From positions 2,388,501-2,452,500 of the forward strand of contig NZ_CP056030.1 in assembly GCF_013374995.1 (NCBI RefSeq): DNA of 64,000 bases, read 5' to 3'. This stretch comes from Pseudomonas eucalypticola. Its GTDB lineage: Bacteria; Pseudomonadota; Gammaproteobacteria; Pseudomonadales; Pseudomonadaceae. The notes below the pieces were generated by a model. The model had not been told where the DNA came from, ran no database searches, and saw only the letters and a program-made list of their open reading frames with translations. Within the stretch, counting starts at the first letter, position 1, and each line of letters opens with the position of its first letter. A program made the position numbers and the translations under genes. Positions 1 through 64,000 of this stretch are shown one piece after another.

Positions 1-183
1 ATCCAGATCCACGGCGGCGCCGGGGTCAGCGGCGACTTCCCGTTGGCCTACATGTACGCCATGCAGCGCACCTTGCGCCTGGCCGATGGCCCGGATGAAG
101 TGCACCGCGCCGCGATCGGCAAGTACGAAATCGGCAAATACGTGCCCAGGGAATTGCTGCGCAGCAGCCGGCACGAGGCCTGA
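1..183 (+). CDS. Acyl-CoA dehydrogenase, C-terminal end (partial)
   Basis: Only the last 60 codons are in the window, read in the first frame from base 1 to the TGA at 181-183. The peptide begins [19 protein letters not shown] and continues with [10 protein letters not shown] and IGKYE. The HGGAGVS...YR/YM and DGxxEVHR signatures belong to the C-terminal flavin-binding helical domain of acyl-CoA dehydrogenases, which oxidise acyl-CoA to enoyl-CoA in the cytoplasm. The substrate cannot be judged from this fragment. A GC-rich hairpin follows the stop, and the next gene is convergent. Confidence 0.85.
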
Positions 184-194
184 ACAGCGCAGCC

Positions 195-220
195 GCCGGG
201 CCGCTGCGGCGCCCGGCTTT
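195..220 (+). terminator. Hairpin terminator after the acyl-CoA dehydrogenase gene
   Basis: GCCGGGC (195-201) pairs with GCCCGGC (211-217) around a 9-nt loop and is followed by TTT. It sits in the 42-bp gap between two convergent stop codons and could serve both genes. Confidence 0.6.
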
Positions 221-225
221 GGCGT

Positions 226-1548
226 TCAATACACCCACACCTCGACGCGGCGGTTCTTGATTCGCCCTTCATCCAGGTCATTGGTCGCCACGGGCATCTG
301 CGCCCCCAGCCCACGGATGTCACGCAGCACCACGCCATTGCGCGCCAGTTCGCGGCGTACCGTCATGGCTCGCAAGCGCGACAGCAGCAGGGCGCGGTCA
401 CTGTCATCCTTGGTATCGCCAAACCCCACCAGCGTCACGTCCTTGAAGGTCTTGCCATGCACCCGCAGGTATTCCAGCACGCGCTGCACATCGGCCAACG
501 CCTTGTTGTCGAGACTGGCGCTGCCTTCGGCGAAGCGGAAATTCACTGTCAGGCGCTGGGCCTCGCCGGCCAGGTGGCGGTAGTCAGCGGGCATGTTGGC
601 GGTGCCGGGCACCTGGATCGCCTGCACGGTCTGCGCCACGAACCCGTACCGGGCGACGATGGCCTGGCCCTTGTCGCTCTGGGTAAAACGTACCAGTGCC
701 TGCGCCCAAGGGTTGTTGCGTGCCGGTGGCAGGTAGAAGTAGAGGCGACGTGACAGCGGATAGTCCTCGGTAGCGATCAGGCTGATGGTGGGCGCCATGG
801 CCTGCGCCGCGCCGTCCCCGATGGCCAGGGCGCGGGCCTGGCGTACATAGGGCAGGCCGATGAAGCCGATGGCCAGGGGGTCGTGGCTGACTTCGTCGGA
901 CAACTGCTCGCTGGACTCCAGGCGCCGGGCATCGGTCGCCAGGCGCTTGCCGCGGGGCGTGAGCACCAGCTCCTTGAAGGTATCCCAGGTGCCCGACTGC
1001 TCGTCCCGTGCGTACAAGTGGATAGGACCCCGGCCCATGCCAAGGGCCGACCAGTCGTTGATCTCGCCCGCGAACACCTGTGCCAGCTGCTCGGTACTCA
1101 GCTGGCGCAGTGGGTTGCCCGGGTGCACGATCACCGCCACCCCGTCGATGGCGATCACCTGCTCGGCTTCTGCGCTCTTCAGGTCACCCAGCTTGTCCAG
1201 GGCCACCAGTTCGCTGTCCTTGATGGGCCGTGAGGCGGCTATCAGGTCCGCGTCACCCTGCTCCAGCGCCGTGAAGCCGGTACTGGTGCCATGGGCATCG
1301 ACCTCTATGCGTAACTGCTGGCCATCGACCGTGGTGGCGCTGACCTGTTGTTCGTTGGCGTGGGGACCGCTTTGCACATGCACCTGGCGCAGCCCCTGCT
1401 CCAGTAACAAGGCCCTGACCAGCGCAGGCCCCAGTTCCGCACCGATGGTGTTGGAGCCCTGGATGCGCAGCACCGGCACCTCGGCCTGTGCGGCCAGGGG
1501 CATGACCAGGCAGGTGAGGCACAGCAGCAGGCGGGCGAGGGTGGGCAT
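226..1548 (-). CDS. Phosphate-type periplasmic binding protein fused to an OmpA-like domain
   Basis: 440 aa. An N-terminal signal peptide (about residues 1-22, cleavage after AAQA) precedes a PstS-like substrate-binding fold, with LRIQGSNTIGAELGPAL at its start and ARDEQSGTWDTFKELVL typical of the oxyanion-binding family. The last ~110 residues (from VNFRFAEGSASLDNKA) are an OmpA/MotB-type peptidoglycan-binding domain ending in KNRRVEVWVY. Known family logic: the binding domain senses or captures an anion in the periplasm and the OmpA domain tethers it to the cell wall. No permease genes are adjacent, so a transport role is doubtful. A sensing or scavenging role is an inference. Confidence 0.8.
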   Translation of the reverse strand: MPTLARLLLCLTCLVMPLAAQAEVPVLRIQGSNTIGAELGPALVRALLLEQGLRQVHVQSGPHANEQQVSATTVDGQQLRIEVDAHGTSTGFTALEQGDADLIAASRPIKDSELVALDKLGDLKSAEAEQVIAIDGVAVIVHPGNPLRQLSTEQLAQVFAGEINDWSALGMGRGPIHLYARDEQSGTWDTFKELVLTPRGKRLATDARRLESSEQLSDEVSHDPLAIGFIGLPYVRQARALAIGDGAAQAMAPTISLIATEDYPLSRRLYFYLPPARNNPWAQALVRFTQSDKGQAIVARYGFVAQTVQAIQVPGTANMPADYRHLAGEAQRLTVNFRFAEGSASLDNKALADVQRVLEYLRVHGKTFKDVTLVGFGDTKDDSDRALLLSRLRAMTVRRELARNGVVLRDIRGLGAQMPVATNDLDEGRIKNRRVEVWVY

Positions 1549-1625
1549 GGCGGACTACCGGTGAGGCCGAAAGGCGGTGCCGGGAGAATAAGACAGGGGG
1601 GGTTACGGGGGTGTGACAGGCGGTA

Positions 1626-3158
1626 TCAGTCGATAGCCTGGAAGGCGGTGCGCACCGCCGCCACCAGGCGTTCTGCCAGTTCAGGACGCTGGTCCAGCAA
1701 TGGGTATTTCCTGCGCAGCTTGCCCGAAAGCACGTTACCGTTTTCGCGGACGGCATGGATGATGCGGTCCAACTCGTTGTCGGGTGCTTCCAGGAATGCC
1801 TTGATGCGGGTTCGTGCCTGTTCGTTGCTTTGCAGAAACTGTGCTTCGGCGCGCATTTCGTGGGTCAGCGTACTGTCGATGACCTGGGCCAGGTACACCG
1901 CGTGCGCGGTCAGGTCAGGGTATTTCCAGGCGGGAAGGGCATCGTCATAGGCATCAAAATGCAAATTATATTCGACGCCGTCTTCAGCAACCCGGGATTC
2001 GCCAAAGCGGTAACAGGTCGCGTAATAGTGCATCAAGGGGCGAGAAAAGCGTTCCAGTGCCTGGTCGTAAGCCGCCTTGTTGTAGGTGCTGTTAGTGATA
2101 GTGGCCGATATCGGCAGGATGATAGGCGCCGGGATCGCCCCGTCCCTGCGCAACACGTCGTTGATCAGGAAGCGCGACAGGCGCCCATTGCCGTCCGCCA
2201 TGGGGTGCACGTAGACAAAACCGAAGGAGGCAACCGCCGCCCGGATGATGGGGTGTACCGACGACGTTCGCCTCAGAAAGTCTCCGAGGCCTTGTAACAG
2301 TGCGGGGGTGTGCGTCCAGTGGGGGGCGATGTAGTCAACCACCGGTGCGAACCGTGCCACATGCCCGACATACACGGGCGACTGCCTCAAGCCATAACGC
2401 AGCGCCGACTGGCCAAGAATGCTGGCTTGCAGCGATTCGAGCACGTCGGGTGCCAGGGGATCAGGGTGCTGCCCGCACTCGCTTTCCATGACGGTGGCGA
2501 ACCGGCGAATCCGGTCTTCCTGGTCTTGTTCGTGTTCGATCAGGAAGCTGGCGCGGCTTTCCTTCACGGTGAGCCACACGGTACTGCGCAGCAGCAGGTC
2601 CAGGCCGAAATCGGCCTGCAGGCTGTCCAGGCGCTCACGGATATCGTAGCGCTCCGTGGCGATGATCCTGTCCACACGGCGAATCAGGGGGCAATAGTCC
2701 GGGGTGCCCGGCAGGTTGTCGCGCACCTTCCAGCGAGGGCTCTTCACCGCAGTGCCGGTGACGTACAGCGCCGGGTCCAATACGTCTATATAGTTGCCCT
2801 GGATGGCTTGGGTGATGGTCAAAGGTTGCCCCGTCAACCACTCGCACAGAAACCCCAGGCGGCGGGCATAGGTACCCGATGGCTCGGCATTGATCCAGTG
2901 TTCCAGTTGCTCACGCACAGACACTTTGGCAAATAGCCGCGCCAGGAACTCCAGGTGAATGCCCTCGTAGCGCAGGGCAAATACCAGGTGGTCGATCAGC
3001 AGGTTTTGGGGGCGGTAGCGTTCAGGGTACACTTCCGTACGCAGATCGCCGTCCTGGGTCGTCGCACGGCGCCCGTTGATCTGGCTGACCACCGCGAAGG
3101 GTTGGACCGGCGAAACGCCAGTGTGGTGGGCGATCCAGGTATAACCGATGTCGGACAT
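1626..3158 (-). CDS. Fic family protein (probable AMP transferase)
   Basis: 510 aa. The Fic catalytic loop HPMADGNGRLSRF starts at about H318 and matches HPFx[D/E]GNGRxxR, with Met in place of Phe. Upstream, near residues 204-208, the segment SFLIEH resembles the (S/T)xxxE(G/N) inhibitory helix, which would make this a class II Fic protein whose Glu blocks ATP binding until displaced. Fic enzymes usually transfer AMP to hydroxyl side chains of target proteins in the cytoplasm; the target is unknown. The start ATG has no strong Shine-Dalgarno sequence. No separate antitoxin gene is adjacent. Three 20-bp repeats lie just upstream and suggest a dedicated, possibly self-controlled promoter. Confidence 0.88.
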   Translation of the reverse strand: MSDIGYTWIAHHTGVSPVQPFAVVSQINGRRATTQDGDLRTEVYPERYRPQNLLIDHLVFALRYEGIHLEFLARLFAKVSVREQLEHWINAEPSGTYARRLGFLCEWLTGQPLTITQAIQGNYIDVLDPALYVTGTAVKSPRWKVRDNLPGTPDYCPLIRRVDRIIATERYDIRERLDSLQADFGLDLLLRSTVWLTVKESRASFLIEHEQDQEDRIRRFATVMESECGQHPDPLAPDVLESLQASILGQSALRYGLRQSPVYVGHVARFAPVVDYIAPHWTHTPALLQGLGDFLRRTSSVHPIIRAAVASFGFVYVHPMADGNGRLSRFLINDVLRRDGAIPAPIILPISATITNSTYNKAAYDQALERFSRPLMHYYATCYRFGESRVAEDGVEYNLHFDAYDDALPAWKYPDLTAHAVYLAQVIDSTLTHEMRAEAQFLQSNEQARTRIKAFLEAPDNELDRIIHAVRENGNVLSGKLRRKYPLLDQRPELAERLVAAVRTAFQAID

Positions 3159-3209
3159 GGGCAGGTCATCAGGGGCACTGAGAAAGGGGGAGTATAACCC
3201 CCCGTTTCT

Positions 3210-3279
3210 GCAGCAAAACCATTAAAGCTGCGGTAAAACGTTTAGAAATCCACTTTTTTGCAGCAAAACGTTTAGAAAT
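3210..3279 (-). repeat. Three imperfect 20-bp direct repeats upstream of fic
   Basis: Copies lie at 3260-3279, 3230-3249 and 3210-3229. On the minus strand the first reads ATTTCTAAACGTTTTGCTGC. The second differs only near its end (TTTTACCGC). The third keeps GGTTTTGCTGC and is degenerate on its left side. They occupy the gap between xthA and fic, 52-121 bp upstream of the fic start. Operator iterons for fic are the simplest reading; this is inference. Confidence 0.55.
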
Positions 3280-3341
3280 ACCGTTTTCGCCGGTGGTTTG
3301 GAGCGCTTTGAAGGTCTACCGGCAAGCCGCGTCCTGCAACC

Positions 3342-4154
3342 TCAGGTGAGCTTCAACCAGATCGGCGCGTGGTCCGAAGGCTTCTCCATTCCCCTCAGTT
3401 CATAATCCACCCCTGCGTCAGCCACCCGCGGCAGCAGCCCCTGGGAGGCCATGATCAGGTCGATGCGCAGGCCGCGCTTGGGCTCGTCCTCGAAGCCGCG
3501 GCTGCGGTAGTCGAACCAGCTGAAACGGTCGGCGACGTCGGGGTTCAGGTGGCGGAAGCTGTCCACCAGGCCCCAGTTCTTCAGGCGCGCCATCCATTCC
3601 CGTTCTTCGGGCAGGAAACTGCATTTGCCGGTTTTCAGCCAGCGCTTGGCATTGTCCGGGCCGATGCCAATGTCGCTGTCTTCAGGGGAAATGTTCACGT
3701 CACCCATTACCACCAGGGGTTGGTCGTTGGTGAACTGGCCTTCGAGCAGGGCTTGCAGGTCTTCGTAGAAGCGCTGCTTGGCCGGGAACTTGGTGGGGTG
3801 GTCGCGGCTTTCGCCCTGGGGGAAGTAGCCGTTCATGACGGTGATCGGCGTACCGTTGGCGTCGGCGAAGGTGCCCCAGATAAACCGGCGCTGGGCATCT
3901 TCCTCATCGGTGGCGAAGCCCTTGTGCAGGGCCAGCGGCGCCTGGCGCGAAAGCAGGGCCACACCGTAGTGGCCTTTCTGGCCGTGGAAATGCACGTGGT
4001 ACCCCAATGCCTCGACTTCCGCCAGCGGGAACTGTTCATCGCTGACCTTGGTTTCCTGCAGGCCGATGACGTCGGGCTGGTGCTTCTCGATCAGCGCCGC
4101 CAGCTGATGAGGCCGGGCGCGCAGGCCGTTGATGTTGAATGAGACGATCTTCAT
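3342..4154 (-). CDS. xthA: Exodeoxyribonuclease III
   Basis: 270 aa from the ATG at 4154 ([15 protein letters not shown]), matching the ~268 aa of E. coli ExoIII. An upstream in-frame start would only add an unconserved leader. Endonuclease/exonuclease/phosphatase fold motifs are all visible: LQETKV (metal-binding Glu), [19 protein letters not shown], and [10 protein letters not shown] at the C terminus with the catalytic His. It cleaves AP sites and removes 3' blocks in base excision repair, and degrades 3' ends of duplex DNA. The gene precedes fic on the same strand by 183 bp, but repeats between them suggest separate promoters. Confidence 0.95.
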
Positions 4155-4374
4155 GGAGGCGGCGGTCCTGGGCAAAAGGAGGATGCTAACGGATGGGCAG
4201 GGGGCAGGGCCAGCGGCGGGAGGCCAATGGATGGCTTGCTGGATCACGAGGTTATATTTTGTCTCAGGTCCAGGTGGCGTTGTTCCTGGGTTAATGAGTA
4301 AGCTTCGCGTTTATTTTGAATCAGGCAGGATGCCACGATGCGTTGTCATGCTTCGATGAGTCCGTTACGACTTC

Positions 4375-7300
4375 ATGGCTGACGGATTTTGGGCCGCCCG
4401 CGAGGGCGACGCCCTGATGCACTCGTCGATGATGGCCGACATCCTCGGCGGTGTGCTGGAAGTGGCCGCCTACGCGGCCATCGGCGCCTTGGCCACCGCG
4501 GCGGTGGTAGCTGCCACCGGGATCACCGTCGCCACCGGAGGGCTGGGCGCCTGCGTATTCGGCGCGGTCATGGGGGTGGCCGTCGGCATGGGCATGAGCG
4601 CCACGGGCCTGGACCACGGGCTGACGAATGTCTGCGAGGGTATCGCCAACGCCGTATTCCCGCCGGTGGTGCAGGCCAACATCCTCACCGGTTCAGGCAA
4701 CACCTTCATCAACGGCCTGCCTGCTGCGCGCGCCGCCGGCAAGCTGGGCAGCCCGGCCGAAGCTGCCGGCACCGATATCCCCCCGCCAGAGCCCGAGGAA
4801 GGCAGCTTTCTGGACATGGCCAAAGGGTTCTTCTCGCAGCTTTGGCAACCGACGGTGGCCATGGCCTCACCCCTGGCCGTCCCGTGCCAGGAGGACATCA
4901 TCACCTGCATGAAGCACCCGCCCGGTGCGCCGCAGTTTCTTGCCGAGGGTTCCAGCAAGGTCAGCATCAACGGCCAGCCGGCGGTGCGCAGCGGCGACCG
5001 CAGCACCTGCGAAGCGACCGTGGTGAGCTCGGGGCTGATTTCTTCCAACGTGCGCATTGGCGGTGGCCCGGTGGTGGTGCGCGACATTCGCAGCGGCAAG
5101 ACCCCGGGTGTGGGGTTGGCCATCAGCGTGCTCATGGCGCTGCGCGGCGGCAAGGGCAAGTTCTTCAGCCGCCTGCCATGCATGGCGTTGGGGTTCGTCC
5201 GTGGCTTTGTGGTCGATCAAGCCATCGGCGCCGCCGCCAACGCCGTCATCGGTTCGCCGCACCCAGTGCATGCGGCCACGGGTGCCAAGGTGCTCAATGG
5301 GGATGACGACACCGATTTTGTCTTGCCAGGGATCATGCCGCTGGAATGGCGGCGCTTCTACAGCAGTGCCGACGTGCGTCGTGATGGTCTGTTTGGCGCA
5401 GGCTGGAGCGTGGCTTTCGAGGTACAGGTCGAGGTGTTGGCGCACCCCGACGGTGGTGATCAACTGGTCTACACCGACGAGCAGGGGCGGCGCATCGAGA
5501 TGGGCTCGATTCCCTTGGGCAGCGCGGTGTTCAGCGCAGGGGAAGGGCTGAGCGTACGGCGTCATGCCAATGGCCAGTTGCTGATCGAGAGCGTCGACGG
5601 GCTGTATCGGTTGTTCGACCCGGTGAATGCCAGCTCGCTGCGGTTATCGCAACTGGGCGATCGCAACGACAACCGCCTGTACTTGAGCTACGACGACCTT
5701 GGCCGGCTGGCGCGTATCCACGATGACCTTGAGGTGGTGCAGGTCGAACTGCTCTACGACGCGCAATGGCCGCGTCGTGTGGCGGCGATTGATCGGGTCT
5801 ATCCAGACCAGCGCCGCGAGCGTTTGGCAGAGTACCGCTACGATCATGCTGGCGATCTGGCCCAGGTCATCGATGCTGAAAAACGCCAGGTTCGCCATTT
5901 CGCCTACGACACCGGGCGCCGCATGGTCGAGCACCAGCTGCCCGCCGGCCTGCGCAGCTTCTACGAATGGGCGCCGTTCGCCGATGACGATTGGCGGGTG
6001 GTACGCAGCTGGACCGACGATGGCGAGCAGTACCAGTTCGACTACGACCTTGACCTGGGCCTGACGCGCATCACCGACGGCTTGGGTCGCCGCAGCACGC
6101 GCCAGTGGAACGCTCAGTTCCAGATCATCCGCAGCACTGACAACCTGGGCCAGACCTGGCATTTCGACTGGAACGACGAGCGCCAGTTGCTGGGCGCCGT
6201 CGACCCCAAAGGCGGGACCTGGACCTTCGCCTACGACGACAGCGGCAACCACGTGGCGTCCACCGATGCGCTGGGCCAGACCCGGAGCACGGCATGGCTG
6301 GATATCTGGTCATTGCCCCTGGCTGAAACCGACGCGGCCGGCAACAGCTGGCGCTACCGCTATGACCCACGCGGCAACCTGATCGAGGAAATCGACCCGC
6401 TGGGCCACGTCACCCGCTACCGGCATGACCGCCGCGGGCAAGTGGTGGAGATCATCGATGCCACCGGCAAGTCGACGAAACTGCGCTGGAATGATGCCGG
6501 GCAGGTCACCCAGCACGTGGATTGCTCTGGGTACCCAACGGCGTTTTCCTACGACAAGCGCGGGCACCTTGAAGCGGTGACCGACGCCTTGGGCGAAAGC
6601 TCCCTGTACCACCATGATGCCCTGGGCCGCCTGACCCGCAGCGAACTGCCGGACGGGCGCAGCGAACAATTCCTGCGCGATGCCAGCGGGCAACTGCTGG
6701 CCTACACCGACCCTGCCGGGCACACCACCCGTTACCAGCGCGACCGCCGCGGGCAAGTGCGCCAACGCCTCGACCCCATGAACCGCCAGGTGCAGTTCAG
6801 CTACGACCCCTATGGGAGGTTGCAGGCGCTGACCAACGAAAACGGCGAGAGTTACCGGTTTACCTGGGACGCCGGTGACCGCCTGATCGAACAGCAGGAC
6901 CTGGACGGCAGCGCCCGGCGCTACGGCTACGATGCGATGAACAGCGTGATTGCCGTGCAATACCGTCCGGCGCCGCACGGTACGGGCCTAGCCCTGATAC
7001 AGGACGGCGCGCCGATATTGCATTGGCTGGAGCGCGACGCCATCGGCCAGTTGCGAGCCAAGCTGACCGACGATGGCCGTACTGCCTACACCTACAATCC
7101 TGTCGGCCAGCTCACCGAGATTGGTTTCACTGGCTGGGACGGCAGCGAACAGACTTTGAGCTTCGCCTACGATGCCCTTGGCCAATTACTGCAAGACACC
7201 AGTGCCGCTGGCACCTTGCAGCACCACTACGACGAACTCGGCAACCTGATCCAGACCCAATTGCCGGACGGCCGCTGGCTGAACCGTCTGTACTACGGCA

Positions 7301-8700
7301 GCGGCCACCTGCACCAGCTCAACCTCGACGGCCGCGTGATCAGCGACTTCGAGCGCGACCGTTTGCACCGCGAAGTACTGCGTACCCAAGGCCTGCTCAA
7401 CACCCGCAGCGACTACGACCGCAGCGGCCGCCTGCGCAGCCGCATGCGCCGTTTCAGCACCCAGCCAGCCGTGCTGCCGGCACCGGGGCAAAAGCGCTTC
7501 GAGTACGACCCCAGCGACAACCTGATTGGGCGCTTCGACCAGCAACAGGATGAGCGCCGCCAGGATCTGCTGCACTACGACGCCACCGGCCGAATCATGG
7601 CCGCCCAATCCGGCGCCCGCACCGAAACCTTCGCCTACGACGCCGCCGCCAACCTGCTCGATGGCCCTGCCGCTGGCGCTGGGCTGGTGGTGCACAACAA
7701 ACTACTGACCTACCAGGACAAACGCTACCGCTACGACGGTTTCGGGCGGCTGATCGAGAAGCGCAAGGGTAGCCATGTGGTGCAGCGCTTCAGCTATGAC
7801 GCCGAGCACCGCATCAAGGAAATCCGCACCCAGGATGGCCATCGCGAGACCGTGCTGCACATGGCGTACGACCCGCTGGGGCGGCGGATTGGCAAGAGCG
7901 AGCATGACGGCAAAGGTTTTCCGCTGGGCGAGACGCGGTTTGATTGGGATGGGCTGCGGCTGTTGCAGGAGCATCGGCATGGCCACACCAGCCTCTATCT
8001 CTACTCCGGCGAAGGCAGTTACGACCCGCTGGCGCGCGTGGACGGCACGGGGCCTGAGGCGAGGATTCGGTATTACCACAACGACCTCAACGGGCTGCCC
8101 GAGCAGTTGACCGAAGCGGACGGTCATACCGTGTGGCGGGCGAAGTATCAGGTATGGGGCAATACGGTCGAGGAGGTGCGCGAGCCGTACTACATTGAAG
8201 AGCAGAACCTGCGGTTTCAGGGGCAGTACCTGGACCGGGAGACGGGGCTGCACTACAACACGTTTCGGTTTTATGATCCGGATGTGGGAAGGTTTGTTTC
8301 GCCGGATCCGATTGGGTTGGCGGGTGGGATCAATCTCCACCTCTATGCTCTGAATCCTTTCGGTTGGGTTGACCCATGGGGTTTAAGTTGCTCTAGCGGG
8401 AAGGACGCTTACGAGCAGGCCCGTGACAAGGCATTGAGTTGGCTTTCGAAACGTGGGTTCAAAGCTGAGAAAGTCAATGTCGGGAAATTTGGAGGTATCA
8501 AAGGTAAGCCTGTAGGCATGAGTACCCTAGATGGAAAGACAGGTTTTAGAATTGAGTACGATAAACGCAGTGGTGCTCACATAAACGTATTCAGTGGGAA
8601 AGAAAAAGGCGATCACTTTGAGTTTGATGTTCCGGAGTCGGTCGTCACTAAGCTTCAGAACTTATTTAACTTGCCCTCTAAGCCTTGGAGAGATTTATGA
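4375..8700 (+). CDS. PAAR-like/Rhs polymorphic toxin
   Basis: 1441 aa. The N terminus (AAREGDALMHSSMMADILGG) and the NGLPAARA and NGQPAVRSGD segments are PAAR-like. A hydrophobic stretch around residues 25-70 is a probable pair of membrane segments, as in T6SS Rhs effectors. A DUF6531-like segment (PVHAATGAKVL...LEWRRFYSS) leads into many YDxxGRL/RYxYDxxG repeats forming the Rhs shell. The core ends with RFVSPDPIGLAGGINLHLYALNPFGWVDPWGL. The last ~98 residues are a separate low-GC toxin tip (FRIEYDKRSGAHINVFSGKEKG) that I cannot assign with confidence; a compact RNase-type fold is possible. No VgrG or Eag chaperone gene is nearby. The stop overlaps the next start as ATGA. Confidence 0.92.
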   Translation: MADGFWAAREGDALMHSSMMADILGGVLEVAAYAAIGALATAAVVAATGITVATGGLGACVFGAVMGVAVGMGMSATGLDHGLTNVCEGIANAVFPPVVQANILTGSGNTFINGLPAARAAGKLGSPAEAAGTDIPPPEPEEGSFLDMAKGFFSQLWQPTVAMASPLAVPCQEDIITCMKHPPGAPQFLAEGSSKVSINGQPAVRSGDRSTCEATVVSSGLISSNVRIGGGPVVVRDIRSGKTPGVGLAISVLMALRGGKGKFFSRLPCMALGFVRGFVVDQAIGAAANAVIGSPHPVHAATGAKVLNGDDDTDFVLPGIMPLEWRRFYSSADVRRDGLFGAGWSVAFEVQVEVLAHPDGGDQLVYTDEQGRRIEMGSIPLGSAVFSAGEGLSVRRHANGQLLIESVDGLYRLFDPVNASSLRLSQLGDRNDNRLYLSYDDLGRLARIHDDLEVVQVELLYDAQWPRRVAAIDRVYPDQRRERLAEYRYDHAGDLAQVIDAEKRQVRHFAYDTGRRMVEHQLPAGLRSFYEWAPFADDDWRVVRSWTDDGEQYQFDYDLDLGLTRITDGLGRRSTRQWNAQFQIIRSTDNLGQTWHFDWNDERQLLGAVDPKGGTWTFAYDDSGNHVASTDALGQTRSTAWLDIWSLPLAETDAAGNSWRYRYDPRGNLIEEIDPLGHVTRYRHDRRGQVVEIIDATGKSTKLRWNDAGQVTQHVDCSGYPTAFSYDKRGHLEAVTDALGESSLYHHDALGRLTRSELPDGRSEQFLRDASGQLLAYTDPAGHTTRYQRDRRGQVRQRLDPMNRQVQFSYDPYGRLQALTNENGESYRFTWDAGDRLIEQQDLDGSARRYGYDAMNSVIAVQYRPAPHGTGLALIQDGAPILHWLERDAIGQLRAKLTDDGRTAYTYNPVGQLTEIGFTGWDGSEQTLSFAYDALGQLLQDTSAAGTLQHHYDELGNLIQTQLPDGRWLNRLYYGSGHLHQLNLDGRVISDFERDRLHREVLRTQGLLNTRSDYDRSGRLRSRMRRFSTQPAVLPAPGQKRFEYDPSDNLIGRFDQQQDERRQDLLHYDATGRIMAAQSGARTETFAYDAAANLLDGPAAGAGLVVHNKLLTYQDKRYRYDGFGRLIEKRKGSHVVQRFSYDAEHRIKEIRTQDGHRETVLHMAYDPLGRRIGKSEHDGKGFPLGETRFDWDGLRLLQEHRHGHTSLYLYSGEGSYDPLARVDGTGPEARIRYYHNDLNGLPEQLTEADGHTVWRAKYQVWGNTVEEVREPYYIEEQNLRFQGQYLDRETGLHYNTFRFYDPDVGRFVSPDPIGLAGGINLHLYALNPFGWVDPWGLSCSSGKDAYEQARDKALSWLSKRGFKAEKVNVGKFGGIKGKPVGMSTLDGKTGFRIEYDKRSGAHINVFSGKEKGDHFEFDVPESVVTKLQNLFNLPSKPWRDL

Positions 8701-9149
8701 CGTTGGATCAAGAGGTCAGGGATGCCATCGGAAAATTGAAAGGTAGCCATGAGATTATTGAGTCTTGGGAGGGGGTTGCTGCCCTGTTGTCGGAGTCATT
8801 TCCATGGGCTGGATCTAAAATCGATTGGGATCTGACCTGTTGTCATGATTGTATTGCTTTAAAAGGGGGGCGCGTCGAATGGAGTCAGGTTGCTGCGGAT
8901 TTTACTTTTAAAAAAATTAATGAAGAACAAAAAACAGAGGGGCGATACATTTACTATGTGAATGACTCTGCACTTGATTTTGCGGTGAAATTTCCAGTTG
9001 CTCAGATGGTGGATTTTGTCCGATTTGTTGTTGAAGCTGTCCCCCAGCATCATTATTTTTTCGACGCCTCTGCAGCGTGGTGCTTGGTAGTGAGTTCGGA
9101 AGGCTATATTGATTTTGGGTGCTGTAAAATTCCATCGAAAGACCGGTAA
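8697..9149 (+). CDS. Probable immunity protein for the Rhs toxin tip
   Basis: 150 aa from the ATG at 8697 (MTLDQEVRDAIGK), which overlaps the rhs stop as ATGA and has GGAG at 8688-8691. The tight coupling, small acidic cytoplasmic product and marked GC drop are typical of cognate immunity genes behind Rhs tips. I recognise no named family. The protein is rich in aromatic and acidic residues (SWEGVAALL, WDLTCCHDCIAL). Role inferred from position. Confidence 0.75.
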   Translation: MTLDQEVRDAIGKLKGSHEIIESWEGVAALLSESFPWAGSKIDWDLTCCHDCIALKGGRVEWSQVAADFTFKKINEEQKTEGRYIYYVNDSALDFAVKFPVAQMVDFVRFVVEAVPQHHYFFDASAAWCLVVSSEGYIDFGCCKIPSKDR

Positions 9150-9205
9150 TTGACAAAATCGTGGTGCCCCCAGAATTGCAAAAAAAACAGGAGGGCTAGA
9201 GTTAG

Positions 9206-9602
9206 ATGTGGTTAACGTGGTGCGAAGAGGGGAATTTTTTTTCGCAGACTGTATAGCGATTACTGGGGTGGGCGTTTTTGGCTATCATTTGATCGATAGA
9301 AAGCTTGTTCTGGATAACGGGTTGTGCGTCGATCTTAACGATACTACCGATATATTTGAATCTTTCGCATTATTAATTGGTGGCGCAGTCTATGCGGGGG
9401 GGAGGCGGCGGCACATGGTTCATGTGGTTATTTTAGCAAATGGGTGGAAGGTGCTTTGGAATGGGCGCTTATGTCGTTGGACTCAGATCCTTTTGTCAAT
9501 GTTCAACAGCGAGGTAAGACGATAGCTTTTGTTTCTTCGTCGGGCTCCGTGTGGTTGGTTGCAGAAGGCGAGAGTGGCTTGGAAATAACAGTGGAAAATT
9601 AA
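9206..9602 (+). pseudogene. Second small immunity-like gene, broken by two homopolymer frameshifts
   Basis: AGGAGGG (9189-9195) precedes an ATG at 9206 that reads MWLTWCEEGNFF, then hits a stop. The reading continues in another frame after the T8 run at 9235-9242 (IDRKLVLDNGLCVDLNDTTD, FESFALLIGGAVYAGG). It continues in a third frame after the G7 run at 9396-9402 (VEGALEWALMSLDSDPFVNV ... WLVAEGESGLEITVEN, TAA at 9600-9602). Restoring one base in each run gives 133 codons exactly. Low GC and position behind the first immunity gene suggest an accessory immunity gene. A homopolymer sequencing error is the alternative to a true pseudogene. Confidence 0.6.
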
Positions 9603-9638
9603 GGGGATCGGGCTGGCTGTTCTAGCATTTAACAACTG

Positions 9639-9898
9639 ATGCGGAGAACTGTGGGCAATACGGTCGAAGAAGTACGCGAGCCGTACTACATTGAAGAGCA
9701 GAGCCTGCGGTTTCAGGGTCAGTCCTTGGACCGGGATACGGGGCTGCACTACAACTCGGATGTGGAGCGGTTTGTTTCGCCGGATCCGATTGTGTTTTCA
9801 TAGCGTCTGGAAAAGATATTTTAAGTTTTGTTCGTGCTTCGCTATTGGTGGGTGACTTGCGAAAATACAGTGCATACAGACCCCAGTATTGGCATTGA
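9639..9898 (+). pseudogene. Relic of a displaced Rhs tip
   Basis: From about 9653 to 9793 the DNA repeats the rhs core end at about 8157-8316. The peptide EEVREPYYIEEQSLRFQGQ is followed by a 21-bp in-frame deletion that removes TFRFYDP, then RFVSPDPI. The frame then stops at 9801-9803. A shifted frame over 9799-9898 reads SGKDILSFVRASLLVGDLRK and ends in QYWH, which could be the remains of an old toxin domain. Such core-fragment tips are known leftovers of Rhs tip replacement by recombination. Confidence 0.7.
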
Positions 9899-10009
9899 GG
9901 CTTGCACCGAGCCCCCAGACTGGGAATCAGGGAACCTTGGCCCACGCCCGCACCCCAATACAACAACGCCCCGCACTCAAGCGGCGCCCGTGCTGCAAGG
10001 AATTCAAGC

Positions 10010-10660
10010 ATGCCTGAAATCGTCAGCGAAACCGCTCAGATCGTGTTGTTGGACAGTGGCTACGCCAGCGAAGCCCGTTCGCTGCTTTACCATGCCTACC
10101 GCCATGAACCCACCTTCGCCTACGTGTTCGATGCCCAGCGCCCGGGGTATGAGCAACGGGTGCGGGCCACGGTGCGCGAACTGGTCAAGCAGCATTTCCT
10201 CCAGGACCTGCCAGGCATTGGCCTGCTGCACCAGGACCGGCTGGTGGGCGTGGCGTTGATCGCCCCGCCGCAACGGCGCCTGGGGATCACCGAAAGCTGG
10301 GCCTGGCGCCTGCGCATGTTGCTCAGTACCGGGGTGCGCTGCACCCGTCGCTACCTCGAGTATTACCAGTCGGTGTTGGCGTGCCTGCCCAGCGACGCGG
10401 TGCACGTGCTGCCGCTGCTGGCCATCCACCCGGAGTTCCAGGGTCACCATTTTGGCGAACAGTTGCTCACTGCCGTGCATAACTGGTGCGCCGAGGACGA
10501 ACATTCCCAGGGGGTGGTGCTGGACACCGGCAACCCGCGCTACCTGGCCTTCTATGAGCGCCAGGGCTATGAGGAAATTGGCGAGATCGCCGTAGGCCCG
10601 GTACGCGAACATGTGTTCTTCCATGCCAACCCGCAACATTTGGTACACATTCACGCCTAG
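10010..10660 (+). CDS. GNAT-family N-acetyltransferase
   Basis: 216 aa from the ATG at 10010, which has AAGGA 8 bp upstream. The acetyl-CoA-binding segment LLAIHPEFQGHHFGEQLL (about residues 140-157) fits the Q/RxxGxG/A motif A in loosened form, and LDTGNPRYLAFYERQGY is the typical motif B of the fold. GNAT enzymes transfer an acetyl group from acetyl-CoA to amines of small molecules or proteins; the substrate is not visible. It lies 65 bp before tamA on the same strand, but no functional link is evident. Confidence 0.82.
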   Translation: MPEIVSETAQIVLLDSGYASEARSLLYHAYRHEPTFAYVFDAQRPGYEQRVRATVRELVKQHFLQDLPGIGLLHQDRLVGVALIAPPQRRLGITESWAWRLRMLLSTGVRCTRRYLEYYQSVLACLPSDAVHVLPLLAIHPEFQGHHFGEQLLTAVHNWCAEDEHSQGVVLDTGNPRYLAFYERQGYEEIGEIAVGPVREHVFFHANPQHLVHIHA

Positions 10661-10725
10661 AATCAATTTCTTGCGAGGGCTCCTTCGCTCTTAAAATAGC
10701 GCTTTACCGTGATAGCATCCGCCCC

Positions 10726-12453
10726 ATGAAGTTTTCAGGACGATTTACCCGCGGTCTGGTGTTGCTGTTCACGAGTTTTGCCGCCCATGCGCAGAGCGAA
10801 CTGGTGGTACAGGTCAAACCGGCCAATTCAGGGCTCAAGGCCAACATCGAAGGTTACATCGGCAGCCTCGGCGACCGTGACGCCGAGGCCCTCGAGCGGT
10901 TCAGCCACGGCGCCGAGGAGCAGGCGCTCAAGGCGGCCCAGGCCCTGGGCTACTACCAGGCCCACGTCGCCAGCCAGGTGAAGGACGGCAAGAACCCGCA
11001 ACTGGTGCTGAGCATCGAACCGGGCGAGCCCATTCACCTGCGCAACGTGAGCATCCGCCTGGAAGGGCCTGCCAGCCAGTTCAAGCAGTTCCGCCTCCCG
11101 GACAGCCCGGACTTGCGCGCCGGCGCGGTGCTCAATCATGGCCACTACGAAGATGCCAAGCACCTGATCCAGAACCAGGCGTCGCGCTACGGCTATTTCA
11201 ATGGGCGTTTTACCCGTCAGACCCTGGCCGTGGACCCCGCGGCCGGGGTGGCGGACATCGAACTGGTGTATGACAGCGGGCCGCGTTACAGCCTGGGCGC
11301 CGTGCACTTCGAGGGTGATACGCCGTTCGATGACGATCTGTTGCAGCGCATGGTGCCGTTCAAGCCCGGCACCCCTTACGACTCGCAACTGGTGGCCGAA
11401 CTCAACCAGGCGCTGCAGTCCAGCGGTTATTTCGAAAGCATGCGCGTCGATGCCACGCCCACCAATGCCCAGGGGCAGGTCATTCCCGTGGATGTCCAAC
11501 TCAAGACCCGCAAGCCACGGACCGTGGGCATCGGCCCCGGCTACTCCACCGACGTGGGCCCGCGGGTGAAGGCCAACTGGACGCGTCATTGGGTCAATTC
11601 CCACGGCGACAGCTATGGCGCCGAAGCCGAAGTATCGGCGCCCCGGCAGAACATCGGGCTGTGGTATGACACCCCGTTGGACCCACCCCTGACCGACAAG
11701 CTGCGTTGGGCCGCCGGTTACCAGTACGAGGAGATCGCCGACACCGATAGCCTCAGCAAGCTGCTGACGGTTGGGCCCGAGTGGCACAGCAAGTTGCCCA
11801 GTGGCTGGCAACGGGTCATTTCGCTGAAGTGGCAGCGCGAGGAATACCGCTTGGGCAACGACAGCGGGCTGAGCACCCTGTTGATGCCGGGCGTCAGCTA
11901 CAGCTACCTCAAGAGTGACAACAAGGTAGACCCGCACAACGGCTACCGCCTGCAATTCGATACCCAGGTGGCCAAGGAAGGGCTGGGGTCGGACGCCAAC
12001 CTGATCCATGGCAACGTGCTGCTCAAAGGCCTAACCACCCTGGGCGAGAACCATCGCCTGCTCGGCCGCGTGCAGTTTGGTGGCAGCGCCACCAACGGCT
12101 ACAAATCGATTCCGCCCTCGCTGCGCTTCTTCGCCGGCGGCGACCAGAGCGTGCGCGGCTACGACTACCAGACCCTGTCCCCGGAAAATTCCGATGGCGA
12201 CAAGATCGGCGGCCGCTACCTGGTGGCCGGCAGTGTCGAGTACCAATATTCCGTTGCCGAGAAATGGCGCATCGCGACGTTCGTCGACCAGGGCAACTCG
12301 TTCAATGACCTCAAGCTGCCCAGCCTGAAGACGGGTGTCGGCGTGGGCATTCGCTGGGTCTCGCCAGTGGGGCCGATCCGTGTCGACCTGGCCCATGCGC
12401 TGGAAGACCCGGGCGGTTTTCGCATTCACTTTTCCATAGGGCCTGAGCTTTGA
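10726..12453 (+). CDS. tamA: Translocation and assembly module subunit TamA
   Basis: 575 aa with a signal peptide (cleavage near AAHAQ, about residue 22). Three POTRA-like repeats span roughly residues 25-265 (for example GPRYSLGAVHFEGDTPFDDD). A C-terminal Omp85 beta-barrel follows, with the conserved RFFAGGDQSVRGYDYQTL lid-loop motif and a terminal strand ending SIGPEL. TamA sits in the outer membrane and works with TamB in inserting autotransporters and in phospholipid transport to the outer membrane. The stop overlaps the TTG start of tamB. Confidence 0.95.
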   Translation: MKFSGRFTRGLVLLFTSFAAHAQSELVVQVKPANSGLKANIEGYIGSLGDRDAEALERFSHGAEEQALKAAQALGYYQAHVASQVKDGKNPQLVLSIEPGEPIHLRNVSIRLEGPASQFKQFRLPDSPDLRAGAVLNHGHYEDAKHLIQNQASRYGYFNGRFTRQTLAVDPAAGVADIELVYDSGPRYSLGAVHFEGDTPFDDDLLQRMVPFKPGTPYDSQLVAELNQALQSSGYFESMRVDATPTNAQGQVIPVDVQLKTRKPRTVGIGPGYSTDVGPRVKANWTRHWVNSHGDSYGAEAEVSAPRQNIGLWYDTPLDPPLTDKLRWAAGYQYEEIADTDSLSKLLTVGPEWHSKLPSGWQRVISLKWQREEYRLGNDSGLSTLLMPGVSYSYLKSDNKVDPHNGYRLQFDTQVAKEGLGSDANLIHGNVLLKGLTTLGENHRLLGRVQFGGSATNGYKSIPPSLRFFAGGDQSVRGYDYQTLSPENSDGDKIGGRYLVAGSVEYQYSVAEKWRIATFVDQGNSFNDLKLPSLKTGVGVGIRWVSPVGPIRVDLAHALEDPGGFRIHFSIGPEL

Positions 12454-15400
12454 ATCGGCTGTTGAAACGCGGCCTGCTCTGGGCCGGTGGCGGTGTCGTC
12501 GCCGTCGTGGGGGTGGTGGTGCTGGGCACCACGCTGGTCCTGGAAACCAATGGCGGCAGCCGTTGGCTATTGGCCCGGGTGCCGGGCCTCACCGTGGACC
12601 ATTTCGAGGGGCGGCTGGGCGGCCACTGGCGCGCCGACCAGGTGACCTGGGAGCAGGGCGGTACCCGCCTGCAGTTGCAGACTCCCTTGATGGAGTGGTC
12701 GCCCTCGTGCCTGCTGCACCTGACCCTGTGCATCGAACGCCTGGAAGTAGAGCAGATCAGCCTGACCCTGCCCCCGAGCGCCCCGGCCAGCAGCAGTGAA
12801 CCCTTGCAACTGCCCGATCTGAAATTGCCCATCAGCCTCAAGCTGGGCGAGGTGTACCTGGGCAGCGTGCAGGTCGACGGCAGTGAGCAGGTGCAGAAAC
12901 TCAAGTTGGCGGCCCAGTGGACCGCCGACGGCCTGCGTATCGACACGCTGCACGCCGAGCGTGGCGACCTCGGCCTGGACCTGACCGGTACCCTGGCGCC
13001 CGGCGGCCGCTGGCCGTTGAAAGCCCAGGCCCAGGTGCAACTGCCGAACATGGGTGAGCAGCCCTGGCACCTGGCTCTGGACATTGACGGCAACCTGCTT
13101 GACAGCCTCAAGCTGCAAGGCCAGAGCAGCGGCTATCTGCCTGCTACCCTGGAGGGCGAGGTGCAGCCGCTGGCGGACAACCTGCCCACGCAGTTGCATA
13201 TCGTGTCCGAGGCGTTCAAGGCGGCCCCCGGGCTGCCCGACACCTTGCAACTCAACCAGGTCGACCTGCGCGCCCAGGGCGACCTCAAGGCCGGCTACCA
13301 GATTGTCGGCAAGGCACGACTGCCCGCCGAAGGGCAGCCCATGGACCTGGCGCTCACGGGCGTCGCCGATGCCAAGGGCGCCCAGGTGCAGGGCCTGCAA
13401 CTGGGGGCCAGTGAGCAGCAGCGGGTCAAGCTGGCCGGCAAGGTCAGCTGGGAGGACGGGTTGAGCGCCGACGCCAAGCTTGATTGGCTGGACTTCCCCT
13501 GGCACAGCCTGTACCCGCACATCGCGGCGCCTCAGGTCATCGCGCATCGGCTCAGTACCGAGGTGTCGTACCGCAATGGCAATTACCTCGGCAATTTCAG
13601 TGGCGATTTCACCGGCCCGGCGGGAGCCTTCAGCCTGGTCACCCCATTCAGTGGCGACCTGGGTCAGGTGTTTCTTCCTCAACTGGAACTGACCGCGGGT
13701 AAGGGCAAGGCCACCGGGGGCCTCACCGTGCAGTTCGCCGATGCCGTGCGCTGGGACGCCGCGCTGGACCTGAGTAACCTGGACCCTGCCTTCTGGGTCG
13801 CCGAACTGCCGGGCAACCTCGCCGGCACGCTGCGCAGCAAGGGCGAGTGGGCCAATGGCGCACTGCGTCTGGACGCTGACCTGGATCTCAAGGGGCGCTT
13901 GCGCGGTCAGCCTGCCGTGCTACAGCTCAAGGCCCAGGGCGCCGACCAGCGCTGGACCTTGGCCAACCTCGACGTTCGCCTGGGTGACAACCACGTCAAT
14001 GGCAGCGCCAGCCTGGACCAGCGGCTGGCCGGGCGCATCGACCTCGACCTGCCACGGCTGGGCCAGCTATGGCCGCAGTTGCAGGGGCAGGTCAAGGGCC
14101 GAATCGATGCCGCCGGCACCCTGCAGGCGCCCCAGGGCGATCTGGTTCTACAGGGCCAGGGCTTGGCCCTGGGCGACAACCGTTTGCAGAGCCTCAAGCT
14201 CGGTGCCACCTTGGACAAGGCACAACGTGCCGACCTGACGCTGGAAGCGGCCAACATTCGCGCCGGTGAAACAGCGTTGGGTACCCTCACCGCCAAGGGC
14301 AGCGGTGACCTGCGCAAACAACAACTGCAGCTTGACCTGAAAGGACCGCAACTGGTGCTCGCGCTGGGGCTGGACGGCGGGCTGGACAAGGGCAACTGGC
14401 GCGGCCGTCTGGCCAGCGCCGAGGTTCAGGCAGGCGGCCAGGACTGGCGCTTGCGCAGCCCGGCCCGCCTGGAACGCCTGGCCGACGGCAGCCTGAACCT
14501 GGGCGCCCATTGCTTTGCGTCCGGCCAGGCCAGCCTGTGCGGAGAAGACCAGCGGCTGATGCCTGATCCCAAGATTCGCTACCACCTCAAGCAATTCCCG
14601 TTGCAGAGCCTCGCGCAGTGGCTGCCCAAGGACTTTTCCTGGCAGGGCCTGCTCAATGCCGATCTGCAACTGGACCTGCCTGCCAGCGGCCCCAAGGGCC
14701 AGGTCGTGGTGGATGCCAGCGGCGGTACCTTGCGCCTCAAGGACAAGACCCAGTGGCTGGATTTCCCCTACCAGACCTTGCGCCTGACCAGCAGCCTGGC
14801 GCCACGGCGCATCGACACCCAGTTGCAGTTCCAGGGCGAGCACCTGGGGCAGTTGCAGGTCAATGCACGCATCGACCCGCTGGCGGCCAACAAGCCGCTC
14901 TCGGGAGACTTTCGCCTGCAGGGCCTGGACCTGGGCATCGGCAGGCCGTTCGCGCCCATGGTCGAGAAACTGGCCGGGCACCTGGACGGCAGCGGCCAGT
15001 TGAGCGGCACGCTGGTGGCGCCGAAGGTCAACGGCAACCTGACCTTGAGCAATGGCGAAGTGGCGGGGGCCAAACTGCCCATCAGCCTCGAAGCCTTGCA
15101 AGTCCAGGCCCACATCGCTGGCGAGAGCCTGGCGCTGCAGGGCAGTTGGAAAAGTGGCAAGGCGGGGCGGGGCAGCCTCGATGGGCATGCCCAGTGGGGC
15201 CAGGCCCTGGCGGCGGATATCAGCCTCAAGGGTGACCGCCTGCCAGTGACGGTCGAGCCGTATGCCGAGCTCGAAGCCGCCCCCGACCTGCATATCCAAC
15301 TGGCCGACGACCGCCTGGCGGTCACTGGCAAGGTGCTGATTCCTACCGGTGCGATCACCGTCCGCGAGCTGCCGCCTTCGACGGTCAAGCTGTCCGACGA

Positions 15401-16136
15401 CACGGTCATCGTCGGCCACCAGGCGGCGCCGACGCAGGCGCCGATGGCCATGGCCATGGACATCAACGTGGAGGTGGGCCAGGACAAGCTCAGTTTCAAT
15501 GGCTTTGGCCTGACCGCCAACCTGGCCGGGCACGTGCACATCGGTGATAACCTGGACACCCGCGGCGAGCTGAACCTCAACGATGGCCGTTACCGCGCCT
15601 ATGGCCAACGGCTGACCATCCGCCGCGCGCGGTTGCTGTTCGCCGGGCCCATCGACCAACCTTACCTGGACATCGAAGCCATTCGCCAGACCGATGACGT
15701 GATCGCGGGCATCCGCCTGAGCGGCAGCGCCGAGCAGCCCACCACGGAGGTGTTTTCCGAGCCCAGCATGAGCCAGGAGCAGGCCTTGTCCTACCTGGTA
15801 CTGGGGCGGCCGTTGAGCACCACCGGGGAGGATAGCAACATGTTGGCCCAGGCAGCCTTGGGGTTGGGATTGGCAGGCAGTTCCGGGGTGACCGACAGCC
15901 TGGCCAAGAACCTGGGCATCAAGGACTTCCAGCTGGATACGCAGGGCAGCGGCGACGCCACCAGCGTGGTGGCCAGCGGCAACTTGTCGGAGAAGCTCAG
16001 CCTGCGCTACGGCGTAGGGGTATTCGAACCCGCCAACACCATCGCCTTGCGCTACAAGCTGAGCAAGAAGGTGTATGTGGAGGTGGCCAGTGGTGTGGCC
16101 AGCTCCCTGGACATTTTCTACAAGCGCGACTTCTGA
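12450..16136 (+). CDS. tamB: Translocation and assembly module subunit TamB
   Basis: 1228 aa, starting at a TTG that overlaps the tamA stop (TTGA). A single N-terminal membrane helix (LLWAGGGVVAVVGVVVLGTT) anchors a long periplasmic beta-rich, AsmA-like/repeating-beta-groove protein. The C-terminal DUF490 region shows ELNLNDGRYRAYGQRLTIRR and FEPANTIALRYKLSKKVYVE. TamB bridges the envelope to TamA and is implicated in lipid transport between membranes. Length and order match the family. A hairpin between this gene and the convergent Mor-like gene ends the operon. Confidence 0.95.
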   Translation: MNRLLKRGLLWAGGGVVAVVGVVVLGTTLVLETNGGSRWLLARVPGLTVDHFEGRLGGHWRADQVTWEQGGTRLQLQTPLMEWSPSCLLHLTLCIERLEVEQISLTLPPSAPASSSEPLQLPDLKLPISLKLGEVYLGSVQVDGSEQVQKLKLAAQWTADGLRIDTLHAERGDLGLDLTGTLAPGGRWPLKAQAQVQLPNMGEQPWHLALDIDGNLLDSLKLQGQSSGYLPATLEGEVQPLADNLPTQLHIVSEAFKAAPGLPDTLQLNQVDLRAQGDLKAGYQIVGKARLPAEGQPMDLALTGVADAKGAQVQGLQLGASEQQRVKLAGKVSWEDGLSADAKLDWLDFPWHSLYPHIAAPQVIAHRLSTEVSYRNGNYLGNFSGDFTGPAGAFSLVTPFSGDLGQVFLPQLELTAGKGKATGGLTVQFADAVRWDAALDLSNLDPAFWVAELPGNLAGTLRSKGEWANGALRLDADLDLKGRLRGQPAVLQLKAQGADQRWTLANLDVRLGDNHVNGSASLDQRLAGRIDLDLPRLGQLWPQLQGQVKGRIDAAGTLQAPQGDLVLQGQGLALGDNRLQSLKLGATLDKAQRADLTLEAANIRAGETALGTLTAKGSGDLRKQQLQLDLKGPQLVLALGLDGGLDKGNWRGRLASAEVQAGGQDWRLRSPARLERLADGSLNLGAHCFASGQASLCGEDQRLMPDPKIRYHLKQFPLQSLAQWLPKDFSWQGLLNADLQLDLPASGPKGQVVVDASGGTLRLKDKTQWLDFPYQTLRLTSSLAPRRIDTQLQFQGEHLGQLQVNARIDPLAANKPLSGDFRLQGLDLGIGRPFAPMVEKLAGHLDGSGQLSGTLVAPKVNGNLTLSNGEVAGAKLPISLEALQVQAHIAGESLALQGSWKSGKAGRGSLDGHAQWGQALAADISLKGDRLPVTVEPYAELEAAPDLHIQLADDRLAVTGKVLIPTGAITVRELPPSTVKLSDDTVIVGHQAAPTQAPMAMAMDINVEVGQDKLSFNGFGLTANLAGHVHIGDNLDTRGELNLNDGRYRAYGQRLTIRRARLLFAGPIDQPYLDIEAIRQTDDVIAGIRLSGSAEQPTTEVFSEPSMSQEQALSYLVLGRPLSTTGEDSNMLAQAALGLGLAGSSGVTDSLAKNLGIKDFQLDTQGSGDATSVVASGNLSEKLSLRYGVGVFEPANTIALRYKLSKKVYVEVASGVASSLDIFYKRDF

Positions 16137-16137
16137 T

Positions 16138-16153
16138 CGCCCCGCCAGGGGCG
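16138..16153 (+). terminator. Short hairpin after tamB
   Basis: CGCCCC (16138-16143), loop GCCA, GGGGCG (16148-16153), directly behind the tamB stop and before the convergent gene. There is no T-tract, so function as an intrinsic terminator is uncertain. Confidence 0.4.
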
Positions 16154-16178
16154 GTCCTGGCTACGACGGCAACCTGGC

Positions 16179-16565
16179 TCAGGCGTCATGGGCCAGGTTT
16201 TCCTGCCGCCTGATATTGCCGATCTGGCGCAGGCTCAGGCCATACTTGTCCGCCAGCTCGCTGCGTGAGCTACCGTTTGAGCTTTCCTCGTGAATTTGCC
16301 GGTTGCGCAGTTGACGGCAGAAATGATCCGCCTTGGGAATTTCCAGTGCCAGCCCCGCGAAACGCTCGATCAAACGGGCCAGGGCTTCGGGCGGCAGGCT
16401 CTTGGCCAGCGCCGTGCGTTGCGGGTGCTTGGGAATGTATTTGGGCCTTCCGCCGTAGAGGCAGGTCAAACGGTAGGCATGTTCTACACCGACACAATCG
16501 ATCAGGCGTTGCAGCGAGTGTGGCAGTTGGCTGATGTCGACTTGCTTGAGGTCGTTGATATCCAC
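16179..16565 (-). CDS. Mor-family-like transcriptional regulator
   Basis: 128 aa from a GTG with AAGGACG upstream. The N-terminal part (LPHSLQRLIDCVGVEHAYRL, GRPKYIPK) resembles the dimerisation region of the Mu middle-operon regulator Mor. The C-terminal ELADKYGLSLRQIGNIRRQ is a helix-turn-helix. Mor proteins activate phage middle promoters, but stand-alone relatives occur on Pseudomonas chromosomes. No phage genes are near, so this is a domesticated or orphan regulator with unknown targets. Confidence 0.75.
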   Translation of the reverse strand: MDINDLKQVDISQLPHSLQRLIDCVGVEHAYRLTCLYGGRPKYIPKHPQRTALAKSLPPEALARLIERFAGLALEIPKADHFCRQLRNRQIHEESSNGSSRSELADKYGLSLRQIGNIRRQENLAHDA

Positions 16566-16917
16566 GTTGACGTCCTTGTGATGGAGATAGGTTGGCGTCG
16601 TACCTGACCATTGCCCGGTACTGAGGCAGATTCTATGTGGTATTTCCCGGCGCTACAGACGGCAACGGTGATAGGGGAAGTAGGAAAATGGGCGTTGTGT
16701 TGTAGCGCGAATCACCTGGTCAGGGCTGTAGCCCACGGCGGCCGCTACACTAGGGGTAGAACACTTGCCAAGGGTCGGGGAAGGTGCGAAGGCAAGCCTT
16801 GGCGCGGTGAATAGTTACGCCCAAAAGAAACGGGGGGAAAGGCACTCAGGGTGGGCGCGTTGCTGGTTGGCCGGATAGCGGCCAAAAAAAACGAGCCCAG
16901 GGGCTCGTTTTCTGTCA
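16566..16917. other. 350-bp gene-free stretch
   Basis: No coding region is credible here. The DNA between about 16700 and 16890 is G-rich with A-tracts and runs into the bidirectional hairpin at 16892-16907. On the plus strand this could be a short non-coding transcript, but I could match it to no known RNA family. Confidence 0.3.
16885..16913 (-). terminator. Intrinsic terminator of the glycine-rich lipoprotein gene
   Basis: CGAGCC (16892-16897) and GGCTCG (16902-16907) form a stem with a 4-nt loop. On the minus strand the stem is followed by a run of eight T residues. On the plus strand it is followed by TTTT, so it may work in both directions. Confidence 0.75.
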
Positions 16918-17088
16918 TCAGCGTCCTTGCATGAAGCCGGGGCCGCCACCATGGCCGCCACCGAATCCACCGCCACCGCCACCGCCGTGGCCACCGCCGC
17001 CACCACCGCCCGGTGGCATGAACATCCAGCAACCGCTCAGCGACACGGTCATGAGAAGGGGAATCAGCAGAGTGATTCGACGCAGCAT
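16918..17088 (-). CDS. Small glycine-rich lipoprotein
   Basis: 56 aa from the ATG at 17088, with GAGG upstream. Signal peptide MLRRITLLIPLLMTVSLSGC ends in the lipobox LSGC, so Cys20 should be lipidated. The mature part is almost only Gly with scattered His, Phe and Pro (PPGGGGGGGHGGG). The His-Gly composition could bind metal ions or simply be disordered; there is no recognised family. A strong terminator follows directly. Too short and repetitive for homology reasoning, but signals at both ends support a real gene. Confidence 0.7.
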   Translation of the reverse strand: MLRRITLLIPLLMTVSLSGCWMFMPPGGGGGGGHGGGGGGGFGGGHGGGPGFMQGR

Positions 17089-17241
17089 GGGTAAATCCTC
17101 ATAAGTGAAGCGCTCGCCCACAAAGCAGGGCGGGCACTGTAATATGAGACCCTGAAAACCCCGGCGCATCCCCGCGATCGGGTATGTGCTTGGTGTGTCG
17201 CTGGACACAGAGCCGATACAAACGAACCAGGAAAAAGCTCC

Positions 17242-17430
17242 ATGACCCAGAAGCAGCGCCTTATCTATTCCGTGATCATTTCCCTTGTCGTACTGGCCAT
17301 CATGCTGGGCCTTTCATGGATGCAGAAAGGCGGCATGATCGGCGAGAAGCCGTTCCAGTACATCGCCATTGGCGTGGCGGTGGTCGTCGTCGTGCTGAAC
17401 GGCATCATGCGCCGCAAGGTCAAGCCCTGA
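17242..17430 (+). CDS. Small two-helix membrane protein
   Basis: 62 aa from the ATG at 17242, with AGGAAA upstream. Two hydrophobic helices (YSVIISLVVLAIMLGLSWM and YIAIGVAVVVVVLNGIM) are joined by a short polar loop, with a basic tail RRKVKP suggesting both ends in the cytoplasm. No family is recognised. It is divergent from the glycine-rich lipoprotein gene and shares the 150-bp gap with it. Confidence 0.65.
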   Translation: MTQKQRLIYSVIISLVVLAIMLGLSWMQKGGMIGEKPFQYIAIGVAVVVVVLNGIMRRKVKP

Positions 17431-17463
17431 GCAACCCCATCGAGCACGCCTAGCCATGCCCGC

Positions 17464-17826
17464 TCAGGAATAGCGGTAAGGGCTCAGCATCGCCAGCGCC
17501 TGCTGGCTCAGGGCATAGGTCTTGTCGGCCTGTAGCTCGATGACCCCTTCGCTGCACAGGCGCTTGAGCACCTCGCGCACACTGAGGAACGACAAGGGAA
17601 TGTCCAGCTCCTGCAAGTGGCTGTGCACCGTGCGCACGCCGACCGTGCGGCCCTGTTGTTCGGCACTGAGCAAGGTGTCGATGACCTTGAGCCGGATCAG
17701 GCTGGTGCGCAGGCCGAAGCTCTTGAGCAGCTCTTTTATCTGGGTGTTGCCGCCGCGGCCAGTAGGCGCCGACGCCGCTGAATGCGCCGCGTGTGCGGGC
17801 GATGACGGCATGGATGAGTTGTGCAT
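17464..17826 (-). CDS. Fur-like winged-helix regulator lacking the metal-binding domain
   Basis: 120 aa from the ATG at 17826, with AGGAG 7 bp upstream; a longer ORF start has no such signal. KELLKSFGLRTSLIRLKVID and the following segment up to SVREVLKRLCSEGVIE resemble the N-terminal DNA-binding domain of Fur proteins (RxTxxRxxVL...TVYRxLxxLxxxGLI). The His/Cys-rich C-terminal dimerisation and metal domain is missing. Pseudomonas genomes carry short proteins annotated as Fe2+/Zn2+ uptake regulators of this size. Targets unknown. Confidence 0.65.
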   Translation of the reverse strand: MHNSSMPSSPAHAAHSAASAPTGRGGNTQIKELLKSFGLRTSLIRLKVIDTLLSAEQQGRTVGVRTVHSHLQELDIPLSFLSVREVLKRLCSEGVIELQADKTYALSQQALAMLSPYRYS

Positions 17827-17943
17827 GTGATCACTCCTGTTGCAGAGCAGGTCCTGGATGTTTCGTCGCTCATGCGTATAAGACGAATGGACCGCCGTAA
17901 TCATGACCCCCTCTGTGTGGAAAATTTGTCATTTCAGAGGGGC

Positions 17944-17970
17944 GGCCGGATCAACGGTTGCGATCCGGCC
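17944..17970 (-). terminator. Inverted repeat downstream of the large toxin gene
   Basis: GGCCGGATC (17944-17952) and GATCCGGCC (17962-17970) form a perfect 9-bp stem with a 9-nt loop, 20 bp after the stop of the 1691-aa gene. No T-run follows, so it may be a stabilising hairpin. Confidence 0.5.
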
Positions 17971-17989
17971 GGCCAGTGCGCTGTCGTTT

Positions 17990-20900
17990 TCAGCCCGCAG
18001 GGGCCTCGAAGCGCTCACGGCCCAGTAGTGACACCAACAGGGCGACCGAGTCGGCATTGGCCAGGATAATAGCGGTGCGGACAGTTTCATCCAGCAAGAA
18101 CAGGTCCCGCGCCGCATCCAGGGTTTTCGCGCCGCTGAGTTGCAGCACCCGCTTGAGCGCATTGCCCTCCTCGGGGCCCAGGTCTCGCTCTGCCAGCGTG
18201 ACCCGGTCCATCACCCGGAACAGATCCTGGCGTGGTGTGCGGTGGGACAAGTAAGTGCGCGGCAGTATCAAGGCATTGATCACGGCCTGGTCGGCCGGGC
18301 TGCTGTTGCGGTACACGTCATCGAAGGGCCTGAAGGCCCCCAGGTAGGCGATGTCGTTGGTCTTGTTGGCGATGTGCGACAGTTCGTGGATCAGGTTGAC
18401 GGCCTGATAGTGGGCGTAGAGGTTGAAGCCCTTGGCCGGGTCTACCTGCTTGAGCAGGTCGGCATCGACGCGAAAGAACACTTCGCTCAGGTAGATATCG
18501 TGGTGCGAGTCCGAGGGAAAGGTCAGGGCGACGGTTTGCGAGTACCCAGGGCCGTTGCGCCCGATCACGAAGCGGTCGGAGGTCGCCGGTGCCAACGAGG
18601 GGTCGAGCAGCTCGGTGATTATCTGCTCGAACTGCACCCGCAGCTTGTGCAACAGTTGAGTCGAGCTCGCCTTGATACCGAAGAAGCCCTTGAGCAAAGC
18701 CTCGGTCTGTACCGGCAGTGGTAGCCATTGCTGCTTGGCGTTCAGGTTTTCCAGAGCATTGGTCAGGTAGCTGCGGGCTTGCTGGTGCGCGGCTTCGATC
18801 ATGTTGGCGTAAAGGGTGTCCATGGCGCGGATTTGCGTCATGCCCCGGGCCTGCACCTCGAGTACGCCCCTGAGGTCGCTCTCGATCAACTCCTCCTCGA
18901 ACTCCCGGGCCGTGTTGCCGCCGCCGCGCAAGCTGTCACCGCCGATGGCGTGCCACTGGCGTTCATTGCTCCAGCGAATACGCGGGCCTTTGCGCTGACC
19001 GTCGATGATTCGCCAGGCGTCTTTGAATGGCTCGACCTCGTAGACTTTGCCTTGCAGGATAGCGAAGCAGCGCTGGTCCTTGAGAAACAGGTGCAGGGCT
19101 GGGTCCTTGGTCATGGCCCGCAACTCCAGCCCAGGCACTTCGAAGCTGCTCAGGCGTGCGCTCAACTCCGTGTTCCAGCCGTCAGTGCGCCATGAGTAGG
19201 CCGGTGTGGCGCGCCAGCGTGAGGCGGTAGGCTGGCCCTCCTCGCGGGTAGCGGCCGCATTGCGTTCGCCCAACAGCAAGAATAGCCCGGCCGTAAACCG
19301 GGCCAGGGCCTCACCCCAGCGGTGGTTGAAAGCCGCGTGCAGGGAGGAGGCCAACCAGTCCTTGGATTGCCACAGGTTGACCAGTGAACTGAGGGCCTTG
19401 GGCAGGAACAGCGCGCCCAATTCGGTGCCTAACGTAAGCAGTTGCACGAACGCTCGGCGGTCCGCCTCCGAGGTAGTGACGGTGTTTTCCAGTGCCAACC
19501 GTTGCATCAACGCCACGGTGTCGTCGAACAGGTAATGCAGCGCATTGCCTTGCTCGACCGGGGAGTCGAAGGTGACCGCCAGGGGCTTGACCGGTGGCAC
19601 GTCGAAGATCGAATTGCCCAGCTCCGGAAAATGCGGGTGGCGCATGCCGCCATGGCGGTAGCGGGTGCGCACGTCAGCGGGCAGGCGCGCGATGATTTCT
19701 TCCTGCAGGGGAGCGCTGGCCAGCACCTTGGCCAGCAGGTCGGCCTGGTGCTCGAACTCTCGCAATATAGGGCCAGTACCGTTGAGTGTGTAGAGCACCA
19801 GTGGGCCTTTGCTGGGGTTGGTAGGGCCGATCAAGTGCATACCCACGGCAACATCCGGCGTGCCGCCTTCACTGGCCAGCATCTGGAGCGGCCGAATGGC
19901 GATTGCCTGGCCGTCTACGGGCAGGCGGGCCATTGCGTCAGGCATGGTTATCACCGCCTCGATGTAATCGCAGGCGCGCCGGCTCAACGTGCCTTCCAGT
20001 ACCTGTTGAAACGCTATCTGGACCACCTGAGGGGAAACCAGTCGCGAAAAGCGCCGGCGCCGCTCGGTGTAGAAGGAGGAGCTTGGACTGAACTCAGTGG
20101 CCAGATAAGCCTGGTACTGGGACGCGATATCCAGTTCGCGAATCATGGCGCGGATACCCTCGGCGTGCAGCGCATCGGGTACTGCGCTGCCATCGGCCAT
20201 GGTCAGGCTCACCACGGGCGTTTGCACCGCCGTCAGTTGGTCGACCGCGCACCGGGTCAGTGTCTGGTTCACCCGCGTGGTTTGCGCCGCTGTGGCATTG
20301 GTATCGCCCACCACCGGCGGCGCTGGGGTGTAGTGTGTCAGGGTGACGAGGATGTTGTCCGGGTCGGGTGTGTTGACCGGGATCAGGGTGCGCAATGTTG
20401 CCTGCAATTTGGTGCGCGTGAAGGCGTGCAGGTCTTGCAGCCCGAAGAGGTAGTCGTTGAGGGGCTGCTGAACGGCCAGGGCGCGCCGGAGCAATTCGAC
20501 GTACCGCGTCATGTCGGCGCTGCTGGCCTTGCCCAGCCAATGGGGCAGGGTATTTTCCATGTGCTTGACCTGCAACGCCACGTCCAGCCCGGCCATGGTG
20601 TAGCGCAAGGCGGTGCTGTGGCTGGCGTAGTCCACCATGAGCCTGAACAGGTTGCCTGGAAAGCGACAGCGCACGGCCAGCTTGCGCGCTTCATCGGCAT
20701 ATAGCTGCTGGCGCGCCAGTTCGTGACTCTGGGTGGACTCCAGCCAGTGGCCCTCGATGCGCCATGGCTTGCAGGTAATCAGCAGGTTGCGGTTGCGCTT
20801 GATGTTCGCGATCAGCAACCCGCGGTCACCCGGGGGGAGTAGTTCCAGCCAGGCATCCTTGCTCTGGGGATCGTTGAAGCGTCCGACCACCCAATGCAGC

Positions 20901-23065
20901 AGGGCCGGCAGATTGTTGAACTGTTGCAACCCATAGAGCACCGACCACAGCAGGACTTTGCCGGTGGGGTCGTCGGCGGCATGGATGGCCACCGTATAGC
21001 TCAGTCGGGCGGCGGCGCGATCGTTCATGAACTTCAGCGTCAGGCCGTGTGCCAGGAAATGGCCAGGGCCCTTGGCCTGGCGCTGGCGTTCCAGCGGGAA
21101 ATCGAGCAGTTGCTGCAAGCCTTGGACTAACGTTCCGTCCAGCAAGGGGGCCTCGCTTTCTACCTCGTATTCCAGCCGTACGGCTTGTTCGAGGATGGCC
21201 ACCAGCGCCTTCTGCGGTTCCACCCAAGCGTTACGAGTGCGCCAGCCCCGTTGGGCCTCGAGCATGCGCCGGTGGTGGGCCAACAGGCGCGGCGCGTTGT
21301 CGTTAAGCAGGGTTTTCAGCAGGGGCCATGGCAAACTCGGCAGTAGCACGCCATCCTTGTCCAGCACATGGCGATCGACATCGGGGCCGCGCCCCGTGGG
21401 TTGGCTGACCCAATCGAGCAACAGCTGGCTCACCGGAATACGTTTGTTGGTGTCGCTGCCGGTCGGTGTATGTGCGGGTATGTAGGCATAGACGTTTGTG
21501 CTGTCCAAATGCGGGTCGATGACGCTCAGCGCGGGGTCGAGCAAGACATGGGCACAGTCCTCCAGACCCGGTTGCTGTCGGTAGAGGCCCTCCATGCGCT
21601 GGGTCAGCTCCTTGACCAGCTGTAGCCGCCGGGCGTCCTTGGATACGGCCGCGTTGACCATGGGTGTCATTCCAGTGGCGGTGGGACGCGTCGCCCACCG
21701 CGGGCACAGGCCGCGATTGAACAGGCGCAGGTCCAGCAACGGTCGCAGGTCCAGGGCATTGTCGATTTTGACAACGGCCGTGTCGGCCTCGCCAGTGGGC
21801 GCTTGGCGCAGTGCGTGGCCGAGGTCAGCCTGCTGTCGTGCGTGGATGGCCTTGGCACAGGCCAGGAACGGCCTGCTGCCCAATTCACCGGACACCCGCC
21901 GGGGCGCGGACAGGCTCCTCCACTTGTGATGGTCAGCTTGGGCCACGGTCGGCGGCAATGCATGGCCCTTGAGCTGCTCCCACAAGGCGTCTTCATTGAA
22001 ATAGCGTTGCAGGTAACCGTTGCCGTCGTACAGGAACCGGTCGGGCCATTGTGGGTGCACGAACCACAGGCACCCCTGCAGGGCGACGGTCACGACCTTG
22101 TTTTCGACCTCTTCCACCAGCGACAACCATCGCGCCGACTCGCCTGGGGGGGCTGACCCTTGCACGGCCCTGCGTAACCATTGGAAGTGCGCCTCGGTGA
22201 TGATTTCATTATGGCGTGCCTGCAACAGGCTTTGGTAGAAGCCTTCTTCCAGGACCCTGGCCACCGCCTCTTCCTGGCCCGCCCAGTGGCTATCCAGCGC
22301 CTGGGCGTAAGCGGGCGCCAAAGCGTCGCGGCTTTCCTGCATCAATTTATCCATGGCCTGGGCCGCCTCATCGCCAAGCACATTGCCCTCCAGGTCCAAC
22401 CAGCGGTAATGGCAGTTGGCCGGTAGCGGCTGCGCGGCGAACTGCTGCAGGGCGACGCTGGCCAAGTCTGGCGCGCTGTGCACGCGGTCGGCCTGGCTAT
22501 CATGGACTTGCACCCAATGGTGCCGAGGTGGTTGGGGGCGGTCCTTGAACAGGGCGGGCAAGCGGCTGGCGACGGTTTCGCTCAACTGCCCGGCCAGGTC
22601 GGGGGTGCGTTCCAGCCATTCGGCAGCCAGCGTGAGGGTCAGGGCGCGCTGCTGCACATATTCGGTCATGCAGCCGTCGAACAGGTCAGGCGCTTGTACC
22701 AGGGTCAGTTCATAGTCGGGCCCCTCCCTGCCGGTAATACCGCTGAGCCGGTTGAGCTCGGCATGCAACGCCACACGGTCGACGAAGCGCTGCAAGCCAT
22801 CGAGGGCCGACCACAGGTAGACCTGACGCTGGTCGACGTCGGCGTGGCTGAACACCCGCGCGCCCACCAGTCGTGGGCAGAGCGCCGTGGCATTGGACAA
22901 CCCCAGGCGGTCCAGGCGCAGGCCGGTGTCGGTGACGTCAAGCTGCGATAGCCAGACGTACTCATGGGCATTGATCACTTTGGCCTGCAACGCCGCGAGC
23001 ACGTCGCGGTGATAACGCGACTCCAGCCCGTGGGGCAAAAAGAACGGCAGTGTTTTTCCGTGCAT
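17990..23065 (-). CDS. Very large dermonecrotic-toxin-like protein with a C-terminal aspzincin-type motif
   Basis: 1691 aa. The N-terminal part (FFLPHGLESRYHRDVLAALQ ... VNAHEYVWL-like) resembles the DUF6543/dermonecrotic-toxin N-terminal region of large Pseudomonas toxins. Residues ~1205-1270 are hydrophobic (LLTLGTELGALFLPKALSSL). A segment near 1290-1370 (LHLFLKDQRCFAILQGKVYE, WRIIDGQRKGPRIRW) is a repeat often seen before toxic tips. The C-terminal domain holds NLIHELSHIANKTNDIAYLG: HExxH at H1560-H1564 plus TNDIAY, fitting the HExxH...TxDxxY pattern of M35 aspzincins. A zinc peptidase toxin is inferred. No secretion or immunity gene is adjacent. Confidence 0.75.
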   Translation of the reverse strand: MHGKTLPFFLPHGLESRYHRDVLAALQAKVINAHEYVWLSQLDVTDTGLRLDRLGLSNATALCPRLVGARVFSHADVDQRQVYLWSALDGLQRFVDRVALHAELNRLSGITGREGPDYELTLVQAPDLFDGCMTEYVQQRALTLTLAAEWLERTPDLAGQLSETVASRLPALFKDRPQPPRHHWVQVHDSQADRVHSAPDLASVALQQFAAQPLPANCHYRWLDLEGNVLGDEAAQAMDKLMQESRDALAPAYAQALDSHWAGQEEAVARVLEEGFYQSLLQARHNEIITEAHFQWLRRAVQGSAPPGESARWLSLVEEVENKVVTVALQGCLWFVHPQWPDRFLYDGNGYLQRYFNEDALWEQLKGHALPPTVAQADHHKWRSLSAPRRVSGELGSRPFLACAKAIHARQQADLGHALRQAPTGEADTAVVKIDNALDLRPLLDLRLFNRGLCPRWATRPTATGMTPMVNAAVSKDARRLQLVKELTQRMEGLYRQQPGLEDCAHVLLDPALSVIDPHLDSTNVYAYIPAHTPTGSDTNKRIPVSQLLLDWVSQPTGRGPDVDRHVLDKDGVLLPSLPWPLLKTLLNDNAPRLLAHHRRMLEAQRGWRTRNAWVEPQKALVAILEQAVRLEYEVESEAPLLDGTLVQGLQQLLDFPLERQRQAKGPGHFLAHGLTLKFMNDRAAARLSYTVAIHAADDPTGKVLLWSVLYGLQQFNNLPALLHWVVGRFNDPQSKDAWLELLPPGDRGLLIANIKRNRNLLITCKPWRIEGHWLESTQSHELARQQLYADEARKLAVRCRFPGNLFRLMVDYASHSTALRYTMAGLDVALQVKHMENTLPHWLGKASSADMTRYVELLRRALAVQQPLNDYLFGLQDLHAFTRTKLQATLRTLIPVNTPDPDNILVTLTHYTPAPPVVGDTNATAAQTTRVNQTLTRCAVDQLTAVQTPVVSLTMADGSAVPDALHAEGIRAMIRELDIASQYQAYLATEFSPSSSFYTERRRRFSRLVSPQVVQIAFQQVLEGTLSRRACDYIEAVITMPDAMARLPVDGQAIAIRPLQMLASEGGTPDVAVGMHLIGPTNPSKGPLVLYTLNGTGPILREFEHQADLLAKVLASAPLQEEIIARLPADVRTRYRHGGMRHPHFPELGNSIFDVPPVKPLAVTFDSPVEQGNALHYLFDDTVALMQRLALENTVTTSEADRRAFVQLLTLGTELGALFLPKALSSLVNLWQSKDWLASSLHAAFNHRWGEALARFTAGLFLLLGERNAAATREEGQPTASRWRATPAYSWRTDGWNTELSARLSSFEVPGLELRAMTKDPALHLFLKDQRCFAILQGKVYEVEPFKDAWRIIDGQRKGPRIRWSNERQWHAIGGDSLRGGGNTAREFEEELIESDLRGVLEVQARGMTQIRAMDTLYANMIEAAHQQARSYLTNALENLNAKQQWLPLPVQTEALLKGFFGIKASSTQLLHKLRVQFEQIITELLDPSLAPATSDRFVIGRNGPGYSQTVALTFPSDSHHDIYLSEVFFRVDADLLKQVDPAKGFNLYAHYQAVNLIHELSHIANKTNDIAYLGAFRPFDDVYRNSSPADQAVINALILPRTYLSHRTPRQDLFRVMDRVTLAERDLGPEEGNALKRVLQLSGAKTLDAARDLFLLDETVRTAIILANADSVALLVSLLGRERFEAPAG

Positions 23066-23217
23066 GATGAGACTTCCCTGTGAACGTGATGGCCTGGCAT
23101 CGTAGCCAGCGCGATGACAGGAAGGCGTTAGACATGTAGTACGGGGGCGGGCTATTGACAGCCCGGGGGCGCAGAGGGGTAAATCCTTGGGAAGCCTCGT
23201 CCACCCAGGAGCACCGA

Positions 23218-24255
23218 ATGTCCGAGATGTCCGGTAGTCACCCGCCCAGCGAACGCCTGCCGTTCGAGGCGCTGGTGCAGTTGTTGCAAACCATTTTCGT
23301 GCGCCATGACGTTAGCCAGGAGGTCGCCCAGGTGCTGGCGCATAACTGCGCGGCAGCCCAGCGTGATGGCGCCCATAGCCATGGGGTGTTTCGTATCCCT
23401 GGGTATCTGTCCTCCCTGGCCAGTGGCTGGGTGGACGGGCGTGCGGTACCGGTGGTCGAGGACGTGGCGGCCGGTTTCGTTCGCGTGGATGCCGGTGGCG
23501 GCTTCGCCCAGCCGGCGCTGGCCGCGGCGCGGCCGCTGCTGGTGGCCAAGGCGCGGGAGGCCGGCATCGCGGTGCTGGCCATCCGTAATTCCCACCACTT
23601 CGCAGCACTGTGGCCCGACGTCGAGCCGTTCGCCCAGGAGGGGTTGTTGGCCCTCAGCGTGGTCAACAGCATGACCTGCGTGGTGCCCCACGGCGGCCAG
23701 CGGCCGCTGTTCGGTACCAACCCCATCGCGTTTGCCGCGCCGTGCCAGGGGTTGGCGCCGATTGTGTTCGACATGGCCACCAGCGCACTGGCCCATGGCG
23801 ATGTGCAGATCGCCGCCCGGCAGGGGCACGCAGTCCCGCCGGGCACTGGCGTTGACCGCGACGGTCAACCCACCACCGACCCCCAGGCTATCCTTGACGG
23901 CGGTGCCTTATTGCCGTTCGGCGGGCACAAGGGCTCGGCCCTGTCGATGATGGTTGAACTGTTGGCCGCCGCCCTCACGGGTGGCAACTTTTCGTTCGGC
24001 TTCGACTGGAGCGGTCACCCCGGGGCCAAGACACCGTGGACTGGGCAATTGATCATCGTGATAGACCCCGATAAAGGGGCTGGCGGTGATTTCGCTGCAC
24101 GCAGCCGTGAACTGGTCGAGCGCATGCAGGCGGTGGGGGTGACGCGGTTGGCGGGGGAACGGCGCTACCGGGAACGGGCGCGGGCGCAGGTGGAGGGGGT
24201 TGAAGTGGGGCGCGAAGAACTGGCGCAGCTAGTGGCTTTGAGCTTGCCCGCGTGA
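23218..24255 (+). CDS. dpkA: Delta1-piperideine-2-carboxylate/pyrroline-2-carboxylate reductase
   Basis: 345 aa from the ATG at 23218, with AGGAG at 23208-23212. It is a Ldh2/MDH-type NADPH-dependent reductase (not Rossmann-fold). Signatures include AQRDGAHSHGVFR (catalytic His region), RNSHHFAALWPDVEPFA, LFGTNPIAFAAP, VFDMATSALAHGDVQ and LPFGGHKGSALSMMVE. From memory it is very close to P. putida DpkA, which reduces the cyclic imine formed from D-lysine (giving L-pipecolate) and from D-proline. Role: D-lysine/pipecolate catabolism in the cytoplasm. It stands alone here and ends at a long hairpin. Confidence 0.9.
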   Translation: MSEMSGSHPPSERLPFEALVQLLQTIFVRHDVSQEVAQVLAHNCAAAQRDGAHSHGVFRIPGYLSSLASGWVDGRAVPVVEDVAAGFVRVDAGGGFAQPALAAARPLLVAKAREAGIAVLAIRNSHHFAALWPDVEPFAQEGLLALSVVNSMTCVVPHGGQRPLFGTNPIAFAAPCQGLAPIVFDMATSALAHGDVQIAARQGHAVPPGTGVDRDGQPTTDPQAILDGGALLPFGGHKGSALSMMVELLAAALTGGNFSFGFDWSGHPGAKTPWTGQLIIVIDPDKGAGGDFAARSRELVERMQAVGVTRLAGERRYRERARAQVEGVEVGREELAQLVALSLPA

Positions 24256-24263
24256 AGGTTGCC

Positions 24264-24305
24264 CCAGGCTGCAAGCCAGGCACACGTGCCTGGGTTGCAG
24301 CCTGG
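24264..24305. terminator. 42-bp near-perfect palindrome between convergent genes
   Basis: Outer arms CCAGGCTGCAA (24264-24274) and TTGCAGCCTGG (24295-24305), a single G/G mismatch, then inner arms CCAGGCAC (24276-24283) and GTGCCTGG (24286-24293) around the dinucleotide AC. It separates dpkA from the convergent DUF883 gene and probably terminates or insulates both. Confidence 0.65.
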
Positions 24306-24319
24306 AGCCGCGTCTCACG

Positions 24320-24637
24320 TCAGGAGCGGCGGCCCAGCAGCAGGCCGACCACCAGGCCGAACCCGGCCGAAACGGCCACGGTTTGCCACGGGTGGCCGCC
24401 AATGTAGTCCTGAGTGGCTTCCACCACCGGTTGCGCGCGTTCGCGGGCACCGGCCAAGGATTCCCGGGCCTGCTTGAGTTTCAGGCTGACCTGTTCGCGC
24501 CAGGTTTCCGCTTCGTCGCCGACCAGTTCGGCGCCGTTCTTGAGCAAGGCTTCCGACTCTTCGATCAGTGCCTGAAGCTCACTGAATGCCTGATCCTTGA
24601 TCTGATCGGCGGCTTGCGAGGCTGTTTTACGGGCCAT
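24320..24637 (-). CDS. DUF883 (ElaB/YqjD-like) ribosome-associated membrane protein
   Basis: 105 aa from the ATG at 24637, with AGGAG upstream. A charged amphipathic N-terminal region (QIKDQAFSELQALIEESEAL, REQVSLKLKQARE) is followed by a C-terminal membrane helix with the family signature DYIGGHPWQTVAVSAGFGLV and ending GLLLGRRS. ElaB/YqjD proteins of E. coli are tail-anchored, bind stationary-phase ribosomes and are RpoS-linked. The same role here is inferred. Confidence 0.88.
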   Translation of the reverse strand: MARKTASQAADQIKDQAFSELQALIEESEALLKNGAELVGDEAETWREQVSLKLKQARESLAGARERAQPVVEATQDYIGGHPWQTVAVSAGFGLVVGLLLGRRS

Positions 24638-24781
24638 GTGCGGTGCTCCTGATAGTTGATGACAGTGAACAATGGATTGCACCCCGCGCTGAAAGTTGCA
24701 GCGGCTTGTAATCGCCAGCCTTCAGGTGAGGGGTCGCGACAGTGTAAGATGTCAGCCATTTTCACCCGGTAGGAACCCCTG

Positions 24782-25036
24782 ATGAGCTTCAATCTGGCCA
24801 ACATGTCCCTCGCTGAGCGGGCGATGATCGAGGACGAAAAGTCCCGCTTGTTCGACCTGTGGCAATCGAACCTGGGCAAGGCCAAGGCCGACGCCGCGCG
24901 GCTGATTGGCGAAAAATCCAAGCGCAAGGGCAAATGGGCCGAATGGGTGCGCGCCGAGCTGGACGGCATGTCGCCACCCGAGTACGCCAACATGGTGCGT
25001 GCCGAGGTCAACCGGCTAATGGCCGCCAGCAAGTAA
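24782..25036 (+). CDS. Small conserved hypothetical protein
   Basis: 84 aa from the ATG at 24782. Mostly helical and highly charged (RAMIEDEKSRLFDLWQSN, LIGEKSKRKGKWAEWVRAEL), with no signal peptide or membrane helix. I recognise no named family. Codon use matches neighbours and the product is not a shadow. Its last 21 bp overlap the end of the convergent LysR gene. Confidence 0.7.
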   Translation: MSFNLANMSLAERAMIEDEKSRLFDLWQSNLGKAKADAARLIGEKSKRKGKWAEWVRAELDGMSPPEYANMVRAEVNRLMAASK

Positions 25037-25948
25037 CGCTGCGCCCACGCAAGCACTGATGGCCTCGCGCACCCGCAGCTGCGCCGGGTCTGCCTGGGCA
25101 TGGGTACGCCAGCCCAACTCCACGGGGTAGCGTGGCAAGTCCAGCGGGCAGGGCAAGGCCACCAGCCCTGTCACTTGGGCGATGCGCCGGGCCGCATGTG
25201 CTGGCGCCGTGGCGACCGCTGGCGAGCCCTTGAGCAGATAGGGCAGGGCAGCGAAATGGGTGGTAGACGCCCTGACCTGACGGCCGCGGCCCTGGGCCGC
25301 CAGGGCCTCGTCGATGATGCCGATGAAACCGCCTGACGAGATGAGCACCTGTTCGCGTTCGACGAACTCGTCGAGGCTCAGGTGCGCCTGGCCCGGCCTC
25401 AGGCTGGCAGGATCCAGCAGGCTCAGGTAGTGCCCCTCGCCCAGCACCTGACGCGTGAGCATGCGCTCATTGAACCCCCCGGCGGTCAATGCCAGGTCAA
25501 TGCTGCGCTCGCCCAGGGCGTGGGCGACGACCTGAGTGTGGGTCTGGCGGAAGATCAGGCGCAGGCCCGGGGCGCGCAGTTCCAGATCGTCGATCAACGG
25601 GCGCCCGAACGCTATCTCGAAATCATCCGACAGGCCCAGACTCACGGCGCGGCCGCTGTAATCGCCGGCCGCGGGGTCGAGCAGGGCCAGGCTCTGACGG
25701 CACTTGGTGAGTGCTTCACTGATCAGCGGCTTCAGTTGGTTGGCTCGCAAGGTCGGGGTCAGGCCGCGCCCCGTTCGGGCAAATAACGGGTCGCCATACA
25801 CGCCACGCAGGCGTCGCAACGCCGCGCTCACGGCTGACTGCGTCACACCCAGGCGCAATGCCGCGCGGCTGGCGCTGCCCTCGTCGTGCAGGGCTTCGAA
25901 GACTTTCAGCAGGTTCAGGTCCAGGTCAACGATATTCATGCGGTTCAT
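25016..25948 (-). CDS. LysR-family transcriptional regulator
   Basis: 310 aa; the start may be the ATG at 25948 or the one at 25939, neither with a clear Shine-Dalgarno sequence. The winged helix-turn-helix (NLLKVFEALHDEGSASRAAL, LGVTQSAVSAALRRLR) is followed by a LysR effector-binding domain. Together with SAVSAALRRLR...DPLFARTGRGL it resembles the NodD/NahR/PcpR subgroup that binds aromatic or related small ligands. It is divergent from pstS across 311 bp. Target genes are not evident. Confidence 0.88.
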   Translation of the reverse strand: MNRMNIVDLDLNLLKVFEALHDEGSASRAALRLGVTQSAVSAALRRLRGVYGDPLFARTGRGLTPTLRANQLKPLISEALTKCRQSLALLDPAAGDYSGRAVSLGLSDDFEIAFGRPLIDDLELRAPGLRLIFRQTHTQVVAHALGERSIDLALTAGGFNERMLTRQVLGEGHYLSLLDPASLRPGQAHLSLDEFVEREQVLISSGGFIGIIDEALAAQGRGRQVRASTTHFAALPYLLKGSPAVATAPAHAARRIAQVTGLVALPCPLDLPRYPVELGWRTHAQADPAQLRVREAISACVGAALLAGGH

Positions 25949-26259
25949 GTCGGCGGCGAGTCACGGTGGTTTCACTCATGATTGGCCACGCCACGACCGT
26001 GTGCAACCGATTTTGGTTCCCGGAAGATCCGTGTCAGAAAACCATCGGTGTTCGGCTAACGTTGCCCGTCAGGCGATGAAATTAGCTGATTTTCATGCAT
26101 TTTCTTCAACTCGATGACGCCCTGGCCGTACTGGCGCAATGCAATATTTCATTGAACCCACGATGAACTGTCATTAAACCGAAATATTCAAAGCATTAAA
26201 TCGTCATGGCCAAACCCAGTGGGTAGGACCCACTCAAACCAATTTGCCGAGGTGTTGCC
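25949..26259. promoter_or_regulatory. Divergent regulatory region between the LysR gene and pstS
   Basis: 311 bp without a gene. CTGTCATTAAACC at 26168-26180 contains a perfect PHO half-site (CTGTCAT), followed at the expected 11-bp step by a degenerate second half. It lies about 90 bp before the pstS GTG. AT-rich DNA (26080-26205) fits a promoter. PhoB control of pstS is known for the family; this exact site is inferred. Confidence 0.45.
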
Positions 26260-27279
26260 GTGACGCTGCTGAATAAAACTCGTCTGTCGCTCTTGCTGGC
26301 CTCCCTGTGCCTGACCGGCCTGGCCCACGCGACCGATGTCACCGGAGCGGGCTCCAGCTTTGTCTACCCGGTGCTTTCCAAGTGGTCCCAGGACTACAGC
26401 AAAGCGAAAGACAACCGCATCAACTACCAGTCCATCGGCTCGGGCGGCGGCATCGCTCAGATCAAGGCAGCGACCGTTGACTTCGGCGCATCGGACGCCC
26501 CGCTCAGCGCTGATGACCTCAAGGCTTCCGGCCTGGGCCAGTTCCCCAGCGTCATTGGCGGTATCGTGCCGGTCATCAACGTCGAAGGCGTTGAAGCCGG
26601 CAAGCTGAAGCTGGATGGCCAGACCCTGGCCGACATCTTCCAGGGCAAGATCACCAAGTGGAACGACAAGGCCATCGTCGCCCTCAACCCAGGCGTCAAC
26701 CTGCCAGACACCGCTATCACCGTGGTTCACCGTTCCGATGGTTCGGGTACGTCCTTCAACTTCACCAACTACCTGTCCAAGGTCAGTTCGGATTGGAACG
26801 ACAAGCTGAAGTTCGGCACCACCGTAGCCTGGCCGGTCGGCGTGGGCGGCAAGGGTAACGAAGGTGTGGCGGCCTACGTGAAGCAGATCAAGGGGTCGAT
26901 CGGTTACGTCGAATACGCCTACGCCCTGCAGAACAAAATGAACGCTGCCCAACTGAAAAACGCCGCCGGCAAGTTCGTCGAGCCCAATGCCAAGGCCTTC
27001 CAGGCCGCCGCGGACACTGCCGACTGGGCCAGCGCCCAGGACTTCAACCTGATCATGACCAACGCACCGGGCGACAACGCGTGGCCGATCACCGCCACCA
27101 CCTGGATCATCATGTACAAGCAGTCCAAGAACGCCGAGCAGAGCAAGGCCGCCTTTGACTTCTTCAAATGGTCCCTGGAAAACGGTCAGCAACAGGCCGC
27201 TGCCCTGGACTACGTAGCGCTGCCAGGTTCGCTGGTGCAGAAGATCGAAGGCTACTGGAAATCCGATTTCGCCCATTGA
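26260..27279 (+). CDS. pstS: Phosphate ABC transporter substrate-binding protein
   Basis: 339 aa from a GTG with GAGGTG 7 bp upstream. Signal peptide ends at LTGLAHA (about residue 24). Binding-site motifs: VTGAGSSFVYPVLSKW, FGASDAPLSADDL and VVHRSDGSGTSFNFTNYL, the classical phosphate-binding loops of PstS. It captures phosphate in the periplasm and delivers it to PstCA. First gene of pstSCAB. Confidence 0.95.
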   Translation: MTLLNKTRLSLLLASLCLTGLAHATDVTGAGSSFVYPVLSKWSQDYSKAKDNRINYQSIGSGGGIAQIKAATVDFGASDAPLSADDLKASGLGQFPSVIGGIVPVINVEGVEAGKLKLDGQTLADIFQGKITKWNDKAIVALNPGVNLPDTAITVVHRSDGSGTSFNFTNYLSKVSSDWNDKLKFGTTVAWPVGVGGKGNEGVAAYVKQIKGSIGYVEYAYALQNKMNAAQLKNAAGKFVEPNAKAFQAAADTADWASAQDFNLIMTNAPGDNAWPITATTWIIMYKQSKNAEQSKAAFDFFKWSLENGQQQAAALDYVALPGSLVQKIEGYWKSDFAH

Positions 27280-27354
27280 TGTGAAGTGAACCGGCGCGCC
27301 CTCGTCGGACCCTGAACGGTTCGGCGGGGGCGTCTGCCTTGCGAGTGGATTGCC

Positions 27355-28347
27355 ATGACAGAAAACACCCAATACATGACTTCAACTAGCACGACCACGG
27401 ACGCCAGCGAAGCCCGGGCGGCCCGCGACCACCGCCACGACATGTGGTTCAGGCGCACCATGATGGGCGCTGGCATGCTGGTGCTGGTGCTGCTGCTGAG
27501 CATTGCCGGCTCCACCCTGTGGGGCGGTAGCGAAGCGTTCCGTACCTTTGGTTTCGGCTTTCTGACCAGTACCCAGTGGGACGTGGTCAATGGCCAGTTC
27601 GGCGCCGTGGTGCCCATTTTCGGCACCCTGGTGACCTCGTTTCTGGCGTTGCTGATCGCCGTCCCGGTGAGTTTCGGCATCGCCATTTTTCTTACCGAAG
27701 TCGCCCCCGTATGGCTGCGCATGCCCATCGCTTCGGCGATCGAGCTGCTGGCCGGTATCCCCTCGATCATCTACGGCATGTGGGGCCTGTTCATATTCGG
27801 CCCTTTCATGGCCGCGCACATGGCGCCGTGGATCAACGACCACCTGGGTGCACTGCCGCTGGTAGGCGCCCTGTTCCAGGGGCCACCCCTGGGTATCGGC
27901 ATGCTCACCGCCGGCATCGTGCTGGCCATCATGATCACGCCCTTCATCACCTCGGTGATGCACGAGGTGTTTCGCAGCGTGCCCACCACCCTGAAGGAAT
28001 CAGCGTACGCCCTGGGTAACACCACGTGGGAAGTGGTCTGGGACATCGTGCTGCCCTACACCCGCTCGGCGGTCGTAGGCGGCATTTTCCTGGGCCTGGG
28101 CCGCGCACTGGGGGAAACCATGGCGGTGACCTTCGTGCTGGGCAACGCCCACCAGTTCTCCGCTTCCTTGCTGATGCCCAGCAGCTCGATCGCTTCGGTG
28201 ATTGCCAACGAGTTCAGCGAGGCCTACACCGACCTGCACCGTTCGGCGTTGATCGCCCTGGGTTTCCTGCTGTTTGTCGTCACTTTCGTGGTGCTGGCTG
28301 CTGCCCGCCTGATGCTGATGCGCTTGTCGCGTAAAGAGGGACTATGA
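27355..28347 (+). CDS. pstC: Phosphate ABC transporter permease PstC
   Basis: 330 aa. About 40 polar N-terminal residues precede six membrane helices with an ABC-permease EAA loop (SAYALGNTTWEVVWDIVLPY ... LGLGRALGETMAVTFVLGNA). This is the compact E. coli-like size, unlike the much longer PstC of the main Pseudomonas pst-phoU operon as I recall it. That suggests a second phosphate system. Forms the channel with PstA in the inner membrane. The stop overlaps the pstA start as ATGA. Confidence 0.93.
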   Translation: MTENTQYMTSTSTTTDASEARAARDHRHDMWFRRTMMGAGMLVLVLLLSIAGSTLWGGSEAFRTFGFGFLTSTQWDVVNGQFGAVVPIFGTLVTSFLALLIAVPVSFGIAIFLTEVAPVWLRMPIASAIELLAGIPSIIYGMWGLFIFGPFMAAHMAPWINDHLGALPLVGALFQGPPLGIGMLTAGIVLAIMITPFITSVMHEVFRSVPTTLKESAYALGNTTWEVVWDIVLPYTRSAVVGGIFLGLGRALGETMAVTFVLGNAHQFSASLLMPSSSIASVIANEFSEAYTDLHRSALIALGFLLFVVTFVVLAAARLMLMRLSRKEGL

Positions 28348-29216
28348 ACGACCACGAGCGTCTATACCGCGTTCGCCGCCTGAAAAACCGCATTGCCATG
28401 GTGCTCAGTTGCGGCGCCACGCTCTTCGGCCTGTTGTGGCTGGTGTGGATTCTGATCACCACCCTCATCAACGGCTTCAAGGCCTTGAACCTGGCCCTGT
28501 TCACCCAGATGACCCCGCCACCGGGCACCGAGGGCGGCCTGGCCAACGCCTTCTACGGCAGTGCGCTGATGTCGGTGCTGGCCCTGGTGATCGGCACGCC
28601 CATCGGCCTGGCCGCAGGTATCTGGCTGGCCGAGTTCGCCCGCCACTCCAAGCTGGGCAACACCGTGCGGTTCATCAACGACATCCTGTTGTCGGCGCCC
28701 TCTATCGTGCTGGGCCTGTTCATCTACACCGCGGTGATTCTGCCGATCAACCACCTGACCAATCACCAGGTCGGTTTCTCGGCGTTCGCCGGTGCCCTGG
28801 CCCTGGCGCTGCTGGTGATCCCGGTGGTGGTGCGCACTACCGATGAAATGCTGCAACTGCAACCGTCCACCATGCGCGAAGCCGCGCTGGCCCTGGGTGT
28901 GCCGCAGTGGAAGTTGACCCTGCAGATCGTGCTGCGCGCGGCCAAGGCCGGCGTGGTAACCGGTGTGCTGCTGGCCCTGGCGCGCATCACGGGCGAAACG
29001 GCGCCGCTGCTGTTCACCGCCTTCGGCAACCAGTTCTGGAGCAGCAACCTGCTCAAGCCGATCGCCAGCGTGCCGGTGGTGATCTTCCAGTACGCCATGA
29101 GCCCGTTCGACGACTGGCACGCCATCGCCTGGGCCGGTGCCCTGGTGCTGACCCTCTTCGTGCTGTGTCTGAGCCTGCTTTCCCGATTGATCCTTTTGCG
29201 CAATAGGTCTCACTGA
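28344..29216 (+). CDS. pstA: Phosphate ABC transporter permease PstA
   Basis: 290 aa, start overlapping pstC. Six membrane helices; EAA-loop region [20 protein letters not shown] followed by [20 protein letters not shown], the conserved PstA signature. Partner of PstC in the translocation pore. Standard family length. The stop shares one base with the pstB start (TGATG), indicating translational coupling. Confidence 0.94.
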
Positions 29217-29989
29217 TGACAAGTCTTGCCCAGGAACGCACCAAAATCCGTGTGCGCAACCTTGAATTTTTCTACGACCAGCAGCGCTCGCTGAAATCCA
29301 TCGACATGGACATTCCCGAAAAGCGTGTGACGGCCATCATCGGCCCGTCGGGCTGCGGCAAGTCGACGCTGCTGCGGGTGTTCAACCGTATCTATGCCAT
29401 GTACCCCAAGCAGGAAGCCAAGGGTGAGGTGTTGCTCAACGGCGAGAATATCCTCGCCCCCGGCTACTCCATGAACCGCCTGCGCAGCCACGTGGGCATG
29501 GTGTTCCAGAAGCCGGTGCCGTTCCCGATGTCCATCTACGACAACATCGCCTATGCCGTGCGCCACCATGAGAAACTTGGCCGCCGTGAAATGGACGATC
29601 GCGTCGAACAGGCGCTGCACGGCGCGGCATTGTGGGGGGAAGTGAAAGACAAGCTCAAGCAGAGCGCCCAGAGCCTGTCGGGTGGCCAACAGCAGCGCCT
29701 GTGCATTGCCCGCACCATCGCGCTCAAGCCCCAGGTGCTGTTGCTGGATGAACCGACTTCGGCGCTGGACCCGATCTCCACCGGGCGTATCGAGCAGTTG
29801 ATCACCGAGCTCAAAGAGCAGTTCACGGTAATCATCGTGACCCACAACATGCAGCAGGCCGCGCGCTGCTCGGACTACACCGCGTTCATGTTCATGGGCG
29901 AGCTGATCGAGCACGGCGACACCGATACGCTGTTCACCAACCCGGCCAAGAGCCAGACCGAGGACTACATCACCGGTCGTTTTGGCTGA
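29216..29989 (+). CDS. pstB: Phosphate ABC transporter ATPase PstB
   Basis: 257 aa. Walker [13 protein letters not shown] signature [15 protein letters not shown], Walker [17 protein letters not shown] and the switch His in [17 protein letters not shown] are all intact. It powers PstCA in phosphate import. phoU, usually the last gene of pst operons, does not follow; the next gene is convergent. Confidence 0.96.
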
Positions 29990-29997
29990 TACCCGCC

Positions 29998-30029
29998 GCG
30001 GCAGGCCCTGGCAAACCAGCGCCTGCCGC
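29998..30029. terminator. Strong hairpin between pstB and the convergent methyltransferase gene
   Basis: GCGGCAGGC (29998-30006) pairs with GCCTGCCGC (30021-30029). Inside, CTGG and CCAG pair around the loop CAAA. There is no T-tract. It starts 9 bp after the pstB stop and ends just before the convergent stop, so it may serve both. Confidence 0.6.
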
Positions 30030-30032
30030 AGC

Positions 30033-30617
30033 TCATGCCCGCACGATCAGGCGGTGCACGCGTTTTCCCGACGAGACGCTCACGCTCTCATCATCCAGCA
30101 ACACTTCCACGCTCCCCAACGCCTCGCGCACCAGCCGTTTGTCGAATGCGCTGTACAGGCGCCCGGCCGCGTCGCGGATGGAAGCGTCCGGCGTGACCCG
30201 CCAGCTGAGGTACAGGGTGCCGCCGGGGCGCAGCAGTTCGCGCAGGCGCCGGGTGGCGGCGGCGATCTGCTCGGCGGGCAAATGCATGATCACGGTTTCG
30301 CAGAGCACGTTCTGGAACGCTCCCGCTTGCAGGCCCTTGAGCTCGGGCAGGCTGAGCAGGGCGAAACGCAGTCCAGGGTGCATCGTACGGGCCTGGGTCA
30401 GCAGCCCCGCGCTGGCATCAACGCCCAGGGCATCGAACCCCTGGGCGCCGAGCCAGGCCAGGTCACGGCCGCTGCCGCAGCCCACGTCGAGGGTCGGGCC
30501 GGGGCTGAAGTGGCGCAGCAACAAGGCATGCATGTCGCTGGGCGGTGCCTGGTACTGCCATTCGCGAGCGTAGTCAGGGGCGCGCTGGTCGTAGGCTTCT
30601 AAAGTCTTGGGGTCCAC
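30033..30617 (-). CDS. Class I SAM-dependent methyltransferase
   Basis: 194 aa from a GTG with AGGA upstream. The SAM-binding motif I is TLDVGCGSGRDLAWLGAQGF with GVDASAGLLTQAR as motif post-I, and LRELLRPGGTLYLSWR is the typical motif near strand 5. Small methyltransferase of the Tam/UbiE-like type acting on an unknown small molecule in the cytoplasm. Monocistronic. Confidence 0.87.
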   Translation of the reverse strand: MDPKTLEAYDQRAPDYAREWQYQAPPSDMHALLLRHFSPGPTLDVGCGSGRDLAWLGAQGFDALGVDASAGLLTQARTMHPGLRFALLSLPELKGLQAGAFQNVLCETVIMHLPAEQIAAATRRLRELLRPGGTLYLSWRVTPDASIRDAAGRLYSAFDKRLVREALGSVEVLLDDESVSVSSGKRVHRLIVRA

Positions 30618-30694
30618 GATGGGTTCCTGGGAAGGCGGTATGCCATGACGCTAGGACACTCTGCCAACCCGGCCGTTCGTTGGCAATCAGGCGC

Positions 30695-31039
30695 TCATCG
30701 CCCAGCCCGGTTCGAGGGGGGCAAGCCGTGCCGGGCGCGGGCCCGATCGCAGGCTTCATTGTGCTCGCCGTGTTCCCACGAGGCTTCGAAATCGCGGCAG
30801 GTGCTGGAGCGTTGCGCATACATGGTGCAGCCAACCTGGCCGCCGATTTCACCTGACAGGCTGGTGCAGCGCGCCGGTTTGCGGTCGGTGCCGATCATCG
30901 CCACCAGGCTGTGGTTGACTTGTACTGTCAATTCATCCGGCACCACGCCGCCGGCCGAGGCGCATTCGCCCCAATAGAAAGACACACGGAAAAACGCGCA
31001 GCAGGCGCCGCAACTCAGGCAAGGGTTGTTATTGGACAT
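30695..31039 (-). CDS. YkgJ-family cysteine cluster protein
   Basis: 114 aa from the ATG at 31039 (an upstream ATG at 31057 is possible). The N-terminal CLSCGACCAFFRVSFYWGEC and the later C-T-MYAQRSSTCRDFEASW segment give the CxxCGxCC...C...C...RPxxCR pattern of the YkgJ/UPF0153 family, which may bind zinc or an iron-sulfur cluster. The biochemical role is unknown in the family. Confidence 0.85.
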   Translation of the reverse strand: MSNNNPCLSCGACCAFFRVSFYWGECASAGGVVPDELTVQVNHSLVAMIGTDRKPARCTSLSGEIGGQVGCTMYAQRSSTCRDFEASWEHGEHNEACDRARARHGLPPSNRAGR

Positions 31040-31247
31040 GATTCTGGATGCGTTCAATGCGGGCGGCGAACTCAGGACGAGAACCGCTACCGAGCGGCTA
31101 TTCTATGCGCTTGCCAAGCGTTGAGAAGGGGGGTGCGTGGGCTGTCGCGAAATTTATATTGGTGGATTTGCCGGCCTGTTTGTGGTGAGGGCAACCTCAA
31201 GGGACAGGCGGGTGCGCCAGGCGAACGGCGTTAGCCTGGCTTGCCGC

Positions 31248-31964
31248 TCAGCGCTTGAAGCTCCCGCGCAATACCCGGGTATCCCGCTCGGTGAGCCAGC
31301 CGAATATCAGGCCCAGGGCGGTCCACATGACCAGCTGGATGCCCAGGCTGGCGAGGCGAAACTGCCACAGATTCTCAGCGCTGAAGCTGTCGGGTACTTC
31401 GACCACCGGCGGAAACACCGAGCCCCCCAGATTCACCACGAGCAGGTACAGGGCAGCGCTGATCAAGGCTGCCGTCCACGCGCCATGACGGGGCAGTAGC
31501 GAGCGCGCGAAATTGACCGCGATGACCATTGCCACCACGGACAGGGTGACCATCAACAGCAACAAGTGGGTGCGTTCACGAATGATGTCAGGGTCGCCGA
31601 TAGAAGGCGGGTTGGCCGGGTATTTCAGCCCTGGCACCACCACTACGGCGACGAATGCCGCCAGGGCCAGCAAGGCCGACAGCCCACGCGGCCCCAGGCG
31701 CCCGGCACGCCCTGTGCAGTAGGCAAAGGCCAGCGCGAACAGCACGCCCATGGTGGCGCTGTACACCAGCACCCCGCTGAGCAGGCCCACGCCGCTTTGC
31801 AGCTCGCGGCCCAGCAACTCAGGAGCCGCGCCCTGGTCCAGGTGCTCCTCGAACGCGAAGGCTTGGTCGACCTGGGATTCCCCGAAGTATTTGGCGAAGC
31901 TGAACGCCAGCAAGCCGGCCAGGATACCGACGAACAGGCCGCGCAGAAGCAGGGTGCCAGTCAT
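31248..31964 (-). CDS. CbtA-family putative cobalt transporter subunit
   Basis: 238 aa with five or six hydrophobic helices. Signatures include LLRGLFVGILAGLLAFSFAK at the N terminus, VVPGLKYPANPPSIGDPDII (the conserved PxLKYPxNPP loop) and VPDSFSAENLWQFRLASLG near the C terminus. CbtA normally works with the small His-rich CbtB in B12-regulated cobalt uptake. I see no cbtB and no cobalamin riboswitch next to it. Confidence 0.85.
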   Translation of the reverse strand: MTGTLLLRGLFVGILAGLLAFSFAKYFGESQVDQAFAFEEHLDQGAAPELLGRELQSGVGLLSGVLVYSATMGVLFALAFAYCTGRAGRLGPRGLSALLALAAFVAVVVVPGLKYPANPPSIGDPDIIRERTHLLLLMVTLSVVAMVIAVNFARSLLPRHGAWTAALISAALYLLVVNLGGSVFPPVVEVPDSFSAENLWQFRLASLGIQLVMWTALGLIFGWLTERDTRVLRGSFKR

Positions 31965-32072
31965 TTAGGCTCTCGAAACAGGTAAAGTGAATTCGAGTGT
32001 AAACCGGCCCGGGTGAGCGACGGCAGCCACGGCCGACTGTCTGAGTTTTTTTTCATCGAAGGGAGCAAGCGC

Positions 32073-32165
32073 ATGTATAGCCACATTGAGGTCGGCGCTT
32101 GCCGAGACCCCGAAGGCAACAAGCTGTGCTTCGTGCATACGCCGCAACTGGCGCAATCTGTGTAG
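32073..32165 (+). pseudogene. Fragment of a VOC/glyoxalase-type gene
   Basis: A 30-codon reading (MYSHIEVGACRDPEGNKL, then CFVH) ends at the TAG at 32163-32165. DPEGNKLCFVH is the last strand of VOC/glyoxalase-fold proteins, with the usual metal-binding acidic strand missing. The frame is open only a little further upstream and nothing upstream fits the fold. Probably the leftover 3' end of a deleted gene. Confidence 0.45.
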
Positions 32166-32282
32166 CAGCGGACCCGGCCGCGTCCCAGGCACCGCGTAGC
32201 CCCAGGCGCACCCCACCCAAGCTTTGCTCTCCCAGGTCTTCACCTGTGAGGGCAAAGCTCGCCCGGAAAAACCGCAGGGCGA

Positions 32283-32600
32283 TTATTTAGGCACGTCCGA
32301 ACTGTTCGACCCGCCGTCCGCGGCGCCGCCATCGTCATCGTCGTCGTCATCATCGTCGCCGATGCCTCCGCCGCTGGACTGACCGCTTTTGCCGTCGTAG
32401 CCCCCACCGTTATTGTCGACACCCCCGGCCCGGCCAGGGTCGGCACCTTGGGTACGTGGGTCGGCGCCGGGGCTGTTGGGGGCGGAAGAGTCAGTGCCAG
32501 GGTTGATGCTGATGGGGCTGTCGGATGCCGCCGTGGCGAGGGCCGACGCGCCACCCAACAGGCTGGCGACTGCCAGGGACAACAGGGTTTTCCTGAACAT
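32283..32600 (-). CDS. Small exported acidic protein with a poly-Asp run
   Basis: 105 aa from the ATG at 32600, with GGGAG upstream. Signal peptide (LLSLAVASLLGGASALATAA, cleavage near residue 25) precedes a low-complexity mature chain rich in Gly, Ser, Asn and Asp, including nine consecutive Asp residues (GIGDDDDDDDDDGGAADGG). No fold or family recognised. The composition suggests a disordered, cation-binding periplasmic or secreted protein. Inferred only. Confidence 0.7.
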   Translation of the reverse strand: MFRKTLLSLAVASLLGGASALATAASDSPISINPGTDSSAPNSPGADPRTQGADPGRAGGVDNNGGGYDGKSGQSSGGGIGDDDDDDDDDGGAADGGSNSSDVPK

Positions 32601-32688
32601 GGTGCTACTCCCTTGATGAGGTTTCACCAGCTTAGGCACGGGCACGCGCGCCGTCGATCCCACGGGGTGACCGACGGCGAAGTTTCAT

Positions 32689-34080
32689 TCAGCGGCGGTC
32701 TACCCACACGGTCTGGGCGTTGCAGAACTCGCGCAGGCCGAAGTGCGACAGCTCGCGGCCGAAACCGCTTTTTTTCACCCCGCCAATGGCCACGCGAGGA
32801 TCGGATGCGCAGTAGCCGTTGATGAACACACCACCGGTCTCCAGTTGCGCGGCCATGCGCCGGGCCAGGTTGACGTCGCGGGTCCACACGCTGCCGGCCA
32901 GGCCGAACTCGCTGTCATTGGCCAATTGCACCGCGTGGGCGGCGTCGCGGCAGGCGATGATCGACGCCACTGGGCCGAACAGTTCCTGCTTGAAGGAGGT
33001 CATGTCGGGCGTCACGTCACCGAGAATGGTTGGCGCATAATAGTTGCCGACCCCTTCGATCTTGTGGCCGCCCAGCAACAGGGTGGCGCCTTCGGCGAGA
33101 GTCTGCTGCACCTGGCCATCCAACTCGTCGCGCAGGTCATAGCGTGCCATGGGGCCAATGTAGTTGCCTTCCACCAGCGGGTCGCCGACCTGCATGGCCT
33201 TGACCGTGGCCACCAGTTTCTCGGTGAACGCCGGCAGGATGCTATCTTCAATGATGAAACGCTTGGCGGCGATGCACACCTGCCCCACGTTCTGGAAACG
33301 GCCAATGGCGGCGGCTTTCACAGCCTCGTCCAGGTCGGCATCGGCCAGCACGATGAACGGGTCGGAGCCGCCCAGTTCCAGCACGCATTTTTTCAGCGCC
33401 GCACCGGCCTGGGAAGCAATGGCTGCGCCCGCCCGGACGCTGCCGGTAACGGTGACGGCGGCGATGCGCGGGTCATTGATAGCGCTGGACACGCCATCGT
33501 TGCCGACATTCAGCACTTCGAACACGCCATCCGGTACGCCGCCCTGGCGCAGGGCCTCGGCCATCAGCAACGCGCTGCCCATCACGTTGGGGGCATGCTT
33601 AAGCACATAGGTGTTGCCCGCCAGCAGGATCGGCACCGCGCCACGCAGTACCTGCCACACCGGGAAGTTCCACGGCATCACCGCCAGGATCGGGCCGATG
33701 GGGCGGTATTCGATGAACGCCTTGTCACCAGGCACCTGGGTAGGCTCGGGGGCCAGCAGCTCGGGGCCTTGTTCGGCGTACCACTCGCACAGGCCAGCGC
33801 ATTTTTCCACTTCGGCCCGGGCCTGCAGGATGGGCTTGCCCATTTCCAGGGCCATGCTGCGGGCCAGCGGCTCGCTCATGTCACGCAGGGCGGTCGCGAG
33901 TCTGACCAATACGGCGGCCCGGTCAGCGACCGATACCTGACGCCATTGCTGGTAGGCGGCGTGGCTGCGAGCCAGGGCCTGATCCAGTTGGTCCGCCGTT
34001 TGGAAAGGGTAGCGGGCCAGCTCTTCACCGGTGGCGGGGTTCAGCGAAACAGCGAAGTCGATAGGGGCAGGGGCATTCAT
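32689..34080 (-). CDS. sad: NAD(P)-dependent succinate semialdehyde dehydrogenase (Sad/YneI type)
   Basis: 463 aa with GGAGG upstream of the ATG. Aldehyde dehydrogenase fold: MPWNFPVWQVLRGAVPILLA, the Glu region CVLELGGSDPFIV, and the nucleophile Cys in GQVCIAAKRFI; C-terminal KKSGFGRELSHFGLREF. It oxidises succinate semialdehyde to succinate in GABA/putrescine catabolism. Assignment to the Sad/YneI subgroup rests on length, sequence features and the divergent PtrR-like gene, the same pairing as in E. coli (yneI-yneJ). Confidence 0.85.
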   Translation of the reverse strand: MNAPAPIDFAVSLNPATGEELARYPFQTADQLDQALARSHAAYQQWRQVSVADRAAVLVRLATALRDMSEPLARSMALEMGKPILQARAEVEKCAGLCEWYAEQGPELLAPEPTQVPGDKAFIEYRPIGPILAVMPWNFPVWQVLRGAVPILLAGNTYVLKHAPNVMGSALLMAEALRQGGVPDGVFEVLNVGNDGVSSAINDPRIAAVTVTGSVRAGAAIASQAGAALKKCVLELGGSDPFIVLADADLDEAVKAAAIGRFQNVGQVCIAAKRFIIEDSILPAFTEKLVATVKAMQVGDPLVEGNYIGPMARYDLRDELDGQVQQTLAEGATLLLGGHKIEGVGNYYAPTILGDVTPDMTSFKQELFGPVASIIACRDAAHAVQLANDSEFGLAGSVWTRDVNLARRMAAQLETGGVFINGYCASDPRVAIGGVKKSGFGRELSHFGLREFCNAQTVWVDRR

Positions 34081-34128
34081 CGGAAACCTCCGTGGGTAAG
34101 GAATGAACCTACCTTAAGGCCTTGTTTG

Positions 34129-34145
34129 ATTCATTAATAATGAAT
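34129..34145. promoter_or_regulatory. 17-bp perfect palindrome between sad and the LysR gene
   Basis: ATTCATTA-A-TAATGAAT, located 37 bp before the regulator start and 49 bp before the sad start. A LysR-type operator between divergent genes is the natural reading; function inferred. Confidence 0.6.
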
Positions 34146-34181
34146 AATAATCTTCAAAACACTCACGAAACGAGAAAGATA

Positions 34182-35060
34182 ATGGACTTGACCCAGCTTG
34201 AGCTGTTTCGCGCCGTGGCCGAGGAGGGCAGCATCAGCGCCGCCGCCGCCAAGGTGCACCGGGTACCCTCCAACCTGACCACACGCATCAAGCAGCTGGA
34301 GAGTGAGTTGGGGGTGGACCTGTTCATCCGCGAGAAGCTGCGCCTGCGCTTGTCGGCCAATGGTCACAGTTTCCTGGACTACACCCGGCGCATTCTCGAC
34401 CTGGTAGAGGAAGCCAAGTTGGCGGTGTCCACGGGCGAGCCTCAGGGCGTGTTCACCCTGGGGTCGCTCGAGAGCACGGCGGCGGTGCGCATTCCGCCGT
34501 TGCTGGCGGCCTACCACCAGCGTTACCCCAAGGTGGAGCTGGACCTGTCTACCGGGCCGTCGGGGGAAATGATCGACGGCGTGCTGGCCGGGCGTTACGC
34601 CGCGGCCTTCGTGGATGGGCCGCTGCACCCACTGCTGGACGGTATCCCGGTGTTCGAGGAAGAAATGCTGCTGGTGACTGCCAAGGGCCACGCCCCGGTC
34701 ACCCGCGCCCGGGACGTCAGCGGCGAGACCGTTTATGCCTTCCGCGCCAACTGCTCCTACCGCCGCCATTTCGAGAACTGGTTCATCGCCGACGGTGCCA
34801 CGCCTGGCCGCATCTTCGAGATGGAGAGTTATCACGGCATGCTGGCCTGCGTCAGCGCCGGCGCTGGCCTGGCGTTGGTGCCGCGCAGCATGCTCGAAAG
34901 CATGCCTGGCAGCAGTAATGTCAGCGCCTGGCCGCTGGACGAGGAATACGGCAAGCGCCAGACCTGGCTGACCTGGCGGCGCGGCACCCGTTCGCCGAAC
35001 TTGCTGGGTATGCAGGAGATGCTTGAGCGTCAGGCGGCGGTGGTCGTGCGCCCTACGTAG
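34182..35060 (+). CDS. ptrR: LysR-family regulator, PtrR-like
   Basis: 292 aa from the ATG at 34182 ([20 protein letters not shown]). The helix-turn-helix reads [20 protein letters not shown], an unusual [10 protein letters not shown] recognition helix shared with the PtrR/YneJ group. A LysR effector domain follows. E. coli PtrR represses sad and responds to putrescine catabolism; the divergent arrangement here is the same. Gene symbol given by context and motif. Confidence 0.75.
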
Positions 35061-35180
35061 CGCGAGGGTGCCAGTCGCACAGCAATGATGGCGTTTTAGC
35101 TCCTGTCAAAGTTGTCAGTTATGTTTTTCGCAGCGTGAGCGCTCAATTGAGTCTCTTTCATCAGAAAAAGAGGCAGAAAA

Positions 35181-36140
35181 ATGGTCCACCCCAATCCTGC
35201 TTTAACCCCTGTGCCACGCGTGAGTACTGGCACAGCAGTCGATGGTTCGAAACTTGAATACTCCGCGCCACGCGTGCTGGAAGCCATCCAAGGTGAACTG
35301 AACCTTTCCCTGTTCGAAGGCGACGCGCATGTATTGGTTTCGCCGTGGCCGGACGCTTATGCGGGCCAACGGGTAACCTTGGTATGCCGCGGCTCACGCA
35401 ACGATGGTCAAGGCGGTGAAAGCCCTCATGTACTGGTACTGCGTGATAAATCACCCATTTCCGATAACGAAGCGACTTGGGGTATCGCTAATAGCATCCC
35501 ACGCAGCTATCTTGATTTTCTCAAGGACAGGAGCGAGCTTGAGATAGAAATGTCCGCTGACGGCGCGCAGGCTTTCGATACGCTGAAGCTAACCGTGGTA
35601 GCCAATGTTCCGGAGCTGGAGATAGATACAACGCCGGTCCTGTTCACAGGATCCATTTTCAGATGTTTGGAATACCCTGGCGTTATCCCGAAGCGCTTCA
35701 TCACCCAGCGAGTGCCCATCAATGGTACTCCTCCCTTCAGCTACGGTTCCAGTGCGCAAGATGTGGCAACCGTCGAGGCCGATGGCAAGGTATTTCTGCA
35801 TGGCCCAGGTACCGCCTATATTACCGTGAGCGATCAGCAGGGGCACAGCAAAGGGTATAGCGTGACCGTGATTTCCGGGCCCTATGTATTTTCATTGCTA
35901 CCGGGAGGGACATGGCACGAAGTCGCAGATGCGGCAGAGGGTGGATTGTTTCCGCTCTGTGAGGCGGATAGCTTAAGTGCATGTTTCATTGACGTGTGGC
36001 CAGAGGATGAATATTACTTTACGCGCTATTCGGGTGGGCCGGGTGAAGTACAGATCGTCAACTTGCGTACGGGCGAACGTAAAAATGCATCAATCGACGC
36101 AGACAGGTTTCGGGGCTTAGGAGGGCCTCGGAGAATTTGA
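35181..36140 (+). CDS. Hypothetical protein with a C-terminal Ig-like (BIG2-type) repeat
   Basis: 319 aa; AGAGG precedes the ATG. No signal peptide or membrane helix. Two beta-rich halves are visible. Residues ~45-140 (SLFEGDAHVLVSPWPDAYAG, GQRVTLVCRG) look like a carbohydrate or Ig-like module. Residues ~175-235 (VPINGTPPFSYGSSAQDVAT, GKVFLHGPGTAYITVSDQQG) match bacterial Ig-like group 2 repeats. Lower GC than neighbours. Similar proteins are scattered in Pseudomonas as I recall, with no known function. Confidence 0.65.
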   Translation: MVHPNPALTPVPRVSTGTAVDGSKLEYSAPRVLEAIQGELNLSLFEGDAHVLVSPWPDAYAGQRVTLVCRGSRNDGQGGESPHVLVLRDKSPISDNEATWGIANSIPRSYLDFLKDRSELEIEMSADGAQAFDTLKLTVVANVPELEIDTTPVLFTGSIFRCLEYPGVIPKRFITQRVPINGTPPFSYGSSAQDVATVEADGKVFLHGPGTAYITVSDQQGHSKGYSVTVISGPYVFSLLPGGTWHEVADAAEGGLFPLCEADSLSACFIDVWPEDEYYFTRYSGGPGEVQIVNLRTGERKNASIDADRFRGLGGPRRI

Positions 36141-36221
36141 ATCCGGTCACCCACGGTACCTGTCTGTAAAGAGCGGGCTGTAGAATGCTTTACCGGGCGC
36201 AGCGCTGCTCCGGCACCTAGG

Positions 36222-36363
36222 GCCTGTATGGAATGTATTCCAGCGAAGGCCAGGCAAGGCGAAAACAGGCGAGGAAGCGCAATTGACGTGTTGTAAATGA
36301 GCATGTCGAGCCTGTTTTCAACCCAGTATGGCCGAGTTGGGATGCATTTCGTACTGAGCCTAC
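36222..36363. repeat. Intergenic imperfect inverted-repeat element
   Basis: GAAAACAGGC (36261-36270) and GCCTGTTTTC (36310-36319) are perfect inverted arms. Outside them, GGAATGTATTCC-like and GGGATGCATTTC-like segments form weaker outer arms, so nearly the whole 140 bp can fold back. The sequence looks like a dispersed intergenic element I have a weak memory of from other Pseudomonas genomes. No coding function supported. Confidence 0.45.
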
Positions 36364-36419
36364 CCAAGGCCGAGCTGCGGTAGGTCAAGTACTGCTCAGC
36401 GCGAAAAATACGCTCAAAA

Positions 36420-37313
36420 TTACCTGCTGGCGGCCATGCGCCCGGCATAGTCGCGGGCAAACTGCGCGGCGATTCGGCCCGAGCGCGAGCCACGCTGGGT
36501 GGCCCAGCGCAGGGCTTCTACATGGGCGTGCTCGAAGGTTTCTTCAGGCACGCCACAGTTGGCAAGCCATTCATCCACGGCGCTGAGGAATTCGTCCTGG
36601 GAAAAGGGGTAGAAGGAAATCCACAGGCCGAAACGCTCCGACAGCGAGATCTTTTCTTCCGTTTCTTCACCAGGGTTCAGGGCGCCATTTTCGCCGCGGG
36701 TCCAATTGAGATTGTCGCTGGCCCGTTCGGCCATCAGGTGGCGGCGGTTGGAGGTCGCGTAGATCAGCGTGTTGGCGGCCTGGCCAGCCACCGAGCCGTC
36801 GAGCACGGTCTTGAGGCTCTTGTAGCCGATGTCGCCTTCCTCGAACGACAGATCATCGCAGAACAGGATGAAGCGTTCCGGCCGGCCAGTGGTAAAATCG
36901 GGGATCTGCGGCAGGTCGCCGATGTGCGCCTTGTCCACTTCGATCAGGCGCAGGCCCTGGCTGTGAAAACGCTCCAGGCAAGCCTTGACCAGTGATGACT
37001 TGCCAGTGCCGCGGGCACCCGTCAGCAGTACGTTGTTGGCCGGGCGGCCTTCGACGAACTGACGGGTGTTCTGCTCGATCAGGCGCTTCTGCCGCTCGAT
37101 ATTCTGCAAGGCATCGAAGCTGATCAGGCTGGGGTGCCTGACGGCGGTCAGCACGGCTTGCGCTACCCCGCGCACCTGTCGGTAATGCCACTGGTACGCG
37201 ATGGCCTGGGTGTCGAAGACCTGCTCCTGAGGGGGCGGAAACGCGCGCTCCAGGCTATTGGCGATACGTTCGAGCTGAGTGAGCAGGGCGGTGTTGTCGA
37301 AGGGTGTGGACAT
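36420..37313 (-). CDS. DUF815-type AAA ATPase
   Basis: 297 aa. Walker A GARGTGKSSLVKACLE and Walker B FILFCDDLSFEEGD are clear, followed by the sensor segment TLIYATSNRRHLM and a C-terminal helical lid (GSRSGRIAAQFARDYAGRM). DUF815 proteins are cytoplasmic AAA+ ATPases of unknown task, often found as single genes. Length is normal for the family. Confidence 0.88.
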   Translation of the reverse strand: MSTPFDNTALLTQLERIANSLERAFPPPQEQVFDTQAIAYQWHYRQVRGVAQAVLTAVRHPSLISFDALQNIERQKRLIEQNTRQFVEGRPANNVLLTGARGTGKSSLVKACLERFHSQGLRLIEVDKAHIGDLPQIPDFTTGRPERFILFCDDLSFEEGDIGYKSLKTVLDGSVAGQAANTLIYATSNRRHLMAERASDNLNWTRGENGALNPGEETEEKISLSERFGLWISFYPFSQDEFLSAVDEWLANCGVPEETFEHAHVEALRWATQRGSRSGRIAAQFARDYAGRMAASR

Positions 37314-37486
37314 GGTTCAATCACAAGGCTGGGAAGACTGGGCAGCAGCTTAGGGGGCGGACAACTGGTTCGTCTAACGATAAACGGGCGCCTGCATGCG
37401 TAAAACGGACATTGTCGACCGCCGCGCCCCCTGATGATGCCCGGAGTGTCATTCCGGGCGGTGCGGAAGCCGCCCACGACGGAGGA

Positions 37487-38065
37487 TCATGCCAGGCTCT
37501 CCCGCGCCGCCTGCAGAATCTCGTCCGACAGGGGGTCACCTTCGGTAGCTCGTGCAAGGGTAATGGCCCCCACCATCAGCGCGAACTCCACCAGCGCCGT
37601 GTGCCGCCGCGCTTCAGGCTGCGGCTGGTCCATGACCGCTTCGTAATCGTCGATCAGTGCGTGCACGCCCTGGGTATATACGCGCCGCAGGTGGCTGTCC
37701 TCGGCCTCGTGGCACACGTCGCCCGCCAGGCCTACGGCAGGGCAGCCCTCCCCTGGAAGATCGCGGTTGGTGTCGGCCAGGTAGTGGTCTATCAACACGC
37801 GCCGGGCGCCCTGGCGATCGCGGGTGGGCGCCGTGCGCTCGGCCCAGCGTTGCACTGACTGGTCGAAGGCTTGCTGACAGGCCTGGGCGGCCAGGGCTTC
37901 CTTGGACTCGAAATGCCCGTAGAAACCGCCGTGGGTCAGGCCCGCGGCCTTCATGACCTCAGCCACGCTCAGGCCTTTGAGGCCGCGTTCACGGAATAGC
38001 CGTGTGGCCACTTGAAGAATGATTTCACGGTTGCGTTCTGTCTGTTGGCGGGATACGCGCGGCAT
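37487..38065 (-). CDS. TetR/AcrR-family regulator
   Basis: 192 aa. The N-terminal helix-turn-helix reads GLSVAEVMKAAGLTHGGFYG HF-type (LTHGGFYGHFESKEAL), typical of the TetR fold subgroup with a GGFYxHF motif. The C-terminal ligand domain includes PGEGCPAVGLAGDV, characteristic of the AcuR/YxaF-like group responding to small organic compounds. It lies 50 bp behind the PanE-like gene on the same strand and may be co-transcribed with it. Confidence 0.88.
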   Translation of the reverse strand: MPRVSRQQTERNREIILQVATRLFRERGLKGLSVAEVMKAAGLTHGGFYGHFESKEALAAQACQQAFDQSVQRWAERTAPTRDRQGARRVLIDHYLADTNRDLPGEGCPAVGLAGDVCHEAEDSHLRRVYTQGVHALIDDYEAVMDQPQPEARRHTALVEFALMVGAITLARATEGDPLSDEILQAARESLA

Positions 38066-38115
38066 GATGATCTCGGTGTCGCTTGGGGCAAGGGTTTTGG
38101 GGGGTAACGCAGGGC

Positions 38116-39054
38116 TCAGGGCTGTTCGCGGCGGCGCCGTGCGGCATAGGCCAGCAGATGTGTGTAGGCCAGGCGCAGCACGGAGCGGTCCGGGGTTTCC
38201 ACGTCTTCGGGCAGGCGCCGGTCCAGCAGGTCGCCCAAGACATGGTCGGCCTCGGTGGCGTCACCGCGCTCCACGTCGCGCAGCATCGACGCAGTCAGGG
38301 CCGAACCCGGCTGGGTCAGCACCTGCAGGAAGGCTTCACGCGCCGGCTCGCGAGGTGGGTACCCGGCGCCGCGGGCAATGGCTGAGCATTCCTCGAACAG
38401 GTCGCAGATCAAGTCCACCCCGCCTGCCGCCACCACGTCGCCAACGCTGGCGCGCATCAGGCAGGTGATGCCCCCCGCCGTGGCGATGAACGTCCATTTT
38501 TCCCACATCTCCTGGATGATGTCGGGGCTGAGCAGGGCAGTGAAGCCGGCACCGGCCAACGTCTGCGCTACCGTCTGGGCCTGAGCGCTGTCCTGCCCGG
38601 CGCGAACCCCGAAACTGAGGTCATCGCGCTCGTTGAAATGCACAATGGTGCCATCGTCCAGTTTGTCCAGCGACACGAAGCATTTGCCGCCCAGCACGTG
38701 GGCGGCGCCGAAGCGCTGGTCCAGTGCTTCCAGATGGCGCAGGCCGTTGAGCAGGGGAAGGATCAGGGTACCCGGGCCCACCGCGGTGGCCAGGTCGTCC
38801 ATCACGCTGGGCAAATGCCCGGCCTTGCAACTGACCAGCACCAGGTCATAAGGCCGCTGGATACCGTCCGCCCGCACCCAGGGCACGGTGGTGAGGGTGA
38901 TATCCCCCAGCGGGCTGCGCACTTGCAGCCCGCGCTCGTCCAGTTGCTGGCCGCGGGCCTGCCGGACCAGGAAGGTCACGTCGCGGCCGGCCGCCAGCAG
39001 GCGCCCGCCAAAATATCCGCCCACGGCACCGGCCCCTACGACCAGAATTCGCAT
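38116..39054 (-). CDS. 2-dehydropantoate 2-reductase family protein
   Basis: 312 aa, GGAG upstream of the ATG. NADP-binding GxGxxG at the N terminus (MRILVVGAGAVGGYFGGRLL) and the C-terminal ApbA/PanE domain with KWTFIATAGGITCLMRASVG and the conserved Lys in the WEKW helix. The family reduces ketopantoate for pantothenate synthesis, but many paralogues act on other 2-keto compounds. The linked TetR gene suggests an inducible, non-housekeeping role. Confidence 0.8.
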   Translation of the reverse strand: MRILVVGAGAVGGYFGGRLLAAGRDVTFLVRQARGQQLDERGLQVRSPLGDITLTTVPWVRADGIQRPYDLVLVSCKAGHLPSVMDDLATAVGPGTLILPLLNGLRHLEALDQRFGAAHVLGGKCFVSLDKLDDGTIVHFNERDDLSFGVRAGQDSAQAQTVAQTLAGAGFTALLSPDIIQEMWEKWTFIATAGGITCLMRASVGDVVAAGGVDLICDLFEECSAIARGAGYPPREPAREAFLQVLTQPGSALTASMLRDVERGDATEADHVLGDLLDRRLPEDVETPDRSVLRLAYTHLLAYAARRRREQP

Positions 39055-39175
39055 GCTCTTTCACTCCTTGAAAAATGGAAGGCTGAGGTCAACTGATAAC
39101 CCCACGAAATATAGGCCGATCACCGCTTCAAGAATAGAGTGTGATCGACCTTTATTTTCAGCGTGGCGTCGGTTT

Positions 39176-39400
39176 TCAAGCCGGCCGCCAACTGACGCCC
39201 TCGATGCCGAATTTCTCCGCCATTGGCTTGCTGGTTTTCTTCACTCGCTCTCGGCCGAATCGCCCGATTCTTCCAACGCCCGCGTCGCAACTTGCCCAAT
39301 GCCAGGCTTCGCCGTTGTCCATGTTTTCGGCGCGGATGATGAACGATTTGGGTTGGCCGTGAAGGGTGTAGTCAATGACGTAAAGCTTTGCGTTGTTCAT
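39176..39400 (-). CDS. Small DUF6555-like protein
   Basis: 74 aa from the ATG at 39400, with GGGAGG upstream. Reads MNNAKLYVIDYTLHGQPKSF, then RAENMDNGEAWHWASCDAG and ends EGVSWRPA. I recall near-identical small proteins in Pseudomonas under DUF6555. Compact alpha/beta protein, no signal peptide, function unknown. A longer ORF in the same frame continues upstream, but the conserved start is here. Confidence 0.7.
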   Translation of the reverse strand: MNNAKLYVIDYTLHGQPKSFIIRAENMDNGEAWHWASCDAGVGRIGRFGRERVKKTSKPMAEKFGIEGVSWRPA

Positions 39401-39480
39401 ATTGCCGAATTTCCTCCCTGTGACCCTGTAAGTGATTCTGGCCCAGTGAAAAAATTCAGTCGGATTGTCTGACAGGTCAG

Positions 39481-40044
39481 CTACTCGCCGCTGACCGTCC
39501 AGTGAATGGCATCTTTGGGGAATACCACTTGTTCCAGACGGTGGGCGATGCCACAGGCCAGGGAGTCGTCGGCGGCAATGACTTTCTCTTCGGCCGACAG
39601 GCATTTGAAGATATCCAGCTTCTGTTCCGCGTCCTCGGTTTCCTTCTTGAAAATGGTGACATAGCGTTCGAGGTCGTTGTTCAGGCTGGACAGGTATTCG
39701 CGCAGACGCGAGTGATCCACGGAGTTCTGGCTGAAGTACCAATTCATGGGATGAATGAGAAAACGCGACTGCGGCGCGGCGATACGTTCGCTGCCGGCCA
39801 GGTAGACGATGATGCCCATGGACTCGATGTTGCCGGAGTTGATGGTGCGCACCGGAATGCCGAGGGATTTGAGAAACGTGTAAATCGTGAAGCCGAAGTT
39901 GGTACTGCCGCCCGATGACGACATGTTCAACCACAGGGAATCGGCGCCGGCCTTCAACGCTTCAAGGCAGCGGTCACGCAGGCGTTCGTGGGTGCTCTGG
40001 TCGATCTGGCAATGGAAGTGGACAATGTGTTGGCTCACCTTCAT
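39481..40044 (-). CDS. ClpP-like serine protease (orphan)
   Basis: 187 aa. ClpP/crotonase fold with all three catalytic positions recognisable: Ser in NSGNIESMGIIVYLAG (ClpP: AASMG), His in SRFLIHPMNW (ClpP: MIHQP) and Asp in AADDSLACGIAHR. SSGGSTNFGFTIYTFLKSL corresponds to the SPGG oxyanion loop with Ser-Gly-Gly. No ClpX or ClpA gene is nearby. It differs clearly from housekeeping ClpP and probably acts alone or with a general chaperone. Function unknown. Confidence 0.82.
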   Translation of the reverse strand: MKVSQHIVHFHCQIDQSTHERLRDRCLEALKAGADSLWLNMSSSGGSTNFGFTIYTFLKSLGIPVRTINSGNIESMGIIVYLAGSERIAAPQSRFLIHPMNWYFSQNSVDHSRLREYLSSLNNDLERYVTIFKKETEDAEQKLDIFKCLSAEEKVIAADDSLACGIAHRLEQVVFPKDAIHWTVSGE

Positions 40045-40098
40045 GTCCTTGTGCGAAGTGGGCAGGCCGGGGGCAACGCCCCGGCCCTGACTCAGCGA

Positions 40099-40290
40099 TT
40101 AGCTGCGGCCGCCACCGTGGCTGCCTTGACCGCCTTTTTTACTGCTGTCGGAGGTTGCTTTGCTCCGGTCGTTTGGCATTTTGCCTGCAGTCGAGCCGGA
40201 GGAGGCCTGTCCGCCTTTCTTGCCAGCTTCGGAGGCCTTTTCACGATCATTGGAGAAGTTTCCTGGGTTCGACTTGCCTGTGTTAGCCAT
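40099..40290 (-). CDS. KGG-repeat general stress protein
   Basis: 63 aa, AGGAAGAG upstream. Reads FSNDREKASEAGKKGGQASS then MPNDRSKATSDSSKKGGQGS: two copies of the KGG motif ((N/S)DRxKAxxxxxKGG) of the Con-10/GsiB-like hydrophilic stress proteins. Intrinsically disordered, induced by starvation or desiccation in relatives. Confidence 0.88.
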   Translation of the reverse strand: MANTGKSNPGNFSNDREKASEAGKKGGQASSGSTAGKMPNDRSKATSDSSKKGGQGSHGGGRS

Positions 40291-40542
40291 GATTCTCTTC
40301 CTCTGTTTTATCGGATGTGCAACGTCATTGACGTGGCATTAACTGTGAAAGGGAAATGGCGGGAAAGTTTATTGATTATAGGAGGCCGAGACGGGCGGTC
40401 TTAGTGTTTTTGGCTTGAACATTTAGCGCTAAAACAACCGTTGCCTTGCCTTCGGTGTAATCCGGACCTGGCCGGGGACGAACGCTGTGGGCATCAGGCA
40501 CACCGCATGCGCCGCCGACGCGGCCAGGTCAGCTGCTACGCT

Positions 40543-42684
40543 TCAGCACAGGCAGAACAATGCCACCTGCGGCGCGGCGCTGAGCCATTGGTGACAGATG
40601 CGCCAGCCGCCCAAGGCCGCCATTTCAGTGAACGATTCAACCGTGAACTTGTGCGAATTCTCGGTGTGCAGGCGTTCGCCTTCGGCGAAGTGAAACGCTT
40701 GGCCGGCCACTTGTACCACCTGTTCGCGCTGGCTCACCAGGTGCATTTCCATGCGCTGCAGCTCGGCATTCCACTGTGCCAGGTGGCGGAAGCCCTCCAA
40801 GTCGAAGTCACCGTCCAGCTCGCGGTTCATGCGCTTGAGCAGGTTGAGGTTGAACGCTGCCGTCACACCGCCGGCATCGTCGTAGGCGGCCTCCAGCAAC
40901 GCGGGCGCCTTGACCATGTCGACACCGACGATGAAGTAGGCGTTACGTCCCAGCAGCGTGTGCGCTGACCGCAGGAACTGCACGGCCTGGGGGCGGGTGA
41001 AGTTGCCGATGGTCGACCCGGGGAAGAAGCCCACCCGCGGCTTGCCGTGGGCCGCTTCGGGCAAGCGCAGGGCGCGGGTGAAGTCGTCCACCTGGGGCGC
41101 TATTTCAAGGCTCGGGTAATGCGCGTGCAACCGGCTGGCCGCGCTGTCCAGGGCGTCCTGGCAGATATCGATGGGCACGTAGACGCTGATTTGCGGCGCC
41201 GCATCCAGCACCAGGCGCGTCTTGTCGCTGGCACCGCTGCCAAACTCGACCAGCGCGGCGCCGTCGGGAATCACGGCGCCGATTTCGGCCGCTACGTCCG
41301 TCAGCAGCCGGGTCTCGGCGCGGGTCGGGTAGTACTCAGGTGTGGTGCAAATGGCTTCGAACAGCTGCGAGCCGGCGGCGTCGTAGAAATACTTGGGCGA
41401 CAGCGATTTGTGCGGCGCGGACAGCCCCGCGACCACGTCCCTGGCGAACTCGCTGCTGTAGGCGCCGTGCTGGCAGATGTCCCGCGCCAGGCGCAGGCCG
41501 GAGAACATCCAGCGCAGGCCCGGGGTAAAGAAGTTGCGGTAGCTGGGCCGGCAATGGTCGGGCGAACTGATGCTGGCGCCGCCGCGCAGCACCATCTGGT
41601 TGACCATGAACTTGCCGTTGTACTCGCCCACCGCCGAGGGCGCCGGGTGGAAGCCGGGGTAGGGGCTGTAGGCACTCTGGGTCCACTGCCAGGCGACGTC
41701 GTCCACCTGTTCGAGCAGACCACTGGTGGCGGCCAGTTCCCACTCCGCTTCAGTGGGCAGCCGCGCCTGTGCCCAGGTGGCGAAGGCGCAGGCCTCGTAG
41801 TAGCTGACGTGGGTAACAGGCGCATCAACCTGCACCGGTACCAGGCCCGCCAGGCTCATGACCTGCCATTGTTCACCGTCCTGCTGCCAATACAATGGCG
41901 CCTGCCAACCCTGTTCGCGCACCATCGCCCAGCCATCGGACAGCCACAACCCGGCCGTGGTGTAACCGCCAGCAGCCATGAACTGCAGCCACTGGCCATT
42001 GGTTACCAGACGGTCGCTGATCTCGAATGGCGCCAGGTACACCTTGTGCCGTGGGCCTTCGTTGTCGAAGGCAAAGCCATCGCCGTCATGGCCGATGTCC
42101 ACCAGGCCGCCGTTCAATGCCTTGAAACGGCCTTCGCGACCGGGCGCGTCGGCGGGCCACGCAGGGTCATAGGCGGGCTTGAGGGCCGAGAGGCTGAACA
42201 GGTGCAGAATGTCCATCAACAGCAATTCCTGGTGCTGTTGTTCATGGGCCAGCCCCAGCTCGATCAGTGCCTGGGTCGCAGGGTCGAGGTCCTGGACCAG
42301 CAGGCTACCCATGTGCAGGTCCACGTATTGCCGGTAGGCCATCACCTGTTCCAACGCCGGCCGGGTCATCAACCCGCGCTGTGGCCTGGGTTGGCGGGGC
42401 CCCACGGCCTCGTAGTAGGAGTTGAACAGGTAGGTGAAGCTCGGATCGAATGGGCGGTAGTCGGCGAGGTGGGGCACCAGCAGAAAGGTTTCGAAGAACC
42501 AGGTGATGTGGGCCAGGTGCCACTTGGTCGGGCTCGCGTCTGGCATCGACTGCACCACCATGTCCTCGGGGCTCAGCGGGCTGGCCAGGCGTTCACTGTA
42601 GCGGCGTACCTGACGGTAGCGTTGCAAGCGTTCGTCGGCGAGGGTAGGGAGGGTGTCGAGGGCATGGCGTGGCATCAGGTTCAT
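40543..42684 (-). CDS. egtBD: EgtB-EgtD fusion for ergothioneine biosynthesis
   Basis: 713 aa from the ATG at 42684, with GGAG about 10 bp upstream (the ORF could extend two codons to a TTG). Residues ~1-410 are EgtB: a DinB-like domain with iron ligands in KWHLAHITWFFE and LAHEQQHQELL (H59, H147, H151), then an FGE-sulfatase domain (RLPTEAEWELAA, QMVLRGGASISSPDHCRPSY). Residues ~415-713 are EgtD, the histidine N-alpha-trimethyltransferase (SPKYFYDAAGSQLFEAICTT, LVEFGSGASDKT, GFFPGSTIGNF, ENSHKFT). Together they trimethylate histidine and add sulfur from cysteine or gamma-Glu-Cys. The C-terminal EgtD domain rules out the ovothiol enzyme OvoA. Confidence 0.93.
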   Translation of the reverse strand: MNLMPRHALDTLPTLADERLQRYRQVRRYSERLASPLSPEDMVVQSMPDASPTKWHLAHITWFFETFLLVPHLADYRPFDPSFTYLFNSYYEAVGPRQPRPQRGLMTRPALEQVMAYRQYVDLHMGSLLVQDLDPATQALIELGLAHEQQHQELLLMDILHLFSLSALKPAYDPAWPADAPGREGRFKALNGGLVDIGHDGDGFAFDNEGPRHKVYLAPFEISDRLVTNGQWLQFMAAGGYTTAGLWLSDGWAMVREQGWQAPLYWQQDGEQWQVMSLAGLVPVQVDAPVTHVSYYEACAFATWAQARLPTEAEWELAATSGLLEQVDDVAWQWTQSAYSPYPGFHPAPSAVGEYNGKFMVNQMVLRGGASISSPDHCRPSYRNFFTPGLRWMFSGLRLARDICQHGAYSSEFARDVVAGLSAPHKSLSPKYFYDAAGSQLFEAICTTPEYYPTRAETRLLTDVAAEIGAVIPDGAALVEFGSGASDKTRLVLDAAPQISVYVPIDICQDALDSAASRLHAHYPSLEIAPQVDDFTRALRLPEAAHGKPRVGFFPGSTIGNFTRPQAVQFLRSAHTLLGRNAYFIVGVDMVKAPALLEAAYDDAGGVTAAFNLNLLKRMNRELDGDFDLEGFRHLAQWNAELQRMEMHLVSQREQVVQVAGQAFHFAEGERLHTENSHKFTVESFTEMAALGGWRICHQWLSAAPQVALFCLC

Positions 42685-42741
42685 CAGCAATGGCTCCGCG
42701 GCTGCGTCGTTAGGCGACGTGAGTTGGCGAGATGTCCGGGC

Positions 42742-43164
42742 TCACAGGCCCAGTACATCGAGAGTCTTGGCGTCGGGCTGGCCATCGAAAAAATCGGCCA
42801 GTACCTGGTTGAACGGGCCGGGGTCGTCGGCGGCGTTGGCGAACAGGGTCATGCACGAGCGTAGTTTGAGGTCGTCAGGTGAGCCAAAGATCTCGCCGAC
42901 CGGTCGTCCCTTGAGCGCACTTACCACCGCCGTGGCTTGCAGCAACCGCGGCCCGAGCACCGGGTGTTGCAGGTACGCCACGGCTTCGCCGGCTCCGCTG
43001 ATCGCATACTGGCGCGCCGTATCACTAAGCCCAAGGCCAGCGATCTGGGGAAAAACGAACCACATCCAGTGGGTGCGTTTCTGGCCTTGGTTCAGTTCAT
43101 GCAGCGCCTGCTCGAACACAGGGCGTTGCGCTTCGACGAAACGCTGGAGGTTGTAGGTGTCCAT
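42742..43164 (-). CDS. DUF1810 family protein
   Basis: 140 aa from the ATG at 43164. Signatures NLQRFVEAQRPVFEQALHEL, THWMWFVFPQIAGLGLSDTA and HPVLGPRLL match the DUF1810/NrS-1-like calpastatin family of single-domain cytoplasmic proteins of unknown function. It lies just upstream of egtBD on the same strand (57 bp); co-transcription is possible. Confidence 0.87.
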   Translation of the reverse strand: MDTYNLQRFVEAQRPVFEQALHELNQGQKRTHWMWFVFPQIAGLGLSDTARQYAISGAGEAVAYLQHPVLGPRLLQATAVVSALKGRPVGEIFGSPDDLKLRSCMTLFANAADDPGPFNQVLADFFDGQPDAKTLDVLGL

Positions 43165-43250
43165 GATCTTCACCGAGAGGGCGGTGTTCAGATGACCGTC
43201 CGCGGCGCGGTGAGTTCGTTTGGCGAGATGAGGGGGCGCGTGGCCGCTTG

Positions 43251-43889
43251 CTACAGGGGAAGGGATGAATTGCTGACGATCGGCCGCTCATGCACCAGCG
43301 CCAGGGTTGCATCCAGCAACTTGACCATCTCGTCTATATCCCGGCGCATCTCGCTGCACACCTGCGGGTTGTCGCACAGCTCCAGGCGCAGCTTGAGCCG
43401 GGACAATGGCGTGCGCAGGTCATGGGACACCGCGCCCAGCACATGACCGCGCTGGCGGAGCTGTTCGCGAATGCGCCATTGCATGCGGTTGAAGGTATGC
43501 GCCGCTTGCCGAGCTTCCAGCAGGCCATTCGCCTGCACGGTCAGCGGCGGGCTGTCGAGGTCTTCGCTCAGGCGCTCGGCCGCGGCACTGAACCGGCGGA
43601 TGGGCCGGGACAAGAGTTTGGCCCCGTACCAGGCCGCGGCCACCAGCGCCGCCATCTGGCATAGCAAAGGCACCATGGGGAAGTCCAGCAACGATGCCGC
43701 GGGCGGCGGCTCACCGGTTTCCAGCAACTGCACCTGCTCGGTGTGGAAGCGTGCGTCTTCCTGAGCCTTGCCGTACGCCTGGAACCACATGAACGCCAGG
43801 CCGTGGGCAAACACGATGGCGATCACGGAAATGCCGAACAGGCGAGCAAACAGGGAGTTGGCGAAACGCGGCAGGCGAAGGCTGGGCAT
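43251..43889 (-). pseudogene. Histidine kinase truncated before the ATPase domain
   Basis: 212 aa. Two membrane helices (LFGISVIAIVFAHGLAFMW and FPMVPLLCQMAALVAAAWYG) flank a very short periplasmic loop. A HAMP region (SRPIRRFSAAAERLSEDLDS) and HisKA with the phospho-His box (LGAVSHDLRTPLSRLKLRLE) follow. The protein then ends after ~45 residues (HERPIVSNSSLPL). No HATPase_c domain is present in any frame before the next gene, 86 bp on. It cannot autophosphorylate in the usual way, and there is no adjacent response regulator. Decayed, or a dominant or accessory fragment. Confidence 0.75.
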
Positions 43890-43972
43890 GCGGAGGGCTC
43901 TTGGGCCGGGTCGATCCGAGTACAGAGCATCGCCTTGCCTTGTATCCCGTTGATTTCATGACTGTATCAGCG

Positions 43973-44815
43973 CTATGCATGAAGGCTCGTCGACGCCGAT
44001 GGGCCGCCAAACCAGTACTGCGCAGTGACACCACCGTCCATCAGGAAGTCGCTGCCGGTGATGAACGTGCCCTCGGGCCCCATCAACAGGGCGGCCAGCG
44101 CACCCACTTCATCGGGGGTGCCGCCACGCTTGGCCGCGCAGCTGTCGATCATGCGGCGATAGCCTTCCCCCCGGGGGCCGGCCAGTTCCTCCCGGGCCAG
44201 TGGCGTGAAAATGATGCCTGGGCTGATGGCATTGACCCGCGCACCGCGCTTGCCCCAGCGCACGGCCTCGGCCATCACCCGCAGCGCGTTGGCGCGCTTG
44301 GAGAGCTGATAAGCGTTGAGCGGATCGACCACCACGTCCGGTTGTAGCATGGGCAGCGCCAGCAGTTGTTCCGTCGCGGTCAGCGCCAGGCAATGGTCCT
44401 GTTCGGCGGTCAGGGCCGGCAGGCGGTGGCCGGACTGTGAGGCAATGACCACGGCCGAGCCGCCAGGCGCGATGACGTCACCGAACAGCTCCAGCACCAG
44501 CGCGGTGCCGTAGAGATCCACGCGCAGAATGGTCGCCGGTGGTGCTTGTGAGGGTGAAACCCCGGCGGCATGGATAACCCCACTGATCGGCCCAAGGGCT
44601 TGGGCGGTAGCGACCAGCGCCGCCACCGACTCACGCGACGTGACATCGACGACGGCGGTGCTGGCCTCGAACCCTGCGTCCAGCAGTACCCGGGCTGCGG
44701 CGTCAGCGTTCTGCTGCTTGAGGTCGGCCAGCAGCACTTGCTTGCCGGCGCTGACGCGGCGGGCGATGGCCTGGCCGATGGCGCCTGCGCCAATGACCAC
44801 CGTGACATTTTTCAT
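43973..44815 (-). CDS. SDR-family oxidoreductase
   Basis: 280 aa. Rossmann start VTVVIGAGAIGQAIARRV carries GxGxxGxA rather than the usual TGxxxGxG. The YxxxK active site is in AYQLSKRANALRV, the Ser region is VVIASQSGHRLPAL, and FITGSDFLMDGGV ends the fold. The cofactor should be NAD(P). It follows the cupin gene on the same strand (27 bp) and forms the left arm of the LysR-centred cluster. Confidence 0.85.
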   Translation of the reverse strand: MKNVTVVIGAGAIGQAIARRVSAGKQVLLADLKQQNADAAARVLLDAGFEASTAVVDVTSRESVAALVATAQALGPISGVIHAAGVSPSQAPPATILRVDLYGTALVLELFGDVIAPGGSAVVIASQSGHRLPALTAEQDHCLALTATEQLLALPMLQPDVVVDPLNAYQLSKRANALRVMAEAVRWGKRGARVNAISPGIIFTPLAREELAGPRGEGYRRMIDSCAAKRGGTPDEVGALAALLMGPEGTFITGSDFLMDGGVTAQYWFGGPSASTSLHA

Positions 44816-44842
44816 GGGCGTGGTTCCTCTGCTTTTGGCGTT

Positions 44843-45271
44843 TTACTCGGTGACCAGCACGCCACCGTGGTACTGCTCGTCAGTGACCGGCTCAAGCCAC
44901 TCGACATTCTGGCCGTCGAGCATTTCAGTCACGGCCACGTGGGACATGGCCGTGGTGGCCGCCGCACCGTGCCAGTGGCGTTTGCCACAGGCGCAGGCCA
45001 CGACGTCGCCGGCACGAATCTCGGTACGCGGCCCACCTTCACATTGGGTCCAACCCACACCGCTCAGCACGATCAGAGTCTGGCCCAGTGGGTGGGTGTG
45101 CCAGAAGGTGCGCGCCCCTGGCTCGAAGGTCACGATGGCGCCGCCGACGCGGGCAGGCGCTTCGGCCTGGAAGCGGCTATCGATGCGTACGGCACCGGTA
45201 AACCAGGTGTCTGGACCCTTGATGGAAGCCTGAGTGCCGTTGCGAACGATGGTCTGATTGGGAGTGGGCAT
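44843..45271 (-). CDS. Cytoplasmic cupin-domain protein
   Basis: 142 aa. Single cupin with metal ligands in [19 protein letters not shown] (two His plus later Glu/His) and [11 protein letters not shown]. No signal peptide. Resembles small cupins linked to carboxymuconolactone-decarboxylase-like proteins, including the family of bacterial mandelonitrile-lyase-like cupins. Paralogous to the exported cupin at 53.1 kb (shared [10 protein letters not shown] and [10 protein letters not shown]). First gene of the leftward operon; the dyad at 45362-45386 lies about 90 bp upstream. Confidence 0.87.
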
Positions 45272-45361
45272 GGGAAGGTCCTGGTCGATGAAAATGAACG
45301 CGTAGGCGCTTGGTGGCCTATCTTAGGGTGTTCGAACTCATCGATTAATATAGGTAAAGTG

Positions 45362-45430
45362 AATGAGCTTATGAGGGTGGCTCATTAATGATAACGGGGA
45401 CCAGGGGCTATCATTGATGAGTGCTGCTCA
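45362..45430. promoter_or_regulatory. Candidate LysR operators between the cupin and LysR genes
   Basis: AATGAGC (45362-45368) and GCTCATT (45380-45386) are perfect arms 11 bp apart, a T-N11-A-like geometry. A second site TTGATGAGTGCTGCTCA at 45414-45430 contains TGAG-N5-CTCA. The same TGATGAGC core recurs before the other units of this cluster. Confidence 0.55.
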
Positions 45431-45535
45431 GCGCTTCGATTAGCCCTGCTCAGCAATAGTCCAAGGCCATGCTCGGTACAATGGCAGGTGATGCTTTAGG
45501 CGATGCTTGCAGTCGCCCCTAGCCTGGAGACGTTC

Positions 45536-46453
45536 ATGCAAATCAGCCGGGCCAATCTGGCCGACTTCGTTTATTTCCTCGCCATAGCGCGCCATCAGAG
45601 TTTCAGCCGGGCCGGGCTTGAGGTGGGCATCAGTGCCTCGGCCCTGAGCCACGCCATGAAGGGCCTGGAGGCGCGAATGGGCATCCGCTTGTTCAACCGC
45701 ACCACGCGCAGCGTGACGCTAACGGCGGCTGGGGAGGAGCTGCACAGCCTGATCGGCAAGCCGTTCGATAAAATCGGCCAGGCGATGGAAGTCATCAACC
45801 GCCACCGCGATGAGCCTGGGGGACGCATCCGCTTGAATACGTTGAGCGATGCCGCCGAGCTGCTGTTGGGGCCGGTACTGCCGGTGTTCAACGACCGCTA
45901 CCCGGAAGTGGAAGTCGATCTGACGGTTACCAACCGCATGGTGGATGTCATTGGCGGTGGGCATGACGCGGGCATTCGATACGGCGGCACGGTACCGGAG
46001 GACATGATCGCGCAACGGCTGTCCCCCGACATCCGTTGGGTGGTCGTCGCATCTCCTGAGTATCTGCAACGCTTCGGCATACCCGAGCATCCCAATGATC
46101 TGGCCAGGCATCGGTGCCTGTGCATTCGCCTGGGCAATGATCGGATGTACGAATGGGAGTTCGACAATGGGAGCAAACAGCTGGAAATTGCCGTCCCCGG
46201 GGCTATCACCATCGACGAGACGCGCATCGGGGTTGCCCTGGCACGCAACGGGGCCGGCCTGATGTACGTTCCTGAACCTGTTGTAGCACCTCTGGTACAA
46301 AGCGGGGCATTGGTGCGTGTGCTGGATGACTGGGCCAGTGTTGCACCGGGATTTCACCTGTACTACTCCAGCCGCCGGCAGTTGCCGGTGGGTTTGCGGT
46401 TACTGATCGATCTGGTTCGCGAACTGCAACCGATGGGTGATATCGACGGCTGA
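45536..46453 (+). CDS. LysR-family regulator of the oxidoreductase cluster
   Basis: 305 aa from the ATG at 45536, with GGAG 7 bp upstream; a longer ORF start lacks a signal. Helix-turn-helix: FSRAGLEVGISASALSHAMK GLE-type (ASALSHAMKGLEARMGIRLF), with the LysR effector domain carrying the RYGGTVPEDMIAQRL and DETRIGVALARNGAGL segments of the CrgA/AaeR-like branch. Divergent from the cupin gene and followed by the exporter gene, so it probably controls both arms. Inducer unknown. Confidence 0.9.
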   Translation: MQISRANLADFVYFLAIARHQSFSRAGLEVGISASALSHAMKGLEARMGIRLFNRTTRSVTLTAAGEELHSLIGKPFDKIGQAMEVINRHRDEPGGRIRLNTLSDAAELLLGPVLPVFNDRYPEVEVDLTVTNRMVDVIGGGHDAGIRYGGTVPEDMIAQRLSPDIRWVVVASPEYLQRFGIPEHPNDLARHRCLCIRLGNDRMYEWEFDNGSKQLEIAVPGAITIDETRIGVALARNGAGLMYVPEPVVAPLVQSGALVRVLDDWASVAPGFHLYYSSRRQLPVGLRLLIDLVRELQPMGDIDG

Positions 46454-46487
46454 AGGGGAGGGGCAGCAGTCGCCGTGTCTCGATTAC

Positions 46488-46510
46488 TGAGCGTTATTCA
46501 TTAGGTCATC
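46488..46510 (+). promoter_or_regulatory. Shared dyad motif upstream of the exporter operon
   Basis: Starts TGAGCGTTATTCATTAGG and ends TCATC, 82 bp before the exporter ATG. It matches the site at 51077-51099 in 17 of 23 positions by hand alignment. Likely the same regulator. Confidence 0.5.
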
Positions 46511-46591
46511 TCATTTACCCCCGGTACTCAAGTGGCTGTGCGTTGCGTAGGGTGGGCCGCATTCGCTTCCCCCTACTACTACGGAGTACGC

Positions 46592-47839
46592 ATGAGCCCC
46601 TTGGACGTTCTTGCCAAACGGCAACACGCCACAATCGATTGCCCTTCGGCGGCGGGAGAATCTCATGGCCTGCGTATCCTGCTGATCCTCAGCACATTGC
46701 TGGCCTTTGCTTCGATTTCCACCGACCTTTACCTGCCGGCGATGCCGGTCATGGCCCAGGCGCTGCACGCGAACAGCGGCACGTTGGAATTGACGGTCAG
46801 TGGCTACCTGATTGGCTTCAGTGTGGGCCAATTGTTCTGGGGGCCGTTCAGCGATCGGTTTGGCCGCCGCTTGCCTGTGGCGCTTGGCCTTGGGCTGTTC
46901 ATCATCGGTTCGGCTGGCTGTGCGCTGGCGGCCAGTGGGCACGCCATGATCGGCTGGCGCGTGGTCCAGGCGATCGGTGCCTGTGCCAACGTGGTGCTGG
47001 CACGTGCCATGGTGCGCGACCTGTACGCAGGGCGCGCAGCCGCGCAAAAGATGTCGACCTTGATGACCATCATGGCCATCGCGCCGCTGGCAGGCCCGAC
47101 GCTGGGCGGCCAGATCATGCACCTGGCTTCATGGCAGGCGATTTTCTGGGTGTTGGTGCTGGTTGGCCTGCTGACCCTCGCCAGCCTGACGCTGTTGCCC
47201 GAAACCTTGCCAGCCACCCGCCGCGCACCCACCTCGCTGGGCGCCATTGTTTCTTGCTACGGCGCGCTGCTGCGCAATGCGCGGTTCCTGGGCTACGCCG
47301 CGGCTGGCGGGTTCTTCTATGCCGGCACGTTCGCCTATATCGCCGGCTCACCGTTTGCCTACATCAGCTATCACCACGTGCCGGCACAGCTGTACGGGCT
47401 GCTGTTCGCCGCCGGCATCGTCGGGGTGATGGCCACCAACCAGGCGAATGCTCGACTGCTCAACCATTACCACAGCGACACGCTGTTGATGGTCGGTGCC
47501 CTGATGGCCGGGGGCGCTGGGCTCATTCTGGCACTCAATACCTGGGCTGACTTCGGCGGCCTGCCACTGCTGGTCGTCGGCTGCTTCCTGTTCGCCTCGT
47601 CCACGGGCTTTGTGGTCGCCAACTCGGTAGCAGGTGCGTTGAGCTGTTCAGGGCAGTTCGCGGGCTCTGCCTCGGCCTTGGCCGGCGCCCTGCAGTACGG
47701 CTGCGGCATTCTCGGCTCGGCCTTGGTCGCAGCGTTCGCCGATGGCACGCCATGGCCCATGGGTTGGGTCCTGGCGGTCTGCGGCGTTGGCTGTGTGATC
47801 AGCGCGGCCTGTGTACGGCGGGCAGCCAGACAACATTGA
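46592..47839 (+). CDS. Bcr/CflA-type MFS efflux transporter
   Basis: 415 aa from the ATG at 46592, with GGAG upstream. Twelve hydrophobic helices; STDLYLPAMPVMAQALHANS and LIGFSVGQLFWGPFSDRFGRR are the family hallmark. Proton-driven export of drugs or metabolites. First gene of a rightward unit with an SDR and a PQQ dehydrogenase, so it may export or relieve a toxic substrate or product of the pathway. Confidence 0.9.
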   Translation: MSPLDVLAKRQHATIDCPSAAGESHGLRILLILSTLLAFASISTDLYLPAMPVMAQALHANSGTLELTVSGYLIGFSVGQLFWGPFSDRFGRRLPVALGLGLFIIGSAGCALAASGHAMIGWRVVQAIGACANVVLARAMVRDLYAGRAAAQKMSTLMTIMAIAPLAGPTLGGQIMHLASWQAIFWVLVLVGLLTLASLTLLPETLPATRRAPTSLGAIVSCYGALLRNARFLGYAAAGGFFYAGTFAYIAGSPFAYISYHHVPAQLYGLLFAAGIVGVMATNQANARLLNHYHSDTLLMVGALMAGGAGLILALNTWADFGGLPLLVVGCFLFASSTGFVVANSVAGALSCSGQFAGSASALAGALQYGCGILGSALVAAFADGTPWPMGWVLAVCGVGCVISAACVRRAARQH

Positions 47840-47864
47840 TTCATCCTGATATGAGGTTCTCATC

Positions 47865-48629
47865 ATGACGTTTGCATTCGACAATCAAGTGGCACTGGTC
47901 ACCGGCGCTGCTTCGGGTATCGGCCTGGCCGCCGCCAAGGCGTTCGCCCAGGCCGGGGCTTCCGTAGCCTTGGCTGACCTTGATGGCGACGCTGTGCGTG
48001 CCGTGGCCCAAGCGCTGAATGACGCCGGGTTCAAGGCCATCGGTATCCCGTGTGACGTATCCGACATCGCCCAGGTGGAAGCACTGGTCAAGCGTACCGT
48101 GGCTGAACTGGGTGGCCTGGACGTGGCCTTCAACAACGCCGGTATTCAGAACGTGCTGGCCGAGACGGCCGACGCCAGTGTTGAGGACTACGACCGCGTC
48201 ATGTCGGTCAACCTGCGTGGCGTATGGGCGTGCATGAAGTTCCAGCTGCAGCATATGCGCCAGCAGGGCAGTGGCAGCATCGTCAACTGCTCATCCCTGG
48301 GTGGCCTGGTGGGGGGCGCCGAGCGCGCCAACTACCACGCGGCCAAGCATGGCGTGATCGGCCTGACCAAGAGCGCAGCGTTGGAATACGCCGCACGCAA
48401 CATCCGTGTGAACGCGGTATGCCCAGGCCTGATCTGGACACCCATGGTCGATCAGATGGTCGCTTCCGGCCAGGGCGAGGCCATGGACGGGATGATCAAG
48501 GCTATCCCCATGGCGCGTCCCGGCCGCCCTGAAGAAATCGCCGATACCGTGCTGTGGCTCAGCAGTAGTCGGGCCAGCTATGTCACCGGCCAATCCATCT
48601 CGGTGGATGGCGGCTTCATCATGCGTTGA
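47865..48629 (+). CDS. Classical SDR oxidoreductase
   Basis: 254 aa. TGAASGIG at the N terminus, NNAG in DVAFNNAGIQ, catalytic Ser in NCSSLGGLVGGAERANYHAAKHG with the YxxxK pair, and VNAVCPGLIWTPM. Full set of classical SDR motifs, NAD(P)-dependent alcohol/ketone interconversion. 25 bp after the exporter gene; probably co-transcribed. Confidence 0.92.
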   Translation: MTFAFDNQVALVTGAASGIGLAAAKAFAQAGASVALADLDGDAVRAVAQALNDAGFKAIGIPCDVSDIAQVEALVKRTVAELGGLDVAFNNAGIQNVLAETADASVEDYDRVMSVNLRGVWACMKFQLQHMRQQGSGSIVNCSSLGGLVGGAERANYHAAKHGVIGLTKSAALEYAARNIRVNAVCPGLIWTPMVDQMVASGQGEAMDGMIKAIPMARPGRPEEIADTVLWLSSSRASYVTGQSISVDGGFIMR

Positions 48630-48659
48630 TTCCCCCTCGTCACGATCAAGGAAGTTCTC

Positions 48660-51035
48660 ATGCCTCAACCGAATTCTGTCAAGGTCGGCGCAGCCCTGTA
48701 TGTCCTGGGTGCGCTCATCGTGCTGGTCGGGCTGTTCATGCTCGCCGGGGGTGCATGGCTGATCGCCCTCGGCGGCTCCTGGTACTTCGCCCTGGCCGGC
48801 ATCGGGCTACTCATTGCCGGGGGGCTGATAGCGTGTCGGCGCCTGTCCGGGGCTGGGTTGTACGTGTTGGTATTCGGTTGTTCCGCCATCTGGGCTGCGT
48901 TTGACGCTGGCCGGGCATTCTGGCCATTGTTTTCACGGCTGTTCGCGCTGGCTGTACTGGCCGTGCCGGTGCTGCTGGCGATGCCTGCCCTGAACAGCAC
49001 CCGAGGGCGAGTGCCTCGCAGTGCGGCTTTCACGCTGGCCGGACTCTGCGTGATTGCCCTGGGCGCGACCCTTTATGCAGCCCTGCAGCCGCAGCCCTTG
49101 CAGACGGCCGAAAACGCCGTCCCTGCGGTCGCGGGCAAGGCCGTGGGCGGTATACAGCCGGCGGGCGACTGGCGCTATTTTGGGCGTACACCATCGGGTA
49201 CCCGCCATGCCGAACTGGACCAGATTACCCCCGCCAATGTCGCTGGCCTGAAGCTCGCCTGGACCTACCACACCGGCGAAGTTCCTTCCGGTAGCCAAGG
49301 CCACGTGGTGACGCCGCTGCACGTCAACGGTGTGCTGTATGGCTGCACCCAGTCCAGCCAGCTATTTGCCCTGGACGCCGACACCGGCAAGGAACTGTGG
49401 CGTTTCAATCCCAAGGCCCAGGCCAATAACGTCTACCCCCGCTGTCGGGGGGTGGGCTATCACGATGATACGGCCAATGTGTCTGCGCCGGCGTCGGGCG
49501 CACCACGGGCTGCCTGTACCCGCCGGATCATCGCGACCACGGTAGATGCCCATATCGTCGAAGTCGACGCCGACACCGGCAAGGCCTGCAGCGATTTCGG
49601 TGACAACGGCAGCGTCAGCCTGCGCATGGGCATGGGGTCGGATCATCAGGACCTGTATTTTCCCACCGCCGCGCCCACGGTGGTGCGTGACCTGATCGTG
49701 GTAGGGGGGCTGGTGTGGGACAACCAGACGGTGGGCGAGCCTTCTGGGGTGGTCCGCGCGTTCAACGTGCACACGGGGGCGTTGGTATGGGCGTGGGATG
49801 TGGGCGACCCCTCCATCACCCGGCTGCCGCCGGAGGGCCAGCACTACACGCCGGGCACGCCGAATGTGTGGTCCACGCCCGCCTTCGACGAGACCCTGGG
49901 GCTGATCTACCTGCCCACCGGCAATGCCACCCCGGACTTCTGGGGCGGCGAGCGCTCGGCGGCCGATGATCGCTACTCATCCTCCATCGTCGCGCTGGAC
50001 ATCGCCACCGGGCGTGAGCGCTGGCATTTCCAGACCACTCACCACGACCTGTGGGATTACGACGTGCCGTCGCAACCGGCGCTCTACGATGTGCCCGACG
50101 GCCATGGTGGCACGCTGCCTGCGCTGATCCAGACCACCAAGCGCGGCCAGATCTTCATGCTGGACCGGCGCACGGGCACGCCGATCGCCAAGGTCGAGGA
50201 GCGCCCAGTACCCCAAGGCGGCGTTGCCGACGAGCGCCTGTCGCCAACCCAGCCCTATTCGGTGGGCATGCCGTCGATTGGTACGGAACCTTTGACCGAG
50301 GCGCGCATGTGGGGGCTGACCCCGCTGGATCAGCTGATGTGCCGCATCGAGTTTCGCCGCGCCCGGTATGAGGGGGAGTTCACCCCACCCAGCGAGCGTT
50401 TGACGATTCAGTACCCTAGCTGGCTGGGTGGCATGAACTGGGGCTCGGTGTCCATTGCCGAGAATCTGGGCTACATGATCTTCAACGATACCCGCGTACC
50501 GATCTGGAATCGCATGGTCAGCAGGGAGGCGTATGACAAGGCTTCATTGGCAGGGGGCGGGCACGAAGGTAATGCGCCTCAGCGCGGTACGCCATGGGGC
50601 ATAGAGCAGGGGCGCTTCCTCTCGCCACTGGGTGTGCCGTGCCAGCAACCGCCCTACGGCACCATCACCGCCATTGACCTGGCGACCCGCCAGGTCGCCT
50701 GGTCCATGCCCTTGGGCACCACTGAGCAGACCGGGCCATTGGGCATCGCCACGCACCTGCCCATGCCCATCGGCATGCCCACCCGTGGCGGGCCCATTAC
50801 CACGTCCTCCGGCCTGATCTTCGTAGGTGCCAGTCAGGATTTCGACTTTCGTGCGTTGGATGTAAGGACGGGGCGGCAGTTGTGGAAAGCGCGTTTGCCG
50901 GTCGGCGCGGAAGCGACCCCCATGACCTATGTGTCACCGCGCAGTGGCCGTCAGTACGTCGTCATCAGTGCCGGCGGCAATTCGGCCACCACGCAAAAGG
51001 GTGATTACGTACTGGCGTTTGCGCTACCGAAGTAA
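48660..51035 (+). CDS. Membrane-bound PQQ-dependent dehydrogenase (glucose/quinate/shikimate family)
   Basis: 791 aa; GGAAG upstream. Five N-terminal membrane helices precede a periplasmic eight-bladed PQQ propeller. Typical segments: PAGDWRYFGRTPSGTRHAEL, GHVVTPLHVNGVLYGCTQSS, ERWHFQTTHHDLWDYDVPSQ, NWGSVSIAENLGYMIFNDTR, MPIGMPTRGGPITTSSGLIF. It oxidises a polyol or sugar in the periplasm and passes electrons to ubiquinone. I cannot tell glucose from quinate/shikimate specificity. The neighbouring SDR and hydrolase argue against the housekeeping glucose enzyme. Confidence 0.9.
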   Translation: MPQPNSVKVGAALYVLGALIVLVGLFMLAGGAWLIALGGSWYFALAGIGLLIAGGLIACRRLSGAGLYVLVFGCSAIWAAFDAGRAFWPLFSRLFALAVLAVPVLLAMPALNSTRGRVPRSAAFTLAGLCVIALGATLYAALQPQPLQTAENAVPAVAGKAVGGIQPAGDWRYFGRTPSGTRHAELDQITPANVAGLKLAWTYHTGEVPSGSQGHVVTPLHVNGVLYGCTQSSQLFALDADTGKELWRFNPKAQANNVYPRCRGVGYHDDTANVSAPASGAPRAACTRRIIATTVDAHIVEVDADTGKACSDFGDNGSVSLRMGMGSDHQDLYFPTAAPTVVRDLIVVGGLVWDNQTVGEPSGVVRAFNVHTGALVWAWDVGDPSITRLPPEGQHYTPGTPNVWSTPAFDETLGLIYLPTGNATPDFWGGERSAADDRYSSSIVALDIATGRERWHFQTTHHDLWDYDVPSQPALYDVPDGHGGTLPALIQTTKRGQIFMLDRRTGTPIAKVEERPVPQGGVADERLSPTQPYSVGMPSIGTEPLTEARMWGLTPLDQLMCRIEFRRARYEGEFTPPSERLTIQYPSWLGGMNWGSVSIAENLGYMIFNDTRVPIWNRMVSREAYDKASLAGGGHEGNAPQRGTPWGIEQGRFLSPLGVPCQQPPYGTITAIDLATRQVAWSMPLGTTEQTGPLGIATHLPMPIGMPTRGGPITTSSGLIFVGASQDFDFRALDVRTGRQLWKARLPVGAEATPMTYVSPRSGRQYVVISAGGNSATTQKGDYVLAFALPK

Positions 51036-51076
51036 GGACGAATCGTCCCGACGCCAGCGCTGCGCAGGTCTATTGA

Positions 51077-51099
51077 TGAGCGTTGCTTATAGGTTCATC
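51077..51099 (+). promoter_or_regulatory. Shared dyad motif upstream of the hydrolase operon
   Basis: TTGATGA (51073-51079) and TCATCAA (51095-51101) are perfect inverted arms 15 bp apart. The core TGAGCGTTGCTTATAGG ends in TTCATC. It lies about 80 bp before the hydrolase ATG and is related to the sites at 46488 and 53003. Confidence 0.55.
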
Positions 51100-51177
51100 A
51101 AGTTTTCCCCGGCTAGTGAGCGGTAGTTCGTCAACGTACAGTTGAGTCATTCTCTGCACAAAGGCGAATTACCCTCC

Positions 51178-52200
51178 ATGCCGCTCATCAGATCATCGAT
51201 GCTCACCGCTGCAATCCTCGCGTCTCTGTCCCCCGTTGCCCAGGCACAAGCGCCCACCACCGTTGCCCAGGGGGTCAATGTGATCGGCGCTGAAAAAGTC
51301 GTGTTCCGCAACGGAGCCGTAAACATGGCCGGTAACCTTTACCTGCCTGATGACTACGACAGCGCCAAGCGCTACCCGGCCATCGTGGTTGCCCACCCTT
51401 GGGGCGGTGTCAAAGAGCAGACCGCAGGCCTTTACGCCCAGCAGTTAGCGCACAAGGGCTTCGTGACCCTGGCGTTCGACGCGTCCCATTACGGCGAAAG
51501 CGGCGGTGAGCCGCGGGACCTTGAGAGCCCGGCTGATCGTGTAGCCGACATCCGTAGCGCCGTGGGCTACCTGGCCAGTTTGAAACAGGTTGACCCCAAT
51601 CGTATCGGCGCCGTCGGCATCTGCGCTGGCGGCGGCTACACCCTCAACGAGGCCCAGACGGATTTGCGGGTCAAGGCAGTGGCAGGGGTGGTGACCTATG
51701 ACATTGGCGATGCGACGCGCACTGGCATCCAGGGCATGCCCGTGACTGCTGCTGATCGTCAGACACTGCTGAAGACCGTCGATGCCCAGTTGAACAAAGA
51801 AGCGGCAGGGGCGCCCGTCCTTGTGCAGCCGTTGCTGCCTCCCCGTGACACGCTGACAGCAGCTTCACCCAGCTTTCTGCGCGAAGCGACCGACTACTAC
51901 CTGACGCCACGGGGTGCCCACCCCAACGCTCACAACCGATTCGTGGTCACCAGCCCCGGTTTGCACATGGGCTACTACCCGCTGGAACACATGGAGCTGA
52001 TCGCACCGCGCCCCGTGTTGTTGATTGCCGGCGAGCGCGCCGAGACTCTCACGTTCAGCCAGGCAGCCTTCGCCAAGGCGCAGCAGCCCAAGGAGTTGTA
52101 TGTCATTCCAGGGGCCTCGCATTTCGATCTTTACGACAAGACTCAGTACGTCACGCCTGCTGTTGCCAAGCTTGCGGGCTTCTTCGCCCAGGCTCTGTGA
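51178..52200 (+). CDS. Exported alpha/beta hydrolase, dienelactone-hydrolase-like
   Basis: 340 aa from the ATG at 51178, chosen because it starts a clean signal peptide (MLTAAILASLSPVAQAQA). Nucleophile elbow AVGICAGGGYT carries Cys instead of Ser, as in dienelactone hydrolase; Asp is likely in the LIAGERAE region and His in GASHFDLYDKTQ. AHPWGGVKEQTAGLYAQQLA is a typical oxyanion segment. Would hydrolyse an ester or lactone in the periplasm. Followed 38 bp later by a CMD gene. Confidence 0.85.
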   Translation: MPLIRSSMLTAAILASLSPVAQAQAPTTVAQGVNVIGAEKVVFRNGAVNMAGNLYLPDDYDSAKRYPAIVVAHPWGGVKEQTAGLYAQQLAHKGFVTLAFDASHYGESGGEPRDLESPADRVADIRSAVGYLASLKQVDPNRIGAVGICAGGGYTLNEAQTDLRVKAVAGVVTYDIGDATRTGIQGMPVTAADRQTLLKTVDAQLNKEAAGAPVLVQPLLPPRDTLTAASPSFLREATDYYLTPRGAHPNAHNRFVVTSPGLHMGYYPLEHMELIAPRPVLLIAGERAETLTFSQAAFAKAQQPKELYVIPGASHFDLYDKTQYVTPAVAKLAGFFAQAL

Positions 52201-52238
52201 CGTTTTCCTCTGTATTTCACTGACTCAAGGTACCGACC

Positions 52239-52952
52239 ATGGATAACCCATCTTTCGTTGCCCAGCCTTCGCTGGACGATATTGAAGCCGTCGCACCCGC
52301 CCTCAAGCATTTCACCCAGACCGTCGTGCAGGGCCAGTTGTGGACCAACCCCGACCTGAACGACCGTGACCGTAGCCTGGTGACACTGGCCGCCGCCGTT
52401 GCCCGCAACCACCTGGTGCAATTGCAGCCGGCCTTGGAACAGGCGCTGACTCATGGCGTAAAGCCGGCTGAAATTTCCGAGCTGATCACCCACCTGGCGT
52501 TTTACTCGGGGTGGGGCAACGCCATGGCCGCCGTGTTGCCCGCCAAGGCAGTGTTCGAGCGCCACAGCGTGGCGGCTGCCGATTTGCCGGGCGTGGCGTG
52601 CGAGCGCCTGCCGCTGGACGAGGAGAGCGAGCGCCAGCGCGCCACCGCCGTACAGGGCAACTTTGGTCATGTGGCCCCCGGCGTGGTGAAGAACACCACG
52701 GATTGCCTGTTTCTGGACCTGTGGTTGCGTCCGGATCTGGCCCCGCGGGACCGCAGCCTGGTGACGGTGACGGCATTGGTGTGCGCCGGGCAGGTGGCCC
52801 AGGTGACCTACCACTTGAACCGGGCGATGGACAACGGCCTGACGCAGCCGCAGGCGGCGGAAATGCTCACGCAGCTGGCGTTCCATGCCGGCTGGCCGAA
52901 CGTTTTCTCGGCCATGCCGGTCTTCAAGGATGTGTTCGCCAGCCGTAGCTGA
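52239..52952 (+). CDS. Tandem carboxymuconolactone-decarboxylase (CMD) domain protein, cytoplasmic
   Basis: 237 aa. Two CMD domains: one around LNDRDRSLVTLAAAVARN ... [20 protein letters not shown], the second around [20 protein letters not shown] ... [20 protein letters not shown]. Neither has the CxxC of AhpD, so a decarboxylase-like or lactone-handling role is more likely than peroxidase. No signal peptide. Paralogous to the lipoprotein at 53.6 kb. Confidence 0.88.
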   Translation: MDNPSFVAQPSLDDIEAVAPALKHFTQTVVQGQLWTNPDLNDRDRSLVTLAAAVARNHLVQLQPALEQALTHGVKPAEISELITHLAFYSGWGNAMAAVLPAKAVFERHSVAAADLPGVACERLPLDEESERQRATAVQGNFGHVAPGVVKNTTDCLFLDLWLRPDLAPRDRSLVTVTALVCAGQVAQVTYHLNRAMDNGLTQPQAAEMLTQLAFHAGWPNVFSAMPVFKDVFASRS

Positions 52953-53002
52953 CTTTATTCAGTGGAAGGCAACAGAAGCCGCTGGCCGATCGCAGGTATT
53001 GA

Positions 53003-53017
53003 TGAGCTCGGTTCATC
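53003..53017 (+). promoter_or_regulatory. Shortened dyad motif upstream of the exported cupin
   Basis: TATTGATGAGC precedes GGTTCATC (GATGA-N7-TCATC), a compressed version of the site at 51077. It is about 95 bp before the exported cupin start. Confidence 0.4.
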
Positions 53018-53110
53018 GCTTCGTTGAACAGACGGTGGGTACTCATTGCGGGTTCCCTCGGCTAACGTCCGATCAGGCTTGTTTGGAAGGTCCCCACCAA
53101 GGAGTGATTG

Positions 53111-53593
53111 ATGAGAGCACTGGCGATACTGGTAACCACCCTGATGTCCTGCACCGCGGTCCTGGCCGCGCAGGTGCCCGGCGAGAAGGCAATGAGCATC
53201 GTCAGAAATGGCGAGCAGCCGTCCATCATGGGCGCGCCTGGCAACTTTGTCGGCAATGCCCGTATCGATCCGCTGATCGCACCGCGCGCACCTTCCACGG
53301 TGTCGGCAGGGGCGGTCACCTTCCAGCCGGGTGCCCGTTCCGTCTGGCACACCCATCCACTGGGCCAGACCCTGGTGGTCACCGCTGGTACTGGCTGGAT
53401 CCAGCAGGAAGGCGGGGAGAAACAGGTGATCAAGCCCGGTGACGTCATTTGGACGCCGCCGGGCGTCAAGCATTGGCATGGGGCCACCGCCACCACCGGA
53501 ATGACCCACATCGCTATCCAGGAGTCGCGTGACGGCAAGAATGTCGAATGGCTGGAGCCGGTCACTGACGTGCAATACGAGGCTTCGCGATGA
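53111..53593 (+). CDS. Exported cupin-domain protein
   Basis: 160 aa from the ATG at 53111, with GGAG 6 bp upstream. Signal peptide [20 protein letters not shown] targets it to the periplasm. Cupin motifs [21 protein letters not shown] and [21 protein letters not shown] give the usual three His and a Glu for a metal. Paralogue of the cytoplasmic cupin at 44.8 kb. Overlaps the next gene as ATGA. Confidence 0.9.
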
Positions 53594-54393
53594 CAGTGCT
53601 CAAAACGGCTGTCGCTTCGTTTTCCGTGCTATTGGCCGCCTGTGCAGGCCATGACAAGGCTGCCAGCCAGGCGCCCGCGGTGCCCAGCCTCGAGGACGTG
53701 CGTGCGGTGTCGCCGGCACTGGCCCGCAACACCGAATCGTTGCTGCTGGGGGAGGTGTGGAAGCGACCCGGCTTGTCACCCCGGGACCGTAGCCTGGTCA
53801 CCGTGGCGGTCCTGATTGCTCGCAACCAGACGGTCGAAATGGCCTACCACTTCAACCTTGCGCTGGACAACGGCGTCACACCGGCTGAACTGTCAGAGAC
53901 CATCAACCACCTGGCGTTCTACAGCGGATGGGGCAGTGCCACTGGCACGATCTTGATCGCCAAGGACGTCTTTGCCAGGCGCCACATTGGCGCAGAGCAA
54001 CTGGCCCCGGTGTCACCGTCGCTGCTGCCCATCGACCAGGCCTCGGAGCAGGTGCGCACCGCCTATGTCGACAGGGTCGTGGGGCCGGTTTCCCCAGGGC
54101 TGGTGCACTACACCAGCGCGGCGCTGTTTCACGACCTGTGGCTGCGACCAGGCCTGGCGCCGCGTGATCGCAGCCTGATTACGGTGAGTGCGTTGATCGC
54201 CACTGGCCAGGTGGCACAGCTGGGCGCGCACTTGAACCGCGCCATGGACAACGGCCTGACCCAGGCGCAGGCCTCGGAGATGCTGACCCAATTGGCGTTT
54301 TATGCGGGGTGGCCGAATGTGTTCACGGCGGTGCCGGTGGTTAGCGATGTCTTTGCCGCTCGGCAGAAGGCTGCGTCGAACACGTTGCAATGA
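53590..54393 (+). CDS. Tandem CMD-domain lipoprotein
   Basis: 267 aa. The signal peptide ends in the lipobox LLAAC (Cys ~19), so it is membrane-anchored in the periplasm. Two CMD domains ([79 protein letters not shown]). Paralogue of the cytoplasmic CMD protein, translationally coupled to the exported cupin. Cupin and CMD probably act in one reaction sequence; inferred. Confidence 0.88.
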
Positions 54394-54682
54394 GGCCACG
54401 CTCGATGAAGCAAGGCTCACGACTTCATTCTGAATAGCCACCGCACGCCGTTTGAAATGGCGTTCCAGCATCAACGGTGCGATAAGTCCTGAAAACCTAC
54501 GGCTGCGGCAAATCACCACACCGAAAATACCTCTCATTCACCACCGTTGCTCAGCTAACCCTTTGCTTCTCAAGCACAATCCCGGACAATCGCCCCCCCT
54601 TTTATGGCCGGGGCGCTGCCTGCTTCATGTTTCATCCCGTCTCGGCCACGTATGAATAACCGGCAAGCGGAGATTCGACCGG
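54394..54682. other. 289-bp gap before the transporter gene
   Basis: I see no gene or clear terminator here. It is AT-richer than its surroundings near 54490-54600 and probably carries the transporter promoter. Confidence 0.3.
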
Positions 54683-55957
54683 ATGAATGAACAGGCCAAT
54701 AGCCTCGACCAGACCTTTGACGCGGCGCCACAAGCGACGCTCACAGGTTGGAACCGTCACGACACTACCTGGATGCTGGGCCTGTTCGGCACAGCCATCG
54801 GCGCCGGCACGTTGTTCTTGCCCATCAACGCCGGCCTGGGCGGTTTCTGGCCCCTGCTGATCCTGGCCTTGCTGGCCTTCCCGATGACCTTCTACGCGCA
54901 CCGTGGCCTGACCCGCTTCGTGCTGTCGGGCCGCGAAGGCGCGGACATCACCGAGGTGGTGGAGGAGCACTTCGGCGCCAAGGCCGGGGCGCTGATCACG
55001 TTGCTGTACTTCTTCGCCATCTTCCCCATCCTGCTGATCTACAGTGTTGCCTTGACCAACACCGTGGGCAGCTTCATCGAACACCAACTGCACCTGCAAC
55101 CACCGCCCCGGGCGCTGCTGGCGCTGGTGCTGATCGTCGGCCTGCTGGGCGTGGTGCGCTGTGGTGAGCGGGTGATCGTCAAGGCCATGAGCCTGATGGT
55201 GTACCCCTTCATCGTCGCGCTGCTGCTGTTGGCACTGTTCCTGGTACCGCACTGGACCGGTGGCATCCTGACCACCGCCAGCAATGTGCCTGAGCCTTCG
55301 GCGTTCCTGCATACCCTGTGGCTGGCGATTCCGGTGATGGTGTTCTCGTTCAACCACTCGCCGATCATCTCGGCCTTCGCGGTGGACCAGAAGCGTCGCT
55401 ATGGCGCCAATGCCGAGAAACGCAGCTCGCAGATCCTGGCCCGTGCCCACGGTTTGATGGTGGTGATGGTGCTGTTCTTCGTGTTCAGCTGCGTGTTGAC
55501 CCTGTCGCCTGAGCAACTGGCCGAAGCCAAGGCGCAGAACCTGTCGATCCTGTCGTACCTGGCCAACCACTTCAGCAACCCGACCATCGCCTTCGCGGCG
55601 CCGCTGATTGCTTTCGTGGCCATCGCCAAATCGTTCCTGGGCCACTACATCGGTGCCAGCGAGGGCCTCAAGGGCCTGATCGTCAAGAGCGGCAAGCGCC
55701 CGGCCGCCAAGACCATGGACCGCCTGGTCGCCGCGTTCATGCTGGTGGTGTGCTGGTTGGTAGCGACCCTGAACCCGAGCATCCTGGGCATGATCGAAAC
55801 CCTGGGCGGCCCGGTGATCGCCGCCATCCTGTTCCTGATGCCGATGTACGCCGTGCGCCGGGTGCCGGCCATGCGCGTCTACGCGGGCAAACTGTCCAAC
55901 GTGTTCGTGGTGGTCGTCGGCCTGGTGGCCATTTCGGCGCTGGTCTATACACTCTAA
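54683..55957 (+). CDS. Serine/threonine-type amino acid permease (HAAAP family)
   Basis: 424 aa with about 11 hydrophobic helices. TTWMLGLFGTAIGAGTLFLP is the family's first-helix signature, and FSFNHSPIISAFAVDQKRRY plus AIAKSFLGHYIGASEGLKGL match SdaC/TdcC-like serine and threonine transporters. Proton-coupled uptake in the inner membrane. Serine is the likely substrate, not proven. Convergent with the AraC gene. Confidence 0.87.
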   Translation: MNEQANSLDQTFDAAPQATLTGWNRHDTTWMLGLFGTAIGAGTLFLPINAGLGGFWPLLILALLAFPMTFYAHRGLTRFVLSGREGADITEVVEEHFGAKAGALITLLYFFAIFPILLIYSVALTNTVGSFIEHQLHLQPPPRALLALVLIVGLLGVVRCGERVIVKAMSLMVYPFIVALLLLALFLVPHWTGGILTTASNVPEPSAFLHTLWLAIPVMVFSFNHSPIISAFAVDQKRRYGANAEKRSSQILARAHGLMVVMVLFFVFSCVLTLSPEQLAEAKAQNLSILSYLANHFSNPTIAFAAPLIAFVAIAKSFLGHYIGASEGLKGLIVKSGKRPAAKTMDRLVAAFMLVVCWLVATLNPSILGMIETLGGPVIAAILFLMPMYAVRRVPAMRVYAGKLSNVFVVVVGLVAISALVYTL

Positions 55958-55972
55958 GGCCGCTGCCGGCTT

Positions 55973-57061
55973 CTAGCTCGCAGCAGCCAGTTGCGCCAAC
56001 CACCCCGGCTGGCGCAGCCCATCGAACAACCTTCCATAATCCGCGTGCAGCCGCCCTGGCAGCCGCGTGCGCCGGTAATCGCCGGGGGCCACGCCCAGGT
56101 ACCGGCGAAAGGTGCGGGCCAGTTGCTGGCCGTCGCCCAGGCCGCCACGCCGGCCAATCTTGTCCACCGGCAGGTCGCTGGCCAGCAATGCCTGGCGCGC
56201 CATTTCCACCCGCAGCACCAGCAATAGCCCGTGGGGCGAGCAACCGCAGTCCTGGCGCAGCAGCCGGCGCAGGCTGCGCTCGCTGGTATGCAGGTACGCG
56301 GCGGCCTGGCCCACGGTCAGCGTCTGGTCCAGGCGTTGCAACCACCAGCGGCACAGGCGCAGCGCTGGGCCGTTGGGGCGTGGGGCGGTATGAGACAGGC
56401 CGGTGGGCGGGCAGGGCTGGCCGCGCACGGCGGCACAATGGTCGCGCAGCAACAGCAGGGCCATGTCGCTGGCGCTCATGCGTTCACTGGTGGTGTAGAA
56501 CGGCCCGTCTATCCGCAGGCGGCCGCTTTCATGCACATGGGTCTCGGGAAAACGCACGGCCAACAGGGTGGTCAGCGCGCTGTGGGTCGTGACCTGGCGG
56601 CCGCGCAGCAATTGCGCCGCAGCCAGCCAGAACACGCCCGCGCCCAGTGCCACGACCCGCCGTGCCCGGGGCTGTACCTGGCGTAGCCAATGCACCAGCG
56701 GCGGGTGCTCGGCGGTGAGGGCCTGGGCCGGCCCATGCGCAATGATCAGGGTATCCACCCCCAAGGGCTGGGCCAGGTCCAGGGCGTGTGTCTGCACGCT
56801 GACCCATGGCATGCCCGGCGAGCGCAACGGCCTGCCATCGAGCGAATACACCCGTGTGCTCAACCGGGCGCCCTGGCGCAGTTGGCAACACGGCGCCTGG
56901 TCCAGTGCGTGAAGGGTTTCCAGCAGCTTGATCACATCGCCGACGTAGCATCCCGGGTAGCTGAGGATGGCGATGTCGCGCGCCGGGTGGGCGGGCGCCT
57001 GGGGAACTACGGTGCGAATGGCGCCTGATTCCAAGGGCCCTGAAAACACTACACCATGCAC
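55973..57061 (-). CDS. GlxA-like AraC-family regulator (DJ-1/PfpI plus HTH)
   Basis: 362 aa from a GTG at 57061; no strong ribosome site. Residues ~25-200 are a DJ-1/PfpI-like domain (IAILSYPGCYVGDVIKLLET ... VVALGAGVFWLAAAQLLRGR), lacking a clear nucleophile Cys in the elbow. The last ~110 residues are the AraC double helix-turn-helix (TVGQAAAYLHTSERSLRRLL, ... GDGQQLARTFRRYLGVAPGD). Relatives regulate carnitine, glycine betaine and arginine catabolism. The target here is unknown. Confidence 0.9.
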   Translation of the reverse strand: MHGVVFSGPLESGAIRTVVPQAPAHPARDIAILSYPGCYVGDVIKLLETLHALDQAPCCQLRQGARLSTRVYSLDGRPLRSPGMPWVSVQTHALDLAQPLGVDTLIIAHGPAQALTAEHPPLVHWLRQVQPRARRVVALGAGVFWLAAAQLLRGRQVTTHSALTTLLAVRFPETHVHESGRLRIDGPFYTTSERMSASDMALLLLRDHCAAVRGQPCPPTGLSHTAPRPNGPALRLCRWWLQRLDQTLTVGQAAAYLHTSERSLRRLLRQDCGCSPHGLLLVLRVEMARQALLASDLPVDKIGRRGGLGDGQQLARTFRRYLGVAPGDYRRTRLPGRLHADYGRLFDGLRQPGWLAQLAAAS

Positions 57062-57172
57062 CTGTAAGCCCCGCCACCCACGAAAAAAAGAATCAAGCCT
57101 GCGTCCGCGGTGCCGTTAATACCCTCGGCGCCAGTGCCAGCACCATCGCACTTTGCAGCGAGAAACAGGATA

Positions 57173-57208
57173 TTGACGCACCGTCAAAACTTAGACGTCA
57201 AAATATAG
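57173..57208 (+). promoter_or_regulatory. Palindromic operator upstream of the S24-like repressor
   Basis: TTGACG-CAC-CGTCAA (57173-57187) is a perfect palindrome. GACGTC (57194-57199) and a further GTCA follow in AT-rich DNA. About 80 bp before the repressor ATG; a self-operator is likely. Confidence 0.55.
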
Positions 57209-57264
57209 TCATTTGGCTGTACAGGGTCAAGCCCTAAAGCTAGACAGGTCGAGAGTTCAACAGC

Positions 57265-57981
57265 ATGAAGACAGAACAAGCAGCCGCTGCCGCTGGCGCC
57301 CAGGGTGCCAACGGTTTGACAGGCACGGGCGCTGAAACCTTTGCCCTGGAAGGCTTGGGTCAGCGAATCGCCGATGTAGCGGATGGGCTAGGTGGCAAGC
57401 GCAACCTGGCGCGCCGCTCGGGTGTGCACGAAACCCAGCTGTACAAGTACATTCGGGGCGCCAGTGCCCCCAGCCTGGGCGTGTGCCTGGCGATCGCCCG
57501 TGCAGGTGGGGTGTCGCTGGACTGGCTGGTATCAGGCGAAGGTTCAGCGCAGCCATCGGCGCCCGGCATCACCTGGGTGCAGCGTTACCCCGCTGAGGTC
57601 TGCCCGATGCAATTGCCATGGCCTGGCAGTGTGGCCGCCATTGAACCTCTGCCGCTCAACCCCGTCGAACTGCAACAGCGCGGCCTGGCCGAGCACAGCC
57701 TGGTAGCCGTGCAGGTACCGCGTGGCCAGGGAGGCGCGCCGCTGGAGGAGGGCGGCACGGTGCTCATCGACCGCGCCGCGCCGGGACTGGCGGGCGATGG
57801 CCTGTACCTTGTGGAGCTGGGCGCTACCCTGCGGGTGCAGCGCCTGCAATTCCAGGTGGACGGCTCGCTGACGCTGCTGGCCATCAACCCACGGTTTCGC
57901 GACCTGCACCTGCCGGTGAAACGGCTGGGCGAATTGAGCGTGATCGGCCGGGTGCTCTGGTTCTGTAGCTGGCAGGGCTGA
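57265..57981 (+). CDS. XRE/CI-like repressor with an S24-type C-terminal domain
   Basis: 238 aa. After ~25 low-complexity Ala/Gly residues comes an HTH (GKRNLARRSGVHETQLYKYI RGASAPS-type), then from ~110 a peptidase-S24/LexA-like beta domain (SLVAVQVPRGQGGAPLEEGG, GDGLYLVELGATLRVQRLQF). The canonical Ser-Lys dyad is not evident, so self-cleavage is doubtful. Could control the following pilus operon or be an isolated phage-type repressor; no phage genes are near. Confidence 0.8.
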   Translation: MKTEQAAAAAGAQGANGLTGTGAETFALEGLGQRIADVADGLGGKRNLARRSGVHETQLYKYIRGASAPSLGVCLAIARAGGVSLDWLVSGEGSAQPSAPGITWVQRYPAEVCPMQLPWPGSVAAIEPLPLNPVELQQRGLAEHSLVAVQVPRGQGGAPLEEGGTVLIDRAAPGLAGDGLYLVELGATLRVQRLQFQVDGSLTLLAINPRFRDLHLPVKRLGELSVIGRVLWFCSWQG

Positions 57982-57983
57982 AC

Positions 57984-58021
57984 TGGCCGGATATGCAACG
58001 CTTGTGGCCGGATCTGCAACG
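57984..58021 (+). repeat. Two 17-bp direct repeats between repressor and pilus operon
   Basis: TGGCCGGATATGCAACG (57984-58000) and TGGCCGGATCTGCAACG (58005-58021) differ in one base and are spaced 21 bp start to start, two helical turns. About 110 bp before the pilin ATG. A regulator-binding site for the pilus operon is plausible. Confidence 0.55.
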
Positions 58022-58127
58022 GTATGGCCGCCCTAGCGAATGCCGGCCCACGTAAGCTGTAAAAGGTCACCCGGCGGCATTCAGACCCTGGGGGCCCACA
58101 CTTACCAGCGCTTTCGCAGGAACCTCT

Positions 58128-58634
58128 ATGTCCACTCGCAACCTGTTCAAGGCCGGGGCCTTTGCCCTGATCGGCCTGGGCGTCGCTTTGTCCGGCAACG
58201 CCAATGCATCTACCGCCACCGCTAACATGAGCGTCAGCGCCACCGTCGTCGCCACTTGCTCGGTGTCGGCCGGCTCCATGGCGTTTGGCTCCTACTCGGG
58301 CGCCGCCGTCACTTCCAGCGCTGACCTGTCGGTGACCTGCACCAACGACGCGCCCTATACCATCGCCCTAGGCGCAGGCAGCGGCACCGATGCCACCACG
58401 TCGGCACGCCTGCTGACCAACGCATCGGACAGTACTTCCACCCTGAGTTACGGCCTGTACCAGGACAGCAGCTACGCCACCACCTGGGGCGATACCACCG
58501 GCACCGACACCCTGGCCGGCACCGGTACCGGGGCGGCGCAGACCGTTACCGTGTATGGCAAAGTGGCGGCCGACCAGCTGACGGCCAGCACCGGCAGTTA
58601 CTCGGACACCGTGGTCGTCACCGTCAACTACTGA
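58128..58634 (+). CDS. Spore coat U-type pilus subunit (CsuA/B-like)
   Basis: 168 aa with signal peptide ending at GNANA (about residue 27); AGGA upstream. The mature SCPU domain has the typical TCSVSAGSMAFGSYSG start and ends with SDTVVVTVNY, the donor/acceptor strand of archaic chaperone-usher pili. Major subunit of a Csu-type pilus on the cell surface, used in biofilm attachment in relatives. Confidence 0.9.
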   Translation: MSTRNLFKAGAFALIGLGVALSGNANASTATANMSVSATVVATCSVSAGSMAFGSYSGAAVTSSADLSVTCTNDAPYTIALGAGSGTDATTSARLLTNASDSTSTLSYGLYQDSSYATTWGDTTGTDTLAGTGTGAAQTVTVYGKVAADQLTASTGSYSDTVVVTVNY

Positions 58635-58776
58635 CCCGCCGCCATCTCCCTGAGGGACCGGGCGCAGTTCGGGAAACCAGCATCGTGATCGCGCGGTGCT
58701 GGGGCCCGTGAGCTGCGCCCGCTTTCACAGGGGGGTGAAACAGCTGTTCACGCCTACCTTTCGCAGAGCCTCCTTC

Positions 58777-59502
58777 ATGCACCTTGCCACACGCCTTTAC
58801 CGCGCCTGTGCACTGGCCGGCCTGTGCGCGCTCGCGCCGCAGGCCCATGCCCAGGCACTGGAGATCATGCCTATCGCCCAGGCCCTGGAGGCTGGCCAGC
58901 GCAGCGCCAGCTTCACCCTGACCAACCGCGCTGACCACGACACCCAAGTGCAGGTACGCAGCTTTCAATGGACCCAGGCCAATAACACCGACGTGCTGGA
59001 CAAGACCCAGGCCCTGCTGGTCAGCCCGCCGTTCGCCCGTATCGCACCGGGGCAGTCGCAGACCATCCGGCTGCTGCTGCGCCAGGTACCGGGCGGCACT
59101 GAGCAAGCGTACCGGGTAGTGTTCGACCAGTTGCCCGACGCTGACCCTACCAAGGTCGCGCTGGCGTTCCGCCTGACGGTGCCGGTATTCGCCAGCGACG
59201 CCCCGCGGGCCAACGCCGATGTGCAATGGCGGGCGGTGCTTGAGCATGGGCAGGGGTATGTGTTGGCCCATAATGCCGGCCAGGCCCACGCGCCGCTGGC
59301 CAACCTGACCCTGGTGGACGTTGGGGGCCACGCCCTGAAGCTCAGCCGCCCGGCGCTGCCTTACCTGCTGGTCGGCCAGGACGGCCGCTGGTTGATCCAT
59401 GCCTCGGCCCAGGTGCTGCACGCGGGCGACCGCCTGCACCTGACCACCACTGGCCGCGGCACCGCGATGGACAGCTGGTTGACCCTTGAACCCAGCCCTT
59501 GA
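58777..59502 (+). CDS. Pilus assembly chaperone (CsuC-like)
   Basis: 241 aa from the ATG at 58777. Signal peptide (LCALAPQAHAQA). The PapD-like fold shows ALEAGQRSASFTLTNRADHD, FARIAPGQSQTIRLLLRQV and AYRVVFDQLPDADPTKVAL. A periplasmic chaperone that donates a strand to subunits. The stop overlaps the TTG start of the usher gene. Confidence 0.9.
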   Translation: MHLATRLYRACALAGLCALAPQAHAQALEIMPIAQALEAGQRSASFTLTNRADHDTQVQVRSFQWTQANNTDVLDKTQALLVSPPFARIAPGQSQTIRLLLRQVPGGTEQAYRVVFDQLPDADPTKVALAFRLTVPVFASDAPRANADVQWRAVLEHGQGYVLAHNAGQAHAPLANLTLVDVGGHALKLSRPALPYLLVGQDGRWLIHASAQVLHAGDRLHLTTTGRGTAMDSWLTLEPSP

Positions 59503-61787
59503 GCACGTTGGTCTACCGGTACCTGCTGTTGACACTGGTCATGGCCAGCCCCCTCACGGCAGACGCCGATCCTCTGCTGCTGGAGGTCATCGTCAATGGC
59601 CAACTGCGCGCGTCTGCCCAGGAAGTGGAAGAACAGCAGGGCCGCCTGCTGGTACCCGCCGAGCAACTGCCGGCCCTGGGCATTCGCCAGCCCGGCGACG
59701 GCAGCGGTGACGTGGACCTTGCCAGCCTGGCTGGCGGCCACTGCCGTTTCGACCGTGCCCGCCAGCGCATTTCGCTGCAATTGCCCGATGCCGACCTGAT
59801 TCCCCAGCCACTGCGCCACGACCCGCCGCGCCCCAAAGGCGCTGGCCTCAAAAGCGACTGGGCCAGCGTGCTCAATTACGACACCCAATACACCCGCGCT
59901 GACGGCCAGGGCACGGCCAGTACCCTGGCCAGCCTGCGCCTGCTGGGCGGCCCCGGGGTATTCGAGACCAGCAGCCTGCAGACCCGCAGCAGCACCCTGG
60001 ACAGCACCGTGCGCCTGGACACCACCTGGAGCCGCGCCGACCTTGAGCACCTGCGCAGCTGGAAAATCGGCGATTTCGTCAGTGGCGGGTTCAGCTGGAC
60101 CCGCCCCGTGCGATTGGCGGGCGTGCAGGTGGCCAGCAACTTCGGCCTGCGCCCGGACCTCGTCACCTACCCGCGGCCGGGTATCAGCTCCAGCGTGGCG
60201 GTGCCGTCCTCGGTGGACATTTACGTCAACGGCCTGCACCAATTGTCCGGGCAGGTGCAGCCCGGCCCCTTCGAAGCCAGCCAGATCCCGGTGGCCAGCG
60301 GCAGTGGTGACATCGCCGTGGTGGTCAAGGATGCCAGTGGGCGGCAGACCACCCAGACCCTGCCGTTCTACACCAGTAGCCTGTTGCTGAGCCCAGGCCT
60401 GGATTCGCTGTCGCTGGAAGCCGGCAGTGTGCGCAAGCACTACGCCAGCCAGTCGGCCGATTACGCCCAGGGCGCGGTGTCGTTGAGCTGGCGCCACGGC
60501 GCCAGCGACCGCCTGACCTGGGAAACCCATGCCGAGGCCAGTGATACCTTGGCCATGGGCGGGGCGGGCGCCGACTGGTTGCTGGGCCAGGTCGGGGTGT
60601 TGAACCTGTCGTTGGCGGCCAGTCAGTATCAAGGCCAGGCGGGGCGGCAATACGGCATCGGCTTCAGCCATGCCAGCCGGGTGTTCAACGCCGGCTTCAG
60701 CCTGCTGCGCGCCGACCACGGGTTCAACGACCTGGCCTCGGCCAACGGCGACGATCGCCCGGGCAACAGCCTGCGGGCCAACCTCGGCTGGTCGCTGCCG
60801 GGGCTGGGCTCATTGGGCGTGGTGTTCACCCGCAAGCGGGTGAATCTCTACGACGACTATGCCCTGACCTCCACTAGCGTGCAGACCACCGTCCTGTCGG
60901 TGAGCTGGTCGCGGCCGCTGGCGTGGGGGGCCTACGGCTCGATCACCGCGTTGCATGACTACACCGGCACCACCGGCAACGGGCTGTTCATCGGGTTGTC
61001 GATGCCCTTCGGTGAAGGCGCCACCCTCAGTGCCAGCAGCAATCAGAGCGCTGGCGCCAGCTACCAGACCGTGCAAGCCGAACGCCCGGCCGTGGAGCGC
61101 GGCGACCTGGGTTGGCGGGTATCCCACGCGGAGGGCGATTTGAACCGCGATGACCTGGCACTGAACGACAAGACGCCTTCTGGCCTGGTAGGGGCCGAAA
61201 CCGAGCGTACCGACAGCGGCACCGACTGGCGTGTCAGTGCCCAGGGGGCCGTGACATTATTGGGTGGGCACCTGTTTGCCTCCAATACCATTGATGACGC
61301 CTTTGCCCTGGTCGATACCGATGGCCTGGCCAATGTCAGGGTGCGCCAGGAGAACCGCGACCTGGGCCGCACCGACCGCAACGGGCTGCTGTTCGTCGAT
61401 GAACTGCGCGCCTATCAGGACAATCACCTGTCCATCGACCCCGGCGACGTGCCCCTGGACGTGCAACTGGGCACCGACCAACTGCACCTGGTACCCGGCG
61501 ATCGCAGTGCCGTGCGCGCCCACTTCGCCATCCAGCGCAGCCACAGCGCGACCTTGCACCTGGTCGACACCCGCCACCATGCCCTGCCGGTTGGGGCCAC
61601 CGCGACGCTGGTGGACAGCGGCGAGCAGACCATGCTCGGTTACGACGGCGAAGCCTTTTTCCAACAGCTGGGCCCCCATGACCAGGTACGCGTGGAGGCC
61701 AAGGGCCGCCCGGCCTGTACCGTTCACTTCGACTACCACGCCGAGCCGGGGGCTATTCCCGACATCGGCCCGCTTGTCTGCCACTAG
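59499..61787 (+). CDS. Outer membrane usher (CsuD-like)
   Basis: 762 aa from a TTG that overlaps the chaperone stop. Signal peptide (YLLLTLVMASPLTADA). Fimbrial usher with N-terminal domain (LLLEVIVNGQLRASAQEV), a beta-barrel with SSVAVPSSVDIYVNGLHQLS and GDIAVVVKDASGRQTTQTLP, and a C-terminal plug-type domain (NRDLGRTDRNGLLFVDELRA YQDN-type). Forms the pore for pilus secretion. Confidence 0.92.
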   Translation: MSTLVYRYLLLTLVMASPLTADADPLLLEVIVNGQLRASAQEVEEQQGRLLVPAEQLPALGIRQPGDGSGDVDLASLAGGHCRFDRARQRISLQLPDADLIPQPLRHDPPRPKGAGLKSDWASVLNYDTQYTRADGQGTASTLASLRLLGGPGVFETSSLQTRSSTLDSTVRLDTTWSRADLEHLRSWKIGDFVSGGFSWTRPVRLAGVQVASNFGLRPDLVTYPRPGISSSVAVPSSVDIYVNGLHQLSGQVQPGPFEASQIPVASGSGDIAVVVKDASGRQTTQTLPFYTSSLLLSPGLDSLSLEAGSVRKHYASQSADYAQGAVSLSWRHGASDRLTWETHAEASDTLAMGGAGADWLLGQVGVLNLSLAASQYQGQAGRQYGIGFSHASRVFNAGFSLLRADHGFNDLASANGDDRPGNSLRANLGWSLPGLGSLGVVFTRKRVNLYDDYALTSTSVQTTVLSVSWSRPLAWGAYGSITALHDYTGTTGNGLFIGLSMPFGEGATLSASSNQSAGASYQTVQAERPAVERGDLGWRVSHAEGDLNRDDLALNDKTPSGLVGAETERTDSGTDWRVSAQGAVTLLGGHLFASNTIDDAFALVDTDGLANVRVRQENRDLGRTDRNGLLFVDELRAYQDNHLSIDPGDVPLDVQLGTDQLHLVPGDRSAVRAHFAIQRSHSATLHLVDTRHHALPVGATATLVDSGEQTMLGYDGEAFFQQLGPHDQVRVEAKGRPACTVHFDYHAEPGAIPDIGPLVCH

Positions 61788-61798
61788 AGGGTTTTCCC

Positions 61799-62239
61799 AT
61801 GCGCTATCTGTTGTTCTGGCTGTTGATGCCCCTGAGTCACGGCGCTCTCGCGCAGAGCTGTACCTTGGCTGCCACACCACTGATGTTCGGCACCGTGGCC
61901 GGTGTGGCGGGCCAGGTTCACAGCAGCACGGCCTCCGTCACCGTGACCTGCGAGGCCGGTGCCAGTGCCGCCACGGTCAGCTACAGCCTGTACCTGGACG
62001 ATGACGGTGGCCTTAGCCATGACTTGCGCAACGGCAGCGGCACAGCTCAGTATCAACTCTATACGGCGGCCGGCCAGCAGCCGGTGCTGGGCAGCCAGGC
62101 CTTTGCCAGCGACAGCTACACCCTGGCCGCCCATGCCAGTATTTCCCGTACCTATACCTTGTATGCGCGCATGCAGCCCGGCCGCGACGGCGCGCCGGGC
62201 GTGTACCAGGCCATGAGCGCGATCCGGTTGGTGTACTGA
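61799..62239 (+). CDS. Spore coat U-type tip adhesin/minor subunit
   Basis: 146 aa with signal peptide (MRYLLFWLLMPLSHGALAQS). SCPU domain: SCTLAATPLMFGTVAGVAGQ and ARMQPGRDGAPGVYQAMSAI RLVY-type end. As last gene of the four-gene unit it is the probable tip or adhesin, although short for CsuE, which usually has two domains. The stop shares bases with the next reading frame. Confidence 0.85.
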   Translation: MRYLLFWLLMPLSHGALAQSCTLAATPLMFGTVAGVAGQVHSSTASVTVTCEAGASAATVSYSLYLDDDGGLSHDLRNGSGTAQYQLYTAAGQQPVLGSQAFASDSYTLAAHASISRTYTLYARMQPGRDGAPGVYQAMSAIRLVY

Positions 62240-62256
62240 TGTTCAGGAGACAATGG

Positions 62257-62760
62257 ATGACCCCGCACACGCGTGTGTACCTGGCCGGTTTCGATGTGTT
62301 TCGCCGTGATGCCGTAGCCCACGGCCACTACCTCAAGTCCCTGTGCGCCGAGCAGGGGCTGGAGGGGCTGTACCCTTTCGACAACGAGGTGCCGGCAGAC
62401 CTGGCAGGGTTGGCTGCCGCTCGGCTGATTTGTGCGCAGAACATCGCCATGATCCGCCGCTGCGACGCGGTGCTGGCTAACCTCAATGTATTTCGCGGCC
62501 AGGAGCCGGACTCCGGCACGGCCTTTGAAGTCGGCCTGGCGGTGGCCCTGGGCAAGCCCGTATGGGCCTATTTCGAGCCCGACCACAGCCTGCGCCAACA
62601 GGTGGCCCATGACCCCCAGGGCTATGACGCCCAAGGGTTCGCGGTGGAAGATTTCAACCTGCCGCGCAATTTGATGTTGGCAGCGAGCTGGGCAGGGTAC
62701 AGTGCGACGGTCGAACAGGCGGTCGGCGATCTGCGCCGACACCTGGCCTCGGCACCTTGA
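62257..62760 (+). CDS. Nucleoside 2-deoxyribosyltransferase-like protein
   Basis: 167 aa from the ATG at 62257, preferred over 62239 because AGGAGA sits 7 bp upstream. VYLAGFDVFRRDA is the start of the fold, AQNIAMIRRCDAVLANLNVF carries the conserved Asp and Asn, and PDSGTAFEVGLAVALGKPVW holds the catalytic Glu. The enzyme swaps bases on deoxynucleosides or hydrolyses modified deoxynucleotides. No link to the pilus is evident. Confidence 0.87.
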   Translation: MTPHTRVYLAGFDVFRRDAVAHGHYLKSLCAEQGLEGLYPFDNEVPADLAGLAAARLICAQNIAMIRRCDAVLANLNVFRGQEPDSGTAFEVGLAVALGKPVWAYFEPDHSLRQQVAHDPQGYDAQGFAVEDFNLPRNLMLAASWAGYSATVEQAVGDLRRHLASAP

Positions 62761-62773
62761 GGAGTAGAAGGCC

Positions 62774-63271
62774 ATGGACCAAGTCCAGCAACTGGGCGAG
62801 ATGCTCAAGCACTATGCCCAGAGTGAAGAGCACAAGAAGCAGCAGTTTGAAGCTCAGTGCAGCCATTGGAGCGTGAGCATCAACGGCCTGTTCGAGCGCA
62901 TCGAGCAGTGGCTGCAACCGCTGCGTGACGCCGGGCTGGTTGAATTGGCTCGCGAGCCATACCTGGCCACCAGCGCCAGCTTCCCGGCGCCGGTATCGCC
63001 CTTCGCCAGCCACAAGCTGGTCATCACCCTGGCGTTGCGCACCGTGGAATTCGTGCCCGAGGCCATGGGCGCCAAGGGCCAGATCAGCCTGGCGGTGATG
63101 GGCCTGACCTCGGACCGCTATGGCAGCATCAGTGTCGTCTGCACGCCGCCTGCCGAGGATTGGCTGTGGCGCAAGGAGCGCGGTGTCAAGGACCCGGAAG
63201 TGCACCCACTGACGGCGGATTTCCTGGCGCTTCAGTTGCAGGCCCTGATCCCCCGTCAGCATCGGGAGTAA
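62774..63271 (+). CDS. Conserved hypothetical protein
   Basis: 165 aa, 13 bp after the previous gene, so probably co-transcribed. No signal peptide or membrane helix. Starts with a charged helix (QQLGEMLKHYAQSEEHKKQQ) and continues with a beta-rich part (LVITLALRTVEFVPEAMGAK). No family recognised. Confidence 0.7.
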   Translation: MDQVQQLGEMLKHYAQSEEHKKQQFEAQCSHWSVSINGLFERIEQWLQPLRDAGLVELAREPYLATSASFPAPVSPFASHKLVITLALRTVEFVPEAMGAKGQISLAVMGLTSDRYGSISVVCTPPAEDWLWRKERGVKDPEVHPLTADFLALQLQALIPRQHRE

Positions 63272-63278
63272 GCCGGGC

Positions 63279-64000
63279 ATGCTCAACCGTTCCCCCTTGC
63301 TGGCCTGTGCCGATGACTATGCCAATGGCGAGGTCATCGCGCCCCATTGTCATGGGCAGGTCCAGTTCATCCACGCCATTTCCGGGGTCATGCGCGTCAC
63401 CACCGGCCAAGGCAGCTGGGTGGTGCCGCCTGGGCACGCGCTGTGGGTGCCGCAGGCCATGGAGCACGAGATCCGCATGACCGGCAACGTGCAAATGCGC
63501 ACGCTGTTCATTCACCCCTCGGCGCTGGGCTTCAGGGTCAGCGCTTGCCAGGTGGTCAAGGTGTCGGCCCTGGTCCGGGAGTTGATACTGGCCGCCATCG
63601 GGGGCCTGGGCGCGCCCCAGCGCGAGGCGCGCGACCAGCACCTGCTGGGCTTGCTGTTCGCCGAGCTGGAAGGGGCGCCGCCGTTGGCCACCCATGTACC
63701 GCTGCCCCTGCAACCACGCCTCAAGTCGTTGTGCGAGGCCTTCGTCGCCAACCCCGCGCAGGAGTCCACCCTGCAGGACTGGGCCGACCAGAGCAACATG
63801 AGCTCGCGGACCTTGGCGCGCCTGTTCCTGCGCGAACTGGGCATGACCTTCGGCGAATGGCGCACCCGCACGCGGTTGATCCTGAGCCTGCAGCGCTTGG
63901 CCTTGGGCGTGTCGATACTGGAGGTGGCGCTGGAGCATGGGTATCAGAGCCCCAGCGCGTTCAGTGCGATGTTCAAGCGTGAGTTGGGGTATGCGCCCAG
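63279..64000 (+). CDS. AraC-family regulator (cut by window end)
   Basis: 240 codons visible. N-terminal cupin-type sensor domain (IAPHCHGQVQFIHAISGVMR, WVVPPGHALWVPQAMEHEIR) and C-terminal AraC helix-turn-helix (LQDWADQSNMSSRTLARLFL, ALEHGYQSPSAFSAMFKREL). The N-terminal pattern resembles regulators of efflux or aromatic metabolism. Only the last few residues should be missing. Confidence 0.88.
   Translation, partial: MLNRSPLLACADDYANGEVIAPHCHGQVQFIHAISGVMRVTTGQGSWVVPPGHALWVPQAMEHEIRMTGNVQMRTLFIHPSALGFRVSACQVVKVSALVRELILAAIGGLGAPQREARDQHLLGLLFAELEGAPPLATHVPLPLQPRLKSLCEAFVANPAQESTLQDWADQSNMSSRTLARLFLRELGMTFGEWRTRTRLILSLQRLALGVSILEVALEHGYQSPSAFSAMFKRELGYAP

Follow-up and report, generated by a model that had tools for sequence, protein, structure and literature searches.

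Introduction

LysR-type regulators combine a helix-turn-helix (HTH) domain with a substrate-binding domain, recognize a T-N11-A palindrome and act on a divergent target with a spacing of the activation type. The cluster described here, from a 64,000-nucleotide stretch of Pseudomonas eucalypticola DNA ('the window'), holds a probable regulon of this ordinary kind: it matches the class in its domains, its T-N11-A box, its divergent neighbour target and a putative activation-type spacing, and differs in the half-site ATGAG/CTCAT and in the set of targets. Our literature search found neither a described regulator with this half-site and target set nor a description of this regulon.

The nearest NCBIfam LysR model is that of Escherichia coli YafC (NF040888), whose neighbour DkgB is a carbonyl reductase. 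However, the LysR protein encoded at 45536 is only 28% identical to YafC and scores 143.2 bits, far below the cut-off of 470, and no ATGAG-N5-CTCAT box was found near E. coli yafC/dkgB. YafC is classed among uncharacterised regulators in PMC9068703. In several relatives PaoABC forms a box-headed unit beside an orthologous LysR gene; the present cluster lacks PaoABC and has a PQQ dehydrogenase instead, while some relatives have both. The closest gene content is found on Rhizobium rhododendri pTi6.2, which holds a PQQ membrane dehydrogenase (65% identical), an aldo/keto reductase, a CMD protein, a LysR regulator, two cupins and an SDR. There, however, the LysR protein is only 38% identical, the gene order differs and an extra PQQ sugar dehydrogenase is present; no box within one mismatch of the palindrome, no model match and, in the stretch shown, neither the hydrolase nor the MFS gene was found. 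The ECF41 'COE' targets resemble our cluster in that CMD-type and oxidoreductase genes are regulated, but they are under sigma-factor control with a different promoter motif (PMC3426412). PMC11144800 describes MexT, which controls mexEF-oprN, as an aldehyde-responsive LysR regulator in Pseudomonas, but the consensus that it quotes is ATCA(N)7CGAT and the target of MexT is an RND pump.

Results

All the genes named in an earlier sequence-only reading (two SDRs, two cupins, two CMD proteins, an MFS transporter, a PQQ dehydrogenase, a hydrolase and one LysR gene) were confirmed (Table 1). They form five transcription units: cup1-SDR1, lysR, MFS-SDR2-PQQ, hydrolase-CMD1 and cup2-CMD2, the last with reading frames that overlap by 4 bp.

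Table 1. Genes and promoter boxes of the cluster (positions in the window; box scores are matches out of ten half-site bases)
Feature	Position	Strand	Description
SDR1	43973-44815	-	SDR family oxidoreductase, PRK06940 subfamily; NF005395 434 bits (cut-off 280)
cup1	44843-45271	-	(R)-mandelonitrile-lyase family cupin, cytoplasmic; NF049940 184.7 bits (cut-off 140); PDB 4bif/4uxa relatives
Box of cup1-SDR1	45371-45385	-	ATGAGCCACCCTCAT; 10/10; E 0.78 genome-wide, E 0.0078 in window
Box before lysR	45417-45431	+	ATGAGTGCTGCTCAG; 9/10; E 0.037 genome-wide
lysR	45536-46453	+	LysR-type regulator; HTH PF00126 and substrate-binding PF03466, both over cut-off (Pfam)
Box of MFS-SDR2-PQQ	46487-46501	+	CTGAGCGTTATTCAT; 8/10; model match 46482-46555
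MFS	46592-47839	+	MFS transporter, Bcr/CflA efflux family; TIGR00710 284.9 bits (cut-off 200.9)
SDR2	47865-48629	+	Short-chain dehydrogenase; Pfam PF13561
PQQ	48660-51035	+	PQQ dehydrogenase, membrane-bound; TIGR03074 986.4 bits (cut-off 832.65)
Box of hydrolase-CMD1	51076-51090	+	ATGAGCGTTGCTTAT; 9/10; E 5.6e-4 genome-wide
Hydrolase	51178-52200	+	Dienelactone-hydrolase-like alpha/beta, exported; PF01738; hydrophobic N-terminal signal
CMD1	52239-52952	+	Carboxymuconolactone-decarboxylase-like, two-domain, cytoplasmic; PF02627, 2 stretches
Box of cup2-CMD2	53002-53016	+	ATGAGCTCGGTTCAT; 9/10; E 0.0032 genome-wide
cup2	53111-53593	+	(R)-mandelonitrile-lyase family cupin, Sec-exported; NF049940 182.2 bits (cut-off 140); aligns to 4bif; signal peptide
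CMD2	53590-54393	+	CMD-like lipoprotein, two-domain; PF02627; PDB 4g9q relative, 272 bits; lipobox LLAAC

The element shared by the five units is a 15-bp palindrome, ATGAG-N5-CTCAT, which is a LysR-type T-N11-A box; in most of the units it is followed by additional conserved bases at set spacings. The sequence-only reading had seen a common dyad, given as TGATGAGC...TCATC and placed 70-100 bp before each unit. The dyad was indeed present at every unit, but its register was not correct, as all five sites realign as ATGAG-N5-CTCAT, and neither was the distance: the box centres lie 95-112 bp from the start codons (cup1 107, lysR 112, MFS 98, hydrolase 95 and cup2 102 bp). The literal pattern, with a gap of 0-20, occurs twice in the window (51074 and 53000) with unequal spacers, where 0.04 is expected by chance. 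The box at 45417 also scores in the minus orientation, toward cup1 (E 5.4 genome-wide), and that at 46487 overlaps a second site at 46500 (9/10). Allowing up to one mismatch, we counted 56 sites in the whole genome and 32 for a control in which the pattern was reversed. Of the 56, six fall within 45371-53016 (45371, 45417, 46500, 49966, 51076 and 53002), where simple arithmetic gives an expectation of about 0.1; the 46487 box, with two mismatches, is outside this set, and the 49966 site, inside the PQQ gene, probably reflects coding sequence.

We scanned the 6.4-Mb genome with a 77-bp promoter model trained exclusively on promoters from other organisms. With 150 of the 667 first-look candidates scored, seven matches reached E<=10: six belong to the cluster and the other precedes a distant SDR gene; on the same scoring, four of the five matches at E<=0.04 were in the cluster. 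The promoter with the 46487 box was the top match in the genome (E 1.4e-6), and its flanking part alone ranked first in the window. The cup1 box scores poorly at the scale of the genome (E 0.78). With a matrix built from 31 non-window promoters, the five sites ranked 1, 2, 4, 5 and 6 of 127,848 placements in the window, rank 3 being the 45417 box in the opposite orientation. Their scores were 23.2-49.4, the next placement reached 8.8, and the top score in 20 dinucleotide-shuffled windows was 9.5. When the box columns were removed, the lysR, hydrolase and cup2 promoters fell to ranks 423, 57 and 133 in the window. Across the 36 aligned promoters (the five from the window and the 31 others) there is an A at +39 in all 36 and a T at +38 in 32, positions that fall outside the box by which these promoters were chosen. 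Bases resembling a -10 element are conserved at about +61 to +66, which would fit a box centre near -65 from a putative transcription start.

The same spacing is preferred in relatives. The 17 loci with the closest LysR proteins (L001-L017; 337,504 bp) contain 15 exact 10/10 palindromes with a spacer of 5 and between 0 and 2 for each other spacer within 0-12; the corresponding numbers for 63 further loci (L018-L080; 1,203,391 bp) are 18 and 0-1. Within the first set, all 11 cup2 orthologues start 90-120 bp downstream of a 9-10/10 box, and where SDR2 heads a unit (three genes, in L001, L004 and L008) the box lies at 98-125 bp; SDR2 copies in several of these loci are 78-83% identical to ours. 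A 10/10 box lies 94-99 bp before lysR in four of the 17 loci. Since the other 13 have no box of at least 9/10 within 250 bp of lysR, and the spacing at this promoter varies among species, autoregulation is not general. The sequence-only reading had named a lack of dyad conservation in orthologues as grounds for rejecting its proposal; the box and promoter layout recur before orthologous units in other species, and the proposal withstood this check. Because six of the seven model matches in the genome are in the cluster and a 5-base spacer is preferred, we regard the assignment of the five putative target units to one LysR regulon as well supported; the spacer test, the orthologue promoters and the genome-wide model all speak strongly for the common-dyad regulon that had been proposed.

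Among same-genus genomes, a set that overlaps the training loci in part, nine of ten with a LysR orthologue had matches at E<=0.02, compared to two of ten without one. One genome (G026) has the orthologue and no model match. In another (G051) no scored target family was found within 6 kb of the LysR gene, and a cup2-box-MFS-SDR2-PQQ cluster is located some 2.1 Mb from it. In other genera and on plasmids (72 loci) there were 20 model matches at E<=1, nine of these at E<=0.02; matches precede the MFS gene in Bradyrhizobium (MFS-paoABC) and on Skermanella plasmids. In Enterobacter mori, whose LysR protein is 60% identical, every site examined departed from the box by two mismatches or more.

The proposal that the cluster works across the cytoplasm and periplasm gains support from conserved signal peptides. 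Both the cupin and the CMD protein are doubled, with one pair cytoplasmic (cup1 and CMD1, in which no signal peptide and no N-terminal signal, respectively, was found) and one exported (cup2 and CMD2). The HTH...Q and HWH pattern of 4bif, which we take to be its metal ligands, is present in both cupins (cup2 by alignment, cup1 by eye). To our knowledge, neither the mandelonitrile-lyase-named cupins nor the CMD-like proteins have a settled physiological role. CMD1 and CMD2 do not qualify as PcaC (TIGR02425 90.6 and 116.6 bits, cut-off 155.7) or as AhpD-type peroxidases (no CxxC pair in either, by eye), and the hydrolase does not qualify as a UilS lactonase (NF047920 86.5 bits, cut-off 400). The PQQ dehydrogenase is a separate clade inside the glucose/quinate/shikimate family, 39% identical to E. 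coli Gcd and 65% to the Rhizobium pTi copy. It retains residues aligned with Gcd Asp466, Lys493 and Asn355 but has a gap at the column of His262, presumably a residue with a functional role in Gcd, and by this residue does not qualify as a Gcd.

Within 6 kb of the LysR gene, 11 of the 17 closest loci have a cupin and seven have Pao genes; for the 63 others the counts are cupin 39, SDR 28, aldo/keto reductase 23 and Pao 13. Loci without any listed partner number one of 17 and four of 63. PaoA and PaoC models are over their cut-offs in L011, whose PaoC aligns to E. coli PaoC with 1066 bits. Six of the seven Pseudomonas Pao loci (L011 and L013-L017, not L009) have a 9/10 box ahead of the Pao unit, and on Sinorhizobium pAK76 the box lies 106 bp upstream of paoA. 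Profile searches detected no PaoA or PaoC among our ten genes, and there is no close PaoC in this genome (best relative 40% identical); the carbonyl reading for this cluster is therefore by association.

Discussion

Because the box in relatives also stands before PaoABC genes, which encode a periplasmic aldehyde oxidoreductase, and because cupins, CMDs, SDRs and aldo/keto reductases are repeatedly found as neighbours, our best guess is that the cluster would handle a reactive, aldehyde-type carbonyl inside and outside the inner membrane. The LysR protein would bind the five boxes, whose centres would lie about 65 bp upstream of the transcription start, and would activate transcription in the presence of a small ligand, which the recurring neighbours suggest may be a reactive aldehyde or ketone or a compound derived from it. 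The box in the lysR/cup1 interval could mediate autoregulation. Outside the inner membrane, the carbonyl would be a substrate for the PQQ dehydrogenase together with three exported proteins, namely the hydrolase, a cupin and the CMD-like lipoprotein, which would all act on it; in the cytoplasm, the SDRs, cupin and CMD-like protein would do so, and the Bcr/CflA pump would export the remainder. Taken as a whole, one LysR regulon responding to a reactive carbonyl is the best explanation and, we think, a fairly probable one.

The substrate suggested by the sequence-only reading, a lactone, ester or polyol, was drawn from family names alone and is not well supported, as the PaoABC and aldo/keto reductase neighbours favour a reactive carbonyl. 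In such a catabolic regulon the hydrolase would open an ester or lactone, the PQQ enzyme and SDRs would oxidize an alcohol, and the CMDs and cupins would process the product. The exported dienelactone-hydrolase-like protein, the family of the PQQ enzyme, an SMP-30/gluconolactonase-type gene adjoining a related LysR gene in E. mori and the PQQ sugar dehydrogenase of the Rhizobium pTi cluster all fit this. We nevertheless consider it unlikely: hydrolase relatives occur within 6 kb in only four of 80 LysR loci, both CMDs are under the PcaC cut-off, the PQQ enzyme has no counterpart of Gcd His262, the transporter belongs to an efflux family, and ring-cleavage and acid-CoA enzymes are absent among the ten genes. 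Less likely again is a response to reactive chlorine or oxidative stress, with cupins, SDR and AhpD-like CMD repairing or scavenging after hypochlorite. In PMC9751292 a cupin protein (possibly of another family than cup1/cup2), SDRs and LysR regulators are reported in connection with chlorite dismutase, and an AhpD-family protein is cited as having a part in resistance to chlorine. However, both CMDs lack the AhpD CxxC pair, and neither chlorite dismutase nor methionine sulfoxide reductase is among the ten genes.

That the cupins are hydroxynitrile lyases acting on plant cyanohydrins, with oxidoreductases taking the released aldehyde, would agree with their scores over the (R)-mandelonitrile lyase cut-off, their closeness to 4bif and the aldehyde oxidoreductase that often adjoins LysR in relatives. 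We find it very improbable, since the ten genes include none for cyanide handling and the lyase activity of these cupins may, we assume, be an in-vitro side reaction. The regulator itself could also be misassigned, with the boxes bound by another LysR protein of the same broad subfamily and the adjoining lysR a bystander: the genome has 91 LysR-like matches, this one included, and distant LysR relatives (about 38-41% identical) adjoin the same box elsewhere, which shows that this orthologue is not the only one to occur with it. Yet model matches largely track the presence of the LysR orthologue, and its two closest paralogues in the genome (40% and 37%) have no box of at least 9/10 within their 8.5-9-kb loci, which leaves this only a slight chance.

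The operator sequence connects mandelonitrile-lyase-named cupins and CMD-like proteins with enzymes that handle aldehydes and with a regulator. The five promoters, coupled to a reporter, allow direct screening for inducers, and the box can guide the search for additional members elsewhere, in other genomes as well as at the distant SDR gene here. The paired cytoplasmic and exported versions offer a testable case of one pathway across two compartments. More tentatively, a mobile LysR regulon family with this box may govern carbonyl defence in alpha- and gammaproteobacteria, with a periplasmic oxidase that differs between strains (PaoABC, PQQ dehydrogenase or both) and a duplicated cupin/CMD pair that processes the carbonyl, perhaps by cleaving a C-C bond or a cyanohydrin. 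Across the LysR loci the hydrolase and PQQ dehydrogenase are variable members, and the periplasmic oxidase of relatives is a PaoABC-type Mo enzyme, a PQQ dehydrogenase or, in L015 and L033, both.

A palindrome shared by the five units of the cluster

All ten genes that the sequence-only reading had listed between 43973 and 54393 were confirmed by domain and family searches, and by gene spacing they fall into five units: cup1-SDR1, lysR, MFS-SDR2-PQQ, hydrolase-CMD1 and cup2-CMD2. That reading had also proposed related dyads in front of the units. A common element is indeed present, in the form ATGAG-N5-CTCAT (the box), while the register first given, TGATGAGC...TCATC, was dropped because it fits just two sites and their spacers differ. 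The box is a T-N11-A palindrome, as expected of LysR-type regulators. Its five copies in the window match 8–10 of the 10 half-site bases, with the box centre 95–112 bp from the start codon of each unit's first gene. Across the whole genome (6.4 Mb) the exact palindrome occurs in two places, at 45371 and before an SDR gene elsewhere, and the reversed control pattern in none; with at most one mismatch there are 56 places versus 32 for the reversed control, and six of the 56 lie between 45371 and 53016. The 9/10 box at 49966 falls within the PQQ gene and has counterparts in the related loci L002, L003 and L012; it was taken as coding sequence.

Two other ideas about the cluster were set aside. 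Foreign origin by base composition was dropped, since the cluster's GC of 0.60–0.66 (2-kb windows) falls inside the flank range, and identity of the window LysR with YafC was rejected after family-model, E. coli yafC/dkgB and identity comparisons. Beside the cluster lies a 212-aa sensor-kinase-like frame with a HAMP and a phospho-acceptor region, apparently without an ATPase domain (by eye), and further out a 715-aa frame that we take to resemble fused EgtB-type and EgtD-type (ergothioneine) proteins.

Conservation of the box in related loci

Phylogenetic footprinting, which the sequence-only reading had suggested, was run on orthologous loci and found the box kept before orthologous units. 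The set comprised the best 80 of 141 loci from one scan, coding for LysR relatives of 59–85% identity; genes in unannotated loci are longest-ORF guesses. Among the 17 closest loci (L001–L017; Pseudomonas is named for 15, and L001 and L007 are named gammaproteobacteria only), cup2 orthologues have a 9–10/10 box 90–120 bp upstream in 11 of 11 cases. A clear lysR box (10/10, at 94–99) is present in only 4 of the 17, and MFS boxes (9/10) lie at 216 bp in L003, 167 bp in L010 and 139 bp in L017. Exact palindromes show a single peak at a spacer of 5, with 15 in L001–L017 and 18 in the other 63 loci (L018–L080); the other spacers from 0 to 12, checked in all 80, stayed at background level.

Some boxes are paired. 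Before cup2 the spacing is exactly 78 bp in seven loci (L002, L003, L006, L007, L010, L012 and L015), a constancy that could stem from looping or from a fixed phasing of two divergent promoters; before SDR2 the paired boxes are 77 bp apart in L004 and 37 in L017.

Promoter layout and genome-wide matches

We aligned 36 promoters on the box, the five from the window and 31 hand-picked from the 44 sites of at least 9/10 in L001–L017. The 13 sites omitted were three inside the PQQ gene and ten that were the second box of a pair, adjoined sister-clade genes or had no evident unit. Outside the box, ATT at -4 to -2, CAT at +20 to +22 and TA at +38/+39 (A in 36/36, T in 32/36) are conserved, and a -10-like TAnnnT lies near +61 to +66. 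In the window promoters A+39 is found in 5/5 and TA in 4/5.

With a matrix free of window sequence, the five sites rank 1, 2, 4, 5 and 6 among 127,848 window placements, while rank 3 goes to one of these boxes read in the opposite orientation. They score at least 23.2, compared with 8.8 for the next placement and 9.5 for the top placement in 20 shuffled windows. Once the box columns were removed, the MFS promoter ranked 1, followed by cup1 (10), hydrolase (57), cup2 (133) and lysR (423). A sequence model built from 30 non-window promoters, after removal of one near-duplicate from the 31, gave seven matches at E ≤ 10 over the genome, in a run that scored 150 of 667 first-look candidates. The SDR gene far from the cluster, with its exact box, is likely a sixth unit of the regulon.

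Boxes, promoter-model matches and other features (G000, own genome; E, promoter-model value in the own genome)
Feature	Location	Strand	E
Window box	45371	-	0.78
Window box	45417		0.037
Same box, reversed orientation	45417		5.4
Window box	46487		1.4e-6
Window box	51076		5.6e-4
Window box	53002		0.0032
Exact box, distant SDR gene	G000:C1:3685127-3685141 (L100 about 1500; L158:2628)		0.017
E. coli paoA-upstream boxes	L118:5197-5211; L160:6799-6813; L161:6810-6824
E. coli K-12 yagP	L159:1882-2292
Full-length LysR gene, E. coli strain L26	L162:5787-6686
YahK/Ahr-like dehydrogenase	L002:10954-12156; L003:10917-12125
Sensor-kinase-like frame	window 43251-43889	-
EgtB/EgtD-like frame	window 40543-42690	-

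Regulator and box in other genomes

Of 149 genomes sampled from the genus, 11 including our own hold the LysR at E ≤ 1e-120. The promoter model matches nine of the other ten, several of which are training genomes too; G026 has the LysR and no model match. Two of ten genomes without the LysR were also matched. In one, G007, the match sits in an unrelated region with helicase-like and LexA-like reading frames and looks like chance. In the other, G009, three boxes of at least 9/10 lie around AKR, cupin and hydrolase genes beside a LysR of 38% identity, so use of the box may extend to a sister clade of LysR proteins. No box of at least 9/10 lies near either of the window LysR's two nearest paralogues in the own genome. 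In G051 no listed partner is near the LysR and the target cluster with its box is ~2.1 Mb away; the regulator would therefore act at a distance there.

Chance also has to be weighed for E. coli, where the interval upstream of paoA holds one 9/10 box in each of three strains. The two 13.6-kb E. coli stretches are expected to hold 0.33–0.36 matches with at most one mismatch by chance, and the promoter model found nothing at E ≤ 1 on the K-12 stretches, so the paoA-upstream sequence is only suggestive as a regulon box. Beside prophage CP4-6 and paoD, K-12 yagP is a C-terminal remnant of a LysR gene (96% over 113 aa) that is full-length in strain L26; at this site both L26 and NZRM3614 have genes for MFS, hydrolase and SDR, together with two for LysR proteins.

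Judged by this comparative evidence, the regulon is real. LysR regulons as such are ordinary systems; among the matches listed in a literature search that covered few subscription journals, neither this regulon nor its box was described, and the box, the target set and the pairing of cytoplasmic with exported enzymes appear undescribed there.

Partner genes and likely chemistry

We counted partner genes within 6 kb of the LysR gene; the full 6 kb on both sides was available in 15/17 and 51/63 loci, the others ending at contig ends. In L001–L017 the partners were cupin (11), CMD (9), SDR (8), PaoABC-type (7), MFS (5), YahK-like ADH (4), PQQ (4) and AKR (2), and in L018–L080 cupin (39), SDR (28), AKR (23), MFS (15), Pao (13), CMD (9), hydrolase (4), PQQ (2) and YahK-like ADH (2). 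One of the 17 and four of the 63 had no listed partner. L011 scores above the cut-offs of the PaoA and PaoC models, and in six of seven Pseudomonas Pao loci (exception L009) the Pao unit has a 9/10 box in front of it. Farther afield, a Bradyrhizobium plasmid has the order LysR-MFS-paoABC with a promoter-model match before MFS, and a Sinorhizobium plasmid carries cupin-CMD-AKR, LysR and paoA, the last of these having the centre of a 9/10 box 106 bp upstream. In Enterobacter mori, AKRs and an alkene reductase adjoin a LysR of 60% identity, and a scan of this locus found no clear box. The gene set closest to the window's is on Rhizobium rhododendri pTi6.2; its LysR is only 38% identical and there is no clear box, and it therefore shows the gene partnership rather than the ATGAG-N5-CTCAT operator.

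Because Pao units and AKRs recur near the LysR, and E. coli PaoABC is described as detoxifying aldehydes (PMC3958847), the partners would point to reactive carbonyls, and a carbonyl is the most likely candidate substrate for the window cluster. A search of the own genome found no close PaoC. Relatives do not simply swap one periplasmic oxidase for the other, since PaoABC occurs together with a PQQ enzyme in L015 and L033.

The two cupins differ in export signals. Orthologues of cup2 (at least 60% identity) have a Sec-type N-terminus in 10/12 cases (the start of L007 is misread and L046 is unreadable), those of cup1 in 0/12; below 60% identity this split blurs, and in L029 a cup1-like cupin of 57% identity seems to be preceded by a signal sequence. 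CMD2 orthologues carry a lipobox cysteine in 7/8 (exception L017). Next to CMD2, L002 and L003 encode a YahK/Ahr-like zinc dehydrogenase that, judged by eye, has a twin-arginine-like signal; this NAD(P)-type enzyme is apparently exported, and the L003 copy scores 264.7 with NF047908 against a cut-off of 470. In sequence comparisons the window's PQQ enzyme falls with the copies of L002, L003, L010 and L012 (77–78%) and the one on pTi (65%), and stands apart from both E. coli Gcd (39%) and four paralogues of the own genome, L135–L138 (the copy at C1:2250932 being outside the comparison). TIGR03074 finds six membrane PQQ dehydrogenases above its cut-off in the own genome.
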